From assembly GCF_000336935.1 (NCBI RefSeq), contig NZ_AOME01000015.1, positions 23,817-87,816 of the forward strand: 64,000 nucleotides of DNA, read 5' to 3'. The DNA is from Halococcus salifodinae DSM 8989 (GTDB taxonomy: Archaea; Halobacteriota; Halobacteria; Halobacteriales; Halococcaceae). The notes under the pieces were generated by a model. It had not been told where the DNA came from and did not search any database. It saw only the letters and a list, made by a program, of their open reading frames with translations. The translations under genes were made by a program, and so were the position numbers. The stretch's first letter is position 1. Each line of letters starts with the position of its first letter. This document shows, piece by piece, positions 1 to 64,000 of the stretch.

Positions 1-2
1 GA

Positions 3-281
3 TCGATCACCTCCCGACCGTCGGCGAGCGGCACTCGTACGCCCCCGACGCCTTCGAGAACCCCGACCTCGCTCGCGGCGCGCGGCGTCGAGACCCACGC
101 CGTCGTCCTGAACGAGTACGCCGGCGAGACGATCGCCGAGCGAACGAACCAGGCCGAACTCGAATGCATGACTGGCGTGCCGGTTCACACACTGCCGTCG
201 TTCGATCTCGCCACCCCTAAAGACGCCGTCAGCGGGGTTCGCGAGGGACTCCCCGCGGACGTGTTTCCCGTGACTCGGTGA
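3..281 (+). CDS. 3' end of a BioD-like dethiobiotin synthetase (partial)
   Basis: Only the C-terminal part of a gene lies in the window. From about position 80 the frame ending at the TGA at 279-281 reads like the end of dethiobiotin synthetase: ARGVETHAVVLNEY, then ERTN, MTGVPVHTLP and a final PADVFPVTR. BioD makes dethiobiotin from 7,8-diaminopelargonate, CO2 and ATP. Before about position 80 this frame is Pro/Thr/Ser-rich and looks non-coding, while the frame one base earlier reads a plausible acidic peptide (VGERHSYAPDAFENPDLARG). That suggests a frameshift, a junction or a sequence error near 75-90. The family call rests on the last 65 residues only. Confidence 0.45.
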   Translation, partial: SITSRPSASGTRTPPTPSRTPTSLAARGVETHAVVLNEYAGETIAERTNQAELECMTGVPVHTLPSFDLATPKDAVSGVREGLPADVFPVTR

Positions 282-290
282 GTGGCCGGG

Positions 291-902
291 TCAGAACCCG
301 TCGAGACGCGACTGGCCGCTGCCGTCGTTCTCGGTCACGCCGGCGATCTCGGCGGCCGTCGCGATCGTCGACTCGAACGTTTCCTGCTGGCTCGCATCGT
401 ACAGCGTCGCCGCGGGGTGGACACAGATCAGGACGCGATGGGGTGTCCCGTCGAGGCGCGCGTCCTCGATGGTGCCCGCCTCCTTCGTGACCGCGGCGTC
501 GCGTTCGAGAAGGTGTTCGGTGGGGACTTTCCCGAGCGTGACCACGAGTTCGGGATTCACACGACTGATCTCGCGTTCGAGATACCCCCGACAGTTCGCG
601 AGCTCCCCTTTGTGGGGGTCGCGGTTCTCCGGCGGTCGACACCGGACACAGTTGGTGATCCGGACGGCCTCGCGTTCGAGGGCGTGTTCGCGGAGCGCGT
701 CGTCGAGGACGGTTCCGCTCCGGCCGACGAACGGCTCGCCGCCGTCGTCCTCGTGTTCGCCCGGTGCCTCGCCCACGAACAGCAGGTCCGCGTCGTCGGG
801 GCCCGTTCCGTTGACGATCCGGCTGCGCGACTCGCAGAGTTCGGGGCAGCGCTCGCACTCGACCACTGCCAGCCCGTCCATCTGGCCCGTATCGTCGCTC
901 AC
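291..902 (-). CDS. Type-4 (4Fe-4S) uracil-DNA glycosylase
   Basis: This 203-residue protein should remove uracil from DNA at the start of base-excision repair. It shows the family-4 layout: cysteines C16, C19, C88 and C104 suited to a 4Fe-4S cluster, the motif GEAPGEHED at about 44-52, the NCVRCRPPENRDP segment at 84-96, and HPAA at 162-165. The start is GTG at 902; a TATA-like TTAAG lies about 24-28 nt upstream, which favours this start over the internal ATG at 881 and suggests a leaderless mRNA. The C-terminal tail is short and acidic. Function is confident; the exact start is slightly less so. Confidence 0.9.
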   Translation of the reverse strand: MSDDTGQMDGLAVVECERCPELCESRSRIVNGTGPDDADLLFVGEAPGEHEDDGGEPFVGRSGTVLDDALREHALEREAVRITNCVRCRPPENRDPHKGELANCRGYLEREISRVNPELVVTLGKVPTEHLLERDAAVTKEAGTIEDARLDGTPHRVLICVHPAATLYDASQQETFESTIATAAEIAGVTENDGSGQSRLDGF

Positions 903-1264
903 ACGCCGGGTTCGCCGGCGGTCGTCTTAACCGTCCGGCTTCCGGGCGATCGTCACGATAGAGGCCCACGATGAATGCGGTTGGCGCGTGGGAGCAGTGC
1001 GGGACCTTCGGTCCCGCAGGCCGTGCGAGCGGGCGCGAATCGCCCGCGAGCAGACGCCGAAGGCGCGACTCGCGTGCGAGGTCTGCACGAGCGAAGCGAG
1101 TGCAGGCTCGTCAGAGCTTTGCTCTGACGGTGGGTGACTGAACGAGCAGAGCGAACGGAGTGAGCGAAGCGAGTGAGGGAGTCGGCTGGGGAGGGTGTGG
1201 CCTGCGGTTCTCACTTGTATCGGGTTCGGTTCTGGTAGCGCTCTCCCAGAGAACGGTACCCACA
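903..1264. repeat. Gene-free interval with an array of small inverted repeats
   Basis: No credible gene is present in these 362 bases. The stretch 999-1130 holds a run of separate hairpins: 999-1017 (stem GCGGGACC, 3-nt loop), 1029-1047 (stem GCGGGCG), 1055-1065 (stem CGCC), 1083-1105 (stem CTGCAC around the loop GAGCGAAGCGAG) and 1109-1129 (stem CGTCAGAGC, loop TTT). Further GAGCGAA-type repeats run to about 1180. The stems differ in sequence, so this is not a simple tandem repeat. It sits between the convergent end of nothing obvious and two minus-strand genes (the DUF99 gene ends at 1265). It may be REP-like DNA or RNA 3' structures. Confidence 0.55.
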
Positions 1265-1852
1265 TCAGTTTGCCGTGTCGAAATCGCTCCCATCCATTGC
1301 CCGCCACGCGTCGGCAGCGCGGGCGGCCAGCCGGGCGACCCGCAGCGGCTCGGGCCGGCCGCCTTCCGGTGTGAACGCGCGGACGACATCGCCGGCCTCC
1401 TCGTCTGCCAGACCGACACTCCGGACGAACACCGTCTCGTCGTTCACCGACAGTCGACGACGCGGCGGCTGGGCGCGGTAGGTGTCGAGGCGTGATTCGA
1501 GCGCCTCCCCCGAAAACGCCTCGTGGAGCGCGGATTCGAGGCCGGAGCTCGTCTCGAACGAGATCGAGAGCACGGGACGGTCGACGGCAGCGTGGAGAGG
1601 TTGGAGAGCGAGGAGATTGTACCACGCGGGCGCGATGCCGGCGAAAAACAGGTAGGCGACGTCTGCGCGGTCGAGGCGATCGGCGAGAGCGACGACGGTC
1701 TCGGTGGCGTCGGTGCCGCCCACGGTACACGAGCCGAAGACGAACCCGTCAGCGACGCGGTCGGCTCGGACCACCGCGCCAGCGAGGGTGCTCCGTGCGG
1801 CGTCGGGGCGGAACGATTCGGCGACGCCGAGGGCGCGAACCCCGGTCTTCAT
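1265..1852 (-). CDS. DUF99 (UPF0215) family protein
   Basis: A 195-residue protein of the DUF99 family, an archaeal family distantly related to the endonuclease V fold but with no settled biochemical role. It opens MKTGVRALGVAESF, continues with DGFVFGSCTVGGTDATE, and has the typical central segment with YLFFAGIAPAWYNLL and a following Ser/Glu-rich stretch (SISFETSSGLE). No signal peptide or membrane segment is visible. It starts directly after the stop codon of the small DUF5786 gene, so the two are very probably one transcript. Confidence 0.75.
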   Translation of the reverse strand: MKTGVRALGVAESFRPDAARSTLAGAVVRADRVADGFVFGSCTVGGTDATETVVALADRLDRADVAYLFFAGIAPAWYNLLALQPLHAAVDRPVLSISFETSSGLESALHEAFSGEALESRLDTYRAQPPRRRLSVNDETVFVRSVGLADEEAGDVVRAFTPEGGRPEPLRVARLAARAADAWRAMDGSDFDTAN

Positions 1853-2032
1853 CTACTCCTCTTTGATGTCCTGGAGTCGGTCGAGGAGTTTGTCGTTCGA
1901 CTCGCCGAACTCGAAGCTCACCTCGCCGGTGTGGTCGTTCTCTTCGGTTTTGAGGTCGCCGTCCCCGTCCTCGTAGTCGGTGTCGTACTCCTGGTTCCCC
2001 TGCTCGGATTCATCGTAGCTCCCAAAGCCCAT
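1853..2032 (-). CDS. DUF5786 small acidic haloarchaeal protein
   Basis: A 59-residue, highly acidic protein (MGFGSYDESEQ at the N-terminus, FEFGESNDKLLDRLQDIKEE at the C-terminus) that matches the small conserved haloarchaeal DUF5786 family of unknown function. The frame is open 22 codons further upstream, but the ATG at 2032 gives the family's usual N-terminus, and the upstream part reads like promoter DNA (TTACAAATG about 30 nt before). It is the first gene of a pair with the DUF99 gene. Divergent from the MBL hydrolase gene at 2127, with about 95 bases between them. Confidence 0.75.
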   Translation of the reverse strand: MGFGSYDESEQGNQEYDTDYEDGDGDLKTEENDHTGEVSFEFGESNDKLLDRLQDIKEE

Positions 2033-2126
2033 ACACACCACTAAGGGAATCCCCACGGAAAAAACATTTGTAAGTGTATGAGAGCGTTGCCAGCACACTC
2101 AAGCCGCCGGCAGCCAAGGACGAATC

Positions 2127-2735
2127 ATGGACGCGATCACCGTCACCGAGGGTGCCGAGACGTTCACCTGCAACGCATATCTCGTCGACGGCGAGCGGAC
2201 TGTGCTGATCGACGCCGGGACGATGGACGGCGTCGTGGACGTGATCGCCGAGCACGTCGACGACCTCGACGCCGTGTACCTGACCCACCAGCACGGCGAT
2301 CACGTCGGCGCGCTCGATGCCGTGCTCGATGAATTCGATCCCGAACTCCTGGCCTACGCCGACCACCCGCGGCGCACGGGCGCGCTCGACGACGGCGACG
2401 TGGTCGGGATCGGCGACGAGGAGTTCGCGGTGATCCATACACCCGGCCACGCCGACGACCACGTCGCGTTCGTCTCGGAATCGACGATCCTCTCGGGCGA
2501 CGTCGTGGTCCACGACGACGGCGCGTTCGAGGGCGGGAGCTTCGGACGCACGGACATGGCGGGCCAGTCCCGCGAGGAGCTCATCGAGAGTATCGAGCGG
2601 ATCCTGGATCGGCTCCCCGAGAGCGTCGAGCACATGTACGCCGGCCACGGCGGCGAGTTCCACGGCGACGTGCGCGACGTGATCGAGACCGCACTCTCTC
2701 GGGCGGAACGGCGCGAGCCGAAGTATCCGGAGTGA
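2127..2735 (+). CDS. MBL-fold metallo-hydrolase
   Basis: A 202-residue single-domain metallo-beta-lactamase-fold protein. The metal motif THQHGDHVG gives H54, H56, D58 and H59, followed by H108 (HTPGH) and D125 (SGD); the GHGGEF segment near the end supplies the last histidine. These are the ligands of a two-metal hydrolase of the glyoxalase II-like group. Substrate cannot be told from sequence: thioesters, lactones and small phosphodiesters are all possible in this family. No signal peptide. Transcribed divergently from DUF5786. Confidence 0.85.
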   Translation: MDAITVTEGAETFTCNAYLVDGERTVLIDAGTMDGVVDVIAEHVDDLDAVYLTHQHGDHVGALDAVLDEFDPELLAYADHPRRTGALDDGDVVGIGDEEFAVIHTPGHADDHVAFVSESTILSGDVVVHDDGAFEGGSFGRTDMAGQSREELIESIERILDRLPESVEHMYAGHGGEFHGDVRDVIETALSRAERREPKYPE

Positions 2736-2858
2736 TCGCACCGCGGACGAGATCCCGCAACCGCAGTCGCACCGTGAGGCGCGTCACGATGGCCGTGTCC
2801 TGGCTGGGCGGGACGGGCAATTGAAGCACTTAACACACCGCCCTGAGAAGAGGTGGCC

Positions 2859-2948
2859 ATGAGTCAGGCAACGAAGGTCGTGGTGGGAACGGTCGGGGTC
2901 TCGGCACTGCTCGCGGTGGGCGTCATCCTCGCGCTCGCGCTCACGTAG
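2859..2948 (+). CDS. 29-residue single-span membrane miniprotein
   Basis: A very short open frame: MSQATKVVVGTVGVSALL, then a run of Ala, Val, Leu and Ile to the stop at 2946-2948. Nearly the whole peptide is one hydrophobic helix with a single Lys near the N-terminus, so it would sit in the membrane with a tiny cytoplasmic head. A possible Shine-Dalgarno GAGGTGG lies just before the ATG, and CTTAACAC about 30 nt upstream may be the TATA box. It ends 5 bases before the next gene, so the two are probably co-transcribed. Function unknown. Confidence 0.55.
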   Translation: MSQATKVVVGTVGVSALLAVGVILALALT

Positions 2949-2953
2949 CCGCC

Positions 2954-3736
2954 ATGTTCGAGCAGCGGGCCCTCACGGACGAGCTCGCCTCCGTTCGGGA
3001 CGAACACACGCCCGATGCGCTCGTCCTCGACTGTGAGCGCGATTTCGAGACGCTCGATCCCGCGGTCGCGGAGTCCCTCGGACCGCTCGTCGACGGACTC
3101 GATCCGCACAGCTACCCGGACGAGTGGCTCCCGCCGGACGCTCCCGACGCACTCGAACGCTACGCCGGCGACGCGTTCACGATCGGGATGCCCGGCGACG
3201 GCGGGATCGCGTGGACCACCCAGACGAGGCCGCCGACGATCCTCGTCAAACCCCGTCTCCGTGGCTCGCCCGACGCGTTCGTCGACTTCCTGCTCGCCGA
3301 CGCGCTCGTCGAGGCGGGTCTCGGCCTCCCGGAGCACTTCCTCGGCTTTTTCGAGGCCTCGTATTCCGACCTCGCTGCCGCGACGCCGCTCGGCCCCGCA
3401 GACACCTACCAGCTCGCTGCCGCGCTCTACGACGCCTATTGCGGCCTCCACACCCGCGAGACCTTCACGGCGTGGCGCGACGATCACCCCTCGCTCCACG
3501 ACGCGTGGGCCGACGCTGGCGAACGCCTCGAACCACGGCTTGCCGACCTCTCGAACGAGATCGCCACCGGTGACACGTCATTCGCGGCGGCCGCGGAACT
3601 CGCCTGCAGCGGGATCAAACACGACCTCGACCTCCCGACGCCGTTCGGCGCGCTCGACACCAAGGCCTATCGTGAGTACGGCTCGGAGTACGCGGTCGAG
3701 TGGACCACGAAGACCTTCGAGAAGCTCGACGAGTGA
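2954..3736 (+). CDS. Uncharacterised haloarchaeal protein (DUF7089-like)
   Basis: A soluble, acidic 260-residue protein with no signal peptide or membrane segment. It looks like a conserved haloarchaeal family that I associate with DUF7089, but I cannot confirm the number. Notable segments are LDPHSYPDEWLPPDA, a central TRPPTILVKPRLRGSPDAF and a C-terminal ACSGIKHDLDLPTPFGALDTKAYREYG. The last part matters because a decayed copy of it occurs at 4403-4498. It follows the 29-residue membrane gene closely and is probably in the same transcript. No function can be assigned. Confidence 0.7.
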   Translation: MFEQRALTDELASVRDEHTPDALVLDCERDFETLDPAVAESLGPLVDGLDPHSYPDEWLPPDAPDALERYAGDAFTIGMPGDGGIAWTTQTRPPTILVKPRLRGSPDAFVDFLLADALVEAGLGLPEHFLGFFEASYSDLAAATPLGPADTYQLAAALYDAYCGLHTRETFTAWRDDHPSLHDAWADAGERLEPRLADLSNEIATGDTSFAAAAELACSGIKHDLDLPTPFGALDTKAYREYGSEYAVEWTTKTFEKLDE

Positions 3737-3781
3737 CACGCCGCAGCGACCAGGCGCTCATATCGCGATGACCGGAATGGC

Positions 3782-4327
3782 TCACGCCGTGGTGATCGGG
3801 AGGTCGTGTTCGTCCATGAGCACCGCTTTCGCCGTCTCGAACTCCTCCTCGGCGAGCGGTGTCTGAGCACAGACGTTAACGTAGCGTTTCGCTTCCGTGC
3901 CGTACTCGTTGTAGTGAATGACGACGTGTGGCGCTCGGAACGGGCGTTTCGGCCGCGGGTCGATCGATTCGATGGCACGAACCGGGATCGTTCGCTCGTC
4001 CGTATAGCCACGAAACCACCGTCTGAAGAGTTTGCGGACCAGAAAGTAGCCATACACGACCACGAGGAATCCAGCCGCACCGGCGATTCCCAGCACTGCG
4101 AACCACTCGTTACCGAACATCACTGCATACAGAAACTGTCCGACGCTGCAGACACCCATCAATAGAACGAACCCGAAACGGAGCACTCCTCGGTCGTACC
4201 GCTGTCGGTGGGCGAGTTTGAGGTTCTCGTAGCGCCGCCCGAGCCGACCACCGAGGCCGAGAGATTCGAGGCGTACTTCACCGTGTTCCACCACACAGCG
4301 GCCGCCTTTCGTCCGAAACTCCCCCAT
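3782..4327 (-). CDS. Two-span membrane protein of unknown function
   Basis: A 181-residue protein with a basic N-terminal part, two adjacent membrane helices (about 50-75 and 78-100), then an Arg/Lys-rich turn (VRKLFRRWFRGYTDERT) and a soluble C-terminal part of about 75 residues. The tail with IPVRAIESIDPRPKRPFRAPHVV resembles the strand pattern of membrane-linked PH-like domains, but that is a weak impression. The start is set at the ATG at 4327; a GTG at 4342 would add five residues. The gene sits between the complete DUF7089-like gene and its decayed partial copy. Confidence 0.65.
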   Translation of the reverse strand: MGEFRTKGGRCVVEHGEVRLESLGLGGRLGRRYENLKLAHRQRYDRGVLRFGFVLLMGVCSVGQFLYAVMFGNEWFAVLGIAGAAGFLVVVYGYFLVRKLFRRWFRGYTDERTIPVRAIESIDPRPKRPFRAPHVVIHYNEYGTEAKRYVNVCAQTPLAEEEFETAKAVLMDEHDLPITTA

Positions 4328-4402
4328 CAATTCCAGCCACACGATCCGGGAACAAATGCCTTGAGGTGAGAGTCGTCCCCGCGCTGATCCGAGCGGTCGT
4401 CA

Positions 4403-4498
4403 GAACTCGCCTGCAACGGTGTAAAACACGCTCTCGCTACCAAGGCCTATCGCGAGTACGGCCCGGAGTACGCGATCGAGAGTCGAGCGGAACTGTAG
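4403..4498 (+). pseudogene. Decayed partial copy of the 2954-3736 gene
   Basis: The stretch reads ELACNGVKHALATKAYREYG, then PEYAIESRAEL and TAG. It lines up with residues near the C-terminus of the gene at 2954-3736 (ELACSGIKHD, then TKAYREYGSEYAVE). The 12 residues between KH and TKAYREYG in the parent are cut to 3 here, an in-frame loss of 27 bases. The nucleotides also match closely, for example AAGGCCTATCG followed by GAGTACGG in both. An in-frame stop lies at 4385-4387 and there is no start codon, so this is a remnant, not a gene. Confidence 0.75.
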
Positions 4499-4501
4499 CC
4501 G

Positions 4502-5980
4502 TTACTCTGCGCGCTTGACGAGCCGTTTCAGATCGAGGTGACCGGCTCCGTGGTAGGTTTCGCCGCCGGGCGCGCTGCCCGCGGTGTCCTGGATGAGCGA
4601 TTCGACCTCTTCGACGCTGGCGTCGGGTCGCAGCGAGCGCACGAGCGCGGCCGCACCCGCGACCTGCGGAGCGGCCATCGAGGTGCCCGCTTTCCAGCCG
4701 TACCCCGGCTCCGTGTCGATGATTTCACTCGGCCTGTTAACAGGATCGTCCTCGTCGTCGTCCGGTCCGTCCTCGTAGGTCGTCTTCACGATGGTCGAGT
4801 AGACGAGGTCACGTTCCGCTTCGGGAATCCTGTCGAGTGCGTCGCGGTCGGCGTCGCCACCCGCGGCACTCACGTCGACGGCGTTCCCGTAGTTGGTGTA
4901 GAACGCCGGGGAATCCGTCGGATCCTCCAGTCGGTTGCCCGTGAGCCACTTCGCCTCGTTGTCGCTGTGTTTGCCGCCCCAGCCCATGCCGATGGGACCG
5001 GTCGCGGCGACGCCGAAGACGCCCTCGGCCTCCGTGGGGATGCTGAGGGTGTTCTCCGGAGACATGTTGAGTGAGTCGTTGCCCGCGGAGTTGACGATGA
5101 CCGTTCCCTGTGAGCGGACGTACGCCGCGATCTGTTCGGCGATGCGCAACTCCTCCGTCAGGTATGGGTACTCGTCGACGTAGACGTACGGTGCGGGGAT
5201 GCCGACACTGTAGTTGATGACGTCACAGTCCGCTTCGGCGGCTTTCATCCACGCGGCGTAGCCGTCGCCCTGTTTCCCTTCCTCGCCCGAGAACATCCGG
5301 TAGGAGACGATTTCAGTGTCCGGAGCCGTCCCGAGAACGCCGCCGTCGGGACCGTCGTTGCTGTTGGTTGCCGCGATGGTGCCGGCGACGTGCGTTCCGT
5401 GACTGCCCGCACCGTTGGGCCGCCAGTCGTACTCGTCCTGGGTGACGTTCTCGGAGAGTTCGTCGTTGACGACGTCCGCGAGATCGGGGTGGGCGTCGTA
5501 GACGCCGGAGTCGACGACAGCGACACGGGTGCCCGCACCGGTCGTCGTGTCGTGGATGGACTTGCCGCCACCCGGTTTGTCGGTCAGTTCGTTGCTGACG
5601 CCCTGTTCGCGCTTGTCCCACTGAAGCTCGCTGTTTTTCGGTGGGCCGTCGTGGTTGTGGCTCGATCCCTTGCCGTCAGTCGTCGGTCCGTCCCGGGATT
5701 TGACGGCACCTGTGCGGTCGTCTCCTCGATCGATAACGCGGTCGGCGACCGTCGTGCCGTTCACACGGTCTTGGTCGCCACGAGCAACGAGAACGTCGGC
5801 CTGCGAGAGATCGTGGATGATCTCGACATCATCAGGGATCGCCGAGCGATCGACGTCGCGGAGGTTGATGAAAAAGCGCGAATCCGAGGTGGTCGCCGTC
5901 GCGGTGCCTGCACCGAGCGTTGCAGCGCCGATCGCCGTGCCGGTCAGTCGGAGGAACGTTCGCCTGTTGTGCTGTGACAT
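4502..5980 (-). CDS. Tat-exported subtilisin-like (S8) serine protease
   Basis: A 492-residue exported protease. The start at 5980 gives a Tat leader: MSQHNRRTFLRLTG followed by an Ala/Gly/Thr-rich hydrophobic stretch. A prodomain region spans about 35-140. The S8 catalytic domain follows with D157 (VAVVDSGVYDAHPDL), H194 (SHGTHVAGT), oxyanion Asn 301 (NSAGND) and S434 (GTSMAAPQVAG). An acidic insertion (DGPDDDEDDPVNRP) comes before the Ser block. Unlike classical halolysins I see no C-terminal PPC extension. It should be an extracellular protease active in high salt. An AT-rich promoter with an inverted repeat precedes it (6011-6038). Confidence 0.9.
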   Translation of the reverse strand: MSQHNRRTFLRLTGTAIGAATLGAGTATATTSDSRFFINLRDVDRSAIPDDVEIIHDLSQADVLVARGDQDRVNGTTVADRVIDRGDDRTGAVKSRDGPTTDGKGSSHNHDGPPKNSELQWDKREQGVSNELTDKPGGGKSIHDTTTGAGTRVAVVDSGVYDAHPDLADVVNDELSENVTQDEYDWRPNGAGSHGTHVAGTIAATNSNDGPDGGVLGTAPDTEIVSYRMFSGEEGKQGDGYAAWMKAAEADCDVINYSVGIPAPYVYVDEYPYLTEELRIAEQIAAYVRSQGTVIVNSAGNDSLNMSPENTLSIPTEAEGVFGVAATGPIGMGWGGKHSDNEAKWLTGNRLEDPTDSPAFYTNYGNAVDVSAAGGDADRDALDRIPEAERDLVYSTIVKTTYEDGPDDDEDDPVNRPSEIIDTEPGYGWKAGTSMAAPQVAGAAALVRSLRPDASVEEVESLIQDTAGSAPGGETYHGAGHLDLKRLVKRAE

Positions 5981-6010
5981 GGCAATATTCGGTTTATCCC
6001 CGAAATTGAT

Positions 6011-6038
6011 AAGGATTGTTTTACACAATGTTATCCTT
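6011..6038 (-). promoter_or_regulatory. Nested inverted repeat in the S8 protease promoter
   Basis: On the plus strand the site starts AAGGAT and ends ATCCTT, with a second inverted repeat inside (ATTGT, 5 nt, ACAAT). It is much more AT-rich than its surroundings. Read toward the protease gene, the site ends just before a TATA-like CTTATCAAT located about 28-36 nt before the ATG at 5980. The repeat therefore covers the place where an archaeal regulator or the BRE would sit. Likely an operator; the protein that binds it is unknown. Confidence 0.4.
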
Positions 6039-6128
6039 TGTCATGGCATGTCGGAATTTACTCACAGATCCAGTTCTCCGTCGGTCAGCAACAGTCCGTC
6101 CAGAGCGACGTGAATACCGCCGGGGCCG

Positions 6129-6707
6129 TCAGAACTCGCCGGTTACGTTGTCGTCCGGGTCGAGCGAGATCACGCCGTCGAACAGGTCGCGGTAGCCGTC
6201 GACGATACTCTCGTCGTGGACCTCCTCCGCGAGGTGGAAGAGTCCGACCGCGTCGTGTTCGTCGAGCAGATCGAGCAGGGCTTCGACCGCCTCGCGAGCA
6301 CGATCTTCGTCGGCGTAGTACGCCATCTCGGTGATCGAGTCGACGCTGACCCGGCGCTTGCCGTCGGTCGTCGCGAGGAACTCGCGAGTGCTCTCGACGA
6401 TCGCGTCGAGGTCGTCCGGCGAGGCGACGTAGTGGACGTCGTCGCCCGAGCGCCGCGAGTAGCCCCGTTCGACGCTGAGCGCGTCGAGGATGGTCGCCTT
6501 CGATCGATCGACCGCGTAGTGTTCGAGCTTCTGCTCGACCTCGCGCGCGGTGGTTCGGGTCGAGATCACGAGAAAGCGGTCGGTGTCGGTGCTCAGGAAG
6601 TCGGTATCGATCCGGTCGGTTTCGCCGGTGCTCGGATGACAGAGAAGGATTCCGGTTCCGGATGGAATGGTGTCCGGCGTGTCTTCGACGGTGAGCGCGT
6701 AATCCAT
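6129..6707 (-). CDS. HTR-like protein (uncharacterised haloarchaeal family)
   Basis: A 192-residue soluble protein starting MDYALTVEDTPDTIPSG. It looks like the haloarchaeal family usually called HTR-like protein (DUF7090-like). The strand-helix pattern (GILLCHPSTGETDRID, DRFLVISTRTTAREVEQ, KRRVSVDSITEMAYYAD, HDAVGLFHLAEEVHDE) resembles the RecA/KaiC core fold, but there is no Walker A glycine-rich loop, so ATP binding of the usual kind is not expected. The ATG at 6707 was chosen because the 52 codons upstream look non-coding. Role unknown. Confidence 0.65.
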   Translation of the reverse strand: MDYALTVEDTPDTIPSGTGILLCHPSTGETDRIDTDFLSTDTDRFLVISTRTTAREVEQKLEHYAVDRSKATILDALSVERGYSRRSGDDVHYVASPDDLDAIVESTREFLATTDGKRRVSVDSITEMAYYADEDRAREAVEALLDLLDEHDAVGLFHLAEEVHDESIVDGYRDLFDGVISLDPDDNVTGEF

Positions 6708-6810
6708 GCGCCGAACCGGGACGGGAGTCGTCTTAATCCCTGCGACCCCGCGGCCCGCTCGGCCACTTCGAATGGGTGTCCGGGATCCGGTTCCCGCAAA
6801 ACACGCCGGT

Positions 6811-7236
6811 TCAGTACACGCTGTCCGCGGTGGCCGCACCCACGACGCTGAAGATCGCTCCAACGGTGATCGCCCGGATCGTCACGCCGAAGCGCTCCAT
6901 CGCCGGCAGGTCCGCGAGAAACGTCGCCGGCGCGCCGAACACGAGCGCGAGTATCGTGACCGATCCGAAGGCGACGCCCATCAACGAGACGAATCGGACC
7001 GGGATCCCCACCACATCGCGCTCACGCTCGGGGTCACGGTCGGCGTCGGCTCCGTAGAGCGCGCCGTAACCGATGGCGAACACGAGCGCGGCGGTGGCGA
7101 GTCCGTGGAGCCAGCCCATCTCGGTCGCGAGCGTCCAGACCTCCTCGGTGACCACGAACGGCCCGGCGAGCAGGAAGCCGCCGACGACCTGCTGGGCGAT
7201 GTCCGCCACCTGGAACTGGGGTCGCCATCTCGGCAT
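6811..7236 (-). CDS. DUF2391 (TIGR02587-type) integral membrane protein
   Basis: A 141-residue membrane protein with about four helices. The N-terminus PQFQVADIAQQVVGGFLLAGPFVVTEEVW and the end AIFSVVGAATADSVY are typical of the DUF2391 putative integral membrane family. A charged cytoplasmic loop (DADRDPERERDVVG) separates helix 2 from helix 3. Function is unknown in this family. It is on the same strand as the HTR-like gene, 103 bases upstream of it, so co-transcription is possible but not certain. Confidence 0.75.
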   Translation of the reverse strand: MPRWRPQFQVADIAQQVVGGFLLAGPFVVTEEVWTLATEMGWLHGLATAALVFAIGYGALYGADADRDPERERDVVGIPVRFVSLMGVAFGSVTILALVFGAPATFLADLPAMERFGVTIRAITVGAIFSVVGAATADSVY

Positions 7237-7404
7237 ACCGATCGCTCGCAGCGGGGAAACAAGACGCCTGCGCTATCTCGCGGGCGAGGCGGACCTCGGA
7301 CCCAGTTTCGACGATTGCGAGCGTCCTCCCGTTCCGGTCCATGAACGACCGCCGAACGATCGGCCCGTCGAACCGGTTTTCACGGTCGCCTCCCTCGTCC
7401 CGGT

Positions 7405-8082
7405 ATGAGCGTCAGAGAAGAGTTCGACGCGTGGGCCGCCGAGGGCCGTGACCGCGGGATGGAGGAACGCCACTGGCACACCGCAAAGCACGTCCTCGCC
7501 CGCATCCCCGTCGAGGCCGGCGACCGAGTGCTCGATCTGGGCTGTGGCAGCGGCTACGCCGGGCGCGCACTCCGCGAGACCGCCGACGTGCGGAGCTACG
7601 GTCTCGACGGCGCACCCGAGATGGTCACAAACGCCGCCTCGTACACCGACGATCCCGTGGTCGGCTTCCTTGTCGGTGACTTCGAACACCTCCCCTTTGC
7701 CGACGACAGCCTCGATCACGCCGTCACGATGGAGGCGTTCTACTACGCGAACGATCCCCGCGCCGCACTCCGCGAACTCCGGCGCGTGCTCCGGCCGGGC
7801 GGCACCTTCTACTGTGCGGTGAACTACTTCGAAGAGAGCGTCCACACCGTCGGCTGGGAGGAGAACGTCGGCGTGGCGATGACTCGGTGGGAGATGGCCG
7901 AGTACCGCGACGCGTTCCGCGAGGCGGGCTTTCACGTCGCCAGCCAGGACACGATCCCCGACCGCGAGATCGAGATCCCGCCGGACGAGGAGTTCCCGAC
8001 CGACGAGTTCGACACCCGCACGGCGATGGTCGAACGCTACCGGACCCACGGAACGCTGCTGACCGTCGGCGTCGTGCCCTGA
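7405..8082 (+). CDS. Class I SAM-dependent methyltransferase
   Basis: A 225-residue Methyltransf_11-type protein. Motif I (VLDLGCGSGYAGRAL) is at about 42-56, the acidic end of strand 2 follows (SYGLDGAPEM), and motif III-IV (FEHLPFADDSLDHAVTMEAFYYANDP) and the post-motif RRVLRPGGTFYCAVNYFEE are intact. The substrate is probably a small molecule, but it cannot be named. The C-terminal third (about 170-215) is acidic and has no recognisable extra domain. Confidence 0.85.
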   Translation: MSVREEFDAWAAEGRDRGMEERHWHTAKHVLARIPVEAGDRVLDLGCGSGYAGRALRETADVRSYGLDGAPEMVTNAASYTDDPVVGFLVGDFEHLPFADDSLDHAVTMEAFYYANDPRAALRELRRVLRPGGTFYCAVNYFEESVHTVGWEENVGVAMTRWEMAEYRDAFREAGFHVASQDTIPDREIEIPPDEEFPTDEFDTRTAMVERYRTHGTLLTVGVVP

Positions 8083-8139
8083 CATCTCGACGGGGACGGC
8101 CGCGATCGCGGCCCACGCGACGAGACGACTGTCTGCGAT

Positions 8140-8280
8140 TTACGCGTACTGTTCGGGATCGTCCTCGAACGCTTCTTTGCACTCCGTGGCGTCGAAGTAG
8201 TACGTCTCGCCGTCGTGGTTCGTTCGCTCCGGTGCGTCGTCTCGATGCACGTCCGTTCCGCAGACCACGCATCGTGTCAT
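8140..8280 (-). CDS. Small YHS/TRASH-like zinc protein
   Basis: A 46-residue protein: MTRCVVCGTDVHRDD, then a YHS-like end YYFDATECKEAFEDDPEQYA. The CxxC pair (C4, C7) and the later Cys in ATECKEAF suit metal binding by a TRASH/YHS-type mini-domain, a group often linked to heavy-metal sensing or to carrying metals. The ATG at 8280 gives the usual short family length; the frame is open 22 codons further but that part looks non-coding. It lies between the methyltransferase and the Bat-type regulator. Confidence 0.7.
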   Translation of the reverse strand: MTRCVVCGTDVHRDDAPERTNHDGETYYFDATECKEAFEDDPEQYA

Positions 8281-8367
8281 CGTCGCACCTTCGGCCCGAA
8301 CACGCCTAAATCCCAGTCCAGCAGTTGCAAGCGACGGGAGAACCACCCCTGTCTGCTGCCGACTCCG

Positions 8368-9027
8368 TCACTCCTCGTCGCCGACACCGACGATGAGGGT
8401 GTTCTCGACCAGCGTGCTGTACGCCCGCCGGAACCGCTCGGAGAGCGCCTGGTGAGAGATATCGAGTTCGGTGGCGAGATCGTCGAGGGTGATGTCCCGA
8501 GGCACTTCGTAGTGGCCATGCTCGAACGCCGCGACGAGGGTCTCGTGTTGGGGCTCGCTGAGCCCGAACCGACCGTGGCGATCCGCGTCCATCTCGTAGA
8601 TGTTCCGGATGTCCATCGTGAGCCCCTCCGCCTCGCAGAACTCGTGGGTCGCCGACAGCGCCTCGCGCTCGGGGAACAGGATCCGGAACTCCCACCGGCC
8701 ATCCGTCCCGAAGGCGTCGAGCACCGTCGCGTCCGACTCGACGAGGATCTGGACCACCACCTCGATCTGTGTGGTCCAGTCCATCCGGTAGAGCCGTTCC
8801 TCACCGAGATCGGAGAGGAGTTCGAGGTTCTCGATGCTCGAATCGTTCTCGAACGCCCGTTCCACGTCGTCCATGTGGTCGCTCGATACCCAGATGAACG
8901 GCATGACGCGTTCGTCGTCGTGGGCCACGACGCGTTCGACGTCGAGTTCCAGATCGGGCACCGCGACGAGTGTGTCGTAGAGAGCGAACTCGTCGGCCGG
9001 AATCTCGATGTTCGCGATAGTGCTCAT
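8368..9027 (-). CDS. Bat-type HTH transcriptional regulator
   Basis: A 219-residue regulator of the haloarchaeal bacterio-opsin-activator type. The C-terminal HTH_10 domain is clear: LSEPQHETLVAAFEHGHYEVPRD, then ITLDDLATELDISHQALSERFRRA at about 165-205. The N-terminal part (DLELDVERVVAHDDERVMPFIWV and following) matches the associated sensor-like domain seen in this family; no PAS or GAF domain is obvious. The start at 9027 is preferred because the 18 codons upstream are not conserved-looking. Target genes unknown. It is divergent from nothing; the sulfurtransferase downstream is on the same strand. Confidence 0.85.
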   Translation of the reverse strand: MSTIANIEIPADEFALYDTLVAVPDLELDVERVVAHDDERVMPFIWVSSDHMDDVERAFENDSSIENLELLSDLGEERLYRMDWTTQIEVVVQILVESDATVLDAFGTDGRWEFRILFPEREALSATHEFCEAEGLTMDIRNIYEMDADRHGRFGLSEPQHETLVAAFEHGHYEVPRDITLDDLATELDISHQALSERFRRAYSTLVENTLIVGVGDEE

Positions 9028-9120
9028 TGGGAACCCATTCACCGCGTGTTTGCATATGCGTGTTGATCCGGCGGATCGCAAACCATTCTCGGTACCACCA
9101 GTATCGATCGGTCGACTACG

Positions 9121-9190
9121 CTGTCTCCGCGGCTCACATTCGTTCGCCGCTCCGATTCGAGGGCTTCCTCGCTGCGCTCAGTCGTCCTCG
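9121..9190 (-). repeat. 3'-flank hairpin element of sulfurtransferase 1
   Basis: Read on the minus strand, the stop codon TGA is followed by GCGCAGCGAGGAAGCCCTCG and then about 40 more bases that match the flank of the next sulfurtransferase at 11036-11095 (about 50 of the first 56 positions are the same by eye). A short stem (CGAGG at 9186-9190 with CCTCG at 9158-9162, minus-strand reading) encloses the stop codon. The flank is more alike than the two coding sequences. Confidence 0.6.
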
Positions 9191-9963
9191 CTCGTCTCGA
9201 CCGTCCCACCCGCTTGCTCCCACTCGGTCAGACTCCCCTCGTAGAATCCGAGATCCTCGAAGCCGAGATGCCGCAGGACGAGGTAGGTGTGACTGATCCG
9301 ACGGGCGGTGTTGCAGTAGAGGATCACTCGGCGGTCGCGGGCGATACCGTGATCGTCGAGAATCTCCTCGATCGCCGCTCGCTCCTTGAGACCTCGCGTC
9401 TCGTCGTCGACGAACTCGCGCCAGTCGAGCTGGATCGCGCCGGGAATGTGACCTTCGTCGTACTCCCACGCCTCACGAGTGTCGACCAGCAGTCCATCGC
9501 CGTCGTCGACCGCTGCGGTGATCGCTTCACGATCGATCAGTACGGTGTCATCGGGTCGTTCGAGGGCGTACTCGACGGGCTCGGTCGTGGTCGGTTCGGT
9601 GATCGTCTCGTGGCCACGACCCCACGCACTGTAGTCCCCATCGAGGAGGTGGAGCTTGTCGCGGTCGTGGCCATAGCACTCGGCCGTGACGAGAAATCGG
9701 GCGGCGAACACGCCGTGGGTGTCGTCGTACGCCACGATCTCGTCGTCGCGCTCGATCCCCGCCTCGCCGAGGAGGTCGGCGAAGACCTCTTCGCCGGGCA
9801 GCATTCCCTCGTCGCCGTCGGGAGCCCGGAACGAATCGAAGGGGATGTTGACCGCACCGGGCACGTGGCCGATCCCCTCGAACTCCCACTCGTCGCGCAC
9901 GTCGACGATCCGCACGTCCTCGCACTCGTCGAGCCACTCGGCGGATACCACGACATCGGACAT
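9178..9963 (-). CDS. Two-domain rhodanese-type sulfurtransferase (first of three)
   Basis: A 261-residue thiosulfate or 3-mercaptopyruvate sulfurtransferase with two rhodanese domains. The N-terminal domain (5-120, starting VVSAEWLDECEDVRIVDVRD) has lost the catalytic Cys and is structural. The C-terminal domain carries the active Cys C217 in LYCNTARR, after DTREAWEYDEGHIPGA. The active loop CNTARR differs from the CRVGERS/CRIGERS of the two neighbours, so the substrate may differ. Start at 9963 (MSDVVVSAEW). Its stop codon lies inside a hairpin that is shared in form with the other two sulfurtransferases. Confidence 0.85.
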   Translation of the reverse strand: MSDVVVSAEWLDECEDVRIVDVRDEWEFEGIGHVPGAVNIPFDSFRAPDGDEGMLPGEEVFADLLGEAGIERDDEIVAYDDTHGVFAARFLVTAECYGHDRDKLHLLDGDYSAWGRGHETITEPTTTEPVEYALERPDDTVLIDREAITAAVDDGDGLLVDTREAWEYDEGHIPGAIQLDWREFVDDETRGLKERAAIEEILDDHGIARDRRVILYCNTARRISHTYLVLRHLGFEDLGFYEGSLTEWEQAGGTVETSEDD

Positions 9964-10147
9964 GGCTTTGCTACTCGATGCGGTGGCTTGAACCCAACCA
10001 TCCCACGTGACCACGGTTCGACACCGCTGCTGACGGCGGAGTACAACGAAGGAACTAGTTGGAGGGTGCGAGCGGACCGTTCCACGAGCGATACTACCTA
10101 TTCAAGCAGGAACGCTTTGTGCTCGGTCGACGAAGCGCGGACGGATC

Positions 10148-11038
10148 ATGAGTGAGTATGCAAACGATGTCCTGGTTTCGGCCGACTGGGTGGAAGACCA
10201 CCTCGACGACATTCAGAACGACGATCCGGAGTACCGACTCGTCGAAGTCAACAGCCCCGAGTCGCCCGAGGACGACGATTTCCCGTCGCGGTACGACGAG
10301 GGCCACATCGCCGGCGCGATCGGACTCCAGTGGGACGAGGATCTCTCGGACGAAACCGAGCGCGACATCCTCGATCAGGAGGGGTTCGAGGCGCTCTGCG
10401 GAAGCCACGGCATCGCGGACGGTTCCACAGTAGTGTTCTACGGCGACGGCCACATCGCCAACTGGTTCGCCCTCTTCGCCTACTGGGAGTTCAAATACTT
10501 CGGCCACGATGACGCGCGCGTGCTCGACGGTGGGAAGGACTACTGGGTACACAACGACTACCCGTTGACCGACGAGGTGCCCGAGTTCTCGCCCACCGAG
10601 TACGCCGCCGGCGGCCCCTACGACAACATCCGGGCATACAAGCGCGAGGTCGACGAGGCGCTCGAAACCGGCATCCCGATGGTCGACGTGCGCTCACCCG
10701 CGGAGTTCACCGGCGAGAAGATCGCGCCCGAGGGGCTCCAGGAGACCGCCCAGCGCGGTGGCCACATCCCCGGCGCGTCGAACGTCCCGGTCGCCGAAGT
10801 CCTGAACGACGACGGGACGTTCAGGTCCGCCGACGAACTCCGCGAGCTCTACGCCGATCACGGCGTCGAAGGCGACGAGTCGATCATCACCTACTGCCGG
10901 GTCGGCGAGCGCTCCTCGATCGAGTGGTTCGCGCTCCATGACCTGCTGGGCTACGACGACGTCCGGAACTACGACGGCTCGTGGACCGAGTGGGGGAATC
11001 TGGTTCGTGCGCCGATAGAGACAGACGAGGGCGACTGA
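10148..11038 (+). CDS. Two-domain rhodanese-type sulfurtransferase (second of three)
   Basis: A 296-residue sulfurtransferase. It opens MSEYANDVLVSADWVEDHLD. The N-terminal rhodanese domain has the inactive loop FYGDGHIANWF; the C-terminal domain has DVRSPAEFTGE and the active Cys C250 in TYCRVGERSS, the loop seen in thiosulfate sulfurtransferases. It is a close paralogue of the gene at 11354: the first 18 residues are almost identical and the blocks QETAQRGGHIPGASN and YDGSWTEWGNLV are shared. Divergent from sulfurtransferase 1, with about 185 bases between them. No membrane segment, so cytoplasmic. Confidence 0.88.
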   Translation: MSEYANDVLVSADWVEDHLDDIQNDDPEYRLVEVNSPESPEDDDFPSRYDEGHIAGAIGLQWDEDLSDETERDILDQEGFEALCGSHGIADGSTVVFYGDGHIANWFALFAYWEFKYFGHDDARVLDGGKDYWVHNDYPLTDEVPEFSPTEYAAGGPYDNIRAYKREVDEALETGIPMVDVRSPAEFTGEKIAPEGLQETAQRGGHIPGASNVPVAEVLNDDGTFRSADELRELYADHGVEGDESIITYCRVGERSSIEWFALHDLLGYDDVRNYDGSWTEWGNLVRAPIETDEGD

Positions 11039-11095
11039 GCGTAGCGAAGGAACCCTCGAATCGAAGCGGCGAACGAACGTGAGCCGCGGAGCAGG
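11026..11095 (+). repeat. 3'-flank hairpin element of sulfurtransferase 2
   Basis: A stem CGAGGG (11026-11031) / CCCTCG (11053-11058) encloses the TGA stop and the sequence TGAGCGTAGCGA. The element continues AATCGAAGCGGCGAACGAA and GTGAGCCGCGGAG, the same as the minus-strand copy at 9121-9180 apart from a few substitutions. It may be a REP-like sequence or a structured mRNA 3' end. Confidence 0.6.
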
Positions 11096-11353
11096 GCGAG
11101 GGCGAACCGCGGAGATCGATACGAAGTAGCTCATCCGCTGATCGACACTCGGAGATACCAGCAAAAAATTCTTGTTCGTGGCACGTCACTCGGCAACTCG
11201 CATCTATCGGTCGTCATCGGAGCTCGATCGACCTGGCTTACCGCGCTCGTCCCCAGTCTGAACCAGCAAAATTTTCTGGTACATGGGTGATGGTGACGTG
11301 ATCTGCCGAGAGTATCGGTAATATATGCCCCCGGATCGAAACGACGAGTGGTC
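11039..11353 (+). promoter_or_regulatory. Regulatory interval before sulfurtransferase 3
   Basis: This 315-base gene-free stretch holds the REP-like flank of the previous gene, then two related AT-rich sites: ACCAGCAAAAAATTCTTGT at 11157-11175 and the palindrome ACCAGCAAAATTTTCTGGT at 11262-11280, with centres about 105 bases apart. A TATA-like TAATATATG at 11319-11327 lies 27-35 nt before the ATG at 11354, which fits a leaderless start there. The second palindrome is about 39 bases before the TATA box, so it could be an activator site; the pair could also be a terminator and an unrelated look-alike. Confidence 0.5.
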
Positions 11354-12214
11354 ATGAGTGACTACGCAAATGACGTGCTCGTTTCGGCCGACTGGGTCGA
11401 GGAGCACTTGGACGAGTTTCAGGACGACGACCCCGCATACCGGCTGATCGAGGTCGACGTCGACACGGAGGCGTACGACGAGGCCCACGCACCGGGTGCG
11501 ATCGGGCTGAACTGGGAGACCCAACTTCAGGACCAGACCCGACGCGACGTCCTCTCGAAGGAGGCCTTCGCGGACGTGATGGGCGAGCACGGACTCACGG
11601 AGGATAGTACAGTAGTTCTCTACGGCGACAACTCGAACTGGTTCGCGGCGTACACCTACTGGCAGTTCAAGTACTACGGCCACGACGACGTGAAGCTGAT
11701 GAACGGTGGCCGGGACTACTGGCTGGCGAACGACTACCCGACCACGACCGAGACCCCCGACTTTTCGAGCCAGGACTACGCCGCGAGCGGTCCCTACGAG
11801 GGGATTCGGGCCTACCGCACCGACGTCGAGAACGCGATGGAGCGGGGCGTTCCGCTCGTCGACGTTCGCTCGCCCGAGGAGTTCAAGGGCGAGATCCTCG
11901 CGCCGCCCGGACTCCAGGAGACCGCCCAGCGCGGCGGCCACATCCCCGGCGCGTCGAACATCTCGTGGGCCGCGACGGTCAACGACGACGGGACGTTCAA
12001 GACCGCCGACGATCTGCGTGAGCTCTACGAGTCCGACGGCGTGACCGACGACCAGGAAGTCGTCGCGTACTGCCGGATCGGCGAGCGCTCCTCGATCGCG
12101 TGGTTCGCGCTGCACGAACTGCTCGGCTACGACAACGTCGTGAACTACGACGGCTCGTGGACCGAGTGGGGGAATCTGGTGAACGCCCCGATCGAGACTG
12201 GCGAGGCGGAGTGA
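11354..12214 (+). CDS. Two-domain rhodanese-type sulfurtransferase (third of three)
   Basis: A 286-residue sulfurtransferase closely related to the gene just upstream. It opens MSDYANDVLVSADWVEEHLD; the inactive N-terminal loop is LYGDNSNWFAAY, the C-terminal domain has DVRSPEEFKGE and the active Cys C240 in AYCRIGERSS. It is about ten residues shorter than its neighbour because a loop near residue 40 (SPESPEDDDFPSR in the neighbour) is shorter. The ATG at 11354 is used because the TATA box lies at leaderless distance; a GTG two codons earlier is also in frame. A tandem duplication is the likely origin. Confidence 0.88.
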   Translation: MSDYANDVLVSADWVEEHLDEFQDDDPAYRLIEVDVDTEAYDEAHAPGAIGLNWETQLQDQTRRDVLSKEAFADVMGEHGLTEDSTVVLYGDNSNWFAAYTYWQFKYYGHDDVKLMNGGRDYWLANDYPTTTETPDFSSQDYAASGPYEGIRAYRTDVENAMERGVPLVDVRSPEEFKGEILAPPGLQETAQRGGHIPGASNISWAATVNDDGTFKTADDLRELYESDGVTDDQEVVAYCRIGERSSIAWFALHELLGYDNVVNYDGSWTEWGNLVNAPIETGEAE

Positions 12215-12233
12215 GCGCAGCGAACTCCGCCTC
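12203..12233 (+). repeat. Hairpin across the stop codon of sulfurtransferase 3
   Basis: A perfect 10-bp stem, GAGGCGGAGT at 12203-12212 and ACTCCGCCTC at 12224-12233, with the loop GAGCGCAGCGA. The TGA stop lies at the 5' edge of the loop. The loop matches those at sulfurtransferases 1 and 2 while the stem is different, so structure is kept with changed sequence. Confidence 0.6.
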
Positions 12234-12285
12234 GTAGCGGAGCGGGGAGCCGTCGGGCAACCCACGCCACAGCAACCATCCACCG

Positions 12286-12290
12286 TTTTT
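12286..12290 (+). terminator. Possible oligo-T terminator after sulfurtransferase 3
   Basis: A TTTTT run about 70 bases after the stop codon, in a GC-rich context. Short U-runs can end archaeal transcription. A hairpin CGAACGA/TCGTTCG follows at 12313-12332. No other sign supports either as a terminator. Confidence 0.3.
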
Positions 12291-12383
12291 CAGTAACCGA
12301 TAGCAGCCGCTTCGAACGATCGATGTCGTTCGTGCTCGGGAGAGGGCGATGGGTACAAACCGCCTGCGCGTCTGTGAGCGCAT

Positions 12384-13013
12384 ATGGATCCGAGCCAGTT
12401 CGTCGATAGCGTTCGCGAGGACAACCGAACCGCGCTCTCGCGGCTCGGCTCCTCGAAGTCGCTGTACGCCGACACCGAGGGCGCAATGGAGTCCGCGCCG
12501 GTGCTCCGCGCGGCCGCCGACAGCGAGTTCCACGCCCATGAGACGTTCGAGGAGTGGGCCGACAGCGAGGGCAGCGATGCCGCCCAGGAAGCATTCGCCA
12601 CCACCGCCAGCGAGGAGGACGACCATTACGGCCAGGTCACACAGCGCCTCGACGGCGACCACGAGCCGGACGAGACGCCGGCCATCCACGAGTACCTTCG
12701 CGGCCTCAACGACACCGCCGGTCGTGCGGGCGCGTTCGTCGGCCGCACCATCGCAGCCGAGAAGTCGAAAGAACAGCTCGTCGGCTTCTTCGTCGGCCAG
12801 GCCGACACGAGCGGCGCACAGCTCTTCCGCGACCTCGGCGACGACGTCGACGCCCAGCTCGAACGCGGCAAAGACCTCCTCGGCGACGTCTGTGAGACCG
12901 ACGACGAGTGGGCGCGTGCCGAGGAGGCCGCCGGCGACGCGATCCAGACCGCCTACGACGAGTACACCGAACGGCTCGAATCGATGGGCGTGAACCCGAA
13001 GCCCGTCTGTTAA
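12384..13013 (+). CDS. Rubrerythrin/ferritin-like helical protein
   Basis: A 209-residue, almost fully helical acidic protein. It fits a haloarchaeal family that is annotated either as rubrerythrin-like or, historically, as a transcription antitermination factor. The opening MDPSQFVDSVREDNRTALSRLGSSKSLYADTEGAMESAPVLRAA is typical. Glu and His residues occur in the helices (EFHAHETFEEW, EEDDHYGQV), but the full EExxH di-iron set is not clear, so metal binding is uncertain. The two Cys (VCETDD; the final C) are not arranged as a rubredoxin zinc site. Soluble, no signal peptide. Confidence 0.6.
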   Translation: MDPSQFVDSVREDNRTALSRLGSSKSLYADTEGAMESAPVLRAAADSEFHAHETFEEWADSEGSDAAQEAFATTASEEDDHYGQVTQRLDGDHEPDETPAIHEYLRGLNDTAGRAGAFVGRTIAAEKSKEQLVGFFVGQADTSGAQLFRDLGDDVDAQLERGKDLLGDVCETDDEWARAEEAAGDAIQTAYDEYTERLESMGVNPKPVC

Positions 13014-13165
13014 ATCACCGTTTACTACGGTCGCGCGCTCGGGGGCTTACCCGCTCGGACGGTCCGCGACCGCACCGCTACCGCACTGTTATCACTACTA
13101 CCGCCGGTCAGTCCACACGGGATTGACCCACAGTCCTTTTTGAATCTCGGTGCCTTTCAGTGGGT

Positions 13166-13822
13166 ATGAGCGACTTCGACAAGGAAGCCGAGCGCGAGAA
13201 ACTCCGCGAGCGGTTCGCCGAGGACGAGGAGAAACGCGAGACGACCGAGCAGATGAGCGAACTCCTCCTCCAGGGCGCGACGATGACCAACAGCCACTGC
13301 GACACCTGCGGAAACCCGCTCTTTCGCTACGAGGGACAGACGTTCTGCTCGACGTGCCAGCGCGCCGAAAACGGCGAGACCGCTACCGACGCGACGGCCG
13401 CCGCGGACGACGCGCCGGCCGCCGGCGGAGCGACGGGAGCCGAAAACGAACCGGCGGACGAGAGCCGACAGATCCCCGTCGACGATCCTCGCGACGAGAG
13501 GGCTGTCGAATCCGATCGCGCCGTGGAGTCGCAACCCCGAGAGACGACTGCGGCGGCGGGACAGCCGGCGGCGACGCCGACCGATGGCCGACGTGCGCCA
13601 TCGCCACAGTCACACGGCGACGCGGCGAACGCGGGGACCGATCGGCGCGACACCGAGAGCGCGGGCGACCTCGCGGCGACCGAGGCGTCGCTCTCGGGCA
13701 CGCTCCATCGGCTCGCGAGCGCCGCCGAGAACATCGACGATCTCGGACGAGCACGCGAACATCTCGCCGCCACACACGAGGCCGCCGAGGCGCTCGAAGC
13801 CGTGCGGAACGCACGACGGTAA
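13166..13822 (+). CDS. Sssca1-type zinc-ribbon protein with long acidic tail
   Basis: A 218-residue protein whose first 75 residues are the Sssca1 (Sjogren's/scleroderma autoantigen 1) domain: a charged helix (FDKEAEREKLRERFAEDEEKRET), MSELLLQGATMTNSHC, then a zinc ribbon CDTCGNPLF and FCSTCQ with two CxxC pairs. After it come about 90 residues of Ala/Asp/Glu-rich low complexity and a C-terminal helix of about 50 residues (LSGTLHRLASAAENIDDL) that may be a coiled coil. The ATG at 13166 is preferred; TTTTTGAATC lies about 30 nt upstream. Archaeal role unknown. Confidence 0.75.
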   Translation: MSDFDKEAEREKLRERFAEDEEKRETTEQMSELLLQGATMTNSHCDTCGNPLFRYEGQTFCSTCQRAENGETATDATAAADDAPAAGGATGAENEPADESRQIPVDDPRDERAVESDRAVESQPRETTAAAGQPAATPTDGRRAPSPQSHGDAANAGTDRRDTESAGDLAATEASLSGTLHRLASAAENIDDLGRAREHLAATHEAAEALEAVRNARR

Positions 13823-13923
13823 CGGAAACCGGATTCGAGTGGTAGCGAGTCCGCCGAATTTCTGCCGTGGAGAGCGAGAGAGACGAGTGGATGCCGCCGA
13901 AGCGGTAGCGTTCCCGATTGTTT

Positions 13924-14352
13924 TCAGCGCCTGACCCGCATGTCGCGACGAACCGCTATCGCGACAGAGAGGAGTCCTCCCACGACGAGGGCGATGGTCG
14001 CCACTCCTGCACGGGTACCGGCGGCGAAGAACATCCGACGATTGAACAGATACGACTGACCGTCGTATCTGACCGTCAACTGTCCGGTGTACGGTATTGT
14101 AGGGGTTTTCGGGAGCTTGGCCTGTCCCTGGAAAACGTACCGGTTGCCGTCGATGGCCCCTTCGATCAGCCGCTGTTCGGCCGGCGGAAAGTCGGCGTAA
14201 ACGGCGAAATGACCGCTCGGGGGTGGCGACGCCACGACCTCCCGGAGCACGAACTCGTAGCGAAAGGCCGCGAGGCCGACGACCACCGCCGTCGTGAGCG
14301 CCACGATGCCGGCGAAAAAGAGGAGATGGCGGCGTCCTCGCGAGTTCATCAT
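13924..14352 (-). CDS. Two-span membrane protein with external loop
   Basis: About 142 residues. A basic start (MMNSRGRRH) leads into a first helix (LLFFAGIVALTTAVVVGLAAF). A loop of about 70 residues with FPPAEQRLIEGAIDGN and YTGQLTVRYDGQSYLFNRR should be outside, and a second helix (GVATIALVVGGLLSVAIAV) ends with a basic tail MRVRR. The layout resembles small haloarchaeal families with an outside beta domain; no function is known. An AT-rich promoter (AATAATTAC) lies about 30 nt before the start. Either of the adjacent ATGs at 14352 and 14349 could be used. Confidence 0.6.
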   Translation of the reverse strand: MMNSRGRRHLLFFAGIVALTTAVVVGLAAFRYEFVLREVVASPPPSGHFAVYADFPPAEQRLIEGAIDGNRYVFQGQAKLPKTPTIPYTGQLTVRYDGQSYLFNRRMFFAAGTRAGVATIALVVGGLLSVAIAVRRDMRVRR

Positions 14353-14417
14353 CCCCAATTACTTTGGTTAGTGTAATTATTCTTGCGGAGGGAAACTTCG
14401 TGGTACGCGCCCGCTCA

Positions 14418-16868
14418 TCACGGCTCGTAGTCGCTGCCGACGACCTCGCGGATCCGCTCGGCGGTGACCTCACCGATCCCGGACACCTCGCGGAGATCGT
14501 CCTCGTTCGCGATCATCACGCCCTCGACCGTCCCGAACGCGTCGAGCAGCGCGCGCGCGGTGACCGGCCCGATGTCCGCGATCGCACTCACGACGTACTC
14601 CTGCTGTTCGGCCAGCGTCTTCGCACCTTTCTCGCCGTGGACGCTGACCTCGCGGTCGGCCACTTCCTGTTCCCGCCCGGCGATCACGGCGAGGAGGTCG
14701 GCGGTGTCGGCCTCGTCGGTCGTTCGGAGCACGCTCGCGCCGAAGTCAACAGCGAGGGAGGCGAGCGCGCCGCGGATCGCGTTCGGATGGACGTTGCGTT
14801 CGCCGTAGAGGTCCTCACCCTCGATCACGACCACGGGCCTGGCGTAGTGACGCGACGCGTCGCCGACCTGCTCGAACAGTGACCTGTCCCCACCGGTCAA
14901 CGTGTCGAGGAAGTCCGCGACCGACTTGCGCTCGACGACCACCCGGTCCGAGAGCACGTAGTCGCCGACCGCGAGCGTCTCCAATCTGGTTTCGGCCCCC
15001 TCGCGTGTCGAGAGGTCGCGCGCGATCGACGAGTCGAGTTCGCGCTGGTCGATCACGATCTCCGTGCTCTCCTCGGCGTCAGCGGCAGCTGTCGCCACGA
15101 CGCCCGCTTCGTCTTCCTCGTCCGCGTCGTCCGGAGTGGCCGACTCGGCAGTCCCGTCCTCGGCGGCGACCTCCTCTGGCGTCGCGAACGACGCAAGGCC
15201 CGACTGCCCGCCGTCACCCGCGGCCGCGTTCGCGGCTGCGTCATCGTCCGTCGTGGCGGATTCGCCAGTCACCGTCGCGTCGCTGCTCTCGAACGAACCG
15301 AGAGCCGACTGGGCGAGGTCGGACTCGATGGCTCCGGCGGTGCTTTTCAGCGTTTCGAGCTCATCCTCCATTCGAGACTCCTCGTGGCGGGACTTCCAGA
15401 AGTACGCCTCGTCGCGGGTGTCCTCGGCGAGCAACACCATCACCCGCCCCTCCGTCTGGCGACCGGTCCGGCCCTTGCGCTGGATCGATCGGATCGCGGT
15501 TGGGACTGGCTCGTAGAAGAGCACGAGGTCGACCTCGGGGACGTCGAGGCCCTCCTCGGCCACCGAGGTCGAGACGAGGACTTCGAACTCGCCCGCCCGA
15601 AACTCGTCCAGAGTTTCCTGTTGCTCCTTCTGCGTCATCCCGTCGGATCCCTCCTTGTCGCCCTGGCCCACGAACTTCCGGGTGCTGAAGTGCTCGCCGA
15701 GGAAGTCGGTCAGGGTCTCGGCGGTGTCGCGGGACTCGGTGAACACGATGACGCGCTCACCGTCCTCGATCCCGAGGGTTTGGGCGAGCAGGATACGTGC
15801 CCGGCGGAACTTCGGGTGGAGGTCGTCGAAGCGCTCTGCCTGATCCATCGCGTCCCTCACCTTGGCCTCGGAGGCGAACCGCTGGGCGGCCTTCGACGCC
15901 CCCGAGGAGCGGGCGGCGTTGCGCTGGCGCTCGAAATATCGGCGAAGCGACTCCACGCTCTGAGTCTCGGCGAGCGTGACCGCTCGGCGGAGCTTCATCA
16001 CCTCGGCGTGGATCGACATTCCCTCGTAGCCCTCGGACTGGTCGTTGTCGATCAGCTGCTGGAGCTCGCTCCGAATTCGGTTGAGGTCGCGCTGGGAGAT
16101 GTCTGCGCTGGTCGAACGCGTCACGCCGAGTTCCTTCAGCCCTTCGAGCCGGTCCTCGATCACCGCCACGAGGGCGTCGCGGATCGCGAGGATCTCGTCG
16201 GGCAGAGTCACGCGCTCCCACTCGACGTCGGTGCGGTGGGTGTACTCCGCGACGTCGGCGTCGTCTTCGGTCATCACCGTCACGGTCGCGAGCCCGAGGT
16301 TTTCACAGACCGACCGGATCGCCTCCTCGTCGCCGCCCGGCGAGGCACTCATCCCGGTCACCAAGGGAGCCTCGCTGTCGGCGTGATAGCGCTCGGCGAT
16401 GTAGTTGTAAGCGTACTCGCCCGACGCGCGGTGACACTCGTCGAAGGTGAGATGGGTCGTAGAATCGAGATCGATCCGGCCGCCGATGAGATCGTTCTCG
16501 ATCACCTGGGGGGTGGCGATCACCACGCGTGCGCGCTCGAAGAGTTCTTCTCGGTCGTCGGGGCGGACCTCGCCGGTGAACACGACGATCTCCTCGTCGG
16601 GGATCGTGAGGGCCTCGCGGTAGAACTCGGCGTGCTGGGTCACGAGGGGCTTGGTCGGCGCGAGTAAGAGTGCCGTTCCACCCACCTCGTGGAGTCGATT
16701 CGCCGTCACGAGCAGGCTCACGGTGGTCTTCCCGAGTCCAGTGGGAAGACAGACAAGCGTGTGCCCGCGCGCGGCCTCGCGCGCGAGTTCGACCTGATAC
16801 TGCCGGCGTTCGAGGACATCCGAAGCCACGAGCGGGCGCTCGACGGACTCCTCGCCGGTCGTCGCCAT
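14418..16868 (-). CDS. hef: Hef: fork-structure helicase fused to XPF-type nuclease
   Basis: An 816-residue protein that should process stalled replication forks and branched DNA. N-terminal superfamily-2 helicase: Walker A LPTGLGKTT at 41-49, DECH box (TFDECHRASG), and helicase-C motifs including STSVAEEGLDVPEVDLV and QRKGRTGR. The C-terminal nuclease has the XPF signature ERKSVADFLD at about 646-655, and two helix-hairpin-helix motifs follow (ADIGPVTARALL, VSGIGEVTAERI). A low-complexity Ala/Asp/Glu linker of about 100 residues joins the halves. The ATG at 16868 gives a normal Hef N-terminus. Confidence 0.95.
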   Translation of the reverse strand: MATTGEESVERPLVASDVLERRQYQVELAREAARGHTLVCLPTGLGKTTVSLLVTANRLHEVGGTALLLAPTKPLVTQHAEFYREALTIPDEEIVVFTGEVRPDDREELFERARVVIATPQVIENDLIGGRIDLDSTTHLTFDECHRASGEYAYNYIAERYHADSEAPLVTGMSASPGGDEEAIRSVCENLGLATVTVMTEDDADVAEYTHRTDVEWERVTLPDEILAIRDALVAVIEDRLEGLKELGVTRSTSADISQRDLNRIRSELQQLIDNDQSEGYEGMSIHAEVMKLRRAVTLAETQSVESLRRYFERQRNAARSSGASKAAQRFASEAKVRDAMDQAERFDDLHPKFRRARILLAQTLGIEDGERVIVFTESRDTAETLTDFLGEHFSTRKFVGQGDKEGSDGMTQKEQQETLDEFRAGEFEVLVSTSVAEEGLDVPEVDLVLFYEPVPTAIRSIQRKGRTGRQTEGRVMVLLAEDTRDEAYFWKSRHEESRMEDELETLKSTAGAIESDLAQSALGSFESSDATVTGESATTDDDAAANAAAGDGGQSGLASFATPEEVAAEDGTAESATPDDADEEDEAGVVATAAADAEESTEIVIDQRELDSSIARDLSTREGAETRLETLAVGDYVLSDRVVVERKSVADFLDTLTGGDRSLFEQVGDASRHYARPVVVIEGEDLYGERNVHPNAIRGALASLAVDFGASVLRTTDEADTADLLAVIAGREQEVADREVSVHGEKGAKTLAEQQEYVVSAIADIGPVTARALLDAFGTVEGVMIANEDDLREVSGIGEVTAERIREVVGSDYEP

Positions 16869-17085
16869 TGGAGCGCGGTTGTGCACCACTGGGGTTAAGC
16901 GTTCGCGTACCGGGCTGGAACTGATCGACACACTCCGGCGGTGTCGGCTGCTGGCGATAGTCATAAGACGAACAGAAATACTAAAGTACATTTATTTGAA
17001 TGTCCAAAAACTATATTGCGAGTGTTAGCTCGTAATATATAATATCGATACTGATATTTACTAGAGCGAATGAAATCTGTGTACG

Positions 17086-17514
17086 ATGGATACCCCCATC
17101 AACCGAACCACCGGCAGAAACGCTCTCGTCATCGCCCTCATCGTCGGTCTCGTGATCGGCGGCACGGGCGTCGCCGCAGCACTGACCTTCACCAACCTGA
17201 ACACGGAGAAGATATCGCTCTTCGGCGCAGACACGGCGTCATCGGATCTCAACATCAAGAGCCAGGATACCTCCGTCTACAGTGAAGACCGGATGGTCGT
17301 TCGGCTGACCGCGGAGAACACCGACGCCGACAACCCTCACGAGGCGGATGTCACCGTTCAGATCCTCGACTCGTCCGATAACGTCGTCGCCAAGATGACG
17401 AAGCCAGCATCGGTCGCGGCGGGGTCACAACAAGCACTCACCTTCGACTTCAACGAACCCGGCGTCGCTCAGGACTACCAACGCACCTACATCGTCGTCG
17501 ACCAGACGAGCTAA
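17086..17514 (+). CDS. Membrane-anchored surface protein, unassigned
   Basis: A 142-residue protein. MDTPINRTTGRN is followed by a strong hydrophobic segment (ALVIALIVGLVIGGTGVAAAL) and about 105 residues that look like one beta-sandwich: alternating hydrophobic strands (MVVRLTAENTD, EADVTVQILDSSDNVVAK, QQALTFDFNEPG, TYIVVDQTS), as in CARDB or other Ig-like folds. It is probably anchored by the N-terminal helix with the beta domain outside. No lipobox or Tat motif. AT-rich DNA upstream includes GATATTTAC about 25-33 nt before the ATG. Codon use is less GC-rich than that of neighbouring genes. Function unknown. Confidence 0.65.
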   Translation: MDTPINRTTGRNALVIALIVGLVIGGTGVAAALTFTNLNTEKISLFGADTASSDLNIKSQDTSVYSEDRMVVRLTAENTDADNPHEADVTVQILDSSDNVVAKMTKPASVAAGSQQALTFDFNEPGVAQDYQRTYIVVDQTS

Positions 17515-17543
17515 CGACGCGGGCGGATTATCGACCGCCACGA

Positions 17544-17548
17544 TTTTT
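17544..17548 (+). terminator. Possible oligo-T terminator
   Basis: A TTTTT run 30 bases after the stop of the 17086 gene, followed by a second T/A-rich patch (CCCTTTTAGG). It fits the short U-tracts used by archaeal RNA polymerase. There is no strong hairpin. Confidence 0.35.
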
Positions 17549-17691
17549 CGACGCAGCAGAGCCCTTTTAGGAGAGCTATCCAGCGTGAGCAATGGATCGG
17601 ACGAGAACACTCCCCTAGCGTGGTCCGTGCCTGATACTGAAACATCACTCGTGAGAGGCTGTATCGACGACTTATGAGTAGGGATGGTCGA

Positions 17692-18276
17692 TCAGAGGAA
17701 CAGCTGTGGCCCTTCGATACCCACGACGAGGCCGGCCTCGATCGCCGCCGCCGCGGCGATCGGGATCGTGAGGTTGTCGTCGATCACGTACCCCCGGACG
17801 ACGGGCTTCACGCCGTCGGCGATCGTCGCGGCGATCCCCCCCAAAACGGCGGGCACGGCCGGAACGAACGGGATCGCGATGGCGAAACAGATCAGAAAAG
17901 TGATCGCGAGCACCGACGCTTCCTTCGCGGTCCGGAGCTCGCCAGATCCGAGCAGGCCGCTGATCGGGTCCGCGATCGTCAGCATCAGGATGGCGGGGAG
18001 CGCGACCCGTGGTTCGAACGCGAACGCGACCGCGGTCGCGCCGATCATGTAGAGCGCGTAGCCCGCGATGTTGTCCTGTTCGTACTCACGCGTGAGCGCG
18101 TCGTACAGTCGCCAGTCGAGGCCGACGAGTAGTCTTATGGCTTCGAGACAGAGCGCGACGACAGCCCCGGCGAGAATCAGCCACCGGAACTGCCGATACG
18201 TCACGAAATCAGCGAGATACGCCACCGGGAGAAGGGTGCCGCTGACGTGGACCGCGCGCCGTCCGACCTCGCTCAT
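17692..18276 (-). CDS. Dolichol kinase-like CTP-dependent membrane enzyme
   Basis: A 194-residue protein with about six membrane helices, similar to the dolichol kinase / phosphatidate cytidylyltransferase group. The first segment MSEVGRRAVHVSGTLLPV, the DPISGLLGSGELR turn and the final DGVKPVVRGYVIDDNLTIPI are the expected family features (the DNLTIP motif is typical). It may phosphorylate a polyprenol used in N-glycosylation or S-layer lipid modification. The start overlaps the glyS stop codon by one base, so it is the last gene of the CBS-glyS-kinase operon. Confidence 0.75.
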   Translation of the reverse strand: MSEVGRRAVHVSGTLLPVAYLADFVTYRQFRWLILAGAVVALCLEAIRLLVGLDWRLYDALTREYEQDNIAGYALYMIGATAVAFAFEPRVALPAILMLTIADPISGLLGSGELRTAKEASVLAITFLICFAIAIPFVPAVPAVLGGIAATIADGVKPVVRGYVIDDNLTIPIAAAAAIEAGLVVGIEGPQLFL

Positions 18277-20102
18277 CAGCTCTCGAAAGAATCGCCCGCC
18301 CGGAGCGCCGCGAGCCGGGACGGCAGCTCCTCGATCGCGACCCGCTGCTGGCCTGTGGAGTCGCGTTCGCGTACCGTCACCGTCTCCTCTTCTAGCGACT
18401 CGTAATCGATCGTGACGCAGTAGGGCGTCCCGACCTCGTCCTGACGGCGGTATCGCCGGCCGATGTTGCCCGAGTCGTCGTAGGTCACCGCGAGCCCCGC
18501 TTCACGCAGGTCGGCCGCAATCGCCCGCGCGCGCTCGCCCAAACCATCCTTGTCCATCAGTGGGAACACGCCGACGAACGTGGGTGCGAGCTCGTCGGGC
18601 AGGGCGAGGTAGCTCCGCGATTCTCCTTCGACCTCGTCCTCGCGGTAGGCGTGATCGAGCACGGTGTAGAGTACGCGCCCGATGCCAAAGGCCGGCTCGA
18701 TGACGTGGGGAGTGACGTGCTCGCCGGTTTCCGTCTCCTCACGAACTGCAAATCCGGTCGCCTCGGTCGGCACGGAGTGGGTCTCACCGTCGACTTCGAC
18801 CGTGACCTCGCTCCCCTCGAACGCCGAGGGATCGCGTGCGGCGAGCGACGCGAGTTCGTCGGCGACATCGCCAGCCAATCCCCCGAACTCCGGCCCGAGC
18901 ACGCTCATGTCGGGGTCGACCGTCGGGCGTTCGGTGGTCCGGGGTTCGTCGTAGGCCTCGAACACCGAGTAGTCCTCGTCGGAGTGGGCGTCGTGTTTCG
19001 AGAGGTCGTACGCGCCCCGATCGGCGAACCCGGTGATCTCGATCCAGTTGCCGTCGATCTCCGCCTCGGCGTCCCAGCAGTCCGAAGCGTAGTGGGAGAG
19101 TTCGCCAGGCAGGTGCTGGCGGTAGCGGAATCGATCCATGTCGATGCCCATCCGGTCGTACCACTTCCTGGCGATTCCGAGATAGTACGCCACCCACTCG
19201 CTCGTGATCGTTCCGTCGGCGAGCGCCTCGCCGATCGTCGTCCACTCGACGCCGCCGTTGCCGTCGTCGGCGTCGCCGTCGTCCTCGCCTTCTTGAGCGG
19301 CCGCCGAGTACAGCGGGACCGAGATGTCCTCGACCCGCTCGATCGGGGGGTCGTCGGATTCGGGGTCGACGAAATGTTCGAGCTCGGCCATCGTGAACTC
19401 CCGGACCCGGATCAGCGACCGCCGGGGGCTGATCTCGTTGCGGTAGCCCCGACCGATCTGGGCGACGCCGAAGGGGAGCTGGTTGCGGGCGTACTCCGCG
19501 AGCCGGGGGAACTCCACGAACATCCCCTGGGCGGTCTCGGGACGGAGGTAGCCACGCGACGACGAGCCGGGACCGATCGAGGTCTCGAACATCAGGTTGA
19601 ACGGTTCGACCGACTCGCCCGCCAGAACCGTGCCGCACGACGGACACGCGATGTCGTGCTCGGCGATGATTTCGGCGACGCGCTCGGTTCCCAGACTCTC
19701 TGCCTCCTCGATGTCAGTGTTGTCCTCGACGAGATGGTCGGCACGGTGAGTCGCCCCGCACTCGGGACATTCCACGATCATGTCGTCGAACGTGTCGAGG
19801 TGGCCGGAGGCCTCGAACACCGCTTCGGGCGTCACAGTGGGAGAGTCGATCTCCATGTGGCCCTCACGGGTCACGAACCGATCGCGCCACGCGGCTTCGA
19901 GGTTGCGCTTCAGCGCCGCACCCTCGGGACCGTAGGTGTAGAAGCCGCTGGTGCCGCCGTACGCCTCGTTCGCCGGGAAGAAAAACCCGCGACGCTTCGC
20001 GAGCTCGACCACCGTCCCGGCGTCGGCGGCCCCGGAGGCCGTCCGCTCGTCCGCTGCCCCGCTGGAATCGCGGGTCGTGTCGGTGGCGTCAGGATCGGTC
20101 AT
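18276..20102 (-). CDS. glyS: Glycyl-tRNA synthetase (class II, alpha2 type)
   Basis: A 608-residue synthetase that charges tRNA-Gly. Class II features are present: the N-terminal RRGFFFPANEAYGG, motif 1 region, motif 2 (GRGYRNEISPRRSLIRVREFTMAELEHFV) and the C-terminal anticodon-binding domain with FPLMDKDGLGERARAIAADL. A zinc-binding insertion carries CPECGATH and CPSCGTV. A halophilic acidic insertion (EGEDDGDADDGNGG) interrupts the catalytic domain near residue 270. The start overlaps the end of the CBS gene by 14 bases. Essential housekeeping gene. Confidence 0.96.
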   Translation of the reverse strand: MTDPDATDTTRDSSGAADERTASGAADAGTVVELAKRRGFFFPANEAYGGTSGFYTYGPEGAALKRNLEAAWRDRFVTREGHMEIDSPTVTPEAVFEASGHLDTFDDMIVECPECGATHRADHLVEDNTDIEEAESLGTERVAEIIAEHDIACPSCGTVLAGESVEPFNLMFETSIGPGSSSRGYLRPETAQGMFVEFPRLAEYARNQLPFGVAQIGRGYRNEISPRRSLIRVREFTMAELEHFVDPESDDPPIERVEDISVPLYSAAAQEGEDDGDADDGNGGVEWTTIGEALADGTITSEWVAYYLGIARKWYDRMGIDMDRFRYRQHLPGELSHYASDCWDAEAEIDGNWIEITGFADRGAYDLSKHDAHSDEDYSVFEAYDEPRTTERPTVDPDMSVLGPEFGGLAGDVADELASLAARDPSAFEGSEVTVEVDGETHSVPTEATGFAVREETETGEHVTPHVIEPAFGIGRVLYTVLDHAYREDEVEGESRSYLALPDELAPTFVGVFPLMDKDGLGERARAIAADLREAGLAVTYDDSGNIGRRYRRQDEVGTPYCVTIDYESLEEETVTVRERDSTGQQRVAIEELPSRLAALRAGDSFES

Positions 20103-20946
20103 ACAGGTTCTCCAGCAGGTTCGCGTCCCGGACCACGCCGACGAGTTCGCCGCCGCTCACCAGCGGGATCTGCTCGATGTCGTGGGTGAGCATCGCCTGG
20201 GCGACCTCGCGTGCGGGCTGGGTCTTCCCGACGGTGACGACGTCGCCCGTCATGAACTCCCGGACGGGTTCGGCGGGGATCTCGACGTTCCGGGTCGGGA
20301 GATAGCGGTTGCCGACCGCCTTGATCCCCTCCCACATCCACTCGTCGTCCTGGTTCGCGATCGATTCGCCGGTTTCGGCCTCGCCCTCGACGATGCGTGC
20401 GACGTCGAGGATGTCGACCTCGGTGAGGACGCCACACATCTCGGTGTCGTCGCCGAGCACCACCGCGTAGGGAACGTCGGCGTAGGAGATCTCGCGTTCG
20501 GCCACCGTGAGCGGCGTGTCGACGTAGACCGCGTTCACGGTTCGAGAGGCGAGCTCGCCGACCTCGGTGTCGCCCGCGACTTCGTCCTCGGCGATCGCGC
20601 GGATCACGTCGGTGATGGTGACGATCCCTTCAAGCCGGCCGTCGACGACGGGCACCCGGCGCGCGCCCTCGGTGACCATGAGGCGAGCGGCGTCCTCGAT
20701 CGACGTGTCAGCAGTCGTGGTGGGGCCGTTCTCGGCGAGAAGCGCGAGCTGGTCCTCGTCGGGACGTTCGATCAGCGTCTGGCGCGAGACGAGCCCCCGA
20801 AACGTCTCCTCACCGTCCTCGTCTTTCACGACGGGGACCGAGGAGAACTCGCGTTCCTGGAGGTATTCGAGCGCGTCGTCGCGCGTGCCCGGCAACGAAA
20901 CGGTGACGAGTGCGTCGCGGGGCGTCATCACATCGGCGACGTTCAT
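20089..20946 (-). CDS. Protein with four CBS domains
   Basis: A 285-residue protein made of two CBS pairs with no effector domain. The first pair starts MNVADVMTPRDALVTVSLPGTRDD; later repeats include RRVPVVDGRLEGIVTITDVIRAI, YAVVLGDDTEMCGVLTEVDIL and EQIPLVSGGELVGVVRDANLL. Such stand-alone modules usually bind adenine nucleotides or SAM and pair with another protein. It leads the CBS-glyS-kinase operon; a TATA-like CTTAGTAG lies about 25 nt before the ATG. Any link to tRNA charging or to polyprenol phosphorylation is only inferred from the operon. Confidence 0.85.
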   Translation of the reverse strand: MNVADVMTPRDALVTVSLPGTRDDALEYLQEREFSSVPVVKDEDGEETFRGLVSRQTLIERPDEDQLALLAENGPTTTADTSIEDAARLMVTEGARRVPVVDGRLEGIVTITDVIRAIAEDEVAGDTEVGELASRTVNAVYVDTPLTVAEREISYADVPYAVVLGDDTEMCGVLTEVDILDVARIVEGEAETGESIANQDDEWMWEGIKAVGNRYLPTRNVEIPAEPVREFMTGDVVTVGKTQPAREVAQAMLTHDIEQIPLVSGGELVGVVRDANLLENLYDRS

Positions 20947-20994
20947 GATGAACCCACTGGGCCGCCCGCCTACTAAGTCGTTACACTTTCGTGT

Positions 20995-21528
20995 TCAGTC
21001 GTCCCGTGGAACGGCGTCGGCTCCCGGGAAGAACTTCTCGGGATCGTCGTGACGGAACGATCCCAACTGCGTGCCGTCGAGCGTCTGGACGTGGGTGTAC
21101 ATCTCGTCGGCCTCGCTCGCCGCTTGTGCGAGCTCCGCCGAGAGGTGGCGCTCGAACGTCCCGGCGAGCAGGATGGCGGTTTCGCTGGCCGGATCGAGGA
21201 GGACGGTCACGACGAACACTCGACCGGCAGCCTCGTTCCGGAACACGTCGTATCGCGGGAACTCGCCAGCGGCGTGCGCCTCGGTGAACGCCTCGGCCCG
21301 GTTGTCCGGGATCACGTGGGCCAGACCGAACCGGTCCTCGTCACCGGCGTCGGGCGGTTCGGGCGCGGTGTCACCGGCCGAAATCGTGAGCGTGTTCCAT
21401 CCCTCCTCGTCGTACTCGGCGGCGAGCGCGTCCATGTCCTCGCGCGTCGCCGCCCACGCGTCCTTGAGCGCAGCGGTGTCGGCGTCGAACGCCTCGGTCC
21501 GGTCGGTGTCGGGATCGATCTCGGGCAT
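20995..21528 (-). CDS. Uncharacterised haloarchaeal protein (DUF7529-like)
   Basis: A 177-residue acidic soluble protein. It opens MPEIDPDTDRTEAFDADTAALKDAW and has a central ISAGDTAPEPPDAGDEDRFGLAHVIPDN, then strands FPRYDVFRNEAAGRVFVVTVLLDPASETAILLAG and a C-terminal TLDGTQLGSFRHDDPEKFF. I associate it with a haloarchaeal DUF (7529), which I cannot confirm. The ATG at 21528 was chosen because the upstream codons look non-coding. Alone on its strand, 48 bases upstream of the CBS gene. Function unknown. Confidence 0.65.
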   Translation of the reverse strand: MPEIDPDTDRTEAFDADTAALKDAWAATREDMDALAAEYDEEGWNTLTISAGDTAPEPPDAGDEDRFGLAHVIPDNRAEAFTEAHAAGEFPRYDVFRNEAAGRVFVVTVLLDPASETAILLAGTFERHLSAELAQAASEADEMYTHVQTLDGTQLGSFRHDDPEKFFPGADAVPRDD

Positions 21529-21729
21529 AGTGGTGGCTGAGGCAGCCACGTGGTAAAACCCATTGCTCGGCTGGAACAAGCATACGGTGTCGAGTCACAC
21601 TCACGGTGAGTGCAGACATTCCTCATGGCGATTCCGGTGTTTGACCCGCGACTGTGGACCGAATTTGCCATATTAATCCATCGGTAACGACAAAGCTTAT
21701 CACGTCGCACCCGAACCTCACGTTGGACT

Positions 21730-23634
21730 ATGGACGAATCCGATCTGTCACGCCGTCGTTTCCTCCAAGCAACCGGTGGCGCGGCCGCCGCAGCGGCCCT
21801 CGCAGGCTGTTCGGGCGGCGGTGGTGGCGACAACGGAAGTGACGGTAACGGCAGTGGTGGCGGTGGCAGCGGAAACGAGAGCACACCCGCTGGGACCGAA
21901 GGGGACGCATCGGGCGGCAACGCAAGCGGGGGCAGCGGCAACCAGTCGGGCCAGCAGACCACCGAGGAGGGTCCAGGGAAGACCGACAGAACGTACGAGC
22001 TCACCGCTGGGACGATGACCACCTTCGACCCGGTCGCGGCGACCGACACGGAATCCGGGCGGGTAATTCAGAACGTCTTCGACGCGCTGACGAACTACCC
22101 GTCGGGGAAGATCAACGTCGAGAACCTCCTCGTGTCGGAGTACGAGACCTCGAACAGCGAGACAACGTACACGTTCACGTTGAAGGAAGGCGCGACGTTC
22201 AGCAACGGTGACACGGTGACGGCCTCGGACATCGTCTACTCGTTCGAGCGCCTCGCCGGTTCGGAGCACACCCGACGGTCGGGCTTCATCCTCGGCGATC
22301 TCGCGGTGACCCACGAAACCGACGGCGAGGGGAACTACCAGCCAGGGTCGCTCGGCGTGAGCGCCGAGGACGAACGGACGGTCACCATGGAGCTGTCCGA
22401 AGCGAACCCCGCGGCGCTGGAGATCATGGCGTACTCCGCCTTCTCGGCGATGCCCGAGAACATCGTGGGCGACGTGCCGGACTACGACGGCACAATGGCT
22501 TACCAGGAGTTTTCGTCGTCGAACCCCATCGGTGCAGGGCCGTACACCCTCGAAAGCTACAACAGCGGCACCGAAGCCTCGGTTACCGCCCGTGACGACT
22601 ACCACGGCGAAGGCCCGATGACCGCGGGTTCGCACTGGCAGATCATCTCCAAGAGCAACGCGCTGTACGCCTACAGCGTCACGAACCGCAACGCGGACCA
22701 TCCCGTGGTGCCGACCGCGCAGTACAACGCGAGCAACGAAACGAAAGAAGGCGAGAACGAGGCGGGCTACGCCACCGGAACGTACCAGCTCGAAAACGGT
22801 CTCTCCGCGGACTTCTACCGGACCGAGGAGCTGGGATGCTTCTACATCGGGTTCAACTGCAGCGCCGTTCCCCAGTACGTCCGCCAGGCGATCGCGTACA
22901 CGAACAACAATCAGGAGATCGTCGAGAACATCTTCAAGCGGCCCCAGAAAGCGGCGTCCCACTTCGTGCCGCCGAAGATCTACCCCGGCGGTCGGTCGGC
23001 GTACGAGCAGCACGCTCAGGACTACCCGTACGCACCTGGAGAGACCGCGATCGACCAGGCTCGTCAGCTCATGGAAGAGAACGGTCACGGGCCGGACAAC
23101 CCGTACGAGTTCACGATGACGGCCTACGTGTCTTCGACCTGGGCCACCATCCTGAACCTGCTCCGTGACAAGCTCCGGAGCGCGCACATCCGGATGAGCA
23201 TCAAACAGACCCCGTTCTCGACGCTGGTCGAGCAGTCCCGCTCCGGGAACACCGAGGGATACACCCTCGGCTGGATCGCGGACTGGCCGGCCGCAGGGAA
23301 CTTCCTGAAGCTCCTCTACCCGCCATCGACCGACACGTCGGCCGACGACAACCTGAGCGGGTTCAACTGGACGGACAGCGATCCCGCCAATCAGGCGGCG
23401 AGTGCGTGGGAGAAGATCCAGAACAATCCGGAGCCCGAAGCGGGCCAGCAGGCACGCAACGAGGGTGCCGTCTCGATGCTCGAAGCCACGTGGGAGGGCG
23501 TCCCGATGCTGCCGATCTATCACTCGGTTACCCAGCACATGGAGTACCCGTGGGTCTACAAGGATCGCATCGGCGCGATGGGCGGCTCGCGCGCGAAGCA
23601 CAACACCGTGCAGATCGGCGAGCGTCAGAGCTGA
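21730..23634 (+). CDS. ABC transporter substrate-binding lipoprotein (family 5)
   Basis: A 634-residue solute-binding protein of the oligopeptide/dipeptide (SBP_bac_5) family. The Tat lipoprotein leader is clear: SRRRFLQATGG, then an Ala run and the lipobox LAGC; a Gly/Ser/Asn-rich linker of about 55 residues follows. The domain begins TYELTAGTMTTFDPVAATD and has the family segment YTFTLKEGATFSNGDTVTASDIVYSFERL. It should sit on the outer face of the membrane and deliver peptides or similar solutes to the permeases at 23868 and 24917. TATA-like CTTATC lies about 30 nt before the ATG. Confidence 0.93.
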   Translation: MDESDLSRRRFLQATGGAAAAAALAGCSGGGGGDNGSDGNGSGGGGSGNESTPAGTEGDASGGNASGGSGNQSGQQTTEEGPGKTDRTYELTAGTMTTFDPVAATDTESGRVIQNVFDALTNYPSGKINVENLLVSEYETSNSETTYTFTLKEGATFSNGDTVTASDIVYSFERLAGSEHTRRSGFILGDLAVTHETDGEGNYQPGSLGVSAEDERTVTMELSEANPAALEIMAYSAFSAMPENIVGDVPDYDGTMAYQEFSSSNPIGAGPYTLESYNSGTEASVTARDDYHGEGPMTAGSHWQIISKSNALYAYSVTNRNADHPVVPTAQYNASNETKEGENEAGYATGTYQLENGLSADFYRTEELGCFYIGFNCSAVPQYVRQAIAYTNNNQEIVENIFKRPQKAASHFVPPKIYPGGRSAYEQHAQDYPYAPGETAIDQARQLMEENGHGPDNPYEFTMTAYVSSTWATILNLLRDKLRSAHIRMSIKQTPFSTLVEQSRSGNTEGYTLGWIADWPAAGNFLKLLYPPSTDTSADDNLSGFNWTDSDPANQAASAWEKIQNNPEPEAGQQARNEGAVSMLEATWEGVPMLPIYHSVTQHMEYPWVYKDRIGAMGGSRAKHNTVQIGERQS

Positions 23635-23867
23635 ACACGACGGGACGGCCGTCGATATCGGCGTCTCCCGTTGATTCGCCGGTGAACCGACGCTTCGGCC
23701 GAGATAGCCGAAACGACCTTACCGAAACAGTCCCAACGAGTGGCAATCAGACACATGATGCGAGCAGGTCACCCCACGACACACGTCGCCAGCGAGTGGC
23801 CGGATCGGCGGTAGTAGTTACATGACCAGACGACACACCCGACGAGACATGATTCGACGAAAGAACG
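23635..23867 (+). other. Gap inside the ABC operon with a small hairpin
   Basis: These 233 bases between the binding-protein gene and the first permease hold no credible gene. A short hairpin (TTCGGC at 23694-23699, GCCGAA at 23707-23712) lies about 60 bases after the stop codon. A hairpin here could lower permease expression relative to the binding protein by partial termination or RNA stability, a common arrangement, but this is inference. No clear TATA box is seen just before 23868. Confidence 0.35.
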
Positions 23868-24914
23868 ATGAGTAGACTCACCTACTTCGCAAAGCGGATC
23901 GGGCTGATGATACCGGTCGTGATCTTCGGCACGTCACTGACCTACCTCATCCTGTACGCCGGCCCGATCAACCCCGCAGTGGCGATCGTCGGCCCGAGTG
24001 CGGACGCGGCACAGATCAGACAGATCGAACAGCAGCTCGGTCTCAACCAGCCGCTCTGGGCACAGTACTTCGATTTCCTCGGACGGATGCTCACGTTCGA
24101 CTTCGGTCAGTCGTGGGTCATCAATCCGAACACGTCCATCGTCGACGTCATCGCCCACCGAGTCCCACGGACGATCTGGCTCGGTTTCTGGGCGATCCTG
24201 CTCCCGCTGTTCATCGGGATCCCGCTCGGCTTCCACGCGGGGCTGCACCCGAACTCGTGGAGTGATTACCTCGTTTCGCTTGGCGGCATCGTCTGGCGTG
24301 CGGCACCCAACTTCTGGCTCGCGGTCATCCTGTTGTTGGGGCTGTCGAACTCGGAGCAGTATCTGTTCGGTTTCAACTGGAAAACGTTCCTCGTGGACAC
24401 ACCACAGCTGATCGGCGCGCCACCGCTCGGCTTCCTCTCGGATCCGCTCGGCGCGATCACGAACCCGGGAGAGTGGTGGACGCAGTTCCTCGCAGCGTTC
24501 AAGCGGATCCTCCCGGCGGCGTTCGTTCTCGGTTCGGCATCACTCGGGAACGAACTCAGGATCGGCCGCACCGCGATGTTGGAGACCAAGAACTCGAACT
24601 ACGTCGAGATGGCACGAGCGAAAGGCGTGAGCGACCGACTACTCGTCTGGAAGCACATGTTCCGGAACGCGCTGATCCCGCTGGTGCCGGTGATCACTGC
24701 GGAAGCGGGTCTCCTCATCGGCGGCTCGATCATCGTCGAGGAGGTGTTCTCGATCAGCGGGATCGGACAGCTGTCGTTCCAGGCGATCATCCAGGGTGAT
24801 GTCCCGCTCGCAGCGGCGCTGACGTTCATCTTCGTGCTGCTGTACGTCGTCATCAACATCACTCAGGACTTCCTCTACACGGTCATCGACCCGCGAGTCA
24901 GCTTCGAAGAATAA
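23868..24914 (+). CDS. ABC transporter permease, DppB type
   Basis: A 348-residue permease of the DppB/OppB type with six membrane helices. The first helix (YFAKRIGLMIPVVIFGTSLTYLIL) is followed by a periplasm-side loop with QIEQQLGLNQPLWAQYFDFLGR. The coupling EAA-like segment is VEMARAKGVSDRLLVWKHMFRNALIPLVP. The C-terminus LLYVVINITQDFLYTVIDPRVSFEE is typical. It forms the membrane channel with the next gene. Stop and next start are separated by two bases. Confidence 0.93.
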   Translation: MSRLTYFAKRIGLMIPVVIFGTSLTYLILYAGPINPAVAIVGPSADAAQIRQIEQQLGLNQPLWAQYFDFLGRMLTFDFGQSWVINPNTSIVDVIAHRVPRTIWLGFWAILLPLFIGIPLGFHAGLHPNSWSDYLVSLGGIVWRAAPNFWLAVILLLGLSNSEQYLFGFNWKTFLVDTPQLIGAPPLGFLSDPLGAITNPGEWWTQFLAAFKRILPAAFVLGSASLGNELRIGRTAMLETKNSNYVEMARAKGVSDRLLVWKHMFRNALIPLVPVITAEAGLLIGGSIIVEEVFSISGIGQLSFQAIIQGDVPLAAALTFIFVLLYVVINITQDFLYTVIDPRVSFEE

Positions 24915-24916
24915 CA

Positions 24917-26314
24917 ATGAGTCAGAAACTTACCCAAGAAGACGAAGGAATCGGAAGCCGGATCCGATCGAATCCACGGCCGGCGTTGGTGTGGGTGTTC
25001 GGTGCGCTCGTGTTGCTCGCACCCGAGTTCGGTGCGATAGTGCATCTCATCACGGGAGCCATCCCGGGTATCGGTGCGGTCGACCTCCCGACGCTGCTCT
25101 CGCGTGAGCTGATCTCGAACCAGGGCTACCAACTCCCGAACGGCAGTTGGGAGGGGACGTTCCTCGGCCTCTCAGCGGCGGCCGCGTGGACGGTGCGGGT
25201 CGTCCTCATCTACGCGTACGCGTTTGCATGGCTCGGGTGGCTCTGGTACGGCTATCTCACGTTCCGCCGGAACTACCGGTTCGCCGACTGGACGCCGACC
25301 GACGACCGGATCGACCGGCTTCGCGACCACCGCTGGGGGCAGTTCGGCTTCGTCGTGGTGTTCGCGTTCGTGATGTTTGCGATGTTCGCCCCAGCACTCG
25401 GTCCGACGACACTCGAAAGCAACATCGTCGATCCGTACAGCCACGAGGTGACGTACTACGACGACGAGGTGGGCGAAGTCGCGACCGCCTCGGTCGGCAC
25501 GGCGAACCTCGCCTCACAGTCACAAGGGACCCCTGACGAGAACTACGGACTGTGGAGTTACGACGAGTACGATCGGTTCCACCCCGCAGGAACGATCACG
25601 AACGGCAAGGACATGTTCACGTTCTTAGTATATGGGGCACGGATATCGCTGTTCATCGCGCTGAGTTCGACGCTGCTCGCTGGCGGGATCGCGCTCGTGC
25701 TCGGTCTGATAACGGCGTACTACAAGGGACTCGCGGATCTCGTGACCGTCGTCGCCAGCGACGCGTTCGCGTCGATACCGTTCTTGCTGTTGCTGATCAT
25801 GCTTTCGGTCGTGCTCAGCGACACGTGGATCGCCAACGTCTACAACGGCGCGCTCCTCCTCGTGTTCATCTTCGGCCTGTTCTTCTGGCCGGGCTACTGG
25901 CGGACGATCCGTGGTCCCGCGTTTCAAACTGTGGAGAACGAGTGGATCGACGCCGCGAAGAGCTACGGTCAGGCACCGTTCACGCTAATGAGAAAGCATA
26001 TCGCGCCGTACGTCGTGAGCTATCTCCTGATCTACGCGTCACTCGGGCTTGGCGGGATCATCATCACCACGGCTGCACTGTCGTATCTCGGGCTCGGCAT
26101 CACCGCACCGACGCCCGAATGGGGCCGACTCGTCAATCTCGGCCAGCAGTACGTTCCGACGGTCTCGTGGCACATCTCGATCATCCCGGGGCTCGCGATC
26201 GTGCTGGTCGTGACCGGGTTCAACGCGCTCGGTGACGGGATCCGCGACGCGATCGATCCCGAGAGCGAAGGGAGCACCGAAGGTGGCGCTGCCGCCGCCG
26301 GAGGTGGCGGATGA
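24917..26314 (+). CDS. ABC transporter permease, DppC type, with long N-terminal part
   Basis: A 465-residue partner permease, longer than the usual 280-300 residues of DppC. Extra N-terminal material includes one hydrophobic segment near 15-50, another near 80-110 and a charged linker before the standard helix at about 135. An extracytoplasmic segment of about 70 residues (LESNIVDPYSHEVTYYDDE and on) follows. The canonical part begins around GARISLFIALSSTLLAGG, with the coupling segment DAAKSYGQAPFTLMRKHIAPYV. The tail is Gly/Ala-rich. The start overlaps nothing; the end overlaps the next start (ATGA). Confidence 0.9.
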   Translation: MSQKLTQEDEGIGSRIRSNPRPALVWVFGALVLLAPEFGAIVHLITGAIPGIGAVDLPTLLSRELISNQGYQLPNGSWEGTFLGLSAAAAWTVRVVLIYAYAFAWLGWLWYGYLTFRRNYRFADWTPTDDRIDRLRDHRWGQFGFVVVFAFVMFAMFAPALGPTTLESNIVDPYSHEVTYYDDEVGEVATASVGTANLASQSQGTPDENYGLWSYDEYDRFHPAGTITNGKDMFTFLVYGARISLFIALSSTLLAGGIALVLGLITAYYKGLADLVTVVASDAFASIPFLLLLIMLSVVLSDTWIANVYNGALLLVFIFGLFFWPGYWRTIRGPAFQTVENEWIDAAKSYGQAPFTLMRKHIAPYVVSYLLIYASLGLGGIIITTAALSYLGLGITAPTPEWGRLVNLGQQYVPTVSWHISIIPGLAIVLVVTGFNALGDGIRDAIDPESEGSTEGGAAAAGGGG

Positions 26315-27549
26315 GTCAGCACCAGGCGAGGCGATCGACGCGCGGGGACGGGGAGACCGTCCTTTCGGTCGAGGAACTCCGGACGGCGTTTTTCACCGAC
26401 AAGGAGACGATCTACGCCGTCGACGGCGCGAGCTTCGACCTCCGGCGGGGCGAAACCGTCGGGATCGTCGGCGAGAGCGGTTCGGGCAAGAGCGTCACCG
26501 CGCGCTCGATCATGGGACTGATCGAGTCCCCCGGCCGTGTCCTGGATGGGAGTTCGATCAAGTACCACAACCCCGAAACCGTCGAACGGCTCGCCGACCA
26601 GTTTGCCGGCGAAGTCACGTACCGTGACGGCGACGGCGAGCCCGAGGGCGATGGCTGTATCGTCCTCGACGACGACGAGGGGACGAACGGAACCCGCGGC
26701 TACGTCGACCTCGCACGTGCGCCTCAGAAAGTCGTCAAACGGACCCGTGGCGGCGACATCGCCATGATCTTCCAGGACCCACTGAGCAGCCTCAATCCCG
26801 TCTACACCGTGGGCAACCAGATCAAGGAGGCGCTCAAGCTCCACCGAGATATGAGCGGGCGCAGCGTGACCGACGAAGCCGCGGAGCTGCTCGAAGCCGT
26901 CGGGATCCCCGACGCCAGGATGGCGCTGCGGGAGTACCCCCACCAGTTCTCCGGCGGCCAGCGCCAACGGATCGTGATCGCGGTGGCCTTAGCTTGTGAT
27001 CCCGAGGTGCTGATCTGTGACGAGCCCACCACCGCACTCGACGTCACGATCCAGGCTCAGATCCTCGATCTCCTCGACGACATCCAGCGCGAACGCGATC
27101 TCGGGATCGTGTTCATCACTCACGACATGGGGGTGATCTCGGAGATCTCCGACCGCGTGAACGTGATGTACGCCGGCGAGATCGTCGAGACCGCACCGGC
27201 AGAGACGCTGTTCACCGATCCCGCCCACCCCTACACCCGAGGGCTTCTCGAAAGCATTCCCGGTCGAAATCCGGGTGCCGATCGGCTCACGACCATCGAG
27301 GGCGACGTTCCGACCCCGAACCAGCCAGCGACCGACTGTCGGTTCGCGCCCCGGTGTCCCGAACAGTTCGACGCCTGTACCCAGGTTCATCCAGAGTCGG
27401 TCTCGGTCACCGAGGCCGCGACCGATCACACCACGGCCTGTCTGCTGTACCCCGACGACCGCTCGCGCGAGGACGCAGTCGACCTCCACGAGCGCCGCGG
27501 ACGCGGGGACACGGACGACGAAGCCAACCGAACGGAGGCACGACGATGA
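26311..27549 (+). CDS. ABC transporter ATP-binding protein, DppD type
   Basis: A 412-residue ATPase. Walker A is [10 protein letters not shown], the Q-loop [12 protein letters not shown], the signature [12 protein letters not shown], Walker [12 protein letters not shown] and the switch His in ITHDMG. A C-terminal oligopeptide-transporter (oligo_HPY) segment has [15 protein letters not shown]. Between Walker A and the Q-loop is an insertion of about 75 residues, partly acidic ([13 protein letters not shown] and on), which is usual in haloarchaeal DppD-like proteins but unusual in bacteria. Overlaps its neighbours at both ends by ATGA. Confidence 0.93.
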
Positions 27550-28886
27550 GCCAGGAGATCACCGCGACCGACGAACGGCAGCGCTCGGACGCCCTCGTCG
27601 AGATCGACGGGCTGAAGACCTACTACGAGAGCGGCGGTATCCTCGGCGGCGATCCGGTCAAGGCCGTCGACGACGTCACGTTCGACATCCGTCGCGGCGA
27701 GACGCTCGGGCTGGTCGGGGAGTCGGGCTGTGGGAAAACCACGCTCGGCCGGACGCTCGTTCGGCTCGAAACCGCCACCGCCGGCGACGTCAGCTACGAC
27801 GGCACCGACATCACGACGCTGTCGGGCGGCGATCTCAAGGAGTGGCGATCGAACGCCCAGATGGTGTTTCAGGACCCCGATTCGAGCCTCAACGACCGGA
27901 TGACCGTCGGCGAGATCATCCGCGAGCCGCTCGACGTCCACGCCCGTGGCACGCGCCGCGAGCGCCGCCAACGGGTGCAGGAGCTGCTCGAAACCGTCGG
28001 GCTCCAACAGCAACACTACTATCGGTACCCTCACCAGTTCTCCGGCGGCCAGCGCCAGCGGATCGGGATCGCCCGCGCGCTCGCGCTCGAACCCGACTTC
28101 GTGGTGCTCGACGAGCCCGTGAGCGCGCTCGACGCGTCGGTGCAGGCGAAGATTCTCAATCTCCTGGAGGATCTCCAGGACGATCTCGGGCTCACCTACC
28201 TGTTCATCGCCCACGATCTCTCGGTGGTACGGCACATCTGTGATCGGGTCGCAGTGATGTATCTCGGCAACGTCATGGAGATCGGGCCGGCCGATGAGCT
28301 GTTCGCCGATCCGGCGAACCCCTACACCCACTCGCTGCTGTCGGCGATCCCGGACACCGATCCGACGACGAGGATGGAAGACCGGATCACGCTCCGCGGG
28401 ACGCCGCCCAGCCCGCGCAATCCGCCGGAGGGGTGTCCGTTCACCACGCGGTGTCCGGCGAAGATCCGGCCCGAGGAGTACGCCGACATCGACGACGACG
28501 TCTGGGAACGCATCGAAGTGTTCCGCGAGGTCCTCCGTGAGCGGGCGCGCACCGATCGATCGCTTTCGGAACGCGCGAAGGAGCTACTCGGAATGGAGAC
28601 GCGCTTTTCGGATCTCGACGAGGCCGAGGCCGAGACGTTCGACGATGTCGACGTTCCCCCGGGCGTCCAAACCGAGCTCGATCGCGCCGCCGAACTCGCC
28701 CACGAGGGGAGCGAGAGCGACGCACGCGAACATCTGCGCGACACGTTCGGCAGCGAGTGTGACCTCGAAGCACCGACCCACCACGAGGTCAGCGAGGCGG
28801 GTCGCCAGAGCCTCTGTCACCGACACAAACCCGAGCACGACAGCCCCGCGGCGTTCTTCGAGGGACACTCCGTCGGCGATCGATGA
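27546..28886 (+). CDS. ABC transporter ATP-binding protein, DppF type, with long C-terminal tail
   Basis: A 446-residue ATPase starting [15 protein letters not shown] at the ATGA overlap. Walker [11 protein letters not shown]-loop [11 protein letters not shown], signature [12 protein letters not shown], Walker [12 protein letters not shown] and switch IAHDLS are intact. The oligo_HPY segment [16 protein letters not shown] is followed by about 125 more residues, mainly acidic helices, with Cys and His near the end ([25 protein letters not shown]). This tail is far longer than in bacterial DppF. It completes the importer and overlaps the next gene by four bases. Confidence 0.93.
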
Positions 28887-29347
28887 ACGACGACCACCCT
28901 CGTCAGAGGCCGGGCGAGGGGGCGACGAGGCGCGACCAGCCACCGGTACTGCTGCTCAAGCTGCTCGATCTCTGTCTCTACGGCCTCACGATCGCGATCG
29001 TCCTCGTCTGTGTCGCGACGGTCGTGAGCTTCGCGTTCGGGGCCGGTTGGGGCGGGAGCAAGTATCTCCTGTTCGTGATCGGATTCTTGCTGTTCGGGCT
29101 CGGTGCGATCGGAATGCGTCCGAAAGGAGCCTGGAAGGACGACGACGACGATGACGACGAGGCGCGACGCGTATCGAGCGACGACGAAACCAGATTCCAG
29201 GCGTTCGTTCAGTCGATCCCGCCGTTGCGACGGTACGAACTCGACCCCGACGACCGGCTCTCGCTCGCCGCGAAGCTGTTCGTCGGAAGTCTGCTCGTGC
29301 TCGGCGCGTCGTTCGCCATGGAGACGGTGTTCGGCATCAGGATCTGA
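28883..29347 (+). CDS. Membrane protein coupled to the ABC operon
   Basis: A 154-residue protein with two close N-terminal helices (about 25-55 and 60-77), a very acidic turn ([12 protein letters not shown]), a soluble part and one C-terminal helix ([19 protein letters not shown]). I think it belongs to a small conserved haloarchaeal DUF, but cannot confirm which. The ATGA overlap with the ATPase gene points to co-transcription, so it may be an accessory of the importer or just a passenger. Confidence 0.65.
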
Positions 29348-29502
29348 AACCGGCGAAGCGTGATCGCTGAAACGGCGTCGTCGGGCAGCTCCTTGTCACG
29401 CATTAGCGATCGAGTGAACGGCATCGAACAGCGACCGTTCGATCGGTTCTACGACGATTAGTCGACCGGGAAAACGTGTTCCGATAGCATCGGTTCGACG
29501 CG

Positions 29503-29510
29503 TTTATATT
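29503..29510 (+). promoter_or_regulatory. TATA box of the 29534 gene
   Basis: TTTATATT, 24-31 nt before the ATG at 29534. It decides the start codon of the small gene. Confidence 0.55.
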
Positions 29511-29533
29511 CCGGTGGTATGTACTCACATAGT

Positions 29534-29704
29534 ATGACGCCGGATGCGACCGCCGCGGCGGCACCCGTCGTGGCTGACGACATCATGGCCTCGGTCGACG
29601 ATGACGGCAGTGTGGAGCGGTTCGTCATCGCCGACATCTCCCGCGACGACGCGTGGGTTGCGATGGCGCTCGACGGGGCAGCATCGCTTCCGGACTGGCG
29701 ATAG
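29534..29704 (+). CDS. Small acidic haloarchaeal protein
   Basis: A 56-residue protein: MTPDATAAAAPVVADDIMAS, then DDDGSVERFVIADISRDD and WVAMALDGAASLPDWR. It resembles a small conserved haloarchaeal family of unknown function. The ATG at 29534 is favoured over 29519 because TTTATATT at 29503-29510 is 24-31 nt upstream of it, the leaderless spacing; the earlier ATG is too close to the TATA box. It is separate from the ABC operon. Confidence 0.65.
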   Translation: MTPDATAAAAPVVADDIMASVDDDGSVERFVIADISRDDAWVAMALDGAASLPDWR

Positions 29705-29753
29705 GGCTTTTCGCGGGTATCGACGGCACTCCTAACCGTTCGACGAGCCGCTG

Positions 29754-30260
29754 TCAGTGACTGGGGAGCGGCAGCGTTCTGACCTGTTCTTCGTGTCGTG
29801 CGTCGTGAAGCACCAGCTCCGAGATCGTCCACTCGATCGGTTCGACCTCGACGGCCGCGAGGTCGCGAGCGCGGTCCGTGGAGCCGCCGCGGGCGAGGGT
29901 CACGTGGGGAACGTACTCGTCGCCTTCGAGGTCGGGGATCGGGTCGAACGCCGCGACGAGCCGTCGATGGATGTCGTGGAGACCGGGGCTCTCGATCGCG
30001 ACGTACGCCACTGGGCCAGGCCCACGAACCGGGGTCTCGAACCAGTCGATTCCCGTCGCACGTGCCTCGACGGCTGGTGCGCCGGCGAGTGCACGGCGCA
30101 CCCGTTCGAACAGTCGATCCGGCGCGAGGTCGTCGGCCTCGAAACGCTTGCACACGAGCGTGTGGCGCTCGCGGACCCGATCGAACCCGACGAGGCGGGG
30201 GTGGAGAGTGGCGGCGAGACGTTCGATCCCGCCGGGAATCGGGACGTTGAGGCTGTACAC
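29754..30260 (-). CDS. 2'-5' RNA ligase / cyclic phosphodiesterase family (2H) protein
   Basis: A 168-residue protein of the 2H phosphoesterase family. The two catalytic HxT motifs are seen as RHTLVCK and PHVTLARGG, separated by about 85 residues. Members act on 2',3'-cyclic phosphate RNA ends or seal tRNA half-molecules in vitro; the true substrate here is open. I set the start at the GTG at 30260 (coding VYSLNVPIPGG), which gives the family N-terminus; the frame is open to 30332, but the added residues (HHSLRATTPRDRHRHH) do not look native. Confidence 0.8.
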   Translation of the reverse strand: MYSLNVPIPGGIERLAATLHPRLVGFDRVRERHTLVCKRFEADDLAPDRLFERVRRALAGAPAVEARATGIDWFETPVRGPGPVAYVAIESPGLHDIHRRLVAAFDPIPDLEGDEYVPHVTLARGGSTDRARDLAAVEVEPIEWTISELVLHDARHEEQVRTLPLPSH

Positions 30261-30352
30261 GACCACGCTCGGCGCGCCGGCGTGATGACGATGACGGTCA
30301 CGTGGCGTGGTCGCACGGAGTGAGTGGTGCAATCGTTGCCGTCCCAGAAGGG

Positions 30353-30360
30353 TTTAATAT
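30353..30360 (+). promoter_or_regulatory. TATA box before the argG leader frame
   Basis: TTTAATAT preceded by GAAGGG. Its last base is 25 nt before the ATG of the 26-codon frame at 30385, which is the normal spacing for a leaderless transcript starting on that ATG. The same GAAGGGTTTAA string stands before lysW (33435-33445). A weaker TATA-like GAATTTACG at 30534-30542 lies 25-33 nt before the argG ATG itself. Confidence 0.6.
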
Positions 30361-30384
30361 CCCCGCCGCCCCAGCTACAGGTAC

Positions 30385-30465
30385 ATGACGAGGACCCGCC
30401 GCACCGGCTCGCCCCGCGCTGCCGGCGCGTCCCTCTCGCTTCGACCGCGACGACCGGGCCGTTAG
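30385..30465 (+). CDS. Short Arg-rich frame, candidate arginine leader peptide
   Basis: A 26-codon frame between the TATA box and argG: it begins MTRTRRTGSPRAAG and ends SLRPRRPGR followed by TAG. Eight of 26 codons are arginine (AGG, CGC, CGA and CGT), with a cluster just before the stop. A hairpin CGGGCC-GTTA-GGCCCG (30455-30470) overlaps the stop codon. The arrangement is what an arginine-sensing leader peptide would need. Caution: GC-rich non-coding frames in this genome are often Arg-rich by chance, so the case rests on promoter spacing, hairpin and the arginine genes downstream. Confidence 0.4.
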   Translation: MTRTRRTGSPRAAGASLSLRPRRPGR

Positions 30466-30470
30466 GCCCG
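30455..30470 (+). promoter_or_regulatory. Hairpin over the stop codon of the Arg-rich frame
   Basis: A 6-bp stem (CGGGCC/GGCCCG) with a GTTA loop that contains part of the TAG stop. A ribosome at the last Arg codons or the stop would keep it open. A second possible hairpin (ACCCGAAGGGT, 30513-30523) lies between it and argG. Confidence 0.4.
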
Positions 30471-30566
30471 CACAAACTCATTTCTCCGACTCGTTTCGCT
30501 CCTCAGCCCCCCACCCGAAGGGTTCCGCTGGGCGAATTTACGACGACACCGAACAACGACGACACC

Positions 30567-31871
30567 ATGACACCCCCAACCGAATCCACACAGCAATCGA
30601 CCGATCGCGTCGCGCTCGCCTTCTCCGGCGGGCTCGATACCACCGTCTGCGTCCCGCTCCTGAAAGAAGAGTACGGCTTCGACGAGGTGATCGGCGTCAC
30701 CGTCGACGTCGGCCAGCCCGAAGGCGAGTTCGCCGAAGCCGAGGAAACCGCGACCGCGCTCGGTCTCGAACACCACGTGGTCGACGCGCGCGAGGCGTTC
30801 GCCGCAACCTGTTTCGACTCGGTTCGCGCGAACGCCACCTATCAGGGCTACCCCCTGGGAACGGCGCTCGCACGGCCCGTGATCGCCCAGGCGATCCTCG
30901 ACGTCGCGCTCGCTCAGGACTGTGCGGCGCTCGCCCACGGCTGCACCGGGAAGGGCAACGATCAGCTCCGGTTCGAAACCGTGTGGCGTGGCTCCGATCT
31001 CGACGTGATCGCGCCCGTCCGCGAGCTCGGACTCACCCGCGAGTTCGAGCAGGAGTACGCCGCCGAGCGCGATCTCCCCGTGGAGGGCGGCGACGGCGGC
31101 GCGTGGAGCATCGATACGAATCTCTGGAGTCGCTCGGTCGAAGGGAGCGATCTCGAAGAGCCGAGTTACGTTCCCCCAGAGGACATCTACGACTGGACCC
31201 AGCCACCCGGGAAAGAAATCGAACTGCTCGACATCGAGTTCGAAGACGGCTATCCGATCGCGCTCGATGGCGAGTCGATGGAACCGATCGCACTGATCGA
31301 GCACCTCAACGAAGTCGCGGGCGCACACGGCGTCGGCCGGACCGACGTGATGGAAGACCGGATGCTCGGGCTGAAAGTGAGGGAGAACTACGAACACCCC
31401 GCAGCGACGGTTCTCCTCAACGCCCACGAGGCGCTCGAATCGCTCGTCCTCACCAAAGAAGAGCGGAGTTTCAAGAAACAGATCGATCACGAGTGGGCAG
31501 AGAAAGCCTACGAGGGACTGCTCGCCGCGCCGCTGGTCGACGCCTTGGAAGGGTTCATCGCGTCGACCCAGGAGCGCGTCACCGGCACCGTCACCGTGAA
31601 ACTCGAAGGTGGTCAGGCCCGCCCGGTCGGTCGCGAGAGCGAGTACGGCGTGTACTCCGCGTCGGCAGCCTCGTTCAACACCGCGGACGTCGGCGGCGGA
31701 ATCGAGCAGGCCGACGCCACGGGCGTCGCGAAGTACCACGGCTTCCAATCGCGCCTCGCGGGAAGCGTCATCGACGACGCGAACGCGACGGCAGAAGCGG
31801 TCGCCGACGGCGGGACGACGGCCGAGAGCGAGAACGGAGCGACGGCGGACGACGAAAACGGAGACGAGTGA
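30567..31871 (+). CDS. argG: Argininosuccinate synthase
   Basis: A 434-residue enzyme that joins citrulline and aspartate with ATP, the seventh step of arginine synthesis. The ATP loop is ALAFSGGLDTTVC at about 17-28; AHGCTGKGNDQLRFE, SIDTNLWSRSVEG and SPTRFAP-like family segments (EPSYVPPEDIYDWT) are present. The last 30 residues are an acidic halophilic tail. The frame is open upstream to 30324, but the ATG at 30567 gives the normal N-terminus. One base separates it from argH. Confidence 0.96.
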   Translation: MTPPTESTQQSTDRVALAFSGGLDTTVCVPLLKEEYGFDEVIGVTVDVGQPEGEFAEAEETATALGLEHHVVDAREAFAATCFDSVRANATYQGYPLGTALARPVIAQAILDVALAQDCAALAHGCTGKGNDQLRFETVWRGSDLDVIAPVRELGLTREFEQEYAAERDLPVEGGDGGAWSIDTNLWSRSVEGSDLEEPSYVPPEDIYDWTQPPGKEIELLDIEFEDGYPIALDGESMEPIALIEHLNEVAGAHGVGRTDVMEDRMLGLKVRENYEHPAATVLLNAHEALESLVLTKEERSFKKQIDHEWAEKAYEGLLAAPLVDALEGFIASTQERVTGTVTVKLEGGQARPVGRESEYGVYSASAASFNTADVGGGIEQADATGVAKYHGFQSRLAGSVIDDANATAEAVADGGTTAESENGATADDENGDE

Positions 31872-31872
31872 G

Positions 31873-33318
31873 ATGAACGGAGAGGAGAGCGACGTGGTCC
31901 GGCGCGATCGGTTCAGCGGCGGCCCCGCCCGCGCGTTCCTCTCCTCGATGGATCACGACGAGCGGCTCTTTGAACCCGATCTCGCGGTCGACCGCGCCCA
32001 CGTGGTGATGCTCGCCGAACAGGGCATCATCGACGAGGCGAGCGCAGGCGCGATCCTCGATGGGCTCGCCGACGTCGAAGCGACGGACTACGACGCGCTC
32101 GACGGCGAGGACGTCCACGCCGCGATCGAAACCGCGGTGATCGAGCGTGTCGGCGAGGCGGGCGGCCGGATGCACACCGCCCGGAGTCGGAACGACGAGG
32201 TGGCGACGTGCATCCGGTATCGGCTGCGCGAGGAGCTGCTCGACGCCATCGACGCGACGCTCGTGCTCCGCGAGGCGCTCGTCGAGGCGGCACGCGAGCA
32301 CGTCGAGACGCTGATGCCTGGCTACACGCACCGCCAGGCAGCCCAGCCGACCACCGTTGCACACTTCCTGTGCTCGTACGCCCAAGCGCTCGAACGCGAC
32401 ACGGATCGGTTGCTCGCGGCCTACGACCGGACGAACCGCTCGCCGCTCGGTGCGGCGGCCTTTGCGGGCACGCCGTTCGACATCGATCGCGAGCGGACCG
32501 CCGACCTGCTGGGGTTCGATTCCGTACTCAACAACTCGATGGACGCGGTCTCGACCCGAGATTTCCTCGTCGAGGCGGCGAGCGCGTTGTCAGCTTGCTC
32601 ACTCACGCTCTCGGGGCTTGCGACCGACCTGATCGAGTTCGCGGCGGACGAGTATGTGGAAATTCACGACGACTACGCCTCGACCTCTTCGATCATGCCC
32701 CAGAAGAAAAACCCCGATACGCTCGAACTCGTCCGCGCGGCGGCCGGGAACGCGAGCGCGGGACTGAACGGCCTCCTGACCACGCTGAAGGGGCTGCCCC
32801 GGGCGTACAACCGCGACCTCCAGGAGGCGACGCCCCACGCGTGGGCCGCCGTCGATGCGGTCGCCCCTGCAACCGAGGTGGCCGCGGGCGCGGTCGCGAC
32901 CGCGACGTGGAACGAGGACGCGCTCGACGCGGCGGCCGGCGACGGGTTTGCAACTGCGACCGGCGTCGCCGACCTGCTCGCGGCCAATGGAGTACCGTTC
33001 CGCACGGCCCACGAAATTTTGGCCCAGGCTGCCGAAAACGACGGAGACTACGCCGCCATCGAAGCGGCCGCCGACGCGGCACTCGACGAACCGCTCTCGG
33101 CGGTCGTCGAGCGCGAGGCGATCGAAGACGCGCTCGATCCCGCGGCGAGCGTGGCGAGCCGCGACTCGGTCGGCGGTCCCGCACCCGAGGCAGTCGCGGC
33201 GGCGCTCGACGAGGCGTGGGCGAAAATCGAGGACGATACCGACCGCCACGACGAGCGGCGCGATCGGCTCGACGCCGCCGCCGCAGTGCTCGAACGGGAG
33301 GTGAGTCAGTATCGTTGA
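31873..33318 (+). CDS. argH: Argininosuccinate lyase
   Basis: A 481-residue enzyme of the fumarase/aspartase superfamily that splits argininosuccinate into arginine and fumarate. The signature SSIMPQKKNPD is at 272-282, HTARSRNDEV at 101-110 and PGYTHRQAAQPTT at 149-161, all intact. It follows argG after a single base and ends the first arginine transcript unit; a 152-base gap with a new promoter separates it from lysW. Confidence 0.96.
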   Translation: MNGEESDVVRRDRFSGGPARAFLSSMDHDERLFEPDLAVDRAHVVMLAEQGIIDEASAGAILDGLADVEATDYDALDGEDVHAAIETAVIERVGEAGGRMHTARSRNDEVATCIRYRLREELLDAIDATLVLREALVEAAREHVETLMPGYTHRQAAQPTTVAHFLCSYAQALERDTDRLLAAYDRTNRSPLGAAAFAGTPFDIDRERTADLLGFDSVLNNSMDAVSTRDFLVEAASALSACSLTLSGLATDLIEFAADEYVEIHDDYASTSSIMPQKKNPDTLELVRAAAGNASAGLNGLLTTLKGLPRAYNRDLQEATPHAWAAVDAVAPATEVAAGAVATATWNEDALDAAAGDGFATATGVADLLAANGVPFRTAHEILAQAAENDGDYAAIEAAADAALDEPLSAVVEREAIEDALDPAASVASRDSVGGPAPEAVAAALDEAWAKIEDDTDRHDERRDRLDAAAAVLEREVSQYR

Positions 33319-33434
33319 GCGACCGCCCCCGCGAGGGGGACGAATTCATCTCGTCGGCGACGACGAAACGCTCGAACTGCCCGATTTCGACCCCGAGAGG
33401 CCACAGTACGTTTTGTAAAATATCAAACAAGTTC

Positions 33435-33447
33435 GAAGGGTTTAAGC
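33435..33447 (+). promoter_or_regulatory. Promoter of the lysW-arg operon
   Basis: GAAGGGTTTAAGC, with the TATA part TTTAAG ending about 25 nt before the lysW ATG at 33471, so the transcript is probably leaderless. It is the same string (GAAGGGTTTAA) as before the argG leader. Just upstream is an AT-rich GTTTTGTAAAATATCAAAC (33413-33431) that could hold a regulator site. Confidence 0.55.
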
Positions 33448-33470
33448 GGATACACGGGTGAGGGTGGCAC

Positions 33471-33635
33471 ATGGCGAACTGTCCCGAATGCGGGGGCGAG
33501 GTGTCCCTGCACGACGACGCAGAAGTCGGAGAGATCATCGACTGTGGAACCTGCGGAGCCGAGCTCGAAGTCATCGACACCACCCCACCGGTCCTCGAGA
33601 CGGCCCCCGAGCTCGAAGAGGACTGGGGGGAGTAA
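33471..33635 (+). CDS. lysW: LysW/ArgW amino-group carrier protein
   Basis: A 54-residue carrier. It has a zinc ribbon with two CxxC pairs (CPEC at 4-7, CGTC at 25-28) and the diagnostic C-terminal EDWGE, whose last Glu is the attachment point for the glutamate (or aminoadipate) being modified. The carrier blocks the alpha-amino group while ArgX, ArgC, ArgB, ArgD and the hydrolase act. Too short to be caught by ordinary ORF cut-offs. It leads the operon and is followed by argX after two bases. Confidence 0.93.
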   Translation: MANCPECGGEVSLHDDAEVGEIIDCGTCGAELEVIDTTPPVLETAPELEEDWGE

Positions 33636-33637
33636 GA

Positions 33638-34528
33638 GTGGAAATAGGCGTCCTCTACTCTCGGATCCGTCACGACGAGAAGCTCCTGCTCGGTGAGCTC
33701 CGGGAGCGCGGCCACGAGGTGACGAAGATCGACGTCCGCGACCAGCGCTTCGATCTCACCGAGCCGCCAGCGGCGTTCGCCGACGTGGATCTCGTCGTGG
33801 ATCGGTGTCTCGCAACCAGCCGGAGCCGCTATGCGACCCGCTTCCTCGCCGCGTACGGCATCCCGGTCGTGAACGATCCGGACACTGCGGCGGTGTGTGC
33901 GGACAAGGCCGAGTGCAGCCTCGCGCTCGCGGGGGCCGGCGTGCCGACGCCCCGGACGGAGGTCGCCTTCACGAAGGAGAGCGCGATGGAATCGATCGAG
34001 CGGTTCGGGTATCCCTGTGTGGTGAAACCCGTGATCGGCTCGTGGGGGCGGCTGCTGGCGAAGATCGACTCCCGGAGCGCGGCGGAAGCGATCTTGGAAC
34101 ACAAGTCGACCCTCGGGCACTACGAGCACAAGGTGTTCTACGTCCAGGAGTTCGTCGCGAAGCCCGGCCGCGACATCCGGGTCGTGGCTACTGACGGCGA
34201 GCCCGTGGGAGCGATGGTGCGCTCGTCGGACCACTGGCTCACCAACGCGGCGAAAGGGGCCGACACCGAGGAGTTCGACCTCGATAGCGAGGCCCGCGAG
34301 CTCGTCGCGCGCGCGAGCGACGCCGTGGGTGGCGGTCTCTTGGGAGTCGACCTGATGGAGACCGACGATCCCGACGCCGAACACTCCTACACCGTCCACG
34401 AGGTGAACCACACGGTCGAATTCAAGGCACTCGACGGCGTCGCCAACGGCGACGTACCAGCGAAGGTGGTCGACTGGCTCGAAGAGAAAGCGGAGACCAC
34501 AAACGAAACTGCGGTCGCGGCACCATGA
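33638..34528 (+). CDS. argX: Glutamate-LysW ligase (ATP-grasp)
   Basis: A 296-residue RimK-like ATP-grasp ligase that attaches the alpha-amino group of glutamate to the C-terminal Glu of LysW, the first committed step of this arginine route. Start is GTG at 33638 (EIGVLYSRIRHDEK), supported by a strong Shine-Dalgarno-like GGGGGGAG 6-13 nt upstream; an earlier in-frame start would run through lysW. ATP-grasp features: CVVKPVIGSWGRLLAKI, VFYVQEFVAKPGRDIRVV and the metal-binding HEVNHTVEFK near the end. It could also take aminoadipate, as in Sulfolobus LysX. Confidence 0.9.
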   Translation: MEIGVLYSRIRHDEKLLLGELRERGHEVTKIDVRDQRFDLTEPPAAFADVDLVVDRCLATSRSRYATRFLAAYGIPVVNDPDTAAVCADKAECSLALAGAGVPTPRTEVAFTKESAMESIERFGYPCVVKPVIGSWGRLLAKIDSRSAAEAILEHKSTLGHYEHKVFYVQEFVAKPGRDIRVVATDGEPVGAMVRSSDHWLTNAAKGADTEEFDLDSEARELVARASDAVGGGLLGVDLMETDDPDAEHSYTVHEVNHTVEFKALDGVANGDVPAKVVDWLEEKAETTNETAVAAP

Positions 34529-35562
34529 CCCACACCGCGTCGGTCGTCGGCGCGAGCGGGTTCACCGGCGGCGAACTCCTCCGGCTCCTGCGGGGCCATC
34601 CCGAGTTCGAGATCGTCCAGGCCACCAGCCGCGAGTACGCGAACAAGACCGTGGGATCGGTCCACCCCAACCATCGGGAGCTCGATCTGCGGTTCAGCGA
34701 GCCCAGCGATCTCGACGAGGTGGACGTGCTGTTCGCCGCGACGCCCCACGGCGTGTCGATGGAGCACATCGACGCGTTTCGGGACGCGGCGGACACGATC
34801 GTCGATCTCTCGGCGGACTTCCGACTCGACAGTGAGGAACAGTACGACGAGTGGTACGACGGCCACAGCCGGCCTGAACTGCTCGACGAGTCGACGTACG
34901 CACTCCCCGAACGCCACCGCGACGAACTCACGGGTGCGTCGCTGATCGCGGCGGGCGGCTGCAACGCGACCGCCGCCATCCTCGGGCTCGGTCCGCTGTT
35001 CGACAGCGGGACCCTCGCGGGTGACGAGCGGATCGTGGTCGACGTGAAAGTCGGTTCGTCGGAGGGTGGAGCAGGCGGTGGAAAGGCGTCTTCCCACGCC
35101 GAGCGCTCGGGGGTCGTGCGGCCCTACGCCCCAACGGGCCACCGCCACGAGGCCGAGATCGAGCAGGAGTTCGGCTGCGAGACGGCGTTTTCGGCCCACG
35201 CGGTCGACATGATCCGCGGCGCGGCCGCGACCTGTCACGTCTTCCCGAGCGAGCCGGTGTCGACGGGCGACCTCTGGAGTGCCTACCGCGAGGCTTACGA
35301 CGACGAGCCGTTCGTCCGCCTCGTGGCCGGTGGTTCGGGCGTGTATCGCTACCCCGAACCGAAGGCGGTCGCAGGGTCGAACTACGCCGAGGTCGGGTTC
35401 GAACTCGATTCGAATAATGAGAGGATCGTGGTGTTCGCCGCGATCGACAACATGATGAAGGGATCGGCGGGCCAGGCGATCCACGCCGCGAACGTCGCCC
35501 GCGGGTTCGACGAGCGCGCAGGGCTCGACTTTCAGGGACTCCATCCAGTGGGGGCACCCTGA
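34525..35562 (+). CDS. argC: LysW-gamma-glutamyl-phosphate reductase (ArgC/LysY)
   Basis: A 345-residue NADPH-dependent reductase that turns LysW-glutamyl phosphate into the semialdehyde. The N-terminal Rossmann motif is VVGASGFTGGELLRLL; the catalytic Cys is C146 in AAGGCNATAA; the family segment HRHEAEIEQEF contains the active-site His region. ATGA overlap with argX; two bases before argB. In a LysW cluster this enzyme acts on the carrier-bound form, not on free N-acetylglutamyl phosphate. Confidence 0.92.
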   Translation: MTHTASVVGASGFTGGELLRLLRGHPEFEIVQATSREYANKTVGSVHPNHRELDLRFSEPSDLDEVDVLFAATPHGVSMEHIDAFRDAADTIVDLSADFRLDSEEQYDEWYDGHSRPELLDESTYALPERHRDELTGASLIAAGGCNATAAILGLGPLFDSGTLAGDERIVVDVKVGSSEGGAGGGKASSHAERSGVVRPYAPTGHRHEAEIEQEFGCETAFSAHAVDMIRGAAATCHVFPSEPVSTGDLWSAYREAYDDEPFVRLVAGGSGVYRYPEPKAVAGSNYAEVGFELDSNNERIVVFAAIDNMMKGSAGQAIHAANVARGFDERAGLDFQGLHPVGAP

Positions 35563-35564
35563 CC

Positions 35565-36407
35565 ATGACGACGGTCGTGAAGGTCGGCGGCGCGCGGGCG
35601 GTCGATCCAGAGGGAACGATCGAAGACGTCGCGGCGCTCACAAGAGAGGGCGAGGGCTGTGTGGTCGTCCACGGTGGGTCGACGGCGGTCGACGAGACGC
35701 TCGAACGGTTGGGCGAAGAGCCGGAGTACGTCGAGACGCCCCAGGGCGTCGTCGGACGATTCACCGACGAGCGCACGATGGAGACGTTCGAGATGGTCCT
35801 GCCAGGCAAACTCAACACCGACCTCACGGCATCGCTTCGGAAGGCCGGTGTGGACGCCGTGGGACTGTCGGGCGTCGATGGCGGGCTCCTGACCGGCCCC
35901 CGGAAATCGGCCGTCAAGGTCGTCGAGAACGGCAAGACGAAGATCCGCCGGGGCGAGCACTCGGGGAAAATCACGTCGGTGAACGCCGATCTCCTCACCG
36001 GGTTGCTCGACGACGGGTACACGCCCGTCGTCACGGTCCCGATGCTGGCCGACGATGGCACCCCCGTGAACGCCGACGCCGACCGGGCGGCCGCAGCGGT
36101 CGCCGGCGCGCTCGGCGCGACGCTGGTGGTGCTGACCGACGTACCAGGCGTGCTCGCCGATCCCGACGATCCCGAAACGCTGATCGGACAGGCGAAAACG
36201 CCTGACGAGCTCGCACGGGTGGAGTCGGCCGCCGAGGGGTTCATGCGCAAGAAGGTGATGGCGGCGACGGAGGCGCTCGACGGCGGTGCGGCGTCGGTCG
36301 TCGTGGCCGATGCGAACGCCGACGATCCCGTGCTCGCGGCGCTCGACGGCGACGGGACGCACTTCGCGCCAGCAGCGATCGAAGCCGAAGCGGAGGTCGA
36401 CGCATGA
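35565..36407 (+). CDS. argB: LysW-glutamate kinase (ArgB/LysZ)
   Basis: A 280-residue amino-acid kinase that phosphorylates the side-chain carboxyl of carrier-bound glutamate. Features: TTVVKVGGARAVDPEG at the start, VVVHGGSTAVDETL, and the nucleotide-binding VVLTDVPGVLADPDDPETL. The C-terminal GGMxxK-like segment reads RVESAAEGFMRKKVMAATEALDGG. Length and motifs fit the acetylglutamate-kinase family. Overlaps argD by ATGA. Confidence 0.92.
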   Translation: MTTVVKVGGARAVDPEGTIEDVAALTREGEGCVVVHGGSTAVDETLERLGEEPEYVETPQGVVGRFTDERTMETFEMVLPGKLNTDLTASLRKAGVDAVGLSGVDGGLLTGPRKSAVKVVENGKTKIRRGEHSGKITSVNADLLTGLLDDGYTPVVTVPMLADDGTPVNADADRAAAAVAGALGATLVVLTDVPGVLADPDDPETLIGQAKTPDELARVESAAEGFMRKKVMAATEALDGGAASVVVADANADDPVLAALDGDGTHFAPAAIEAEAEVDA

Positions 36408-37543
36408 GCGGGTTCGTCCACAACGAGAAACCGATCAGGCTCCACGAGGGAGACGGCGTCCATCTCTACGACGCGGACGGCACGGAGTACCTCGACTGCG
36501 GGGCGAGCTATGCCTGCGCGCCGCTCGGGCACTCCCATCCCGACGTGACCGCGGCGATCACCGACCAGGCCGAGCGGCTGACGTTCGTCCAGGCGTCCTA
36601 TCCCGTCGACGCGCGCGACCGGGCGCACGCAGCGCTCGAAGCCGCCGCACCCGACGGGTTGGAGAACGTCTGGCTCTGTAACTCCGGGACGGAGGCGAAC
36701 GAGGCGGCGCTGAAGTTCGCGCGGAGCGCGACTGGAAACTCGAAGATCGTCGCCACGATGCAGGGGTTCCACGGCCGGACGATGGGCGCGCTCGCAACCA
36801 CGTGGGAGAGCGAGTACCGCGACCCGTACGAACCCCTGATCGGCGACGTCGAGTTCGTTCCGTATGGCGACAGCGACGCGCTCACGGAGGCGGTCGACGA
36901 CGAGACCGCAGCGGTGATCCTCGAACCCCTCCAGGGCGAGGGCGGGATCAACCTCCCCACCGAGGGGTATCTCGCGGCGGCGCGCGAACACACCGAGGCG
37001 GCGGGTGCAGCGCTGATCCTCGACGAGGTGCAAACGGGGATGGGGCGCACCGGCACGCTCTGGGCGTGCGAACGCGCGGGCGTCGTTCCCGACGTCCTCA
37101 CGACCGCGAAGGGGCTCGCAAACGGCCTTCCCGCAGGAACCGCGCTGTGCGCCGACTGGATCGCCGAGGATCACGGCTCGCACAACGCCACCTTCAGCGG
37201 CGGGCCGGTGGTGAGCGCCGCGATCGACGCCACCGTTTCGACGCTCGTGGAAGAGGACGTGCCGGCCAACGCAGCCGCTGTCGGCGGGTATCTCGCGGAC
37301 GAACTCGACGCCGCACTCGGCGATCGGGTTCGTGACGTGCGCGGCGAGGGGCTGATGATCGGGATCGAGGTCAAGCGCGGTTCGAACCGTGTGCTCCGGG
37401 ATCTCGCGCTCGATCATCGGATCCTCGCGCTCCCTGCCGGCCGGTCGGTGGTCCGGCTGCTGCCGCCACTGATTCTCGACGAGAGCCAGGCAGATCGGAT
37501 CGTTGACGCCTTCGCGGACGTGCTCGGGGGGCGGTCGGAATGA
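36404..37543 (+). CDS. argD: Acetylornithine/LysW-ornithine aminotransferase (ArgD/LysJ)
   Basis: A 379-residue class III PLP aminotransferase that turns the semialdehyde into carrier-bound ornithine. PLP Lys is K236 in TTAKGLANGLPAG; D207 (ILDEVQTGMGRTG) contacts the pyridine nitrogen; LCNSGTEANEAALKFAR binds the phosphate. Length and motifs are normal. It overlaps both neighbours by ATGA, so expression is tightly coupled. Confidence 0.93.
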   Translation: MSGFVHNEKPIRLHEGDGVHLYDADGTEYLDCGASYACAPLGHSHPDVTAAITDQAERLTFVQASYPVDARDRAHAALEAAAPDGLENVWLCNSGTEANEAALKFARSATGNSKIVATMQGFHGRTMGALATTWESEYRDPYEPLIGDVEFVPYGDSDALTEAVDDETAAVILEPLQGEGGINLPTEGYLAAAREHTEAAGAALILDEVQTGMGRTGTLWACERAGVVPDVLTTAKGLANGLPAGTALCADWIAEDHGSHNATFSGGPVVSAAIDATVSTLVEEDVPANAAAVGGYLADELDAALGDRVRDVRGEGLMIGIEVKRGSNRVLRDLALDHRILALPAGRSVVRLLPPLILDESQADRIVDAFADVLGGRSE

Positions 37544-38616
37544 GCGAAGCGCTCACGGGCGTCTCGGCGAGCGCGGCGCGCGATCTGCTCGTCGAACTCG
37601 TCGAAACCCCCTCACCGACCGGTGAGGAGACAGCGTGCGCCGAGCGGCTCGTCACGTTCTTCGAGGATCACGGACGCGAAGTGTTCGTCGACGAGGTCGG
37701 CAACGTCCGTGCGCCCGCCGACGACTCCCTCCTCCTGACCTCCCACATCGACACCGTGCCTGGCGATATCCCGGTACGGATCGAACCAGGTGAGGACGAG
37801 CGCGATGGAAGCGAGGTGCTCTGGGGCCGGGGCAGCGTCGATGCAACCGGGCCCCTGGCTGCGATGACGGTCGCCGCCGTCCGCACCGGAGTGAGCTTCG
37901 CGGGCGTCGTCGGCGAGGAGGTCGATTCGAGCGGCGCGCGCCACCTCGTCGAGACCCGCGACGCGCCCGACGCGGTCGTGAACGGCGAACCCTCGGGCTG
38001 GAACGGGATCACGCTCGGGTATCGCGGGCTACTCGCAGGCACCTACGTTGCCACGAGCGAGTCCGGCCACACCTCTCGGCCGGAGAACAGCGCGATCGAG
38101 GACGCGATCGACTGGTGGGAGCGGGTGCGGGATACGGTGGCCGATGACCGCGACGAGTGGACACCCGTGTTCGAGCGCGTGACGCCCAAACCCATCGAGG
38201 TCCACGGCGGAACGAGCGACGATGGGCTCTCCGTCGAGGCGACGATGGACGTCCAGTTCCGCGTACCACCGAGCCTCACCGTCGAGGAAGTCCGTGAGGC
38301 CGCCGACGGCGAACTGAACGGCGGCACCGTGCGGTGGTACGACGAAGTCTCGCCGGTCATGACTTCCCCACGGAACCCGGTCGCACGGACGTTCCGCGGT
38401 GCGATCCGGCGGGCGGACGGCGAGCCGCGCCTGCTCCGCAAGACGGGCACGAGCGACATGAACATCTACCAGACGTGGGACTGTCCGATGGCGACCTACG
38501 GACCAGGCGATTCGGACCTCGACCACGCACCCGACGAGCGCCTCTCGCTCGACGAGTTCGACCGCTCGACGAGAGTGCTCGAAGACGTCGCCGAACGGCT
38601 CGGAGGCAGCGCATGA
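37540..38616 (+). CDS. lysK: LysW-ornithine hydrolase (ArgE/LysK type, M20)
   Basis: A 358-residue zinc peptidase of the M20 family that frees ornithine from LysW. Metal and catalytic residues: H69 (LLTSHIDTVPG), D101 (GSVDATGPLA), E126-E127 (GVVGEEVDSSG). The start MSEALTGVSASAARDLLVEL and the middle EPSGWNGITLGYRGLL are typical LysK. It may also release lysine if the pathway is bifunctional. ATGA overlaps at both ends. Confidence 0.9.
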   Translation: MSEALTGVSASAARDLLVELVETPSPTGEETACAERLVTFFEDHGREVFVDEVGNVRAPADDSLLLTSHIDTVPGDIPVRIEPGEDERDGSEVLWGRGSVDATGPLAAMTVAAVRTGVSFAGVVGEEVDSSGARHLVETRDAPDAVVNGEPSGWNGITLGYRGLLAGTYVATSESGHTSRPENSAIEDAIDWWERVRDTVADDRDEWTPVFERVTPKPIEVHGGTSDDGLSVEATMDVQFRVPPSLTVEEVREAADGELNGGTVRWYDEVSPVMTSPRNPVARTFRGAIRRADGEPRLLRKTGTSDMNIYQTWDCPMATYGPGDSDLDHAPDERLSLDEFDRSTRVLEDVAERLGGSA

Positions 38617-39518
38617 CACGTCATTTCACCGACATCGACGATCTCTCGGCCGACGAACTCGAAACGGTGCTCGACACCGCTGCCGAGCTCAAGACACAGG
38701 TGGAACACGACGAGCCACATCCCCTGCTCGAACGGCGGACCCTCGGAATGGTGTTCGAGAAGCCGAGCGCTCGTACCAGGATCTCCTTCGAGACCGGGAT
38801 GACCCAGCTCGGCGGCCACGCGATCTTCTTGGGTCCGGACGACATCGGGCTCGGCGAGCGCGAACCTCTCAAGGACACCGCCCGAACCCTCTCGGGATAC
38901 GTCGACTGCGCGATGGTCCGGCTGTTCGATCACGCGGATTTAGAGGAGCTCGCGGCTTACGCCGATGTGCCGATCGTCAACGGACTGACCGACGACGCCC
39001 ACCCCTGTCAGACCCTCGCGGATCTGCTGACGCTCCGCGAGACGGTGGGGTTCGACGCGCGGGTGGCGTGGGTCGGCGACGGCAACAACGTCGCGCAGTC
39101 GTTCGTTCTGGGGTGTGCGCTCGCCGGGATCGACCTCACGGTGGCGACGCCCCCGGAGCACGGCATCGATCCCGGCGTGCTCGATCGCGCCGCAACGATC
39201 GGGACCGCACCCGACGTGACGACCGACCCGGAAGCAGCGGTCGCCGGTGCGGACGCGGTCTACACCGATGTCTGGGTGAGCATGGGCGAGGAAGCCGAGC
39301 GCGAGACGAAACTCGCCACGTTCGAAGAGAGTGGGTTCCAGATGAACGCCAACCTCCTCCCGGAGGACGCGACCGTGCTCCACTGCCTGCCCGCCCACCG
39401 GGGCGAGGAGATCACCGAGAACGTGCTCGAAAGCGATCGAGCGGCGGTGTGGCAGCAAGCCGAAAACCGACTCCACGCCCAGAAAGGACTCCTCGCGTTC
39501 CTCCTCGACGCGCTGTGA
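38613..39518 (+). CDS. argF: Ornithine carbamoyltransferase
   Basis: A 301-residue enzyme that makes citrulline from ornithine and carbamoyl phosphate. The carbamoyl-phosphate site is SARTR at 52-56 (FEKPSARTRISFE), DDAHPCQTLADLLT is the ornithine/carbamoyl contact, and HCLPAHRGEEI holds the catalytic Cys. It ends the operon; citrulline then goes to ArgG and ArgH encoded upstream. Carbamoyl-phosphate synthase is not in this window. Confidence 0.95.
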   Translation: MTRHFTDIDDLSADELETVLDTAAELKTQVEHDEPHPLLERRTLGMVFEKPSARTRISFETGMTQLGGHAIFLGPDDIGLGEREPLKDTARTLSGYVDCAMVRLFDHADLEELAAYADVPIVNGLTDDAHPCQTLADLLTLRETVGFDARVAWVGDGNNVAQSFVLGCALAGIDLTVATPPEHGIDPGVLDRAATIGTAPDVTTDPEAAVAGADAVYTDVWVSMGEEAERETKLATFEESGFQMNANLLPEDATVLHCLPAHRGEEITENVLESDRAAVWQQAENRLHAQKGLLAFLLDAL

Positions 39519-39699
39519 GACCGAAACGACGCCCGTGAGGGCGGAATCGTACGGGAGACGTTTGCCGCTACTACCCAGATAGCGACACATACGAACGGGA
39601 AATTTCGAGAGAGTTACGCGGGACTCGACCAGCACTTGGAAAAATTACTATTTATCCAGGTGTGGCACTCGGACTCGTGCGTCACCGCACACGAGACCA

Positions 39700-41082
39700 A
39701 TGAGTAACGAACCAGACGACACCGAACGCACCGACAGTTCCTCCGTACTGGGGGACGCAAGCGAGTATCTCCCCTCGCGGCGATCGTTCATGACCGACGC
39801 GGCGACAGTGGGCGGCGGCGTGTTGGCCTTGTCGGCGCTCGGCGGAACGGCGGCAGCCGAGGGTCACGAGGGTGACGGCGGTAACGGTAGCGGAGGTGGA
39901 AGCGGAGACGTCAGCGACATCGACGTTCTCAACTACGCGCTGTCGCTGGAACACCTCGAAGCCGCGTTCTACAACGACTTTCTCGACAGCCATTCGGAGA
40001 GCGAGGTCGAGAACACGGACGTCGCGAAGTACTTCGCGCGACCGACGCTGCGGTACTCGGTGTACCAGCAGATCCAGGACGTCCGCGATCACGAGGAGGC
40101 CCACGTCGAGGCGCTGACACAGACGATCGGCGATCTCGGCGGCACGCCCGTCGAACCCGCCGAGTACGAGTTCTCCTACGACACGATGGAGGAGTTCGTC
40201 GCGATCGCCGACCGGCTCGAAGCCGTCGGCGTCTCGGCGTACGCGGGCGCGGCACCGCTGCTCTCGAACCCCGACCTGATCCCGCCGGCGCTCTCGATCC
40301 ACAGCGTGGAGGCCGAACACCAGACGTACTTCCAGCTACTCCACCTCCAGCGACCAGCCCCCGACGCGTTCAATCCCGCGCGCTCGATGGACCAGGTGCT
40401 CCCGATCGCCAACCAGTTCGTCGCCGGCGCGGACGGTGGCGGTGGGCGGATGTTCACCGCGACCGTCGCAAACGTCTCGACGCCAGGCACGCTCGACGTC
40501 GATCGGGCGGACGGCGTCGTGCCGCTCTCGCCGCCCGTCTGGGCGGTGTACTCCGGCGGCGAGAACCCCGCGTTCGTTCCGGGCGAGGATGCCAACGAGG
40601 GAACCGAGATCGTCGCCGAGGACGGGTTCCCGATGACGTTGGCCCAGACGGTGGCGAGCGCCGAGAACACCACCGATAGCGGCGTCGCTCCCTCGCCAGG
40701 CGGCTCGCTGGAGACGCCTGCACTCGGTCCGGGCGAGTCCGTCGAGTTCGGCTTCAGCGCCGCACCGGGCGATCAGTTCACGATGGAGACGATGTTCGTC
40801 CAGTCGAACGACTGGTTTTACGGGTTCGAGGGGCTCTCGCTGTTCAACGGTGAGGAGCCGATTTCTGGCAGCGTGACCGACCACATCGCGGTCTACGACG
40901 CCGGCACCGAGGCCGACACCGCGCCGGGCACCGGTCCCGACCAGAAGCCCGTCCAGGACCCCGAGGCGATGGACGTCGGCCCCAAGGAAGACGAATCGAT
41001 ACAGTTGGCCGCAGAGCGCCACCCCGACTTCGACATCCCCGACGCCAGCGAGATCCTCGAGGTAACGATCACGCCCCAGTGA
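39700..41082 (+). CDS. Ferritin-like domain fused to a spondin-like domain, exported
   Basis: A 460-residue exported protein with an unusual build. Residues 27-53 look like a Tat-type leader placed after an acidic N-terminal tail (SRRSFMTDAATVGGG). Residues 72-245 form a ferritin-like four-helix bundle of the desiccation-related type (YALSLEHLEAAFYNDFL, DVRDHEEAHVEALTQTI, SVEAEHQTYFQLLHL) with E87, E132-H135 and E204-H207 as possible metal ligands. Residues 250-385 match Spondin_N (FTATVANVSTPG, PVWAVYSGGENPAFVPGEDANEG, MFVQSNDWFYGFEGL). A TATA-like CTATTTATCC lies about 45 nt upstream, so a short leader is likely. Confidence 0.8.
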   Translation: MSNEPDDTERTDSSSVLGDASEYLPSRRSFMTDAATVGGGVLALSALGGTAAAEGHEGDGGNGSGGGSGDVSDIDVLNYALSLEHLEAAFYNDFLDSHSESEVENTDVAKYFARPTLRYSVYQQIQDVRDHEEAHVEALTQTIGDLGGTPVEPAEYEFSYDTMEEFVAIADRLEAVGVSAYAGAAPLLSNPDLIPPALSIHSVEAEHQTYFQLLHLQRPAPDAFNPARSMDQVLPIANQFVAGADGGGGRMFTATVANVSTPGTLDVDRADGVVPLSPPVWAVYSGGENPAFVPGEDANEGTEIVAEDGFPMTLAQTVASAENTTDSGVAPSPGGSLETPALGPGESVEFGFSAAPGDQFTMETMFVQSNDWFYGFEGLSLFNGEEPISGSVTDHIAVYDAGTEADTAPGTGPDQKPVQDPEAMDVGPKEDESIQLAAERHPDFDIPDASEILEVTITPQ

Positions 41083-41204
41083 ACGCGATGTGGACGCCGG
41101 TTTCAGGGTGCTCCGCGTTTTTTGCCACGGCGAGCGATGTCTCGTGCTCGAAACGGGGGCCCAACATATATCCCCAGGGCGCGAGAGTGGGTTCGAGAGC
41201 GAAG

Positions 41205-41489
41205 ATGGAGAAGGCGCTGTGGTATCTCTTTACGGCGACGCGTGGCGGCGTGAACCGCGTCCGCGTCGTCCGGGCGCTCGCCGAGCGGCCGAAAAACGCA
41301 AACCGTCTCGCCGAGGAGTTGGACATCGCCTACACCACCGCTCGCCACCACCTCGATATGCTCTGTGATCACGACGTCGTCGAACGAAGCAACGAGGACT
41401 ACGCCGCGCTGTTCTTCCTCACCGACCAGTTCGAACGAAACCGTGATGAGTTCGAACGCATAGCGAAACACGTGGAGACCGACGGATGA
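41205..41489 (+). CDS. ArsR-type winged-helix regulator
   Basis: A 94-residue DNA-binding protein: KALWYLFTATRGGVNRVRVVRAL, then AERPKNANRLAEELDIAYTTARHHLDML with the recognition helix, and a wing NEDYAALFFLTDQF. It is the haloarchaeal ArsR-like type with no metal-binding Cys. The ATG at 41205 fits the family; TATA-like ACATATATCC is about 35 nt upstream. Overlaps the next gene by ATGA, so it probably controls or senses with that membrane protein. Confidence 0.85.
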   Translation: MEKALWYLFTATRGGVNRVRVVRALAERPKNANRLAEELDIAYTTARHHLDMLCDHDVVERSNEDYAALFFLTDQFERNRDEFERIAKHVETDG

Positions 41490-41800
41490 CAACCCTCCCT
41501 ACCATCCTGATGAGCGACACGATGACGATCGCCAGTTTGCTCTCCGGCGTGAGCATCGTGATGCTACTCGCGCTCACGGCAGTGTGGCTCAACAACTACC
41601 GGACGTTCCGGACGCCGCTGGTGCTCGGACTGGTCGCCTTCGGCGCGGTGTTGCTCGTCGAGAACGGCGTCTCGCTCTACTACTTCTTCACCATGCGAAG
41701 TCTGTACGCGATGGACCCGGGCGTCCAGCAGGTAATCGCGGCGATGCGGGCGTTCCAGGCGGTCGCGCTCGTTTTCCTGACCTACGTGACGATGAAGTGA
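41486..41800 (+). CDS. Three-span membrane partner of the ArsR-type regulator
   Basis: A 104-residue membrane protein with helices at about 14-34, 43-66 and 84-101 and no large loop. Translation is coupled to the regulator upstream by an ATGA overlap. Such two-gene units of a small wHTH protein and a three-helix membrane protein are common in haloarchaea (I link it to the DUF7521 group, unconfirmed). The membrane part may sense a signal; no ligand is known. Confidence 0.7.
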   Translation: MTTLPTILMSDTMTIASLLSGVSIVMLLALTAVWLNNYRTFRTPLVLGLVAFGAVLLVENGVSLYYFFTMRSLYAMDPGVQQVIAAMRAFQAVALVFLTYVTMK

Positions 41801-41855
41801 CGGTGGCGTCGTCGTTCTGACGGCTGGCGAAAAATCGAAGTTCGTTTCGGACGGT

Positions 41856-42332
41856 TCAGCGGAGCGCCGCGTAGACGACGCCGAGGAGCAGGCCGTAGAC
41901 GGCGTGTCCTGGCAGGCTCCCCGGCAGCGCGAAGTTCGGGAACGGTGGCGCGCCCGCAAAGCCCACCGCACCGAGCCAGAGCGGCATCACGACCGCCGCG
42001 AGCACCACCCAGAGCACGACCCCGTAGACGAGGCCGACCACCGCCGACCGGCCGACACCCCGCCCGACGCCGGTGCCGGTCGCGACGGCAGCGAACACCA
42101 CGCCGAGGATCGCGCTGTGGGCCATGTGGACGACCCAGCCCGCGAGCCCGTTCGGTGGGGGCGCAAGGGCGTACAGCGCCGGGATCGCCACCTCGATCAC
42201 CGGCTGCATCATCATCGTGATCATCGCGCCCATGGCCGCGCCACCGACGAGGCCACCGACGATACCCGCCTGCCAGTCGGCGAGCCCGGTGCTGGTCGTC
42301 GTCGCCGTTTCGGATCGAGTTTCTTGGCTCAT
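41856..42332 (-). CDS. Four-span membrane protein of unknown function
   Basis: A 158-residue protein. A short polar N-terminal part is followed by four Gly/Ala-rich helices: AGIVGGLVGGAAMGAMITMMMQPVIEV, VVHMAHSAILGVVFAAVAT, AVVGLVYGVVLWVVLAAVVMPLWL and GHAVYGLLLGVVYAAL. Proteins of this look in haloarchaea are sometimes wrongly called histidine kinases; there is no kinase domain here. It resembles the YagU/DUF6789 type. Met-rich helix 1 (MITMMM) is notable but not diagnostic. Confidence 0.6.
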   Translation of the reverse strand: MSQETRSETATTTSTGLADWQAGIVGGLVGGAAMGAMITMMMQPVIEVAIPALYALAPPPNGLAGWVVHMAHSAILGVVFAAVATGTGVGRGVGRSAVVGLVYGVVLWVVLAAVVMPLWLGAVGFAGAPPFPNFALPGSLPGHAVYGLLLGVVYAALR

Positions 42333-42454
42333 GCGCGAGGTGATACACTACGAAGCGACATAACCGCGCTGCGCGTTGACAGCCAGCACGCAATGGCGTG
42401 GACCACACACGACCGAGGGCCGAGGTTTATGCTCCGGGCGGTCGAATCGGGACC

Positions 42455-42844
42455 ATGACCGAGGCCGACCCCAGCCCCCAGCGGTTTCGCGATCTCATGC
42501 TCGATTCTGAACCGGGGTTCGAGGAAGTGATGGTCTGTGTGTTCGACATCCAGCGCCACGAGACGCGGACCTACCGAACGCTGCTCGATCAGCCGGACAG
42601 TACCGTCGAGGAGTTGGCCACGGAGCTGGAGCGGGATCGCTCGAACGTCAATCGATCACTATCGACGCTCCGCGAGAAGGGGCTCGCAGAGCGGGGGCGG
42701 CGACTCCTCGACGGCGGCGGGCACGTCTATCAGTACACCGCGACGCCGCTGCCGGAGGCCAAGGAGCTGATGCACGACACGCTCGACGAGTGGACGGCGT
42801 ACGTCCACTCGCGGATCGACGAGTTCGGCGAGGAGATGGTGTAA
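42455..42844 (+). CDS. Winged-helix transcriptional regulator (TrmB/MarR-like)
   Basis: A 129-residue regulator. MTEADPSPQRFRDLMLDSEP is followed by a single wHTH: FDIQRHETRTYRTLLDQPDSTVEELATELERDRSNVNRSLSTLREKGLAER with a wing GGGHVYQYTATPLPE and a C-terminal helix. The layout is that of short TrmB-like haloarchaeal regulators without an effector domain. TATA-like GTTTATG at 42425-42431 lies about 24-30 nt before the ATG, which supports this start and a leaderless transcript. Confidence 0.8.
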   Translation: MTEADPSPQRFRDLMLDSEPGFEEVMVCVFDIQRHETRTYRTLLDQPDSTVEELATELERDRSNVNRSLSTLREKGLAERGRRLLDGGGHVYQYTATPLPEAKELMHDTLDEWTAYVHSRIDEFGEEMV

Positions 42845-42861
42845 TCGTCCGCGAGGAGCGC

Positions 42862-44049
42862 TCACGGGGTGGTCGTCGACTGTGTGGCTGCACCCGGCTG
42901 TTCGGGACGACTGCCGAGCGTGAGCGAGAGGGTTCGTCGCTCGCCGTTGCGGAGCACGGTGACGTCGATCGTATCACCGGGTGACGCCTGAAGCGCGAGA
43001 TACGACGAGAGTCCCTGAAGGGTGTCGATCCGCTGGCCACCGAGTCCCACGATGACGTCACCGCGCCGGAGTACACCGGCCGACGGTCCGTCGCCGGAGG
43101 GGTCACGGGTGATGACCACACCCCGAGGTCGATCGAGACCCACTTGCTCGGCGGTTCGCGGTGTGACCGGCTCCAACCGCACGCCCATGTAGGCGTGGTC
43201 GTACTCGCCGTTCTGGATGAGTGCGGGCACCACACGGTCGACGAGCGCGGCCGAGATGGCGAAGGCGAGGTTGTCGCCGCCGCCGGAGTTGATGACGCCC
43301 ACGACCTCGCCGTCGAGGTTCACGAGCGGCCCGCCCGAGTTACCGGGGTTGACCGGAGCCCCAGTCTGAATGCCGTCGGGGATCGTGTAGCCGTTCGGCG
43401 CGGGGATCGACCGATTCACGCCGCTGACGAGTCCCGACGTGACCGATCCTTCGAGTCCGTATGGATTGCCGATCGCGACCACCTCGGTTCCGATGGCGGG
43501 CTGGTCCTCGACCAGCGGGAGCGGTGTCGCGTGGTCGGGCGGGGTCCGGACGTCGAGAACGGCGAGATCGCTCGACGGATCGGTGCCGACGACCGACGCC
43601 GAACGCCACTCACCCTCCGAGAAGCGCACCTCGACCGTCGAGGCGTTGCTGACGACGTGAGCGTTCGTCACGACGTAGCCGTTCCGGAAGACGAACCCCG
43701 ATCCCTGGCCGCCCCCACCTATCCCACCAGTCACGCTGACCAGCACGACCGAGCCGACCGTCTGGCGGTAGACGCGCGTGTACGGGCTCGGTGTGTCGCC
43801 GGCGGTCGCGTTGCCGTCGGTGGCGGTCGCGGTGTCGCCGGTCGCGTTCGCGTCCGCGGTGGCGGCAGTCGCGTTCGCCGGGCCGTCGGCCGTGGTTTCG
43901 GCGGGCGTCGAGCGGGTCGTCGAGGAAGCAGTCGTCGAGTTGGTCGTCGTTTGATCGCCGAGTGCGCCCCCACAGCCGGCGAGCCCGGCGGCGAGTGCCG
44001 TCCCGAGCGCACCGAGATACGCCCGGCGCGTCGTCCGCGCGTCGTCCAT
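42862..44049 (-). CDS. Tat lipoprotein HtrA/DegP-like serine protease with PDZ domain
   Basis: A 395-residue surface protease. The leader TTRRAYLGALGTALAAGLAGC has a Tat pair and a lipobox (lipid Cys at 26); a Thr/Ala/Asp-rich linker of about 60 residues follows. Catalytic triad: H131 (VTNAHVV), D161 (SSDLAVLDV) and S238 (GAPVNPGNSGGPLV). One PDZ domain at about 290-385 (AYMGVRLEPVTPRTAEQVGL, LRRGDVIVGLGGQRI). It should be a membrane-bound quality-control protease on the outside. Start at 44049; upstream codons are non-native. Confidence 0.93.
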   Translation of the reverse strand: MDDARTTRRAYLGALGTALAAGLAGCGGALGDQTTTNSTTASSTTRSTPAETTADGPANATAATADANATGDTATATDGNATAGDTPSPYTRVYRQTVGSVVLVSVTGGIGGGGQGSGFVFRNGYVVTNAHVVSNASTVEVRFSEGEWRSASVVGTDPSSDLAVLDVRTPPDHATPLPLVEDQPAIGTEVVAIGNPYGLEGSVTSGLVSGVNRSIPAPNGYTIPDGIQTGAPVNPGNSGGPLVNLDGEVVGVINSGGGDNLAFAISAALVDRVVPALIQNGEYDHAYMGVRLEPVTPRTAEQVGLDRPRGVVITRDPSGDGPSAGVLRRGDVIVGLGGQRIDTLQGLSSYLALQASPGDTIDVTVLRNGERRTLSLTLGSRPEQPGAATQSTTTP

Positions 44050-44180
44050 ACCCGAGACAGGGATTTCGGACGGGTAAGTGGCGTGCTTTCGAGTGTCTCG
44101 CCACCAAATACCATTCATCTGGACTGTACGAACCTCACGGACCGGCCCACTTTTGCCCGCCCGGGCAGTCCCGTCGCGTG

Positions 44181-45449
44181 ATGACCGATCTCACGCTTGC
44201 GCGCGACGAGCCAACGCCCGACGTCGCGGCCGACGGCACGTGGCTCGCGTGTATCGAGTGCGGTGCGGTCCACGCCCCGTTCGACGCACCGATCTACCGA
44301 TGTCCCGACTGTAGTGGGCTCCTCGAAGCGCGCTACGCCGAGTATCCCACCTTCGAGACGTTCGCCGAGGAGGGTCGCGGCGTCTGGCGCTACGCCGCGT
44401 CGCTGCCCTTCGAGAGCGGCGTGTCGCTCCCGGAAGGCGACACGCCACTCCACGCCGTCCCACGGCTCGAAGACGAGATCGGCACCCGGACGCTGCGGAT
44501 CAAACACGAGGGGATGAACCCGACGGGGAGTTTCAAGGACCGCGGGATGACCGTCGGGGTCCGGGTCGCTGCTGAACTGGGTGTCGGCCGCCTGGCGTGC
44601 GCCTCGACCGGCAACACCAGCGCGGCGCTCGCGGCCTACGGCGGTCGCGGCGGGATGCAGACGCTCGTGCTCCTCCCAGCAGGAAAGGTCGCGGCGGGGA
44701 AGGTCGCCCAGGCGAGCCTCCACGGCGCACGAATCCTCGAAGTCGACGGTAACTTCGATGCGTGTCTCGATATCGTCGCCGAACTCGCCGACCGCGGCGA
44801 GGCCTACCTCCTCAACTCGCTCAACCCCTTCCGACTGGAGGGCCAGAAGACGATCGGGTTCGAGATTCTCGAACGGTACCAGGCCGACTACGGCCGGTAT
44901 CCCGATCGGATCGTTTTGCCGGTGGGGAACGCGGGCAACACCGCAGCGCTCTACAAAGCCTTCCGCGAACTCGTCGCGAGCGGAGCGCTCGATGCCGAGG
45001 ACGTGCCGAAGCTCACCGGCGTCCAGGCCGCGGGGGCCGCGCCGATGGTCGAGGCGATCGAGGAAGGGGCCGCGGACATCGAGCGCTGGGAGTCGGTCGA
45101 GACCCGCGCCACGGCGATCCGGATCGGCAACCCCGTGAACGCCCGGAAGGCGCTGCCTGGCATCCGGAAGACCGGCGGGACGGCGGTCGCCGTTGCGGAC
45201 GACGAGATCACCGACGCCCAGCGCGCGCTCGCGAGCGAGGGCGTCGGGGTCGAACCTGCCTCTGCGGCGAGCGTCGCCGGCCTCCGAAAGCTCCGCGAGG
45301 CGGGCGTCGTCGAGAGCGACGAGGACGTGGTCTGCCTGACGACCGGCCATCTCCTGAAGGATCCCGACGCCGCGGCCGCAGCCGGGACGGAGCCGGAGCC
45401 AGTGCCGAACGACACCGATGCGGTGCTCGATCACCTGCGTGGCGAGTGA
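44181..45449 (+). CDS. thrC: Threonine synthase
   Basis: A 422-residue PLP enzyme that makes threonine from O-phosphohomoserine. An N-terminal zinc ribbon (C24, C27, C41, C44: CIECGAVH and CPDC) is typical of the archaeal type. The PLP Lys is in PTGSFKDRGMTVGV, the Gly loop for phosphate is VGNAGNTAALYK. The frame is open for 130 codons upstream, but that overlaps the divergent HtrA gene, and the ATG at 44181 gives the family start. Acidic end. Confidence 0.93.
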   Translation: MTDLTLARDEPTPDVAADGTWLACIECGAVHAPFDAPIYRCPDCSGLLEARYAEYPTFETFAEEGRGVWRYAASLPFESGVSLPEGDTPLHAVPRLEDEIGTRTLRIKHEGMNPTGSFKDRGMTVGVRVAAELGVGRLACASTGNTSAALAAYGGRGGMQTLVLLPAGKVAAGKVAQASLHGARILEVDGNFDACLDIVAELADRGEAYLLNSLNPFRLEGQKTIGFEILERYQADYGRYPDRIVLPVGNAGNTAALYKAFRELVASGALDAEDVPKLTGVQAAGAAPMVEAIEEGAADIERWESVETRATAIRIGNPVNARKALPGIRKTGGTAVAVADDEITDAQRALASEGVGVEPASAASVAGLRKLREAGVVESDEDVVCLTTGHLLKDPDAAAAAGTEPEPVPNDTDAVLDHLRGE

Positions 45450-45476
45450 AACTGGAAGGTATGAACAACAGACGAG

Positions 45477-46181
45477 ATGAGAGACTATCAGTCGATACGT
45501 CCCGATCTACCATCGCTCTCACAGGCGTACGCCGTCGGTACGGCTATCGGATTGACGATCGCTGCGGTTGCGGCAGCACTCGTTAGTGTGGCTGTGATCG
45601 GGACTGTTGCCCGCACTCTCGATCTACAGGGAACAGTTCTCGTCCGAATAATCCAGTTTGCACAGGTTCAGATTGGCTTTTTGCTCGTCGCAGTCGGCTA
45701 CCTCATCCGTCGAGACACGCCACGTCGCTCTCTCCGATTTCGTTTCCCGTCCCTCCATGATTTCGGCTGGCTGGTGCTGTTGTGTGCTCTTATCGCTGTC
45801 GTGAGCGCGCCCGACAGTACGTGGTTCCTCACTCCCGCACTCACTACCGATCCAGTCGCGTGGGTCGTCGTCTTCGTCTGGTGGTTTCTGATAACTGCAC
45901 CGGCCGAGGAACTGCTGTTCAGGGGTATCATACAGGGACGCCTCAAATCGTCGTTCTCCGTGATAACGGCTGTAGTGCTTGCAGCCGGGCTCTTCGCCGG
46001 AATGCACGTCGGGTTCGCGCTGTATCGTGGCTACGGAGGAAACTTTCTCGGACTCGCTGCGGTGATGTTCGCTACTGGCCTGCTTTTCGGAAGTGTCTAC
46101 GAGAGAACCGGGAACCTCGTCGTTCCGAGTTTCGCACACGCCCTCTTCTGGCTTTCACCCGCGTTGCTCGCGTATCTGTGA
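45477..46181 (+). CDS. CPBP-family intramembrane metalloprotease
   Basis: A 234-residue protein with about seven membrane helices. The CPBP (Abi) motifs are seen: EELLFRG at 144-150 (two Glu and Arg), H177 in GLFAGMHVGF, and H221 in PSFAHALFW. Archaeal members may cleave lipid-modified or prenylated protein ends or process signals, but targets are unknown. Codon use is less GC-biased than in neighbouring genes, so it may be a later arrival. It starts 27 bases after thrC; no own promoter is clear. Confidence 0.85.
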   Translation: MRDYQSIRPDLPSLSQAYAVGTAIGLTIAAVAAALVSVAVIGTVARTLDLQGTVLVRIIQFAQVQIGFLLVAVGYLIRRDTPRRSLRFRFPSLHDFGWLVLLCALIAVVSAPDSTWFLTPALTTDPVAWVVVFVWWFLITAPAEELLFRGIIQGRLKSSFSVITAVVLAAGLFAGMHVGFALYRGYGGNFLGLAAVMFATGLLFGSVYERTGNLVVPSFAHALFWLSPALLAYL

Positions 46182-46228
46182 TGGTGTGAGTCGAGTTACA
46201 AGAGGGTATCACACCTCATGCGCCTGCT

Positions 46229-46306
46229 CGCGGCCGATCAGTCGAACGTCGATATGCTGCGGTCATCGACTACTACCGCGAGCATTCCCACGCGGCTGAA
46301 GAATAA
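46229..46306 (+). pseudogene. Possible decayed end of a DUF433-like gene
   Basis: One frame reads GRSVERRYAAVIDYYREHSHAAEE and then TAA. The parts GRSVE and AAVIDYYREHS are typical of the C-terminal helix-turn-helix of DUF433 (VapB-like) proteins, but the 10-15 residues usually between them are missing and no start or upstream domain is present. This looks like the tail of a lost gene. The match is short and judged by eye. Confidence 0.3.
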
Positions 46307-46338
46307 AGACCAGCGGTGACGTAGTACAGGTGAATAGA

Positions 46339-46503
46339 ATGGCACAGTCCACCGAAAACGACTACCGGGAGGAGCGAGCGCGGCTCCGCAAGCAGGTCAA
46401 AAACGCCGACTCGGAAACCGAGCGGCGCGAAGCGATCCTTCGGCTCGCGGAGATCAACCGCGAGATCCACGCCGAGACCTACGAGAAGCTCGCCCGCGAG
46501 TAA
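46339..46503 (+). CDS. 54-residue charged helical protein
   Basis: A short frame: MAQSTENDYREERARLRKQV, then KNADSETERREAILRLAEIN and REIHAETYEKLARE. It is almost entirely charged helix with a heptad-like Leu/Ile spacing (possible coiled coil), and no membrane segment. A TATA-like AATAAAG lies about 31-36 nt upstream. Similar small proteins are found in haloarchaea with no known role. It lies tail-to-tail with serA, 24 bases apart. Confidence 0.6.
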   Translation: MAQSTENDYREERARLRKQVKNADSETERREAILRLAEINREIHAETYEKLARE

Positions 46504-46527
46504 CGCAGGCGCTCGGATACGATTCCC

Positions 46528-48114
46528 TTACTCCGTTCCGTTCAGCGCGATGTACCGCGTCTCGATCACGCGATCGTCGTCCTCCAGCCGGTTCTGGAGC
46601 TCCTCGGAAACCGGCTCGTCGAGATTGTACACCGTCATCGCCTCGCCGCCGATGACCTGGCGGGCGTTGAACATCCCCGCGATGTTGATGTCCGCATCGC
46701 CCAACACGGTGCCGATGAAGCCGATCAGGCCCGGCTCGTCGTCGTTGCGCGCGACCAGCATGTGGCCGGCGGGGATCGCGTCGACACGGAACCCGTCGAT
46801 CCGGACGATCCGGGGGTCCTCGCCGGCGAACAGGGTGCCACAGACGCCGATCTCCGTGTCGCCGTTGGTGACGGTGACGGTGACGAGGCTCTGGAAGTCT
46901 TCGGCCGTGCGGGTCTTCGATTCGACGACCTCGATCCCGCGCTCCTCGGCGATTCGCGGGGCGTTGACCGCGTTGACCTGCCATTCGAGCGGTTCGAACA
47001 CCCCTTCGAGGGCGCTCGCGGTGACGAGATCGACCTCCTCGCTTGCGATGTCGCCCTCGTAGGTTACCTCGATCGTCTCGATCCGCCCGTCGAGGAGTTG
47101 GGTCGCGATCTTGCCGGCGGTCGAGGCGATGTCGAGGTACGGCCGAACCCGGGGGAACGCGCTCGCGTCCATCGAGGGGGCGTTGAGCGCGTTCATCACC
47201 GGTTTCGACTCGAACGCGGCGAGCACCTGATCGGCGATCGAGGTCGCGACGTTCTCCTGGGCGGCGTGGGTGCTCGCACCGAGGTGGGGGGTGACGATCA
47301 CGTCCTCCACATCCAGGAGGGGGCTGTCCGACGAGAGGGGTTCCTCAGCGTAGACGTCGATCGCCGCGCCCGCGAGCGGTCCGTCCTCCACTGCGGCAGC
47401 GAGTACCGCCTCGTCGACGACGCCGCCCCGTGCGCAGTTGATGAGGTAACCGCCGTCGAGCGCCGCGAGTTCGTCCTCGGCGATCAGGTTCTCGGTCTCG
47501 GGCGTGAGCGGCGTGTGGAGGGTGAGGACGTCCGCGCTCGCGAGACACTCGTCGAGTTCAACGAGCTCTGCCCCCAAATTGGCGGCGCGCTCCTCCGAGA
47601 TGTACGGATCGTACGCCACGAGGTTCATCCCGAGCCCGTCGAGCTTCTTTGCGACCTCCTGACCGACCCGACCGAACCCGACGATCCCGAGCGTCGCGCC
47701 GTTGAGCTCAGTGCCGAGATAGTCGCTTTTGGCCCACTCGCCGGTTTTGAGTCGAGCGTGGGCCTGGGGGATCGATCGCGCGGCCGCGAACGTCATCGCG
47801 ACGGTGTGCTCGGCGGCCGCCCGGACGTTGCCCTCGGGAGCGTTGGCGACGATCACGCCGGCCTCGGTCGCGGCATCGATGTCGATGTTGTCGACCCCGA
47901 TCCCTGCCCGGCCGACGATCACCAACTCCTCGGCGGTCGCGAACAGTTCCTCGGTGACGTCGGTGCCCGATCGGACGACGAGGGCGTTCGCGTCGGCGAC
48001 CGCTGCGTGGAGCGCGTCGCCAGTGACGTCGTAGGCCGTCTCGACGGTGTGACCGGCCTCGCGCAGCCGGTCGAGACCTGGCTCCGCGATGGGATCGGTG
48101 ACGAGTACTTTCAT
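46528..48114 (-). CDS. serA: D-3-phosphoglycerate dehydrogenase
   Basis: A 528-residue first enzyme of serine synthesis. NAD-binding motif GIVGFGRVGQEVAKKL, active-site INCARGGVVDEAVL and TPHLGASTHAAQENVA with the catalytic His. After the catalytic part come an intervening (ASB) domain and a C-terminal ACT domain (LVARNDDEPGLIGFIGTVLGDADINIAGM) for serine feedback. Length fits the long (type I) form. Start at 48114. serB lies about 2.7 kb away on the other strand. Confidence 0.95.
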   Translation of the reverse strand: MKVLVTDPIAEPGLDRLREAGHTVETAYDVTGDALHAAVADANALVVRSGTDVTEELFATAEELVIVGRAGIGVDNIDIDAATEAGVIVANAPEGNVRAAAEHTVAMTFAAARSIPQAHARLKTGEWAKSDYLGTELNGATLGIVGFGRVGQEVAKKLDGLGMNLVAYDPYISEERAANLGAELVELDECLASADVLTLHTPLTPETENLIAEDELAALDGGYLINCARGGVVDEAVLAAAVEDGPLAGAAIDVYAEEPLSSDSPLLDVEDVIVTPHLGASTHAAQENVATSIADQVLAAFESKPVMNALNAPSMDASAFPRVRPYLDIASTAGKIATQLLDGRIETIEVTYEGDIASEEVDLVTASALEGVFEPLEWQVNAVNAPRIAEERGIEVVESKTRTAEDFQSLVTVTVTNGDTEIGVCGTLFAGEDPRIVRIDGFRVDAIPAGHMLVARNDDEPGLIGFIGTVLGDADINIAGMFNARQVIGGEAMTVYNLDEPVSEELQNRLEDDDRVIETRYIALNGTE

Positions 48115-48190
48115 ATCGGGGCGAACGACGCGGCGGGCATAACCTTTGCTTCCCGGGCACAAATCGCCGGCCAGTGGTGACTCGAACGGC

Positions 48191-48568
48191 TCAGTTGCGG
48201 TACAACGAGAACGCGATGCCGAGTGCGACCGTCGCGCCGCCAGCGAGAACGTCGCCGAGACCCCCGTCCACGCCGAACCGAGTCAACAACACGAAGACGA
48301 GCGCGTAGAACCCATAGCCGATCGTGCTGGCGACGACCGCCCAGACGAACGCCGGTCCGATCGACAGCTGGATGTCCCACTCGCGGTAGAGCGTCGGGAT
48401 CCCGACACCCACGCCCAGCAGCGCACCGAACGCCAGGAACGAACCGCCAGCCCACGCTTGAGTGATGTAGGCTCCCGCAACACCGAGTATCGACCCAGTG
48501 AGTGTGACGACCGTCGACGACGAGATCGAATCGATCCCGAACCGTGACGACGAGTCGGTTTCGGACAT
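48191..48568 (-). CDS. Small four-span membrane protein
   Basis: A 125-residue membrane protein with a polar start (MSETDSSSRFGIDSISSS) and helices at about 18-38, 42-58, 70-95 and 102-120. No motif or family is recognised. It lies 76 bases upstream of serA on the same strand, so co-transcription is possible. Function unknown. Confidence 0.6.
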   Translation of the reverse strand: MSETDSSSRFGIDSISSSTVVTLTGSILGVAGAYITQAWAGGSFLAFGALLGVGVGIPTLYREWDIQLSIGPAFVWAVVASTIGYGFYALVFVLLTRFGVDGGLGDVLAGGATVALGIAFSLYRN

Positions 48569-48735
48569 ATCGGAATCACGATCGATCGTGTTGTGAACCT
48601 TCTGGAAGAAACGACGACGACAGACAGCGACCGTCGAACGATGGTTCGTAGCGGTCGCGCCGTCGGCGGAACAGGAAAGCGAGCCAGCACGGCTGCACCC
48701 GAGCGCTTATTCGGATCCTCGCCCATCTCCCACCG

Positions 48736-50784
48736 ATGAGACGTCGGCGGTTCCTCGACGCGGCCGCGGCGGCCGGGATGATCGGGCTCGCGGGGTGTTC
48801 CGGCGAGAGCGATCGAGACGGAGCCGCGACGGATAGTCCGAGCGATACGGCCGAAACCGGCCAGGAGACCAGCAGCGCGCGGCGGAGGCAAACGACGGCC
48901 ACCGAATCCGCGCCTGCGGGTCCGGATTTCGTCTGGGCCGAGCAGAAGATCTGGCGGGACGAGCGCGTGCGCGAGAACCTCTTCGCGTTCGCCGCGCGTC
49001 ACGATCTCGTGGTGGTGATCGCGAAGGCGGATGCCGACGCCGACGATCTTCCGGCACTCGAAAAACCCCTGGCTGCGGCCGCCCGCCACGGCACCGAGGT
49101 GTGGCTGAACGTCGGCGTTCTCAAACAACTCACGCCGAGCGAGTTCGTCGGTGATGGGGCGAAGCGCCGCCGCCACCTCGACGGGCTCGAAGCCGTCGTC
49201 CGTCGCTATCGGGACTTTTTCCCAACGGGGCGGATCGTGCTCTGGCAGGAGGCTCCCGTCGGCGGGCGGTGGAACGAGGACGGGACGTGGAACGATCGCG
49301 CCGTCGAGAATCTCGAACGCCTCGGCCCCCGGATCTTCGCCGCGCAGAAACGACGCGTCGAGAACGTTGCGCCGAACGTCGACGTCGGGATCTTCGTCCA
49401 TTTCCCGTACATCGTGGACGGGAAACAGCCGGAGACGTTCGAGACGCTCACGGCGGACCTGAAATCCCGGGGCGCGCTGCCCGATTTCACGTTCACCGAC
49501 TTCTACCGAGGCTGGTACGCCAAAGACGTGGGTCCCGGCCCCGCGAACGCCGCGGTTCGGAGTCTCGTCACGAACGCTCGGGAGCTGACCGACGATCGGC
49601 CGGTCAGCTACCTCGGCGAGCCCCACACGATCAACCCCCAGTACACCCCGAGCCGACAGGCGATGTGGATGGATCTCCGGGCGGCGCTCGGAGCCGGTGC
49701 GGAGGGCGTCGGCTGGTACGCGAGAACGGCGTACAAGGAAACGAAACACGGGTTCGACCCCTTCGTTCCGAACGTCGGACCGGCGGCACGCGACGGGCCA
49801 CGCGCCAGCACGCTGACGTTCGCTCGCGACCGCTACCAGTACGCCTACGCCGCGCTTCGGGCGAAACGCGATAGCGATATGGCCGGTGGTCGGGGTGCGT
49901 CCGAGCGCCGATTCGATCTCTGGCTCGCCGGCTCCGAATTCGACTTCTACGAACACCGACTCTCGTTGCGAACCCGGGCGGGCGAGTGGCAGTTCGTCGG
50001 GGATTTCGACGGATACGTCGACGGTGACTACCCGTACGGCGACGGGAGCGATCAGGTGTCGATCTTCCGGGGCCTCTCGCGCGAGCGCTTCGATCGGGAC
50101 GGCAGCCTCGAAGTCGCCGTCGAAACCGCCTCCGACAGCGACGGCGCGCGTCTCGACGCCGTGCTGGCGATGCCCGAAGACGTGAGCACCTATCTCGCGG
50201 AGCCGGCAGCGACGGAGCTCTACGGCTCGCGAACGGACGTCCACGAGTTCGGAGTAGGCCACGAACGCGTGAACACACGGCTCGCAGCCGGCGATTCGCG
50301 ACGGTTCGGCGTGGAACTCGGTGAACCACAACGCCCACTCGACGAGCTCGTCTTCCCCGATCACCGCACACAGCGCGAGCGATTGGGACGGCTCGAATCA
50401 CGCGACAGGTTCGACCCCGACGACTACTTCGACCTCTGGGTGTCCACCGAGACGACGACCGAAGACGGGAGCGAGTCAGGAAGTATCGAGGAACTCGGTC
50501 TGGTCGGTGACGACGGACGAAAACCGCTGAGCGAAGCGAGCACGGCGGTATCGACAGCCGACGGCGGAGCGGTCTGGTACGGCATCGATCGCAGTGATCT
50601 CGCCAATCGTGACGGCTCGATCACCGTCGAGGTGACCGGTGACGCCCGGGAGCTGGTGACCGGTGTGTACGCGATGCCGTACGCCGGCACCGTCACGTTC
50701 AGACCCGCTGCGGAAGCGATGGAGCTCCTCGAAACTGATCGAGCGAGCGCGCGGACGTTCGCCATCGCCCACGAAGAAGAGTGA
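48736..50784 (+). CDS. Large Tat lipoprotein, possible TIM-barrel enzyme
   Basis: A 682-residue exported lipoprotein (RRRRFLDAAAAAGMIGLAGC: Tat pair and lipobox). Residues 60-380 have an alternating strand-helix pattern that suggests a TIM barrel: VWAEQKIWRDERV, DLVVVIAKADADADDLPALE, TEVWLNVGVLKQL, GRIVLWQEAPVGGRW, DVGIFVHFPYIVDG, VSYLGEPHTINPQYTPS and GAEGVGWYARTAYKE. Glu in WQEAPVGG and LGEPHT could be acid/base residues, as in glycoside hydrolases; no known GH signature is recognised. The remaining 300 residues look like two beta domains. Function unassigned; enzymatic role is inference only. Confidence 0.75.
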   Translation: MRRRRFLDAAAAAGMIGLAGCSGESDRDGAATDSPSDTAETGQETSSARRRQTTATESAPAGPDFVWAEQKIWRDERVRENLFAFAARHDLVVVIAKADADADDLPALEKPLAAAARHGTEVWLNVGVLKQLTPSEFVGDGAKRRRHLDGLEAVVRRYRDFFPTGRIVLWQEAPVGGRWNEDGTWNDRAVENLERLGPRIFAAQKRRVENVAPNVDVGIFVHFPYIVDGKQPETFETLTADLKSRGALPDFTFTDFYRGWYAKDVGPGPANAAVRSLVTNARELTDDRPVSYLGEPHTINPQYTPSRQAMWMDLRAALGAGAEGVGWYARTAYKETKHGFDPFVPNVGPAARDGPRASTLTFARDRYQYAYAALRAKRDSDMAGGRGASERRFDLWLAGSEFDFYEHRLSLRTRAGEWQFVGDFDGYVDGDYPYGDGSDQVSIFRGLSRERFDRDGSLEVAVETASDSDGARLDAVLAMPEDVSTYLAEPAATELYGSRTDVHEFGVGHERVNTRLAAGDSRRFGVELGEPQRPLDELVFPDHRTQRERLGRLESRDRFDPDDYFDLWVSTETTTEDGSESGSIEELGLVGDDGRKPLSEASTAVSTADGGAVWYGIDRSDLANRDGSITVEVTGDARELVTGVYAMPYAGTVTFRPAAEAMELLETDRASARTFAIAHEEE

Positions 50785-50853
50785 TTCGTCCGCACTAGCT
50801 CGGCGATCACCGGATTCGGATAAGTTGAAACGTCGCGCGCCGAAGGCCTCCTC

Positions 50854-51501
50854 ATGAAACTCGTCGCGTTCGACTTCGACGGCACGCTCTCGGACTCGGA
50901 GATGACGGTCCTGCTCGGTGCACAGCGCGGCGTCGCCGACGAGATGGAGGCGATCACCGAGCGTGCGATGAACGACGAGATCGGCTACGCGGAGAGCCTC
51001 CGCGAGCGGGTCGGCCTGCTCGAGGGGCTCTCGGCGGACGCGGTCGAGACGGCCTTCGAACAGGTCGAGCTACGACCCGGAACCATCGAGACCGTTCGCG
51101 CGCTGAACGACGCGGGCGTGGTCACGGCGATCGTCACCGGCGGGTTCGGCCGCGGAGTCGAGAGCGCGCTCGCGCGGAACGATCTCCCGGTCGACACCAT
51201 CGTCGCCAATCAGCTCGTTTTCGACGACGAGGGCGACCTCACCGGCGAGGTCGAGGGACCGCTGATCGAGGGGACGAAAGACGATGCGCTCCAGGCGGTC
51301 GCGAACAACGCCGGCCTCACACTCGACGACACGGTGGCGGTCGGCGACGGTGCGAACGACCTCCCGATGCTCGAAGTCGCGGGGTTCGCGGTGGGCTACG
51401 AACCGAAACCCGCCGTCGAACCGCACTGTGACGAGGTCGTGGCGTCGATGGACGAACTGCAGGAACTTCTCGAAAGACGGGGTGTGCTCCCCGAAATGTG
51501 A
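50854..51501 (+). CDS. serB: Phosphoserine phosphatase
   Basis: A 215-residue HAD phosphatase for the last step of serine synthesis. Catalytic DFDGT at 7-11 (D7 nucleophile, D9 acid/base), AIVTGGFGRGVESAL for motif II with Thr, KDDALQAV Lys, and GDGANDLPML (motif IV). The cap region (MEAITERAMNDEIGYAESLRERVGLLEGL) is the SerB type. It fits with serA nearby. A protein of the same fold but other substrate is possible, yet the cap supports serB. Confidence 0.9.
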   Translation: MKLVAFDFDGTLSDSEMTVLLGAQRGVADEMEAITERAMNDEIGYAESLRERVGLLEGLSADAVETAFEQVELRPGTIETVRALNDAGVVTAIVTGGFGRGVESALARNDLPVDTIVANQLVFDDEGDLTGEVEGPLIEGTKDDALQAVANNAGLTLDDTVAVGDGANDLPMLEVAGFAVGYEPKPAVEPHCDEVVASMDELQELLERRGVLPEM

Positions 51502-51558
51502 GTGGGCAGCAACTGTCGGCTACGCCCGAGTAATCCGTACTGGCGATCCCTGATCTGA

Positions 51559-51951
51559 TCACTCCGGTATAGGAACGTTGTCGGCGCTCCCGCCGTAGCG
51601 ATACATATTATAGACCGCTTCGATTCCTGCTACGGCAAAGGCAACTCCGAAGAGCAATACGATCAGATGACCACCGATCACGAACAAGAATCCCGCAATT
51701 GCGAACAGGAAGATTGCCATAGCGGTCTGTATGTATCGGTTTTGACGAACCGAGCGAACGTGGCGTTGCACCCGCTCCGAAAATCGAGTCGATAAGAGAA
51801 GTGTTCCGATTACCGCATAGAAAACCATCTCTGCAGAACTGATGTATTCTGGCCCACCGATAGTCGCGTAGCTGAGAAGTCCTACACCAACAATAGAAAG
51901 CGATGAAACGGCGAGGAGCATATCACAGAACCCGCCGACCTCAGTTCTCAT
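51559..51951 (-). CDS. AT-rich four-span membrane protein
   Basis: A 130-residue membrane protein with helices at about 7-30, 37-55, 75-95 and 97-118; the middle loop is basic (RFSERVQRHVRSVRQNRYIQ). The base composition is clearly lower in GC than that of neighbours, and codons ending in A or T are common, which suggests acquisition. Start at the ATG at 51951: CTAAATAT lies 22-30 nt upstream in the leaderless position. An in-frame ATG at 51975 falls inside that TATA-like box. No family recognised. Confidence 0.6.
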   Translation of the reverse strand: MRTEVGGFCDMLLAVSSLSIVGVGLLSYATIGGPEYISSAEMVFYAVIGTLLLSTRFSERVQRHVRSVRQNRYIQTAMAIFLFAIAGFLFVIGGHLIVLLFGVAFAVAGIEAVYNMYRYGGSADNVPIPE

Positions 51952-52041
51952 CGGTGAAGTGTTCTCACAGATCATATTTAGGTTTGTTCCCCGCGCCTGA
52001 TGACTGATCGGATGGAGGTCGGTGGGGGGGTCGAACCGGAT

Positions 52042-53292
52042 TCAGTCGCCGAACAGGCTGGCGTGGACGGGTGCGAACTCGGTGTCGCCGTCGGTGTCGG
52101 CGCGCGCGTCGGTCACCGCTCGGCCGGCGACACCATCGGCGAGGAAGTCGGCGATCGGCGGGCCGACGTTCTCGGGTTCGACGAGGAAGGCGTCGTGGCC
52201 GTGGTCGGAGTCGATCACGTGGTGGGCGGTCTCGACGCCCGTAGTCCGGAACGCGTCGGCGAGGGCTGCGGCCTGGTCCGTGGTGAAATGCCAGTCACCG
52301 GTAAAGGAGAGACAGAGTACTTCGCCGTCGAAGCCCGCGAGTGCGTCGGCGTCGGACGCGTGGCCCGCCGCGAGGTCGTACTCGTCCATCGCGCGTGTGA
52401 GATACAGGTAGCTGTTGGCGTCGAAGCGATCGACGAACGTGTCGGCGTTGTAATCGAGGTACGACTCGACGTCGCGGTAGGGGAAGAAGCCAGCGGCCGG
52501 ATCGGCAGGGAAGGCGTCGCGGGCGGCGTCCCGGCCCGCGGCGCGCCGGCCGAACTTCGCTTCCATCGACTCCTTCGAGAGGTACATCACGTGGCCGAGT
52601 TGGCGCGCGATTGCGAGGCCGTCGTCGGGCTCGGGGCCGCCGTAGTAGTCGCCGCCCGCCCAGTTCGGATCGGTGGTGATCGCCCGCCGGGCGATCCCGT
52701 CGATGGCGACGCACTGGGAATCGAGCCGCGCGGCAGTCGCCACCGGGATCGCGCGCTCGACGCGCTCGGGGTAGCGTTTCACCCATTCGAGGACGTTCAT
52801 CCCACCCACGGAGCCGCCGACGACGGCGTGGAGCCGGGAAACGCCGAGTTCGTCGAGCAGCCGGCGCTGGGCGCGGGTCCAGTCGGTCACGGTGACCGGC
52901 GGGAAGTCGGTTCCGTAGGGCTCGCCGGTTTCGGGGTCGGTCGAGGCCGGTCCCGTCGAGCCGTAACACGAACCGGGGACGTTCACGCAGACGGCGAAGT
53001 ACTCAGTCGTGTCGATCGCTTTTCCAGGTCCGACGATCGCGTCCCACCACGCGCGGGCCTGGCCCGCCGCGTCCCCGTGCTGGCCATCGGGCCCCGATCG
53101 GGGGCTCGATTTCTCCCCGCGCGGGCCGCTGGCGACGTGGGCGCTGCCGGTGAGCGCGTGACAGACGAGCACCGCGTTGTCGCCGGTGAACTCGCCGTAG
53201 GTCTCGTAGGCGAGTTCGAGGTCCGAAAGCGACTCGCCGCACTCGAACTCGAACGCGCCGATCGACCGGGTGTCGCGCGTCGCTTGAGTCAT
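52042..53292 (-). CDS. metX: Homoserine O-acetyltransferase
   Basis: A 416-residue alpha/beta-hydrolase that acetylates homoserine for methionine synthesis. The nucleophile is S161 in [15 protein letters not shown]; the segments [13 protein letters not shown] and [28 protein letters not shown] are typical of MetX, and the late Asp and His ([21 protein letters not shown]) complete the triad. The start overlaps the stop of metY by ATGA, so metY and metX form one operon. Confidence 0.93.
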
Positions 53293-54572
53293 GGTATCGC
53301 CCCGTCGAGATCCGCCACGATGTCCGCCTCGTCCTCGATACCCACCGAGAGCCGGACGAGATCGGGCGTCACGCCCGAGGCGCGCTGCTGTTCGGCCGAG
53401 AGCTGGGCGTGGGTGGTGCTCGCGGGATGGATCACCAGCGTCTTCGCGTCGCCGACGTTCGCAAGGAAGCTCGCGAGGTCGGTGTCCTCACAGAGGCGCT
53501 TGCCGGCCTCGTACCCGCCCTCCAGTCCGAACGCGATCATGCCGCCGAATCCTCCCTCCAAGTATTCGCTGGCGGTGTCGTGAGTCTCGTGATCGTCGAG
53601 GCCGGGGTAGGCGACCCACGAGACCTCGTCGTGGCTTGTGAGAAACTCGGCGACTCCGTGGGCGTTCGCAGAGTGGCGTTCCATCCGGAGATCGAGGGTT
53701 TCGAGCCCCTGAAGCGTGACCCACGCATCGAACGGTGACTGCTGGTCGCCGAGGCTCCGGATCGCACGCTGGCGGGCGGCCGCGGTGAACGCGCGGTCGC
53801 CGAACTCCTCGGCGAAGTTCAGGCCGTGGAATGCGGGGTTGTCGCCAGCGATTTCGGGGTACTTCTCGGAGTGCTCGCCCCACGGGAACGACCCGCCGTC
53901 GATCAGCGCGCCGCCGATCGTCGTGCCGGAGCCGTGGAGCCACTTCGTGGTCGACTCCCAGACGAGGTCCGCGCCGTGTTCGAGGGGGCGGCAGAGTGCA
54001 GGCGTGGCGAAGGTGTTGTCGACGAAGAAGGGAACGTCGTTGTCGTGGGCGACGGCGGCGACAGCTTCGAGGTCGGGCGTCACTAGCGAGGGGTTGCCGA
54101 TGGTCTCGCAGTGGACGTAGGCGGTGTTTTCGTCGATCGCCTCGTCGTACGCCGCGGGATCGAGCGTGTCGACGAACCGGGCCTCGATCCCACGGCGCGC
54201 AGCGGTGTGGCTGAGGTAGGCGTGGGTGCCGCCGTAGATCGAGGCGGCGCTCACGACGTTGTCGCCCGCCTCGCAGAGCAGGAAGGTCGCGGCGTCGAGC
54301 GCGGCCATCCCCGACGCGGTGCAGAGCGCGCCCACGCCGCCTTCGAGGTCGGCGAGGCGGCGTTCGAGCGTGGCGACCGTGGGATTCGAGATCCGGGAGT
54401 AGACGTCGCCCTCCGCTTCGAGCGCATAGAGATCGGCGGCGCGGTCGGCGTCGTCGAAGGTGTAGGAGGTGGTCTGGTACAGCGGCGGCGCGCGCGATCC
54501 CGTCGCCGGATCCGACGCTTGCCCAGCATGGACACATCGTGTCCCGAAGCCTCGCTGCTCGTCGTCGGTCAT
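53289..54572 (-). CDS. metY: O-acetylhomoserine sulfhydrylase
   Basis: A 427-residue PLP enzyme of the Cys/Met metabolism family that converts O-acetylhomoserine and sulfide to homocysteine. The PLP Lys is in [41 protein letters not shown] is the family signature. Sequence [30 protein letters not shown] is the expected N-terminus. First gene of the metY-metX operon; TATA-like AGATATATG lies upstream at leaderless distance or slightly more. Confidence 0.93.
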
Positions 54573-54730
54573 GTATGTGGTGCATATATCTACGGGTATC
54601 TATAACCACGAGTTACGGCAAGTGTCGCCGGTCCCCGATCCGTCGAGTCGTCGGTCGGCTGTTCGCGGCGGCCTTGCTCCTGCCAACCACAACCCTATTC
54701 GGCAGGAGCCCTGGAAAAAGGACGATCAGC

Positions 54731-55207
54731 ATGTCCGACGACACACCCGAGGAAGCGATCGAGCGTGGTCTCGCGGCGTATTTCGCGAGCGACGTGCTCG
54801 AAGACATCATGGAGGCGCTCGATATCGACGCACTCGCCGAGGGAGCAGCGCTCGACGACGCCGTCGAGTACGAGCGGCTCGGTCGAACGCTCGGTAAACT
54901 CATCGGTCGTGCGGCCGCAAAGGGCGTGAACAACTCCGGACTGCTCGGCCGGATCATGACCGAGACCGCCGGCACCGAAGTCGGCGGCCGAGCGGGTGAG
55001 GCGGCCGCGGTAGCGCTGGTCGAACACGGCGACGCCGACGCAGCCGTCGAACGGGTTCGAGGACTGATTGCCACCGGCAACGTCGCCGGGCTCGCCGACG
55101 AGATCGGTGCGATGGTCGAGGACGCTGGTCTCGATGGAGCCAACGCAGGGCCGTCGGCGGACGCCGACTGGACCGAGATCGAGGTCGAGGAGCACTCCGA
55201 GGAGTAA
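54731..55207 (+). CDS. Acidic Ala/Gly-rich helical protein, unassigned
   Basis: A 158-residue soluble acidic protein: MSDDTPEEAIERGLAAYFAS, then ASDVLEDIMEALDIDAL, YERLGRTLGKLIGRAAAKG and VALVEHGDADAAVERVRGLI. It is helical and without membrane segments; the C-terminus is acidic (DADWTEIEVEEHSEE). I do not recognise the family. The Gly-rich middle (GLLGRIMTETAGTEVGGRAGEAA) could contact membranes or partners, but nothing supports a function. The ATG at 54731 is the first good start. Confidence 0.6.
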   Translation: MSDDTPEEAIERGLAAYFASDVLEDIMEALDIDALAEGAALDDAVEYERLGRTLGKLIGRAAAKGVNNSGLLGRIMTETAGTEVGGRAGEAAAVALVEHGDADAAVERVRGLIATGNVAGLADEIGAMVEDAGLDGANAGPSADADWTEIEVEEHSEE

Positions 55208-55251
55208 TCGACGATCGTCGGGCCGCTCATCGACCGATCGGCAGCCGGCAG

Positions 55252-56424
55252 TCAGTCGAGCTGTGTGCGGGCGTCGTCGAGCCCCGCTTCGAGATCGACA
55301 TCGACGCCGACATCGGTGAACGCCTCGCCCACAGTTCGAACCCCGCGAAGCACCTGTTCGTCCGTGAGATGGCCCATATTGCTCACTCGGAAGATGTCGC
55401 CACCGAGGTGAGCCTGGCCGCCGCTGATCGAGACGTTGCGCTCGTCGACCGCAGCGAAGAACTCTTCGGGGTGATCGCGAACCGCTGCGGGCAGCGAGAT
55501 CGCTGTCACGGTGTTCGAGTGAGTGCTTGCGTCGTCGAGCGTAGGGAACCCCTCCAGGCCCATCGCGGCGAATCCCGATCGGAAGGCGGCTGCCTGCTGG
55601 CGATGGCGTTCGATACGGGCCTCCATCCCCTCTGACTCGATTTCCTCGACCGCCACCGCGAGCGCCCGAAAGAGCGGGACGGCGCTCGTGAAGGGAGTCT
55701 GATGGCTCTCGGCCTTCCGGAGATGCCAGTCGAGATCGGCGTAGAAGGGGGCGCGCTCGCCGTCGATATGCTCGACGACGCGATCGGTCACGTACATCGC
55801 GCTGACGCCGGGCGGTGCGGCGAGTGCTTTCTGGGAGTCGGTGATGGCCATGTCGACGTTCCAGTCGTCGATCCGGAAGACGTCGCCCCCGATCGAGGTC
55901 ACGCCGTCGACGACGAACCGGGCGTCGTGGGCGGCGGCGATCTCGCCCACCTCGGGAACGGGGTTCAGGATGCCGGTGCTGGTCTCGTTATGGACCATCG
56001 TCACGAGGTCGGTGTCGTCGGTGACGGCCTCGGCGACCGAATCGGGATCGAGCGAGTCGCCCCACTCGACCTCGACTCGCGTGACTGACGCGTACCGCTC
56101 GGCGATCCGTGCGAAACGTCGGCCGAACTTGCCGTTGACGAGCGCGACGACCTCGCAGTCCTCGCCAGCGAGATTGGCGACGGCGGCCTCCATCCCCATC
56201 GTCGCCGTTCCGTTGAGCACGAGACTGGTCCCGCCGGCACTGGTCGACTGTTCCTGTGGCGTCGAGTGTTCGAAGACGTAATCGAGGCCGTCCTGTGCGC
56301 GCTCGTACACCGCCTCGAAGTCGGCCGAGCGGTGTGAGACCATCGGCGCGTCCATCGCCTCGCGGACTGCATCGGTCACGGGCACTGGCCCGGGATTGAG
56401 CAGCAGGAACTCGTCGTCGGTCAT
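55252..56424 (-). CDS. Class V aminotransferase (serine-pyruvate / alanine-glyoxylate type)
   Basis: A 390-residue PLP aminotransferase. It opens EFLLLNPGPVPVTDAVREAMDAPMVSHRS, the family start. The PLP Lys is in MAITDSQKALAAPPGVS; ETSTGILNPVPEV and VDGVTSIGGDVFRIDDW are typical. It may swap amino groups among serine, alanine, glyoxylate and pyruvate; in archaea related enzymes act in serine or glycine metabolism. Start at 56424. No operon partner on this strand. Confidence 0.88.
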   Translation of the reverse strand: MTDDEFLLLNPGPVPVTDAVREAMDAPMVSHRSADFEAVYERAQDGLDYVFEHSTPQEQSTSAGGTSLVLNGTATMGMEAAVANLAGEDCEVVALVNGKFGRRFARIAERYASVTRVEVEWGDSLDPDSVAEAVTDDTDLVTMVHNETSTGILNPVPEVGEIAAAHDARFVVDGVTSIGGDVFRIDDWNVDMAITDSQKALAAPPGVSAMYVTDRVVEHIDGERAPFYADLDWHLRKAESHQTPFTSAVPLFRALAVAVEEIESEGMEARIERHRQQAAAFRSGFAAMGLEGFPTLDDASTHSNTVTAISLPAAVRDHPEEFFAAVDERNVSISGGQAHLGGDIFRVSNMGHLTDEQVLRGVRTVGEAFTDVGVDVDLEAGLDDARTQLD

Positions 56425-56771
56425 ACCCGAGTGTCCGTCTCGGCTCACATAAACCTCGCCGGTATCACGCTATCTTGCCATCACCGTTCCGTTTCGGGAC
56501 CTGTGCATCGGAAAATTTCGCAGCCGGACGACGAATATCTGGGGACCAGCCCAGAAAACCGACGACGACCGATCGCATATCAACACCGACGAAACCCACC
56601 TGATTATTGACCCGCGATGAGCCCTCTTGCTGACGCCTCCTCGGTTACAAAGGGAACCGACGTTGCTGACACCCTGTCAGAAACCAAGTGCCTACTGACA
56701 GGGTTGGGTGTCGGGGTTGTTTCCGAACCCAGACAGTTCTATCACACACCAAATGAGGTCACAGTGGTGAG
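56425..56771. other. Gene-poor stretch with an inverted repeat and low GC
   Basis: No clear gene on this 347-base stretch. A perfect 9-bp inverted repeat (CCCTGTCAG at 56672-56680, CTGACAGGG at 56695-56703) has flanks that also pair partly (GACACC before, GGTGTC after), giving a longer imperfect palindrome at about 56660-56720. The local GC content falls toward the methyltransferase gene. It could be a terminator for both strands, a mobile-element end or a small structured RNA. Confidence 0.4.
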
Positions 56772-56790
56772 TCATATTCGAGCGGAATAG
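56617..56790 (+). CDS. Possible 57-residue protein
   Basis: An open frame from ATG 56617 to TAG 56788: MSPLADASSVTKGTDVADTL, then SETKCLLTGLGVGVVSEP and ending VTVVSHIRAE. It overlaps the end of the antisense methyltransferase gene by 19 bases and runs across the inverted repeat. No family is recognised and no well-placed TATA box or Shine-Dalgarno is seen. It may be chance. Confidence 0.25.
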   Translation: MSPLADASSVTKGTDVADTLSETKCLLTGLGVGVVSEPRQFYHTPNEVTVVSHIRAE

Positions 56791-57563
56791 ACGATTGTCG
56801 GTGGAACCTTGGCCATGAGTTCTGGCTTGAAACTTCCATACTCTGCTTCATATTCCTCGGGATTCTCGTACCCCGGTTCTCGGATTGCTTCGACACTGAA
56901 CCCAGCGTCATTCAGTAATTGAACCGTTTCTCCAACCCCCCGCGAGTAAACCACCATTTCAGCGTCGAATGAGTCGCTGTATGCTCGACGAGGAGAGTCA
57001 TCAAAGTAACTCTTCTTGAACTCATGGGATTCTGGGTCAATGATCTTGTAGTACGGATGATCCACGCTAAAAACCAGCGTTCCTCCGTCTCTTAGGACTC
57101 GTGCTGCTTCAGAGAAGCAGGCTCCCAGATCCTCAACCCATTGAAATGCGAAAGCTGAGACTGCAAGGTCAAACGTCCCACCAGAGATGTCCGATAAGTC
57201 TGTTACACTATTGTGGATGAAGTTGACGTCAACATCGTGCTCCTCGGCGAGTCCCTGAGCATAGCTGAGTTGTTCTTCAGAGATGTCTACACCCGTAACA
57301 TTCGCTCCCTGCTGAGCAAGAGCAATACCGAACTGAGCACCACCACACCCAAGTTCAACTGTGTCAGTACCCGATACGTTTCCGAGCAGCCCCAAGTCGT
57401 CTTCCTCTGAGGCACCCGGACCAAACGCTATTGCAATCGAGTGACCGCCTTCGCTCTGGAACGACTCTGACCAAGCGTTCCACCATGCTCGTGCCTGTTC
57501 CTCATCAGGATCTACACCGGCCATAGAATCGTTCGAGAGCCATCGTCGCATATGGTTTCCCAT
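56772..57563 (-). CDS. Low-GC class I SAM-dependent methyltransferase
   Basis: A 263-residue methyltransferase. Motif I is TVELGCGGAQFGIALAQQ at about 68-85, then VTGVDISEEQLSYAQG, NFIHNSVTDLSDISGGTFDLAVSAFAFQWVED and the later RVLRDGGTLVFSVDHPYY. The GC content and codon use are far below those of the flanking genes, so transfer from another genome is likely. Substrate unknown. Start could also be the internal ATG five or fourteen codons later. AT-rich DNA lies upstream. Confidence 0.85.
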   Translation of the reverse strand: MGNHMRRWLSNDSMAGVDPDEEQARAWWNAWSESFQSEGGHSIAIAFGPGASEEDDLGLLGNVSGTDTVELGCGGAQFGIALAQQGANVTGVDISEEQLSYAQGLAEEHDVDVNFIHNSVTDLSDISGGTFDLAVSAFAFQWVEDLGACFSEAARVLRDGGTLVFSVDHPYYKIIDPESHEFKKSYFDDSPRRAYSDSFDAEMVVYSRGVGETVQLLNDAGFSVEAIREPGYENPEEYEAEYGSFKPELMAKVPPTIVYSARI

Positions 57564-57628
57564 TTGGCAATAATTTCAGGTTCTCGTACAGTCCTTGCGG
57601 AGCCGGAGGGCTGGAAGGATAAGTATGA

Positions 57629-59899
<2,271 letters not shown>

Positions 59900-60392
59900 C
59901 ACTGCCCGTTGTTCGGGAAATTCGGACGAGTTCGCTCGGTTTCAGCCCTGTAACACGCCATTACTATCGTATTACGTACCGTTTCACCGCTGAAACAGTC
60001 GGCTGGACGGGGCCTGGGACCGGTGACAGCGGACGAACGATCGCCGATCGCCCGGTGGATCGGTAGACGACAGCAACGTCGATGGAACGAAGTCGTAGCG
60101 GCACAGACAGCGGGGAATCGCGGTGTTCGGATTCGTGTGGGCGTTTCGCCGGCGACGACGAACGGGGCGTCACACAAACCGTGACGCGATACTCGAACCA
60201 GTGTGAAGGACGTCGTCAGCGCAGGGGATCACCGGACACTCGGACGAGTCGGCGTGAAAGGAAGCGCTGCGGAGTGTATTTTCGTATTTTTCATGGTCGA
60301 AAATAGCCAACGACCCGTAACGATACGGAACAGTGCGCAACGGCTGGGGTGATTTATGCTCTCCCCGTGTCTCCGTATCGAGTGCCGAAACC
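59900..60392. promoter_or_regulatory. Gene-free interval with two inverted repeats
   Basis: No credible gene lies in these 493 bases. An AT-rich patch at 59939-59996 is bounded by GTTTCAG and CTGAAAC. A perfect 8-bp inverted repeat, TATTTTCG at 60277-60284 and CGAAAATA at 60298-60305, has a T-rich spacer of 13 bases. A TATA-like GATTTATG at 60352-60359 stands about 34-41 nt before the ATG of the next gene. The repeat could be an operator for that gene or a terminator after ligA; the spacing does not decide. Confidence 0.45.
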
Positions 60393-60818
60393 ATGACAAG
60401 CAAACTCGACGCGCTCGGGACACGGCTCCCGTCGAAGCGCGTTCTGGCGGTCGGACTCGTCGCCGCAATGCTGCTGTTCGCCGGCTGTATGGGCGGCAGC
60501 GGTGGCGAGAACGGCACGAACGGAAGCAACGCGACGGAAGCAGGCGAAGAGACCACCGCGGCGATGGAAGAGGAAACCACCGCGATGGAAGAGGAGACCG
60601 AGATGGAGGAGACTGACATGGAGGAAACCACCGAGATGGAGGGGACCGAAATGGAGGAAACCACCGAGATGATGGGTAACGAGACGGAGATGGACGGTAA
60701 CATGTCCGGCAACATGACGACCGAGATGGACGGTAACATGTCCGGCAACATGACGACCGAGATGGACGGCAACATGTCGGGCAACATGTCCGGCAACATG
60801 ACGACGACCGAAGCCTAA
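60393..60818 (+). CDS. Met/Glu/Thr-rich repeat lipoprotein
   Basis: A 141-residue surface lipoprotein. The leader LAVGLVAAMLLFAGC has a lipobox (a Sec-type, no Tat pair). After a Gly/Ser/Asn linker with NGT and NAT sequons come repeats of Glu, Met and Thr (AMEEETTAMEEETEMEE) and then a 12-residue repeat EMDGNMSGNMTT in about three copies, each encoded by 36 bases (60687-60722, 60723-60758, then a variant). Many NMS/NMT sequons would allow dense N-glycosylation. Met-rich motifs can bind Cu(I) in other proteins, but that is only an idea here. Confidence 0.75.
   Translation: MTSKLDALGTRLPSKRVLAVGLVAAMLLFAGCMGGSGGENGTNGSNATEAGEETTAAMEEETTAMEEETEMEETDMEETTEMEGTEMEETTEMMGNETEMDGNMSGNMTTEMDGNMSGNMTTEMDGNMSGNMSGNMTTTEA
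60687..60812 (+). repeat. Tandem 36-base coding repeat
   Basis: Two units of 36 bases (GAGATGGACGG, then TAACATGTCCGGCAACATG and ACGACC) at 60687-60722 and 60723-60758 are identical, and a third from 60759 has extra NMSG codons. Identical DNA at this level points to recent expansion by slippage or unequal exchange. Confidence 0.7.
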
Positions 60819-60983
60819 TCGGCCGACGTCCGTCCACCCACTCGGATACTCCCACACGCGCCGCCGTGGCGCGCGAATTTTTATTAAGCACGACTCGCCA
60901 GCGTCTCGCTTCGCGCTCCGGTGGGAGGAGCGCATCGCGGACGCAAAGAGTAATACCGACCGCGTGACGACAACGGACGAGGG

Positions 60984-62177
60984 ATGAGCGATCGCGCACG
61001 CGTGATGGTGGGTGTGCTCTGCCTGGTGGTGCTCGTCGGCACCGGCCTTCCGGTCGGCGGACAGTCGGCGTCCGCTGGCGGGATCGGTGACGTGAGCGTG
61101 ACCGGCAGCGGCGTCGTCACCGGTTCGGCCGCCGGCAACGACTCGAACTACGTCTGGCAGGACGACCCCATCGACGTAAGCGCGACCTTCCAGGACTCGC
61201 CCGAATTCACGAACTATCGCGTCTGTCTCGGTTACGAGCGCGCGGACGCACCACCCCAGGAGCTCGTCGACTGCGACCGCAAGCCGCTCTCGCCGGAAAC
61301 CAACGGCACGAGCGAGTTTACCAACGTCACGTGGCCGTCGAACGTCACCGGCGAGCAGGGACTGGTGGTCGAACTCCAGGGCCTCTCGAATCAGTACAAC
61401 ACGACGCTGCTCGATCGGAAGACGGTCCCGGTGACGGTCATCACCCGGACGGGTGACGTCGACGCGGACGGGCTGTCGAACCAGCAGGAGGTCGAGCAGG
61501 GGTACAACCTCTCGAACCCCGACATGGACAGCGACGGCCTGAACGACGGTCCGGAGGTGAACCGGTACGGCACGAACCCCCAGAACCCCGACACCGACGG
61601 TGATGGCGTCCGTGACGGCGAGGAGCTGGAAGTCGGCAGTGACCCCTCGGCCACCGACACCGACGGCGACTGGCTCTCGGATGGCACCGAGCTGAATCTC
61701 CTTCGTACCAACCCGACGAGCGGGCTGACGCCGATCTGGCTCGTGGGGCTCGTCGTCCTCGTCGGCGGGCTGATCGTCGTCGGCGGGACGCGCTTTCGGC
61801 GGTGGTGGCGCGACCGTGACGGGAGGGCGGCCGTCGAAAACGGAGGTCCATCGGACCCGGACGGTGGAGACGGCGTGGCTCCCGACGAACCGGAACCGGA
61901 GCCGACACCCGAGCCAGCGCCGGAGCCGCTGACCGACGAGGATCGGGTGCAGGGACTCCTCCGAGAGCATGGCGGACGGATGAAGCAGACACGGATCGTC
62001 GAGGAGACCGACTGGTCGAAGGCGAAGGTCAGCCGGCTGCTCTCCTCGATGAACGACGAGGGCACCGTCGAGAAGCTCTCGATCGGTCGCGAGAACATCG
62101 TCAGCCTCGACGGCCACGGGCCGGAAGCCGCGCGGTCGCCACACGAGGAACCCCCAGAGGAGAACGCGTCAGACTGA
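60984..62177 (+). CDS. Membrane protein with outside TSP3 repeats and inside winged helix
   Basis: A 397-residue protein that crosses the membrane. A signal or anchor helix (VMVGVLCLVVLVGTGLPV) leads to an outside domain at 30-155, then Ca-binding thrombospondin type 3-like repeats at 158-245 (DVDADGLSNQQE, DMDSDGLNDGPE, DTDGDGVRDGEE, DTDGDWLSDGTE). One transmembrane helix follows at 249-268, a Pro/Glu linker and a winged helix at about 316-376 (VQGLLREHGGRMKQTRIVEETDWSKAKVSRLLSSMNDEGTVEKL). This is a single-protein link between outside sensing and DNA binding; the signal is unknown. Confidence 0.8.
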   Translation: MSDRARVMVGVLCLVVLVGTGLPVGGQSASAGGIGDVSVTGSGVVTGSAAGNDSNYVWQDDPIDVSATFQDSPEFTNYRVCLGYERADAPPQELVDCDRKPLSPETNGTSEFTNVTWPSNVTGEQGLVVELQGLSNQYNTTLLDRKTVPVTVITRTGDVDADGLSNQQEVEQGYNLSNPDMDSDGLNDGPEVNRYGTNPQNPDTDGDGVRDGEELEVGSDPSATDTDGDWLSDGTELNLLRTNPTSGLTPIWLVGLVVLVGGLIVVGGTRFRRWWRDRDGRAAVENGGPSDPDGGDGVAPDEPEPEPTPEPAPEPLTDEDRVQGLLREHGGRMKQTRIVEETDWSKAKVSRLLSSMNDEGTVEKLSIGRENIVSLDGHGPEAARSPHEEPPEENASD

Positions 62178-62204
62178 AGCGCGTCACGACCCTTCGTTCA
62201 CGCG

Positions 62205-63941
62205 ATGGACGGGGCGAGCGTTCGCGAGCGTGCAAACGACCTTCCGCGCGAGCCGGGAGTCTACCAGTTCCGTGACGACGACGCGACGCTCTACGTGGGG
62301 AAGGCGGTCGATCTCCGTGCTCGGGTGCGATCGTACGCCGACCCGCGTTCGCGCCGGATCGAACGGATGGTCGAGCGGAGCGTCGAGATCGAGCCGGCGG
62401 TGACCGACACCGAGACACAGGCGCTCCTTCTGGAGGCGAACCTGATCAAACGCCACCAGCCGCGGTACAACGTCCGGCTGAAGGACGACAAATCCTACCC
62501 CCTCGTGCAGCTCACCGACCACGAGTTCCCCCGGATCGAGATCACCCGCGATCCCGAACCCGGCGCGACGGCGTTCGGTCCCTATACCGAACGCGGCCGG
62601 GTCGAGACGGTCGTGAAGGCGCTCCGGGAGACCTACGGAGTCCGTGGCTGTTCGGAGCATAAATTCGCGGGACGGGATCGACCGTGTCTCGACCACGACA
62701 TCGGCCTCTGCACCGCGCCGTGCACCGGCGAGATCAGTAGGGGAGAGTACATCGGAGACGTCGAATCGGTCGAAGGGTTCTTGGAGGGAAGTACGGGCGT
62801 CCTCGCCGATCCACTCCGCCGAGAGATGGACCGCGCCACGGAGGAGCAGAACTTCGAGCGGGCCGCGAACTGTCGTGACAAGCTCGATGTCGTCGAATCG
62901 TTTCACGACGGTGGTGGTGCGGCGGTGGCGGCGGCGGCCGACGAGCAGTGGGTCGACGTGCTCGGCGCGGTGATCGAGGGTGATCGTGCGACCGTCGCCC
63001 GCCTCCACAGCGAGGACGGCCAGCTCGTCGAGCGCGACCGCCACACGCTCTCGGTGCCCGACGACGACACCGGCGAGATCGGTGGCGTGCTCGCGGCCTT
63101 CATCGTCCAGTACTACGCCGAGCGGTCGCTGCCCGACGCGCTCCTGCTGCCCGAACGGTTCGACGACGACGAACTCGACGCGTGGCTCGACAGTGAGGCG
63201 GTCGCGGTGCGGGTTCCGGGTGCGGGACGCGAAGCGACCCTCGTGGAACTCGCGCTCAAGAACGCCCGTCGCGGACGGGGGCGGGCGGACGGCACCGCCG
63301 CACTCGCCGACGCGCTCGGGCTCGACAGTGCGAACCGGATCGAGGGGTTCGACGTGAGCCACGCACAGGGCCGGGCTGCGGTGGGGAGCGACGTCACCTT
63401 TCTCGACGGCGATCCCGAGAAGGCCGACTACCGCCGGAAGAAACTCGACGACGCAAACGACGACTACGCCAACATGTGCGCGCTCGTCGCGTGGCGCGCC
63501 CGCCGAGCGGTGGAGGGCCGTGACGAACGCCCGGACCCGGACCTCCTGCTCATCGACGGCGGCGAGGGGCAGTTGAACGCCGCACGCGACGCGCTCTCCG
63601 ACGTGGGCTGGGACGTGCCGGCGATCGGGCTGGCGAAGGCCGAAGAGCGCGTCGTCACTCCGGATGGCTCGTTCGAGTGGCCCGACGACGCGCCCGAACG
63701 CCACCTGCTCCAGCGGGTGCGCGACGAGGCCCACCGGTTCGCGGTTCAGTATCATCAAACCGTCCGTGACGAGGTCTCGACCGTGCTCGACGACGTTCCC
63801 GGAGTCGGCCCGCAGACCAGGCGGCGGCTGCTCCGGCGCTTCGGCAGCGTCGACGGGGTGCGTGCGGCCTCCGCCGAGGAGCTGCAGGCGGTCACCGGCG
63901 TCGGCGAGAAAACCGCGACGACGCTCCGCGCGCGACTCTGA
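62205..63941 (+). CDS. uvrC: Excinuclease ABC subunit C
   Basis: A 578-residue nuclease of nucleotide-excision repair that cuts on both sides of a DNA lesion after UvrA and UvrB. N-terminal GIY-YIG domain ([28 protein letters not shown]), a Cys segment ([14 protein letters not shown]), the UvrB-binding UVR motif ([14 protein letters not shown]), the RNase H-like C-terminal nuclease ([38 protein letters not shown]) and HhH motifs at the end ([13 protein letters not shown]). It follows the previous gene by 27 bases, so it may be co-transcribed. Complete within the window. Confidence 0.95.
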
Positions 63942-64000
63942 GGGCGACAGAGAGCCCGGCGCTGGCGGACGAAAGACGACTGCAGGCCGAGAGTAGCACA
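63942..64000. other. Window end, nothing identified
   Basis: The last 59 bases after uvrC show no gene, promoter or repeat that I can support. Confidence 0.5.

Follow-up and report, generated by a model that had tools for sequence, protein, structure and literature searches.

In the trp, his, ilv, leu, thr and phe attenuators of E. coli, the first gene is preceded by a short leader frame in which codons for the amino acid that the pathway makes are clustered; these sensor codons are rare, and a hairpin can be blocked by a ribosome that stalls on them. The ilvBNC leader of Corynebacterium is reported to contain a conserved uORF (PMC10272879) and a three-hairpin attenuator (PMC11857589). As of 2021, transcription attenuation and antitermination were unknown in archaea (PMC8448881). 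Here we describe a leader before the arginine gene argG, identified in the window (the whole 64,000-nucleotide stretch of DNA analysed) and compared across related genomes, which resembles the E. coli systems in its short leader frame, its rare codons for the pathway's amino acid and a hairpin that a stalled ribosome would block. It differs from them in being archaeal, in its expected leaderless mRNA, and in having its stop codon inside the hairpin loop; in addition, no U-tract terminator or antiterminator was found, and a G-free tract is present instead. Together with a second leader, found before ilvB, it suggests that most salt-loving archaea sense amino-acid supply through the ribosome, in the bacterial style. 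Searches of openly available literature brought up no account of such a leader before haloarchaeal argG or ilvB, although a report that escaped notice, or footprints in supplementary data, may exist; the main text of a 2025 Haloferax Ribo-seq paper makes no mention of argG, arginine, uORFs or leader peptides.

The leader lies before argG, which heads a run of arginine genes, and profile searches confirmed the identities of argG, argH, argX, argC and argB. Besides the argG matches listed in Table 1, the NCBIfam profiles above cut-off were TIGR00838 for argH, TIGR02144 (LysX_arch) for argX, TIGR01850 for argC and NF010661 (acetylglutamate/acetylaminoadipate kinase) for argB. A preliminary description of this DNA had proposed a 26-codon frame with eight Arg codons, four of them among the last seven, a 6-bp hairpin overlapping its stop codon, and argG about 100 nt beyond; each of these elements is present in the sequence. 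The frame ends in RPRRPGR-stop, and the distance from the first T of TTTAATA to its ATG is 32 nt. The hairpin pairs CGGGCC (30455–30460) with GGCCCG (30465–30470) around the loop GTTA (30461–30464); the T and A of the stop codon are in the loop, and its G is the first base of the 3′ arm. The leader stop and the argG ATG are 101 nt apart. Divergent from the leader promoter is a gene of the 2′-5′ RNA ligase superfamily (PF13563; window 29754–30332, minus strand).

Table 1. Positions of features at the argG leader locus, in window coordinates.
Feature	Position	Strand	Remarks
TATA box TTTAATA of leader promoter	30353–30359	+	invariant, 10/10 genomes of the genus
Leader-peptide frame MTRTRRTGSPRAAGASLSLRPRRPGR-stop, 26 codons	30385–30465	+	leaderless mRNA expected
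Arg-rich tail CGA CCG CGA CGA CCG GGC CGT, presumed sensor codons	30442–30462	+	
Hairpin CGGGCC-GTTA-GGCCCG holding leader stop TAG (30463–30465)	30455–30470	+	
G-free tract CACAAACTCATTTCTCC, directly 3′ of hairpin	30471–30487	+	
Second, weaker stem-loop CAGC/GCTG around ACCC-GAA-GGGT	30493–30537	+	kept in the genus, not in the order
TATA-like AATTTA before argG	30535–30540	+	not conserved in the genus
argG, argininosuccinate synthase, gene behind leader	30567–31871	+	NCBIfam NF010392 and TIGR00032 above cut-off
argH, argX (LysX-type ligase), argC, argB after argG, same orientation	31873–36407	+	

In an alignment of ten genomes of the genus, the TATA box, ATG, tail, hairpin arms and TAG are invariant, and the loop bases vary. 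The Arg tail is identical from CGA to GGC in all ten, with variation in the last codon, just before TAG. Alignment gaps are of 3 nt or multiples of 3 inside the leader frame, and not so after the stop. A 29-nt motif covering the tail and hairpin, CGACCGCGACGACCGGGCC-NN-TAGGCCCG, is found before argG with zero mismatches in 10/10 genomes; elsewhere in these genomes it appears only at three mismatches, and in the window's own genome it does not recur.

The preliminary description had also held against the leader that argG has its own TATA-like site. In the window, AATTTA is indeed at a usable distance from argG; however, the bases aligned to it differ in the nine other genomes of the genus, where they mostly form no TATA box, whereas the TTTAATA of the leader never changes. 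Because the TATA-like site is not conserved in relatives, the conserved promoter in the genus is that of the leader, and judged from this alignment AATTTA is probably not the main argG promoter here. We therefore rejected argG's own promoter as an explanation within the genus; such promoters are present in other families, as described below.

We compared argG upstream regions in 130 genomes. By a strict detector, 113 of them have a frame with an Arg tail and a hairpin over the stop, and several of the 17 misses keep the elements in modified form, such as a tail with two Arg (G030), a stop that falls immediately past the hairpin (G024), or a sense codon in place of the stop (G123). The leader occurs, among others, in Haloferax marisrubri (L022) and Haloarcula amylolytica (L026). 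Family f3 has it as well, as does f15 in a form with altered tails; no leader was found in f2, a family of small genomes, nor in f9 and f11, which have a divergent argG. Second argG copies elsewhere in the genome had no leader (L359, L360, L361, L023; after a nucleotidyltransferase-like frame), and non-haloarchaeal argG regions gave just three detector matches, all unrelated-looking. A search of window positions 30250–30700 against Rfam, with E up to 10, returned no family other than one chance-level match far below cut-off; at curated thresholds, there was no match in L265 (the ilvB leader of the window's own genome, described below), L022 or L026. The alignment across haloarchaea that had been suggested as a check thus shows frame, Arg codons and hairpin conserved across the genus and most of the order.

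In order to avoid selecting on the features that were then counted, we also chose frames by spacing alone, taking an ATG 29–35 nt after a TATA box and using nothing else. This gave a frame in 112 of the 130 genomes, and the last eight residues of these frames contained a mean of 3.63 Arg, compared with 1.15 per eight in the remainder of the frames. Among the leaders of the order, 100/111 have a TATA-type box starting 30–35 nt before the start codon. As the MAFFT alignment of the hairpin placed gaps outside the loop, we assessed pairing with a stem search in which 3′ arms were swapped between genera, using one genome per genus. The search was run first on sequences partly selected for the hairpin and then on the frames chosen by TATA spacing only. 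The stop was within a stem of at least 5 bp in 31 of 38 genera, compared with 18.3 (maximum 25 in 2000 trials) for swapped arms, a comparison that overstates independence since the genera are related. Complementary arm forms among the genera include GGGCC/GGCCC, GGGGTC/GACCCC, GGGGC/GCCCC, GGCCC/GGGCC, CGGCC/GGCCG and CGGGCTC/GAGCCCG.

An Arg-rich frame and a GC hairpin could arise by accident in a GC-rich genome, where Arg is common in such frames, and the leader as a whole folds no more stably than shuffled sequences (z −0.21). The caveat in the preliminary description that Arg is abundant in any GC-rich frame does not account for the tails, since the frames picked by spacing were picked blind to Arg. 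We further scanned both strands of the window for ATG frames of 15–60 codons; among the 314 in these 64 kb, the argG leader alone combined three or more Arg in the last eight residues, a stem of 5 bp or longer spanning the stop, and a TATA box. These data confirm that the Arg-tailed frame with a stop hairpin before argG is genuine and far above chance, and the probability of coincidence, already refuted by the conservation and by the pathway match described below, is negligible.

The codons of the tail are unusual as well. CGA accounts for 65% of the Arg codons in argG-leader tails, compared with 10% in seven genes of the window. The first base of tail Arg codons is C in approximately 90% of genomes, and the third base is A in 56–69%, with G, C and T also found; the amino acid is held more strictly than the codon itself, although CGA is favored. 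Sensor codons end 0–6 nt upstream of the 5′ arm of the hairpin, a placement that would let a ribosome on these codons block the hairpin.

Along with ilvB, we examined the regions before trpC, hisG and carA in the genus as controls, and leuA and trpE were added. In the ilvB leader, a TATA box and an ATG are followed by a frame whose end reads LIIVGV, SIIVGA or a close variant, with the stop codon held in GTAGGGG-loop-CCCCTAC. A looser count places this leader in about 50 of 59 genomes. A single detector, with a TATA box required, was then applied to all gene sets. Arg leaders preceded argG in 92/130 genomes and ilvB in 0/59; for Ile/Leu/Val leaders, the counts were 42/59 at ilvB and 4/130 at argG. 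The same detector gave no leader in the 56 regions before trpC, trpE, hisG, carA and two leuA sets. In ilvB tails, ATT is used for 81% of Ile, compared with 2.7% in genes, and GTA for 54% of Val, compared with 2.6% in genes, although the hairpin arm itself includes GTA, whose frequency is thus not purely codon choice. Similar to the Corynebacterium ilvBNC leader, the haloarchaeal one places a leader frame with branched-chain codons before ilvB; in contrast, the former is bacterial and described as a multi-hairpin attenuator.

The ilvB leader in the window's own genome (L265, minus strand) and its counterparts at L262–L348 are a finding in themselves. As a separate observation, the start region of a second leuA-like gene carries an inverted repeat, near-invariant and of the type TTCGGGGG-CTC-CCCCGAA, which overlaps an out-of-frame short frame that is not Leu-rich (L363–L368, L373, L377, L378, L380 and L381, just before the leuA-type match).

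The match of the argG and ilvB leaders to their pathways makes amino-acid sensing the best reading. Two alternatives were weighed against it. The first is that the conserved product is a functional Arg-rich microprotein acting in trans, for which the conserved start, frame and basic tail would be expected. However, the peptide body is poorly conserved between families and its length ranges from 23 to more than 50 codons, yet the tail, the rare codons and the stop hairpin are kept, and the tail of the ilvB leader is unrelated although its architecture is the same; we consider a microprotein exceedingly unlikely. The second is that the palindrome CGGGCC-N4-GGCCCG is a DNA operator, to which a regulator binds immediately 3′ of the leader start, with the frame incidental. 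Haloarchaeal regulators do bind inverted repeats with short spacers, and the hairpin is, as DNA, an inverted repeat of 5–7 bp with a short spacer. Nonetheless, the frame, start spacing, Arg tail and in-frame loop stop (TAG or TGA) are kept together across the order; the spacer varies from 3 to 8 and the arms change complementarily, unlike a single operator; and the ilvB element has other arms together with its own cognate codons. An operator is very unlikely to explain the element. By sequence comparison, the frame, the cognate rare codons, the hairpin and the G-free tract are conserved and matched to pathway, and we regard it as quite probable that the argG leader functions as a cis-acting, ribosome-mediated arginine sensor with a translated leader peptide.

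In the 113 argG leaders, G falls to 1–8% over approximately 17 nt past the hairpin, and the run free of G reaches 14 nt or more in 93 of 112. In ilvB leaders, G is 0–9% over approximately 12 nt after the first base past the hairpin. The argG tract is equally rich in C and in U, and no other feature general to the leaders emerged. A second hairpin was considered as a general feature and rejected, since it occurs only here and in certain other groups, with family means of z ranging from 0.5 to −1.1.

The preliminary description had interpreted the locus as a ribosome-mediated arginine attenuator. Much of this interpretation is supported, by the pathway-matched leader frame, the conserved stop hairpin and the ilvB parallel; the intrinsic terminator and competing antiterminator of the bacterial class were not found. 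No terminator-like site consisting of a hairpin and U tract was detected before argG in the window region. In the 55 genomes without a second promoter, the longest T run was no longer than expected by chance (2.7, versus 2.5 in shuffles), and base pairing between the 3′ arm and the sequence beyond it, as in an antiterminator, likewise did not exceed chance (4.45 bp, versus 4.21 bp in shuffles). Since the terminator and antiterminator were sought in this way without success, we do not file the argG leader in the bacterial attenuator class; that it is an attenuator in the strict bacterial sense is something we still infer.

The geometry suggests how the proposed sensor would work. From the spacing of TATA box and ATG, a leaderless mRNA would start at or just before 30385 and be translated at once. 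With ample charged Arg-tRNA, the ribosome would pass the rare CGA codons, terminate and depart, after which the stop hairpin would fold beside the exposed G-free tract and expression of argG and the later genes would be lowered. With charged Arg-tRNA scarce, the ribosome would wait at 30442–30453 with its footprint over the 5′ arm. The footprint of a ribosome extends 12–15 nt downstream, so a ribosome with CGA in its A site would cover this arm. The hairpin would then be blocked and the arginine genes expressed.

For the output of the arginine sensor, we favor premature transcription termination, possibly through the archaeal factor FttA/aCPSF1. E. coli tnaC, which is Rho-dependent, offers a likeness, as in both cases the position of the ribosome would set the exposure of a G-poor stretch after the stop to a termination factor. 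The cue differs: tnaC senses a surplus of tryptophan at its stop codon, and the haloarchaeal cue would be shortage at sense codons. To our knowledge, archaea lack Rho. FttA/aCPSF1 is suggested because coupled ribosomes are hypothesised to exclude it (PMC11616081), which makes FttA-dependent termination a candidate for the leader output. On the other hand, FttA prefers U-rich RNA (PMC11616081), so its role at the leaders is a guess. Taken as a whole, we see about an even chance that these leaders form a haloarchaeal set of ribosome-mediated attenuators, with leaderless leader peptides, rare cognate codons, a stop-holding hairpin, and transcription ending at a G-free tract without a U-tract terminator or Rho. 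Such a set would be the first known in archaea, with an output unlike the bacterial one.

If true, leader-peptide amino-acid sensing would extend beyond bacteria, through common origin or convergence. The two pathway-matched leaders raise the question of whether the position of an archaeal ribosome can decide the fate of the gene ahead, and since they are kept across most of the class, including the genetically tractable Haloferax, it is testable with reporters.

The same sensor might instead act translationally or post-transcriptionally, altering argG translation (through re-initiation or access to the start) or mRNA lifetime, with no termination involved. The failure to find a terminator or antiterminator fits this possibility, as does the expectation that leader and argG share one transcript in families without a second promoter. 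However, the 70–150 nt from leader stop to argG is long for re-initiation, and pairing of the hairpin with the argG start region was not beyond chance. Moreover, in families that have a second promoter, a leaderless argG mRNA made from it would escape such control. We regard a purely translational or post-transcriptional output as possible, though unlikely.

The distribution of second promoters also sets the reach of the leader itself. No TATA box is found before argG in families f1, f4, f12 and f17, the group that includes the window, so argG should depend on the leader promoter there. In f5, f6, f7, f10 and f14, nearly all genomes have a TATA box at leaderless distance before argG, behind the leader; argG has its own promoter in these families, and the leader cannot be the sole control. 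Many genomes of these same five families also carry a palindrome-like sequence, TTAG(A/C)G-N4-CTCTAA, approximately 75 nt upstream of argG, which is perfect in L183 and L195 and is a likely regulator binding site.
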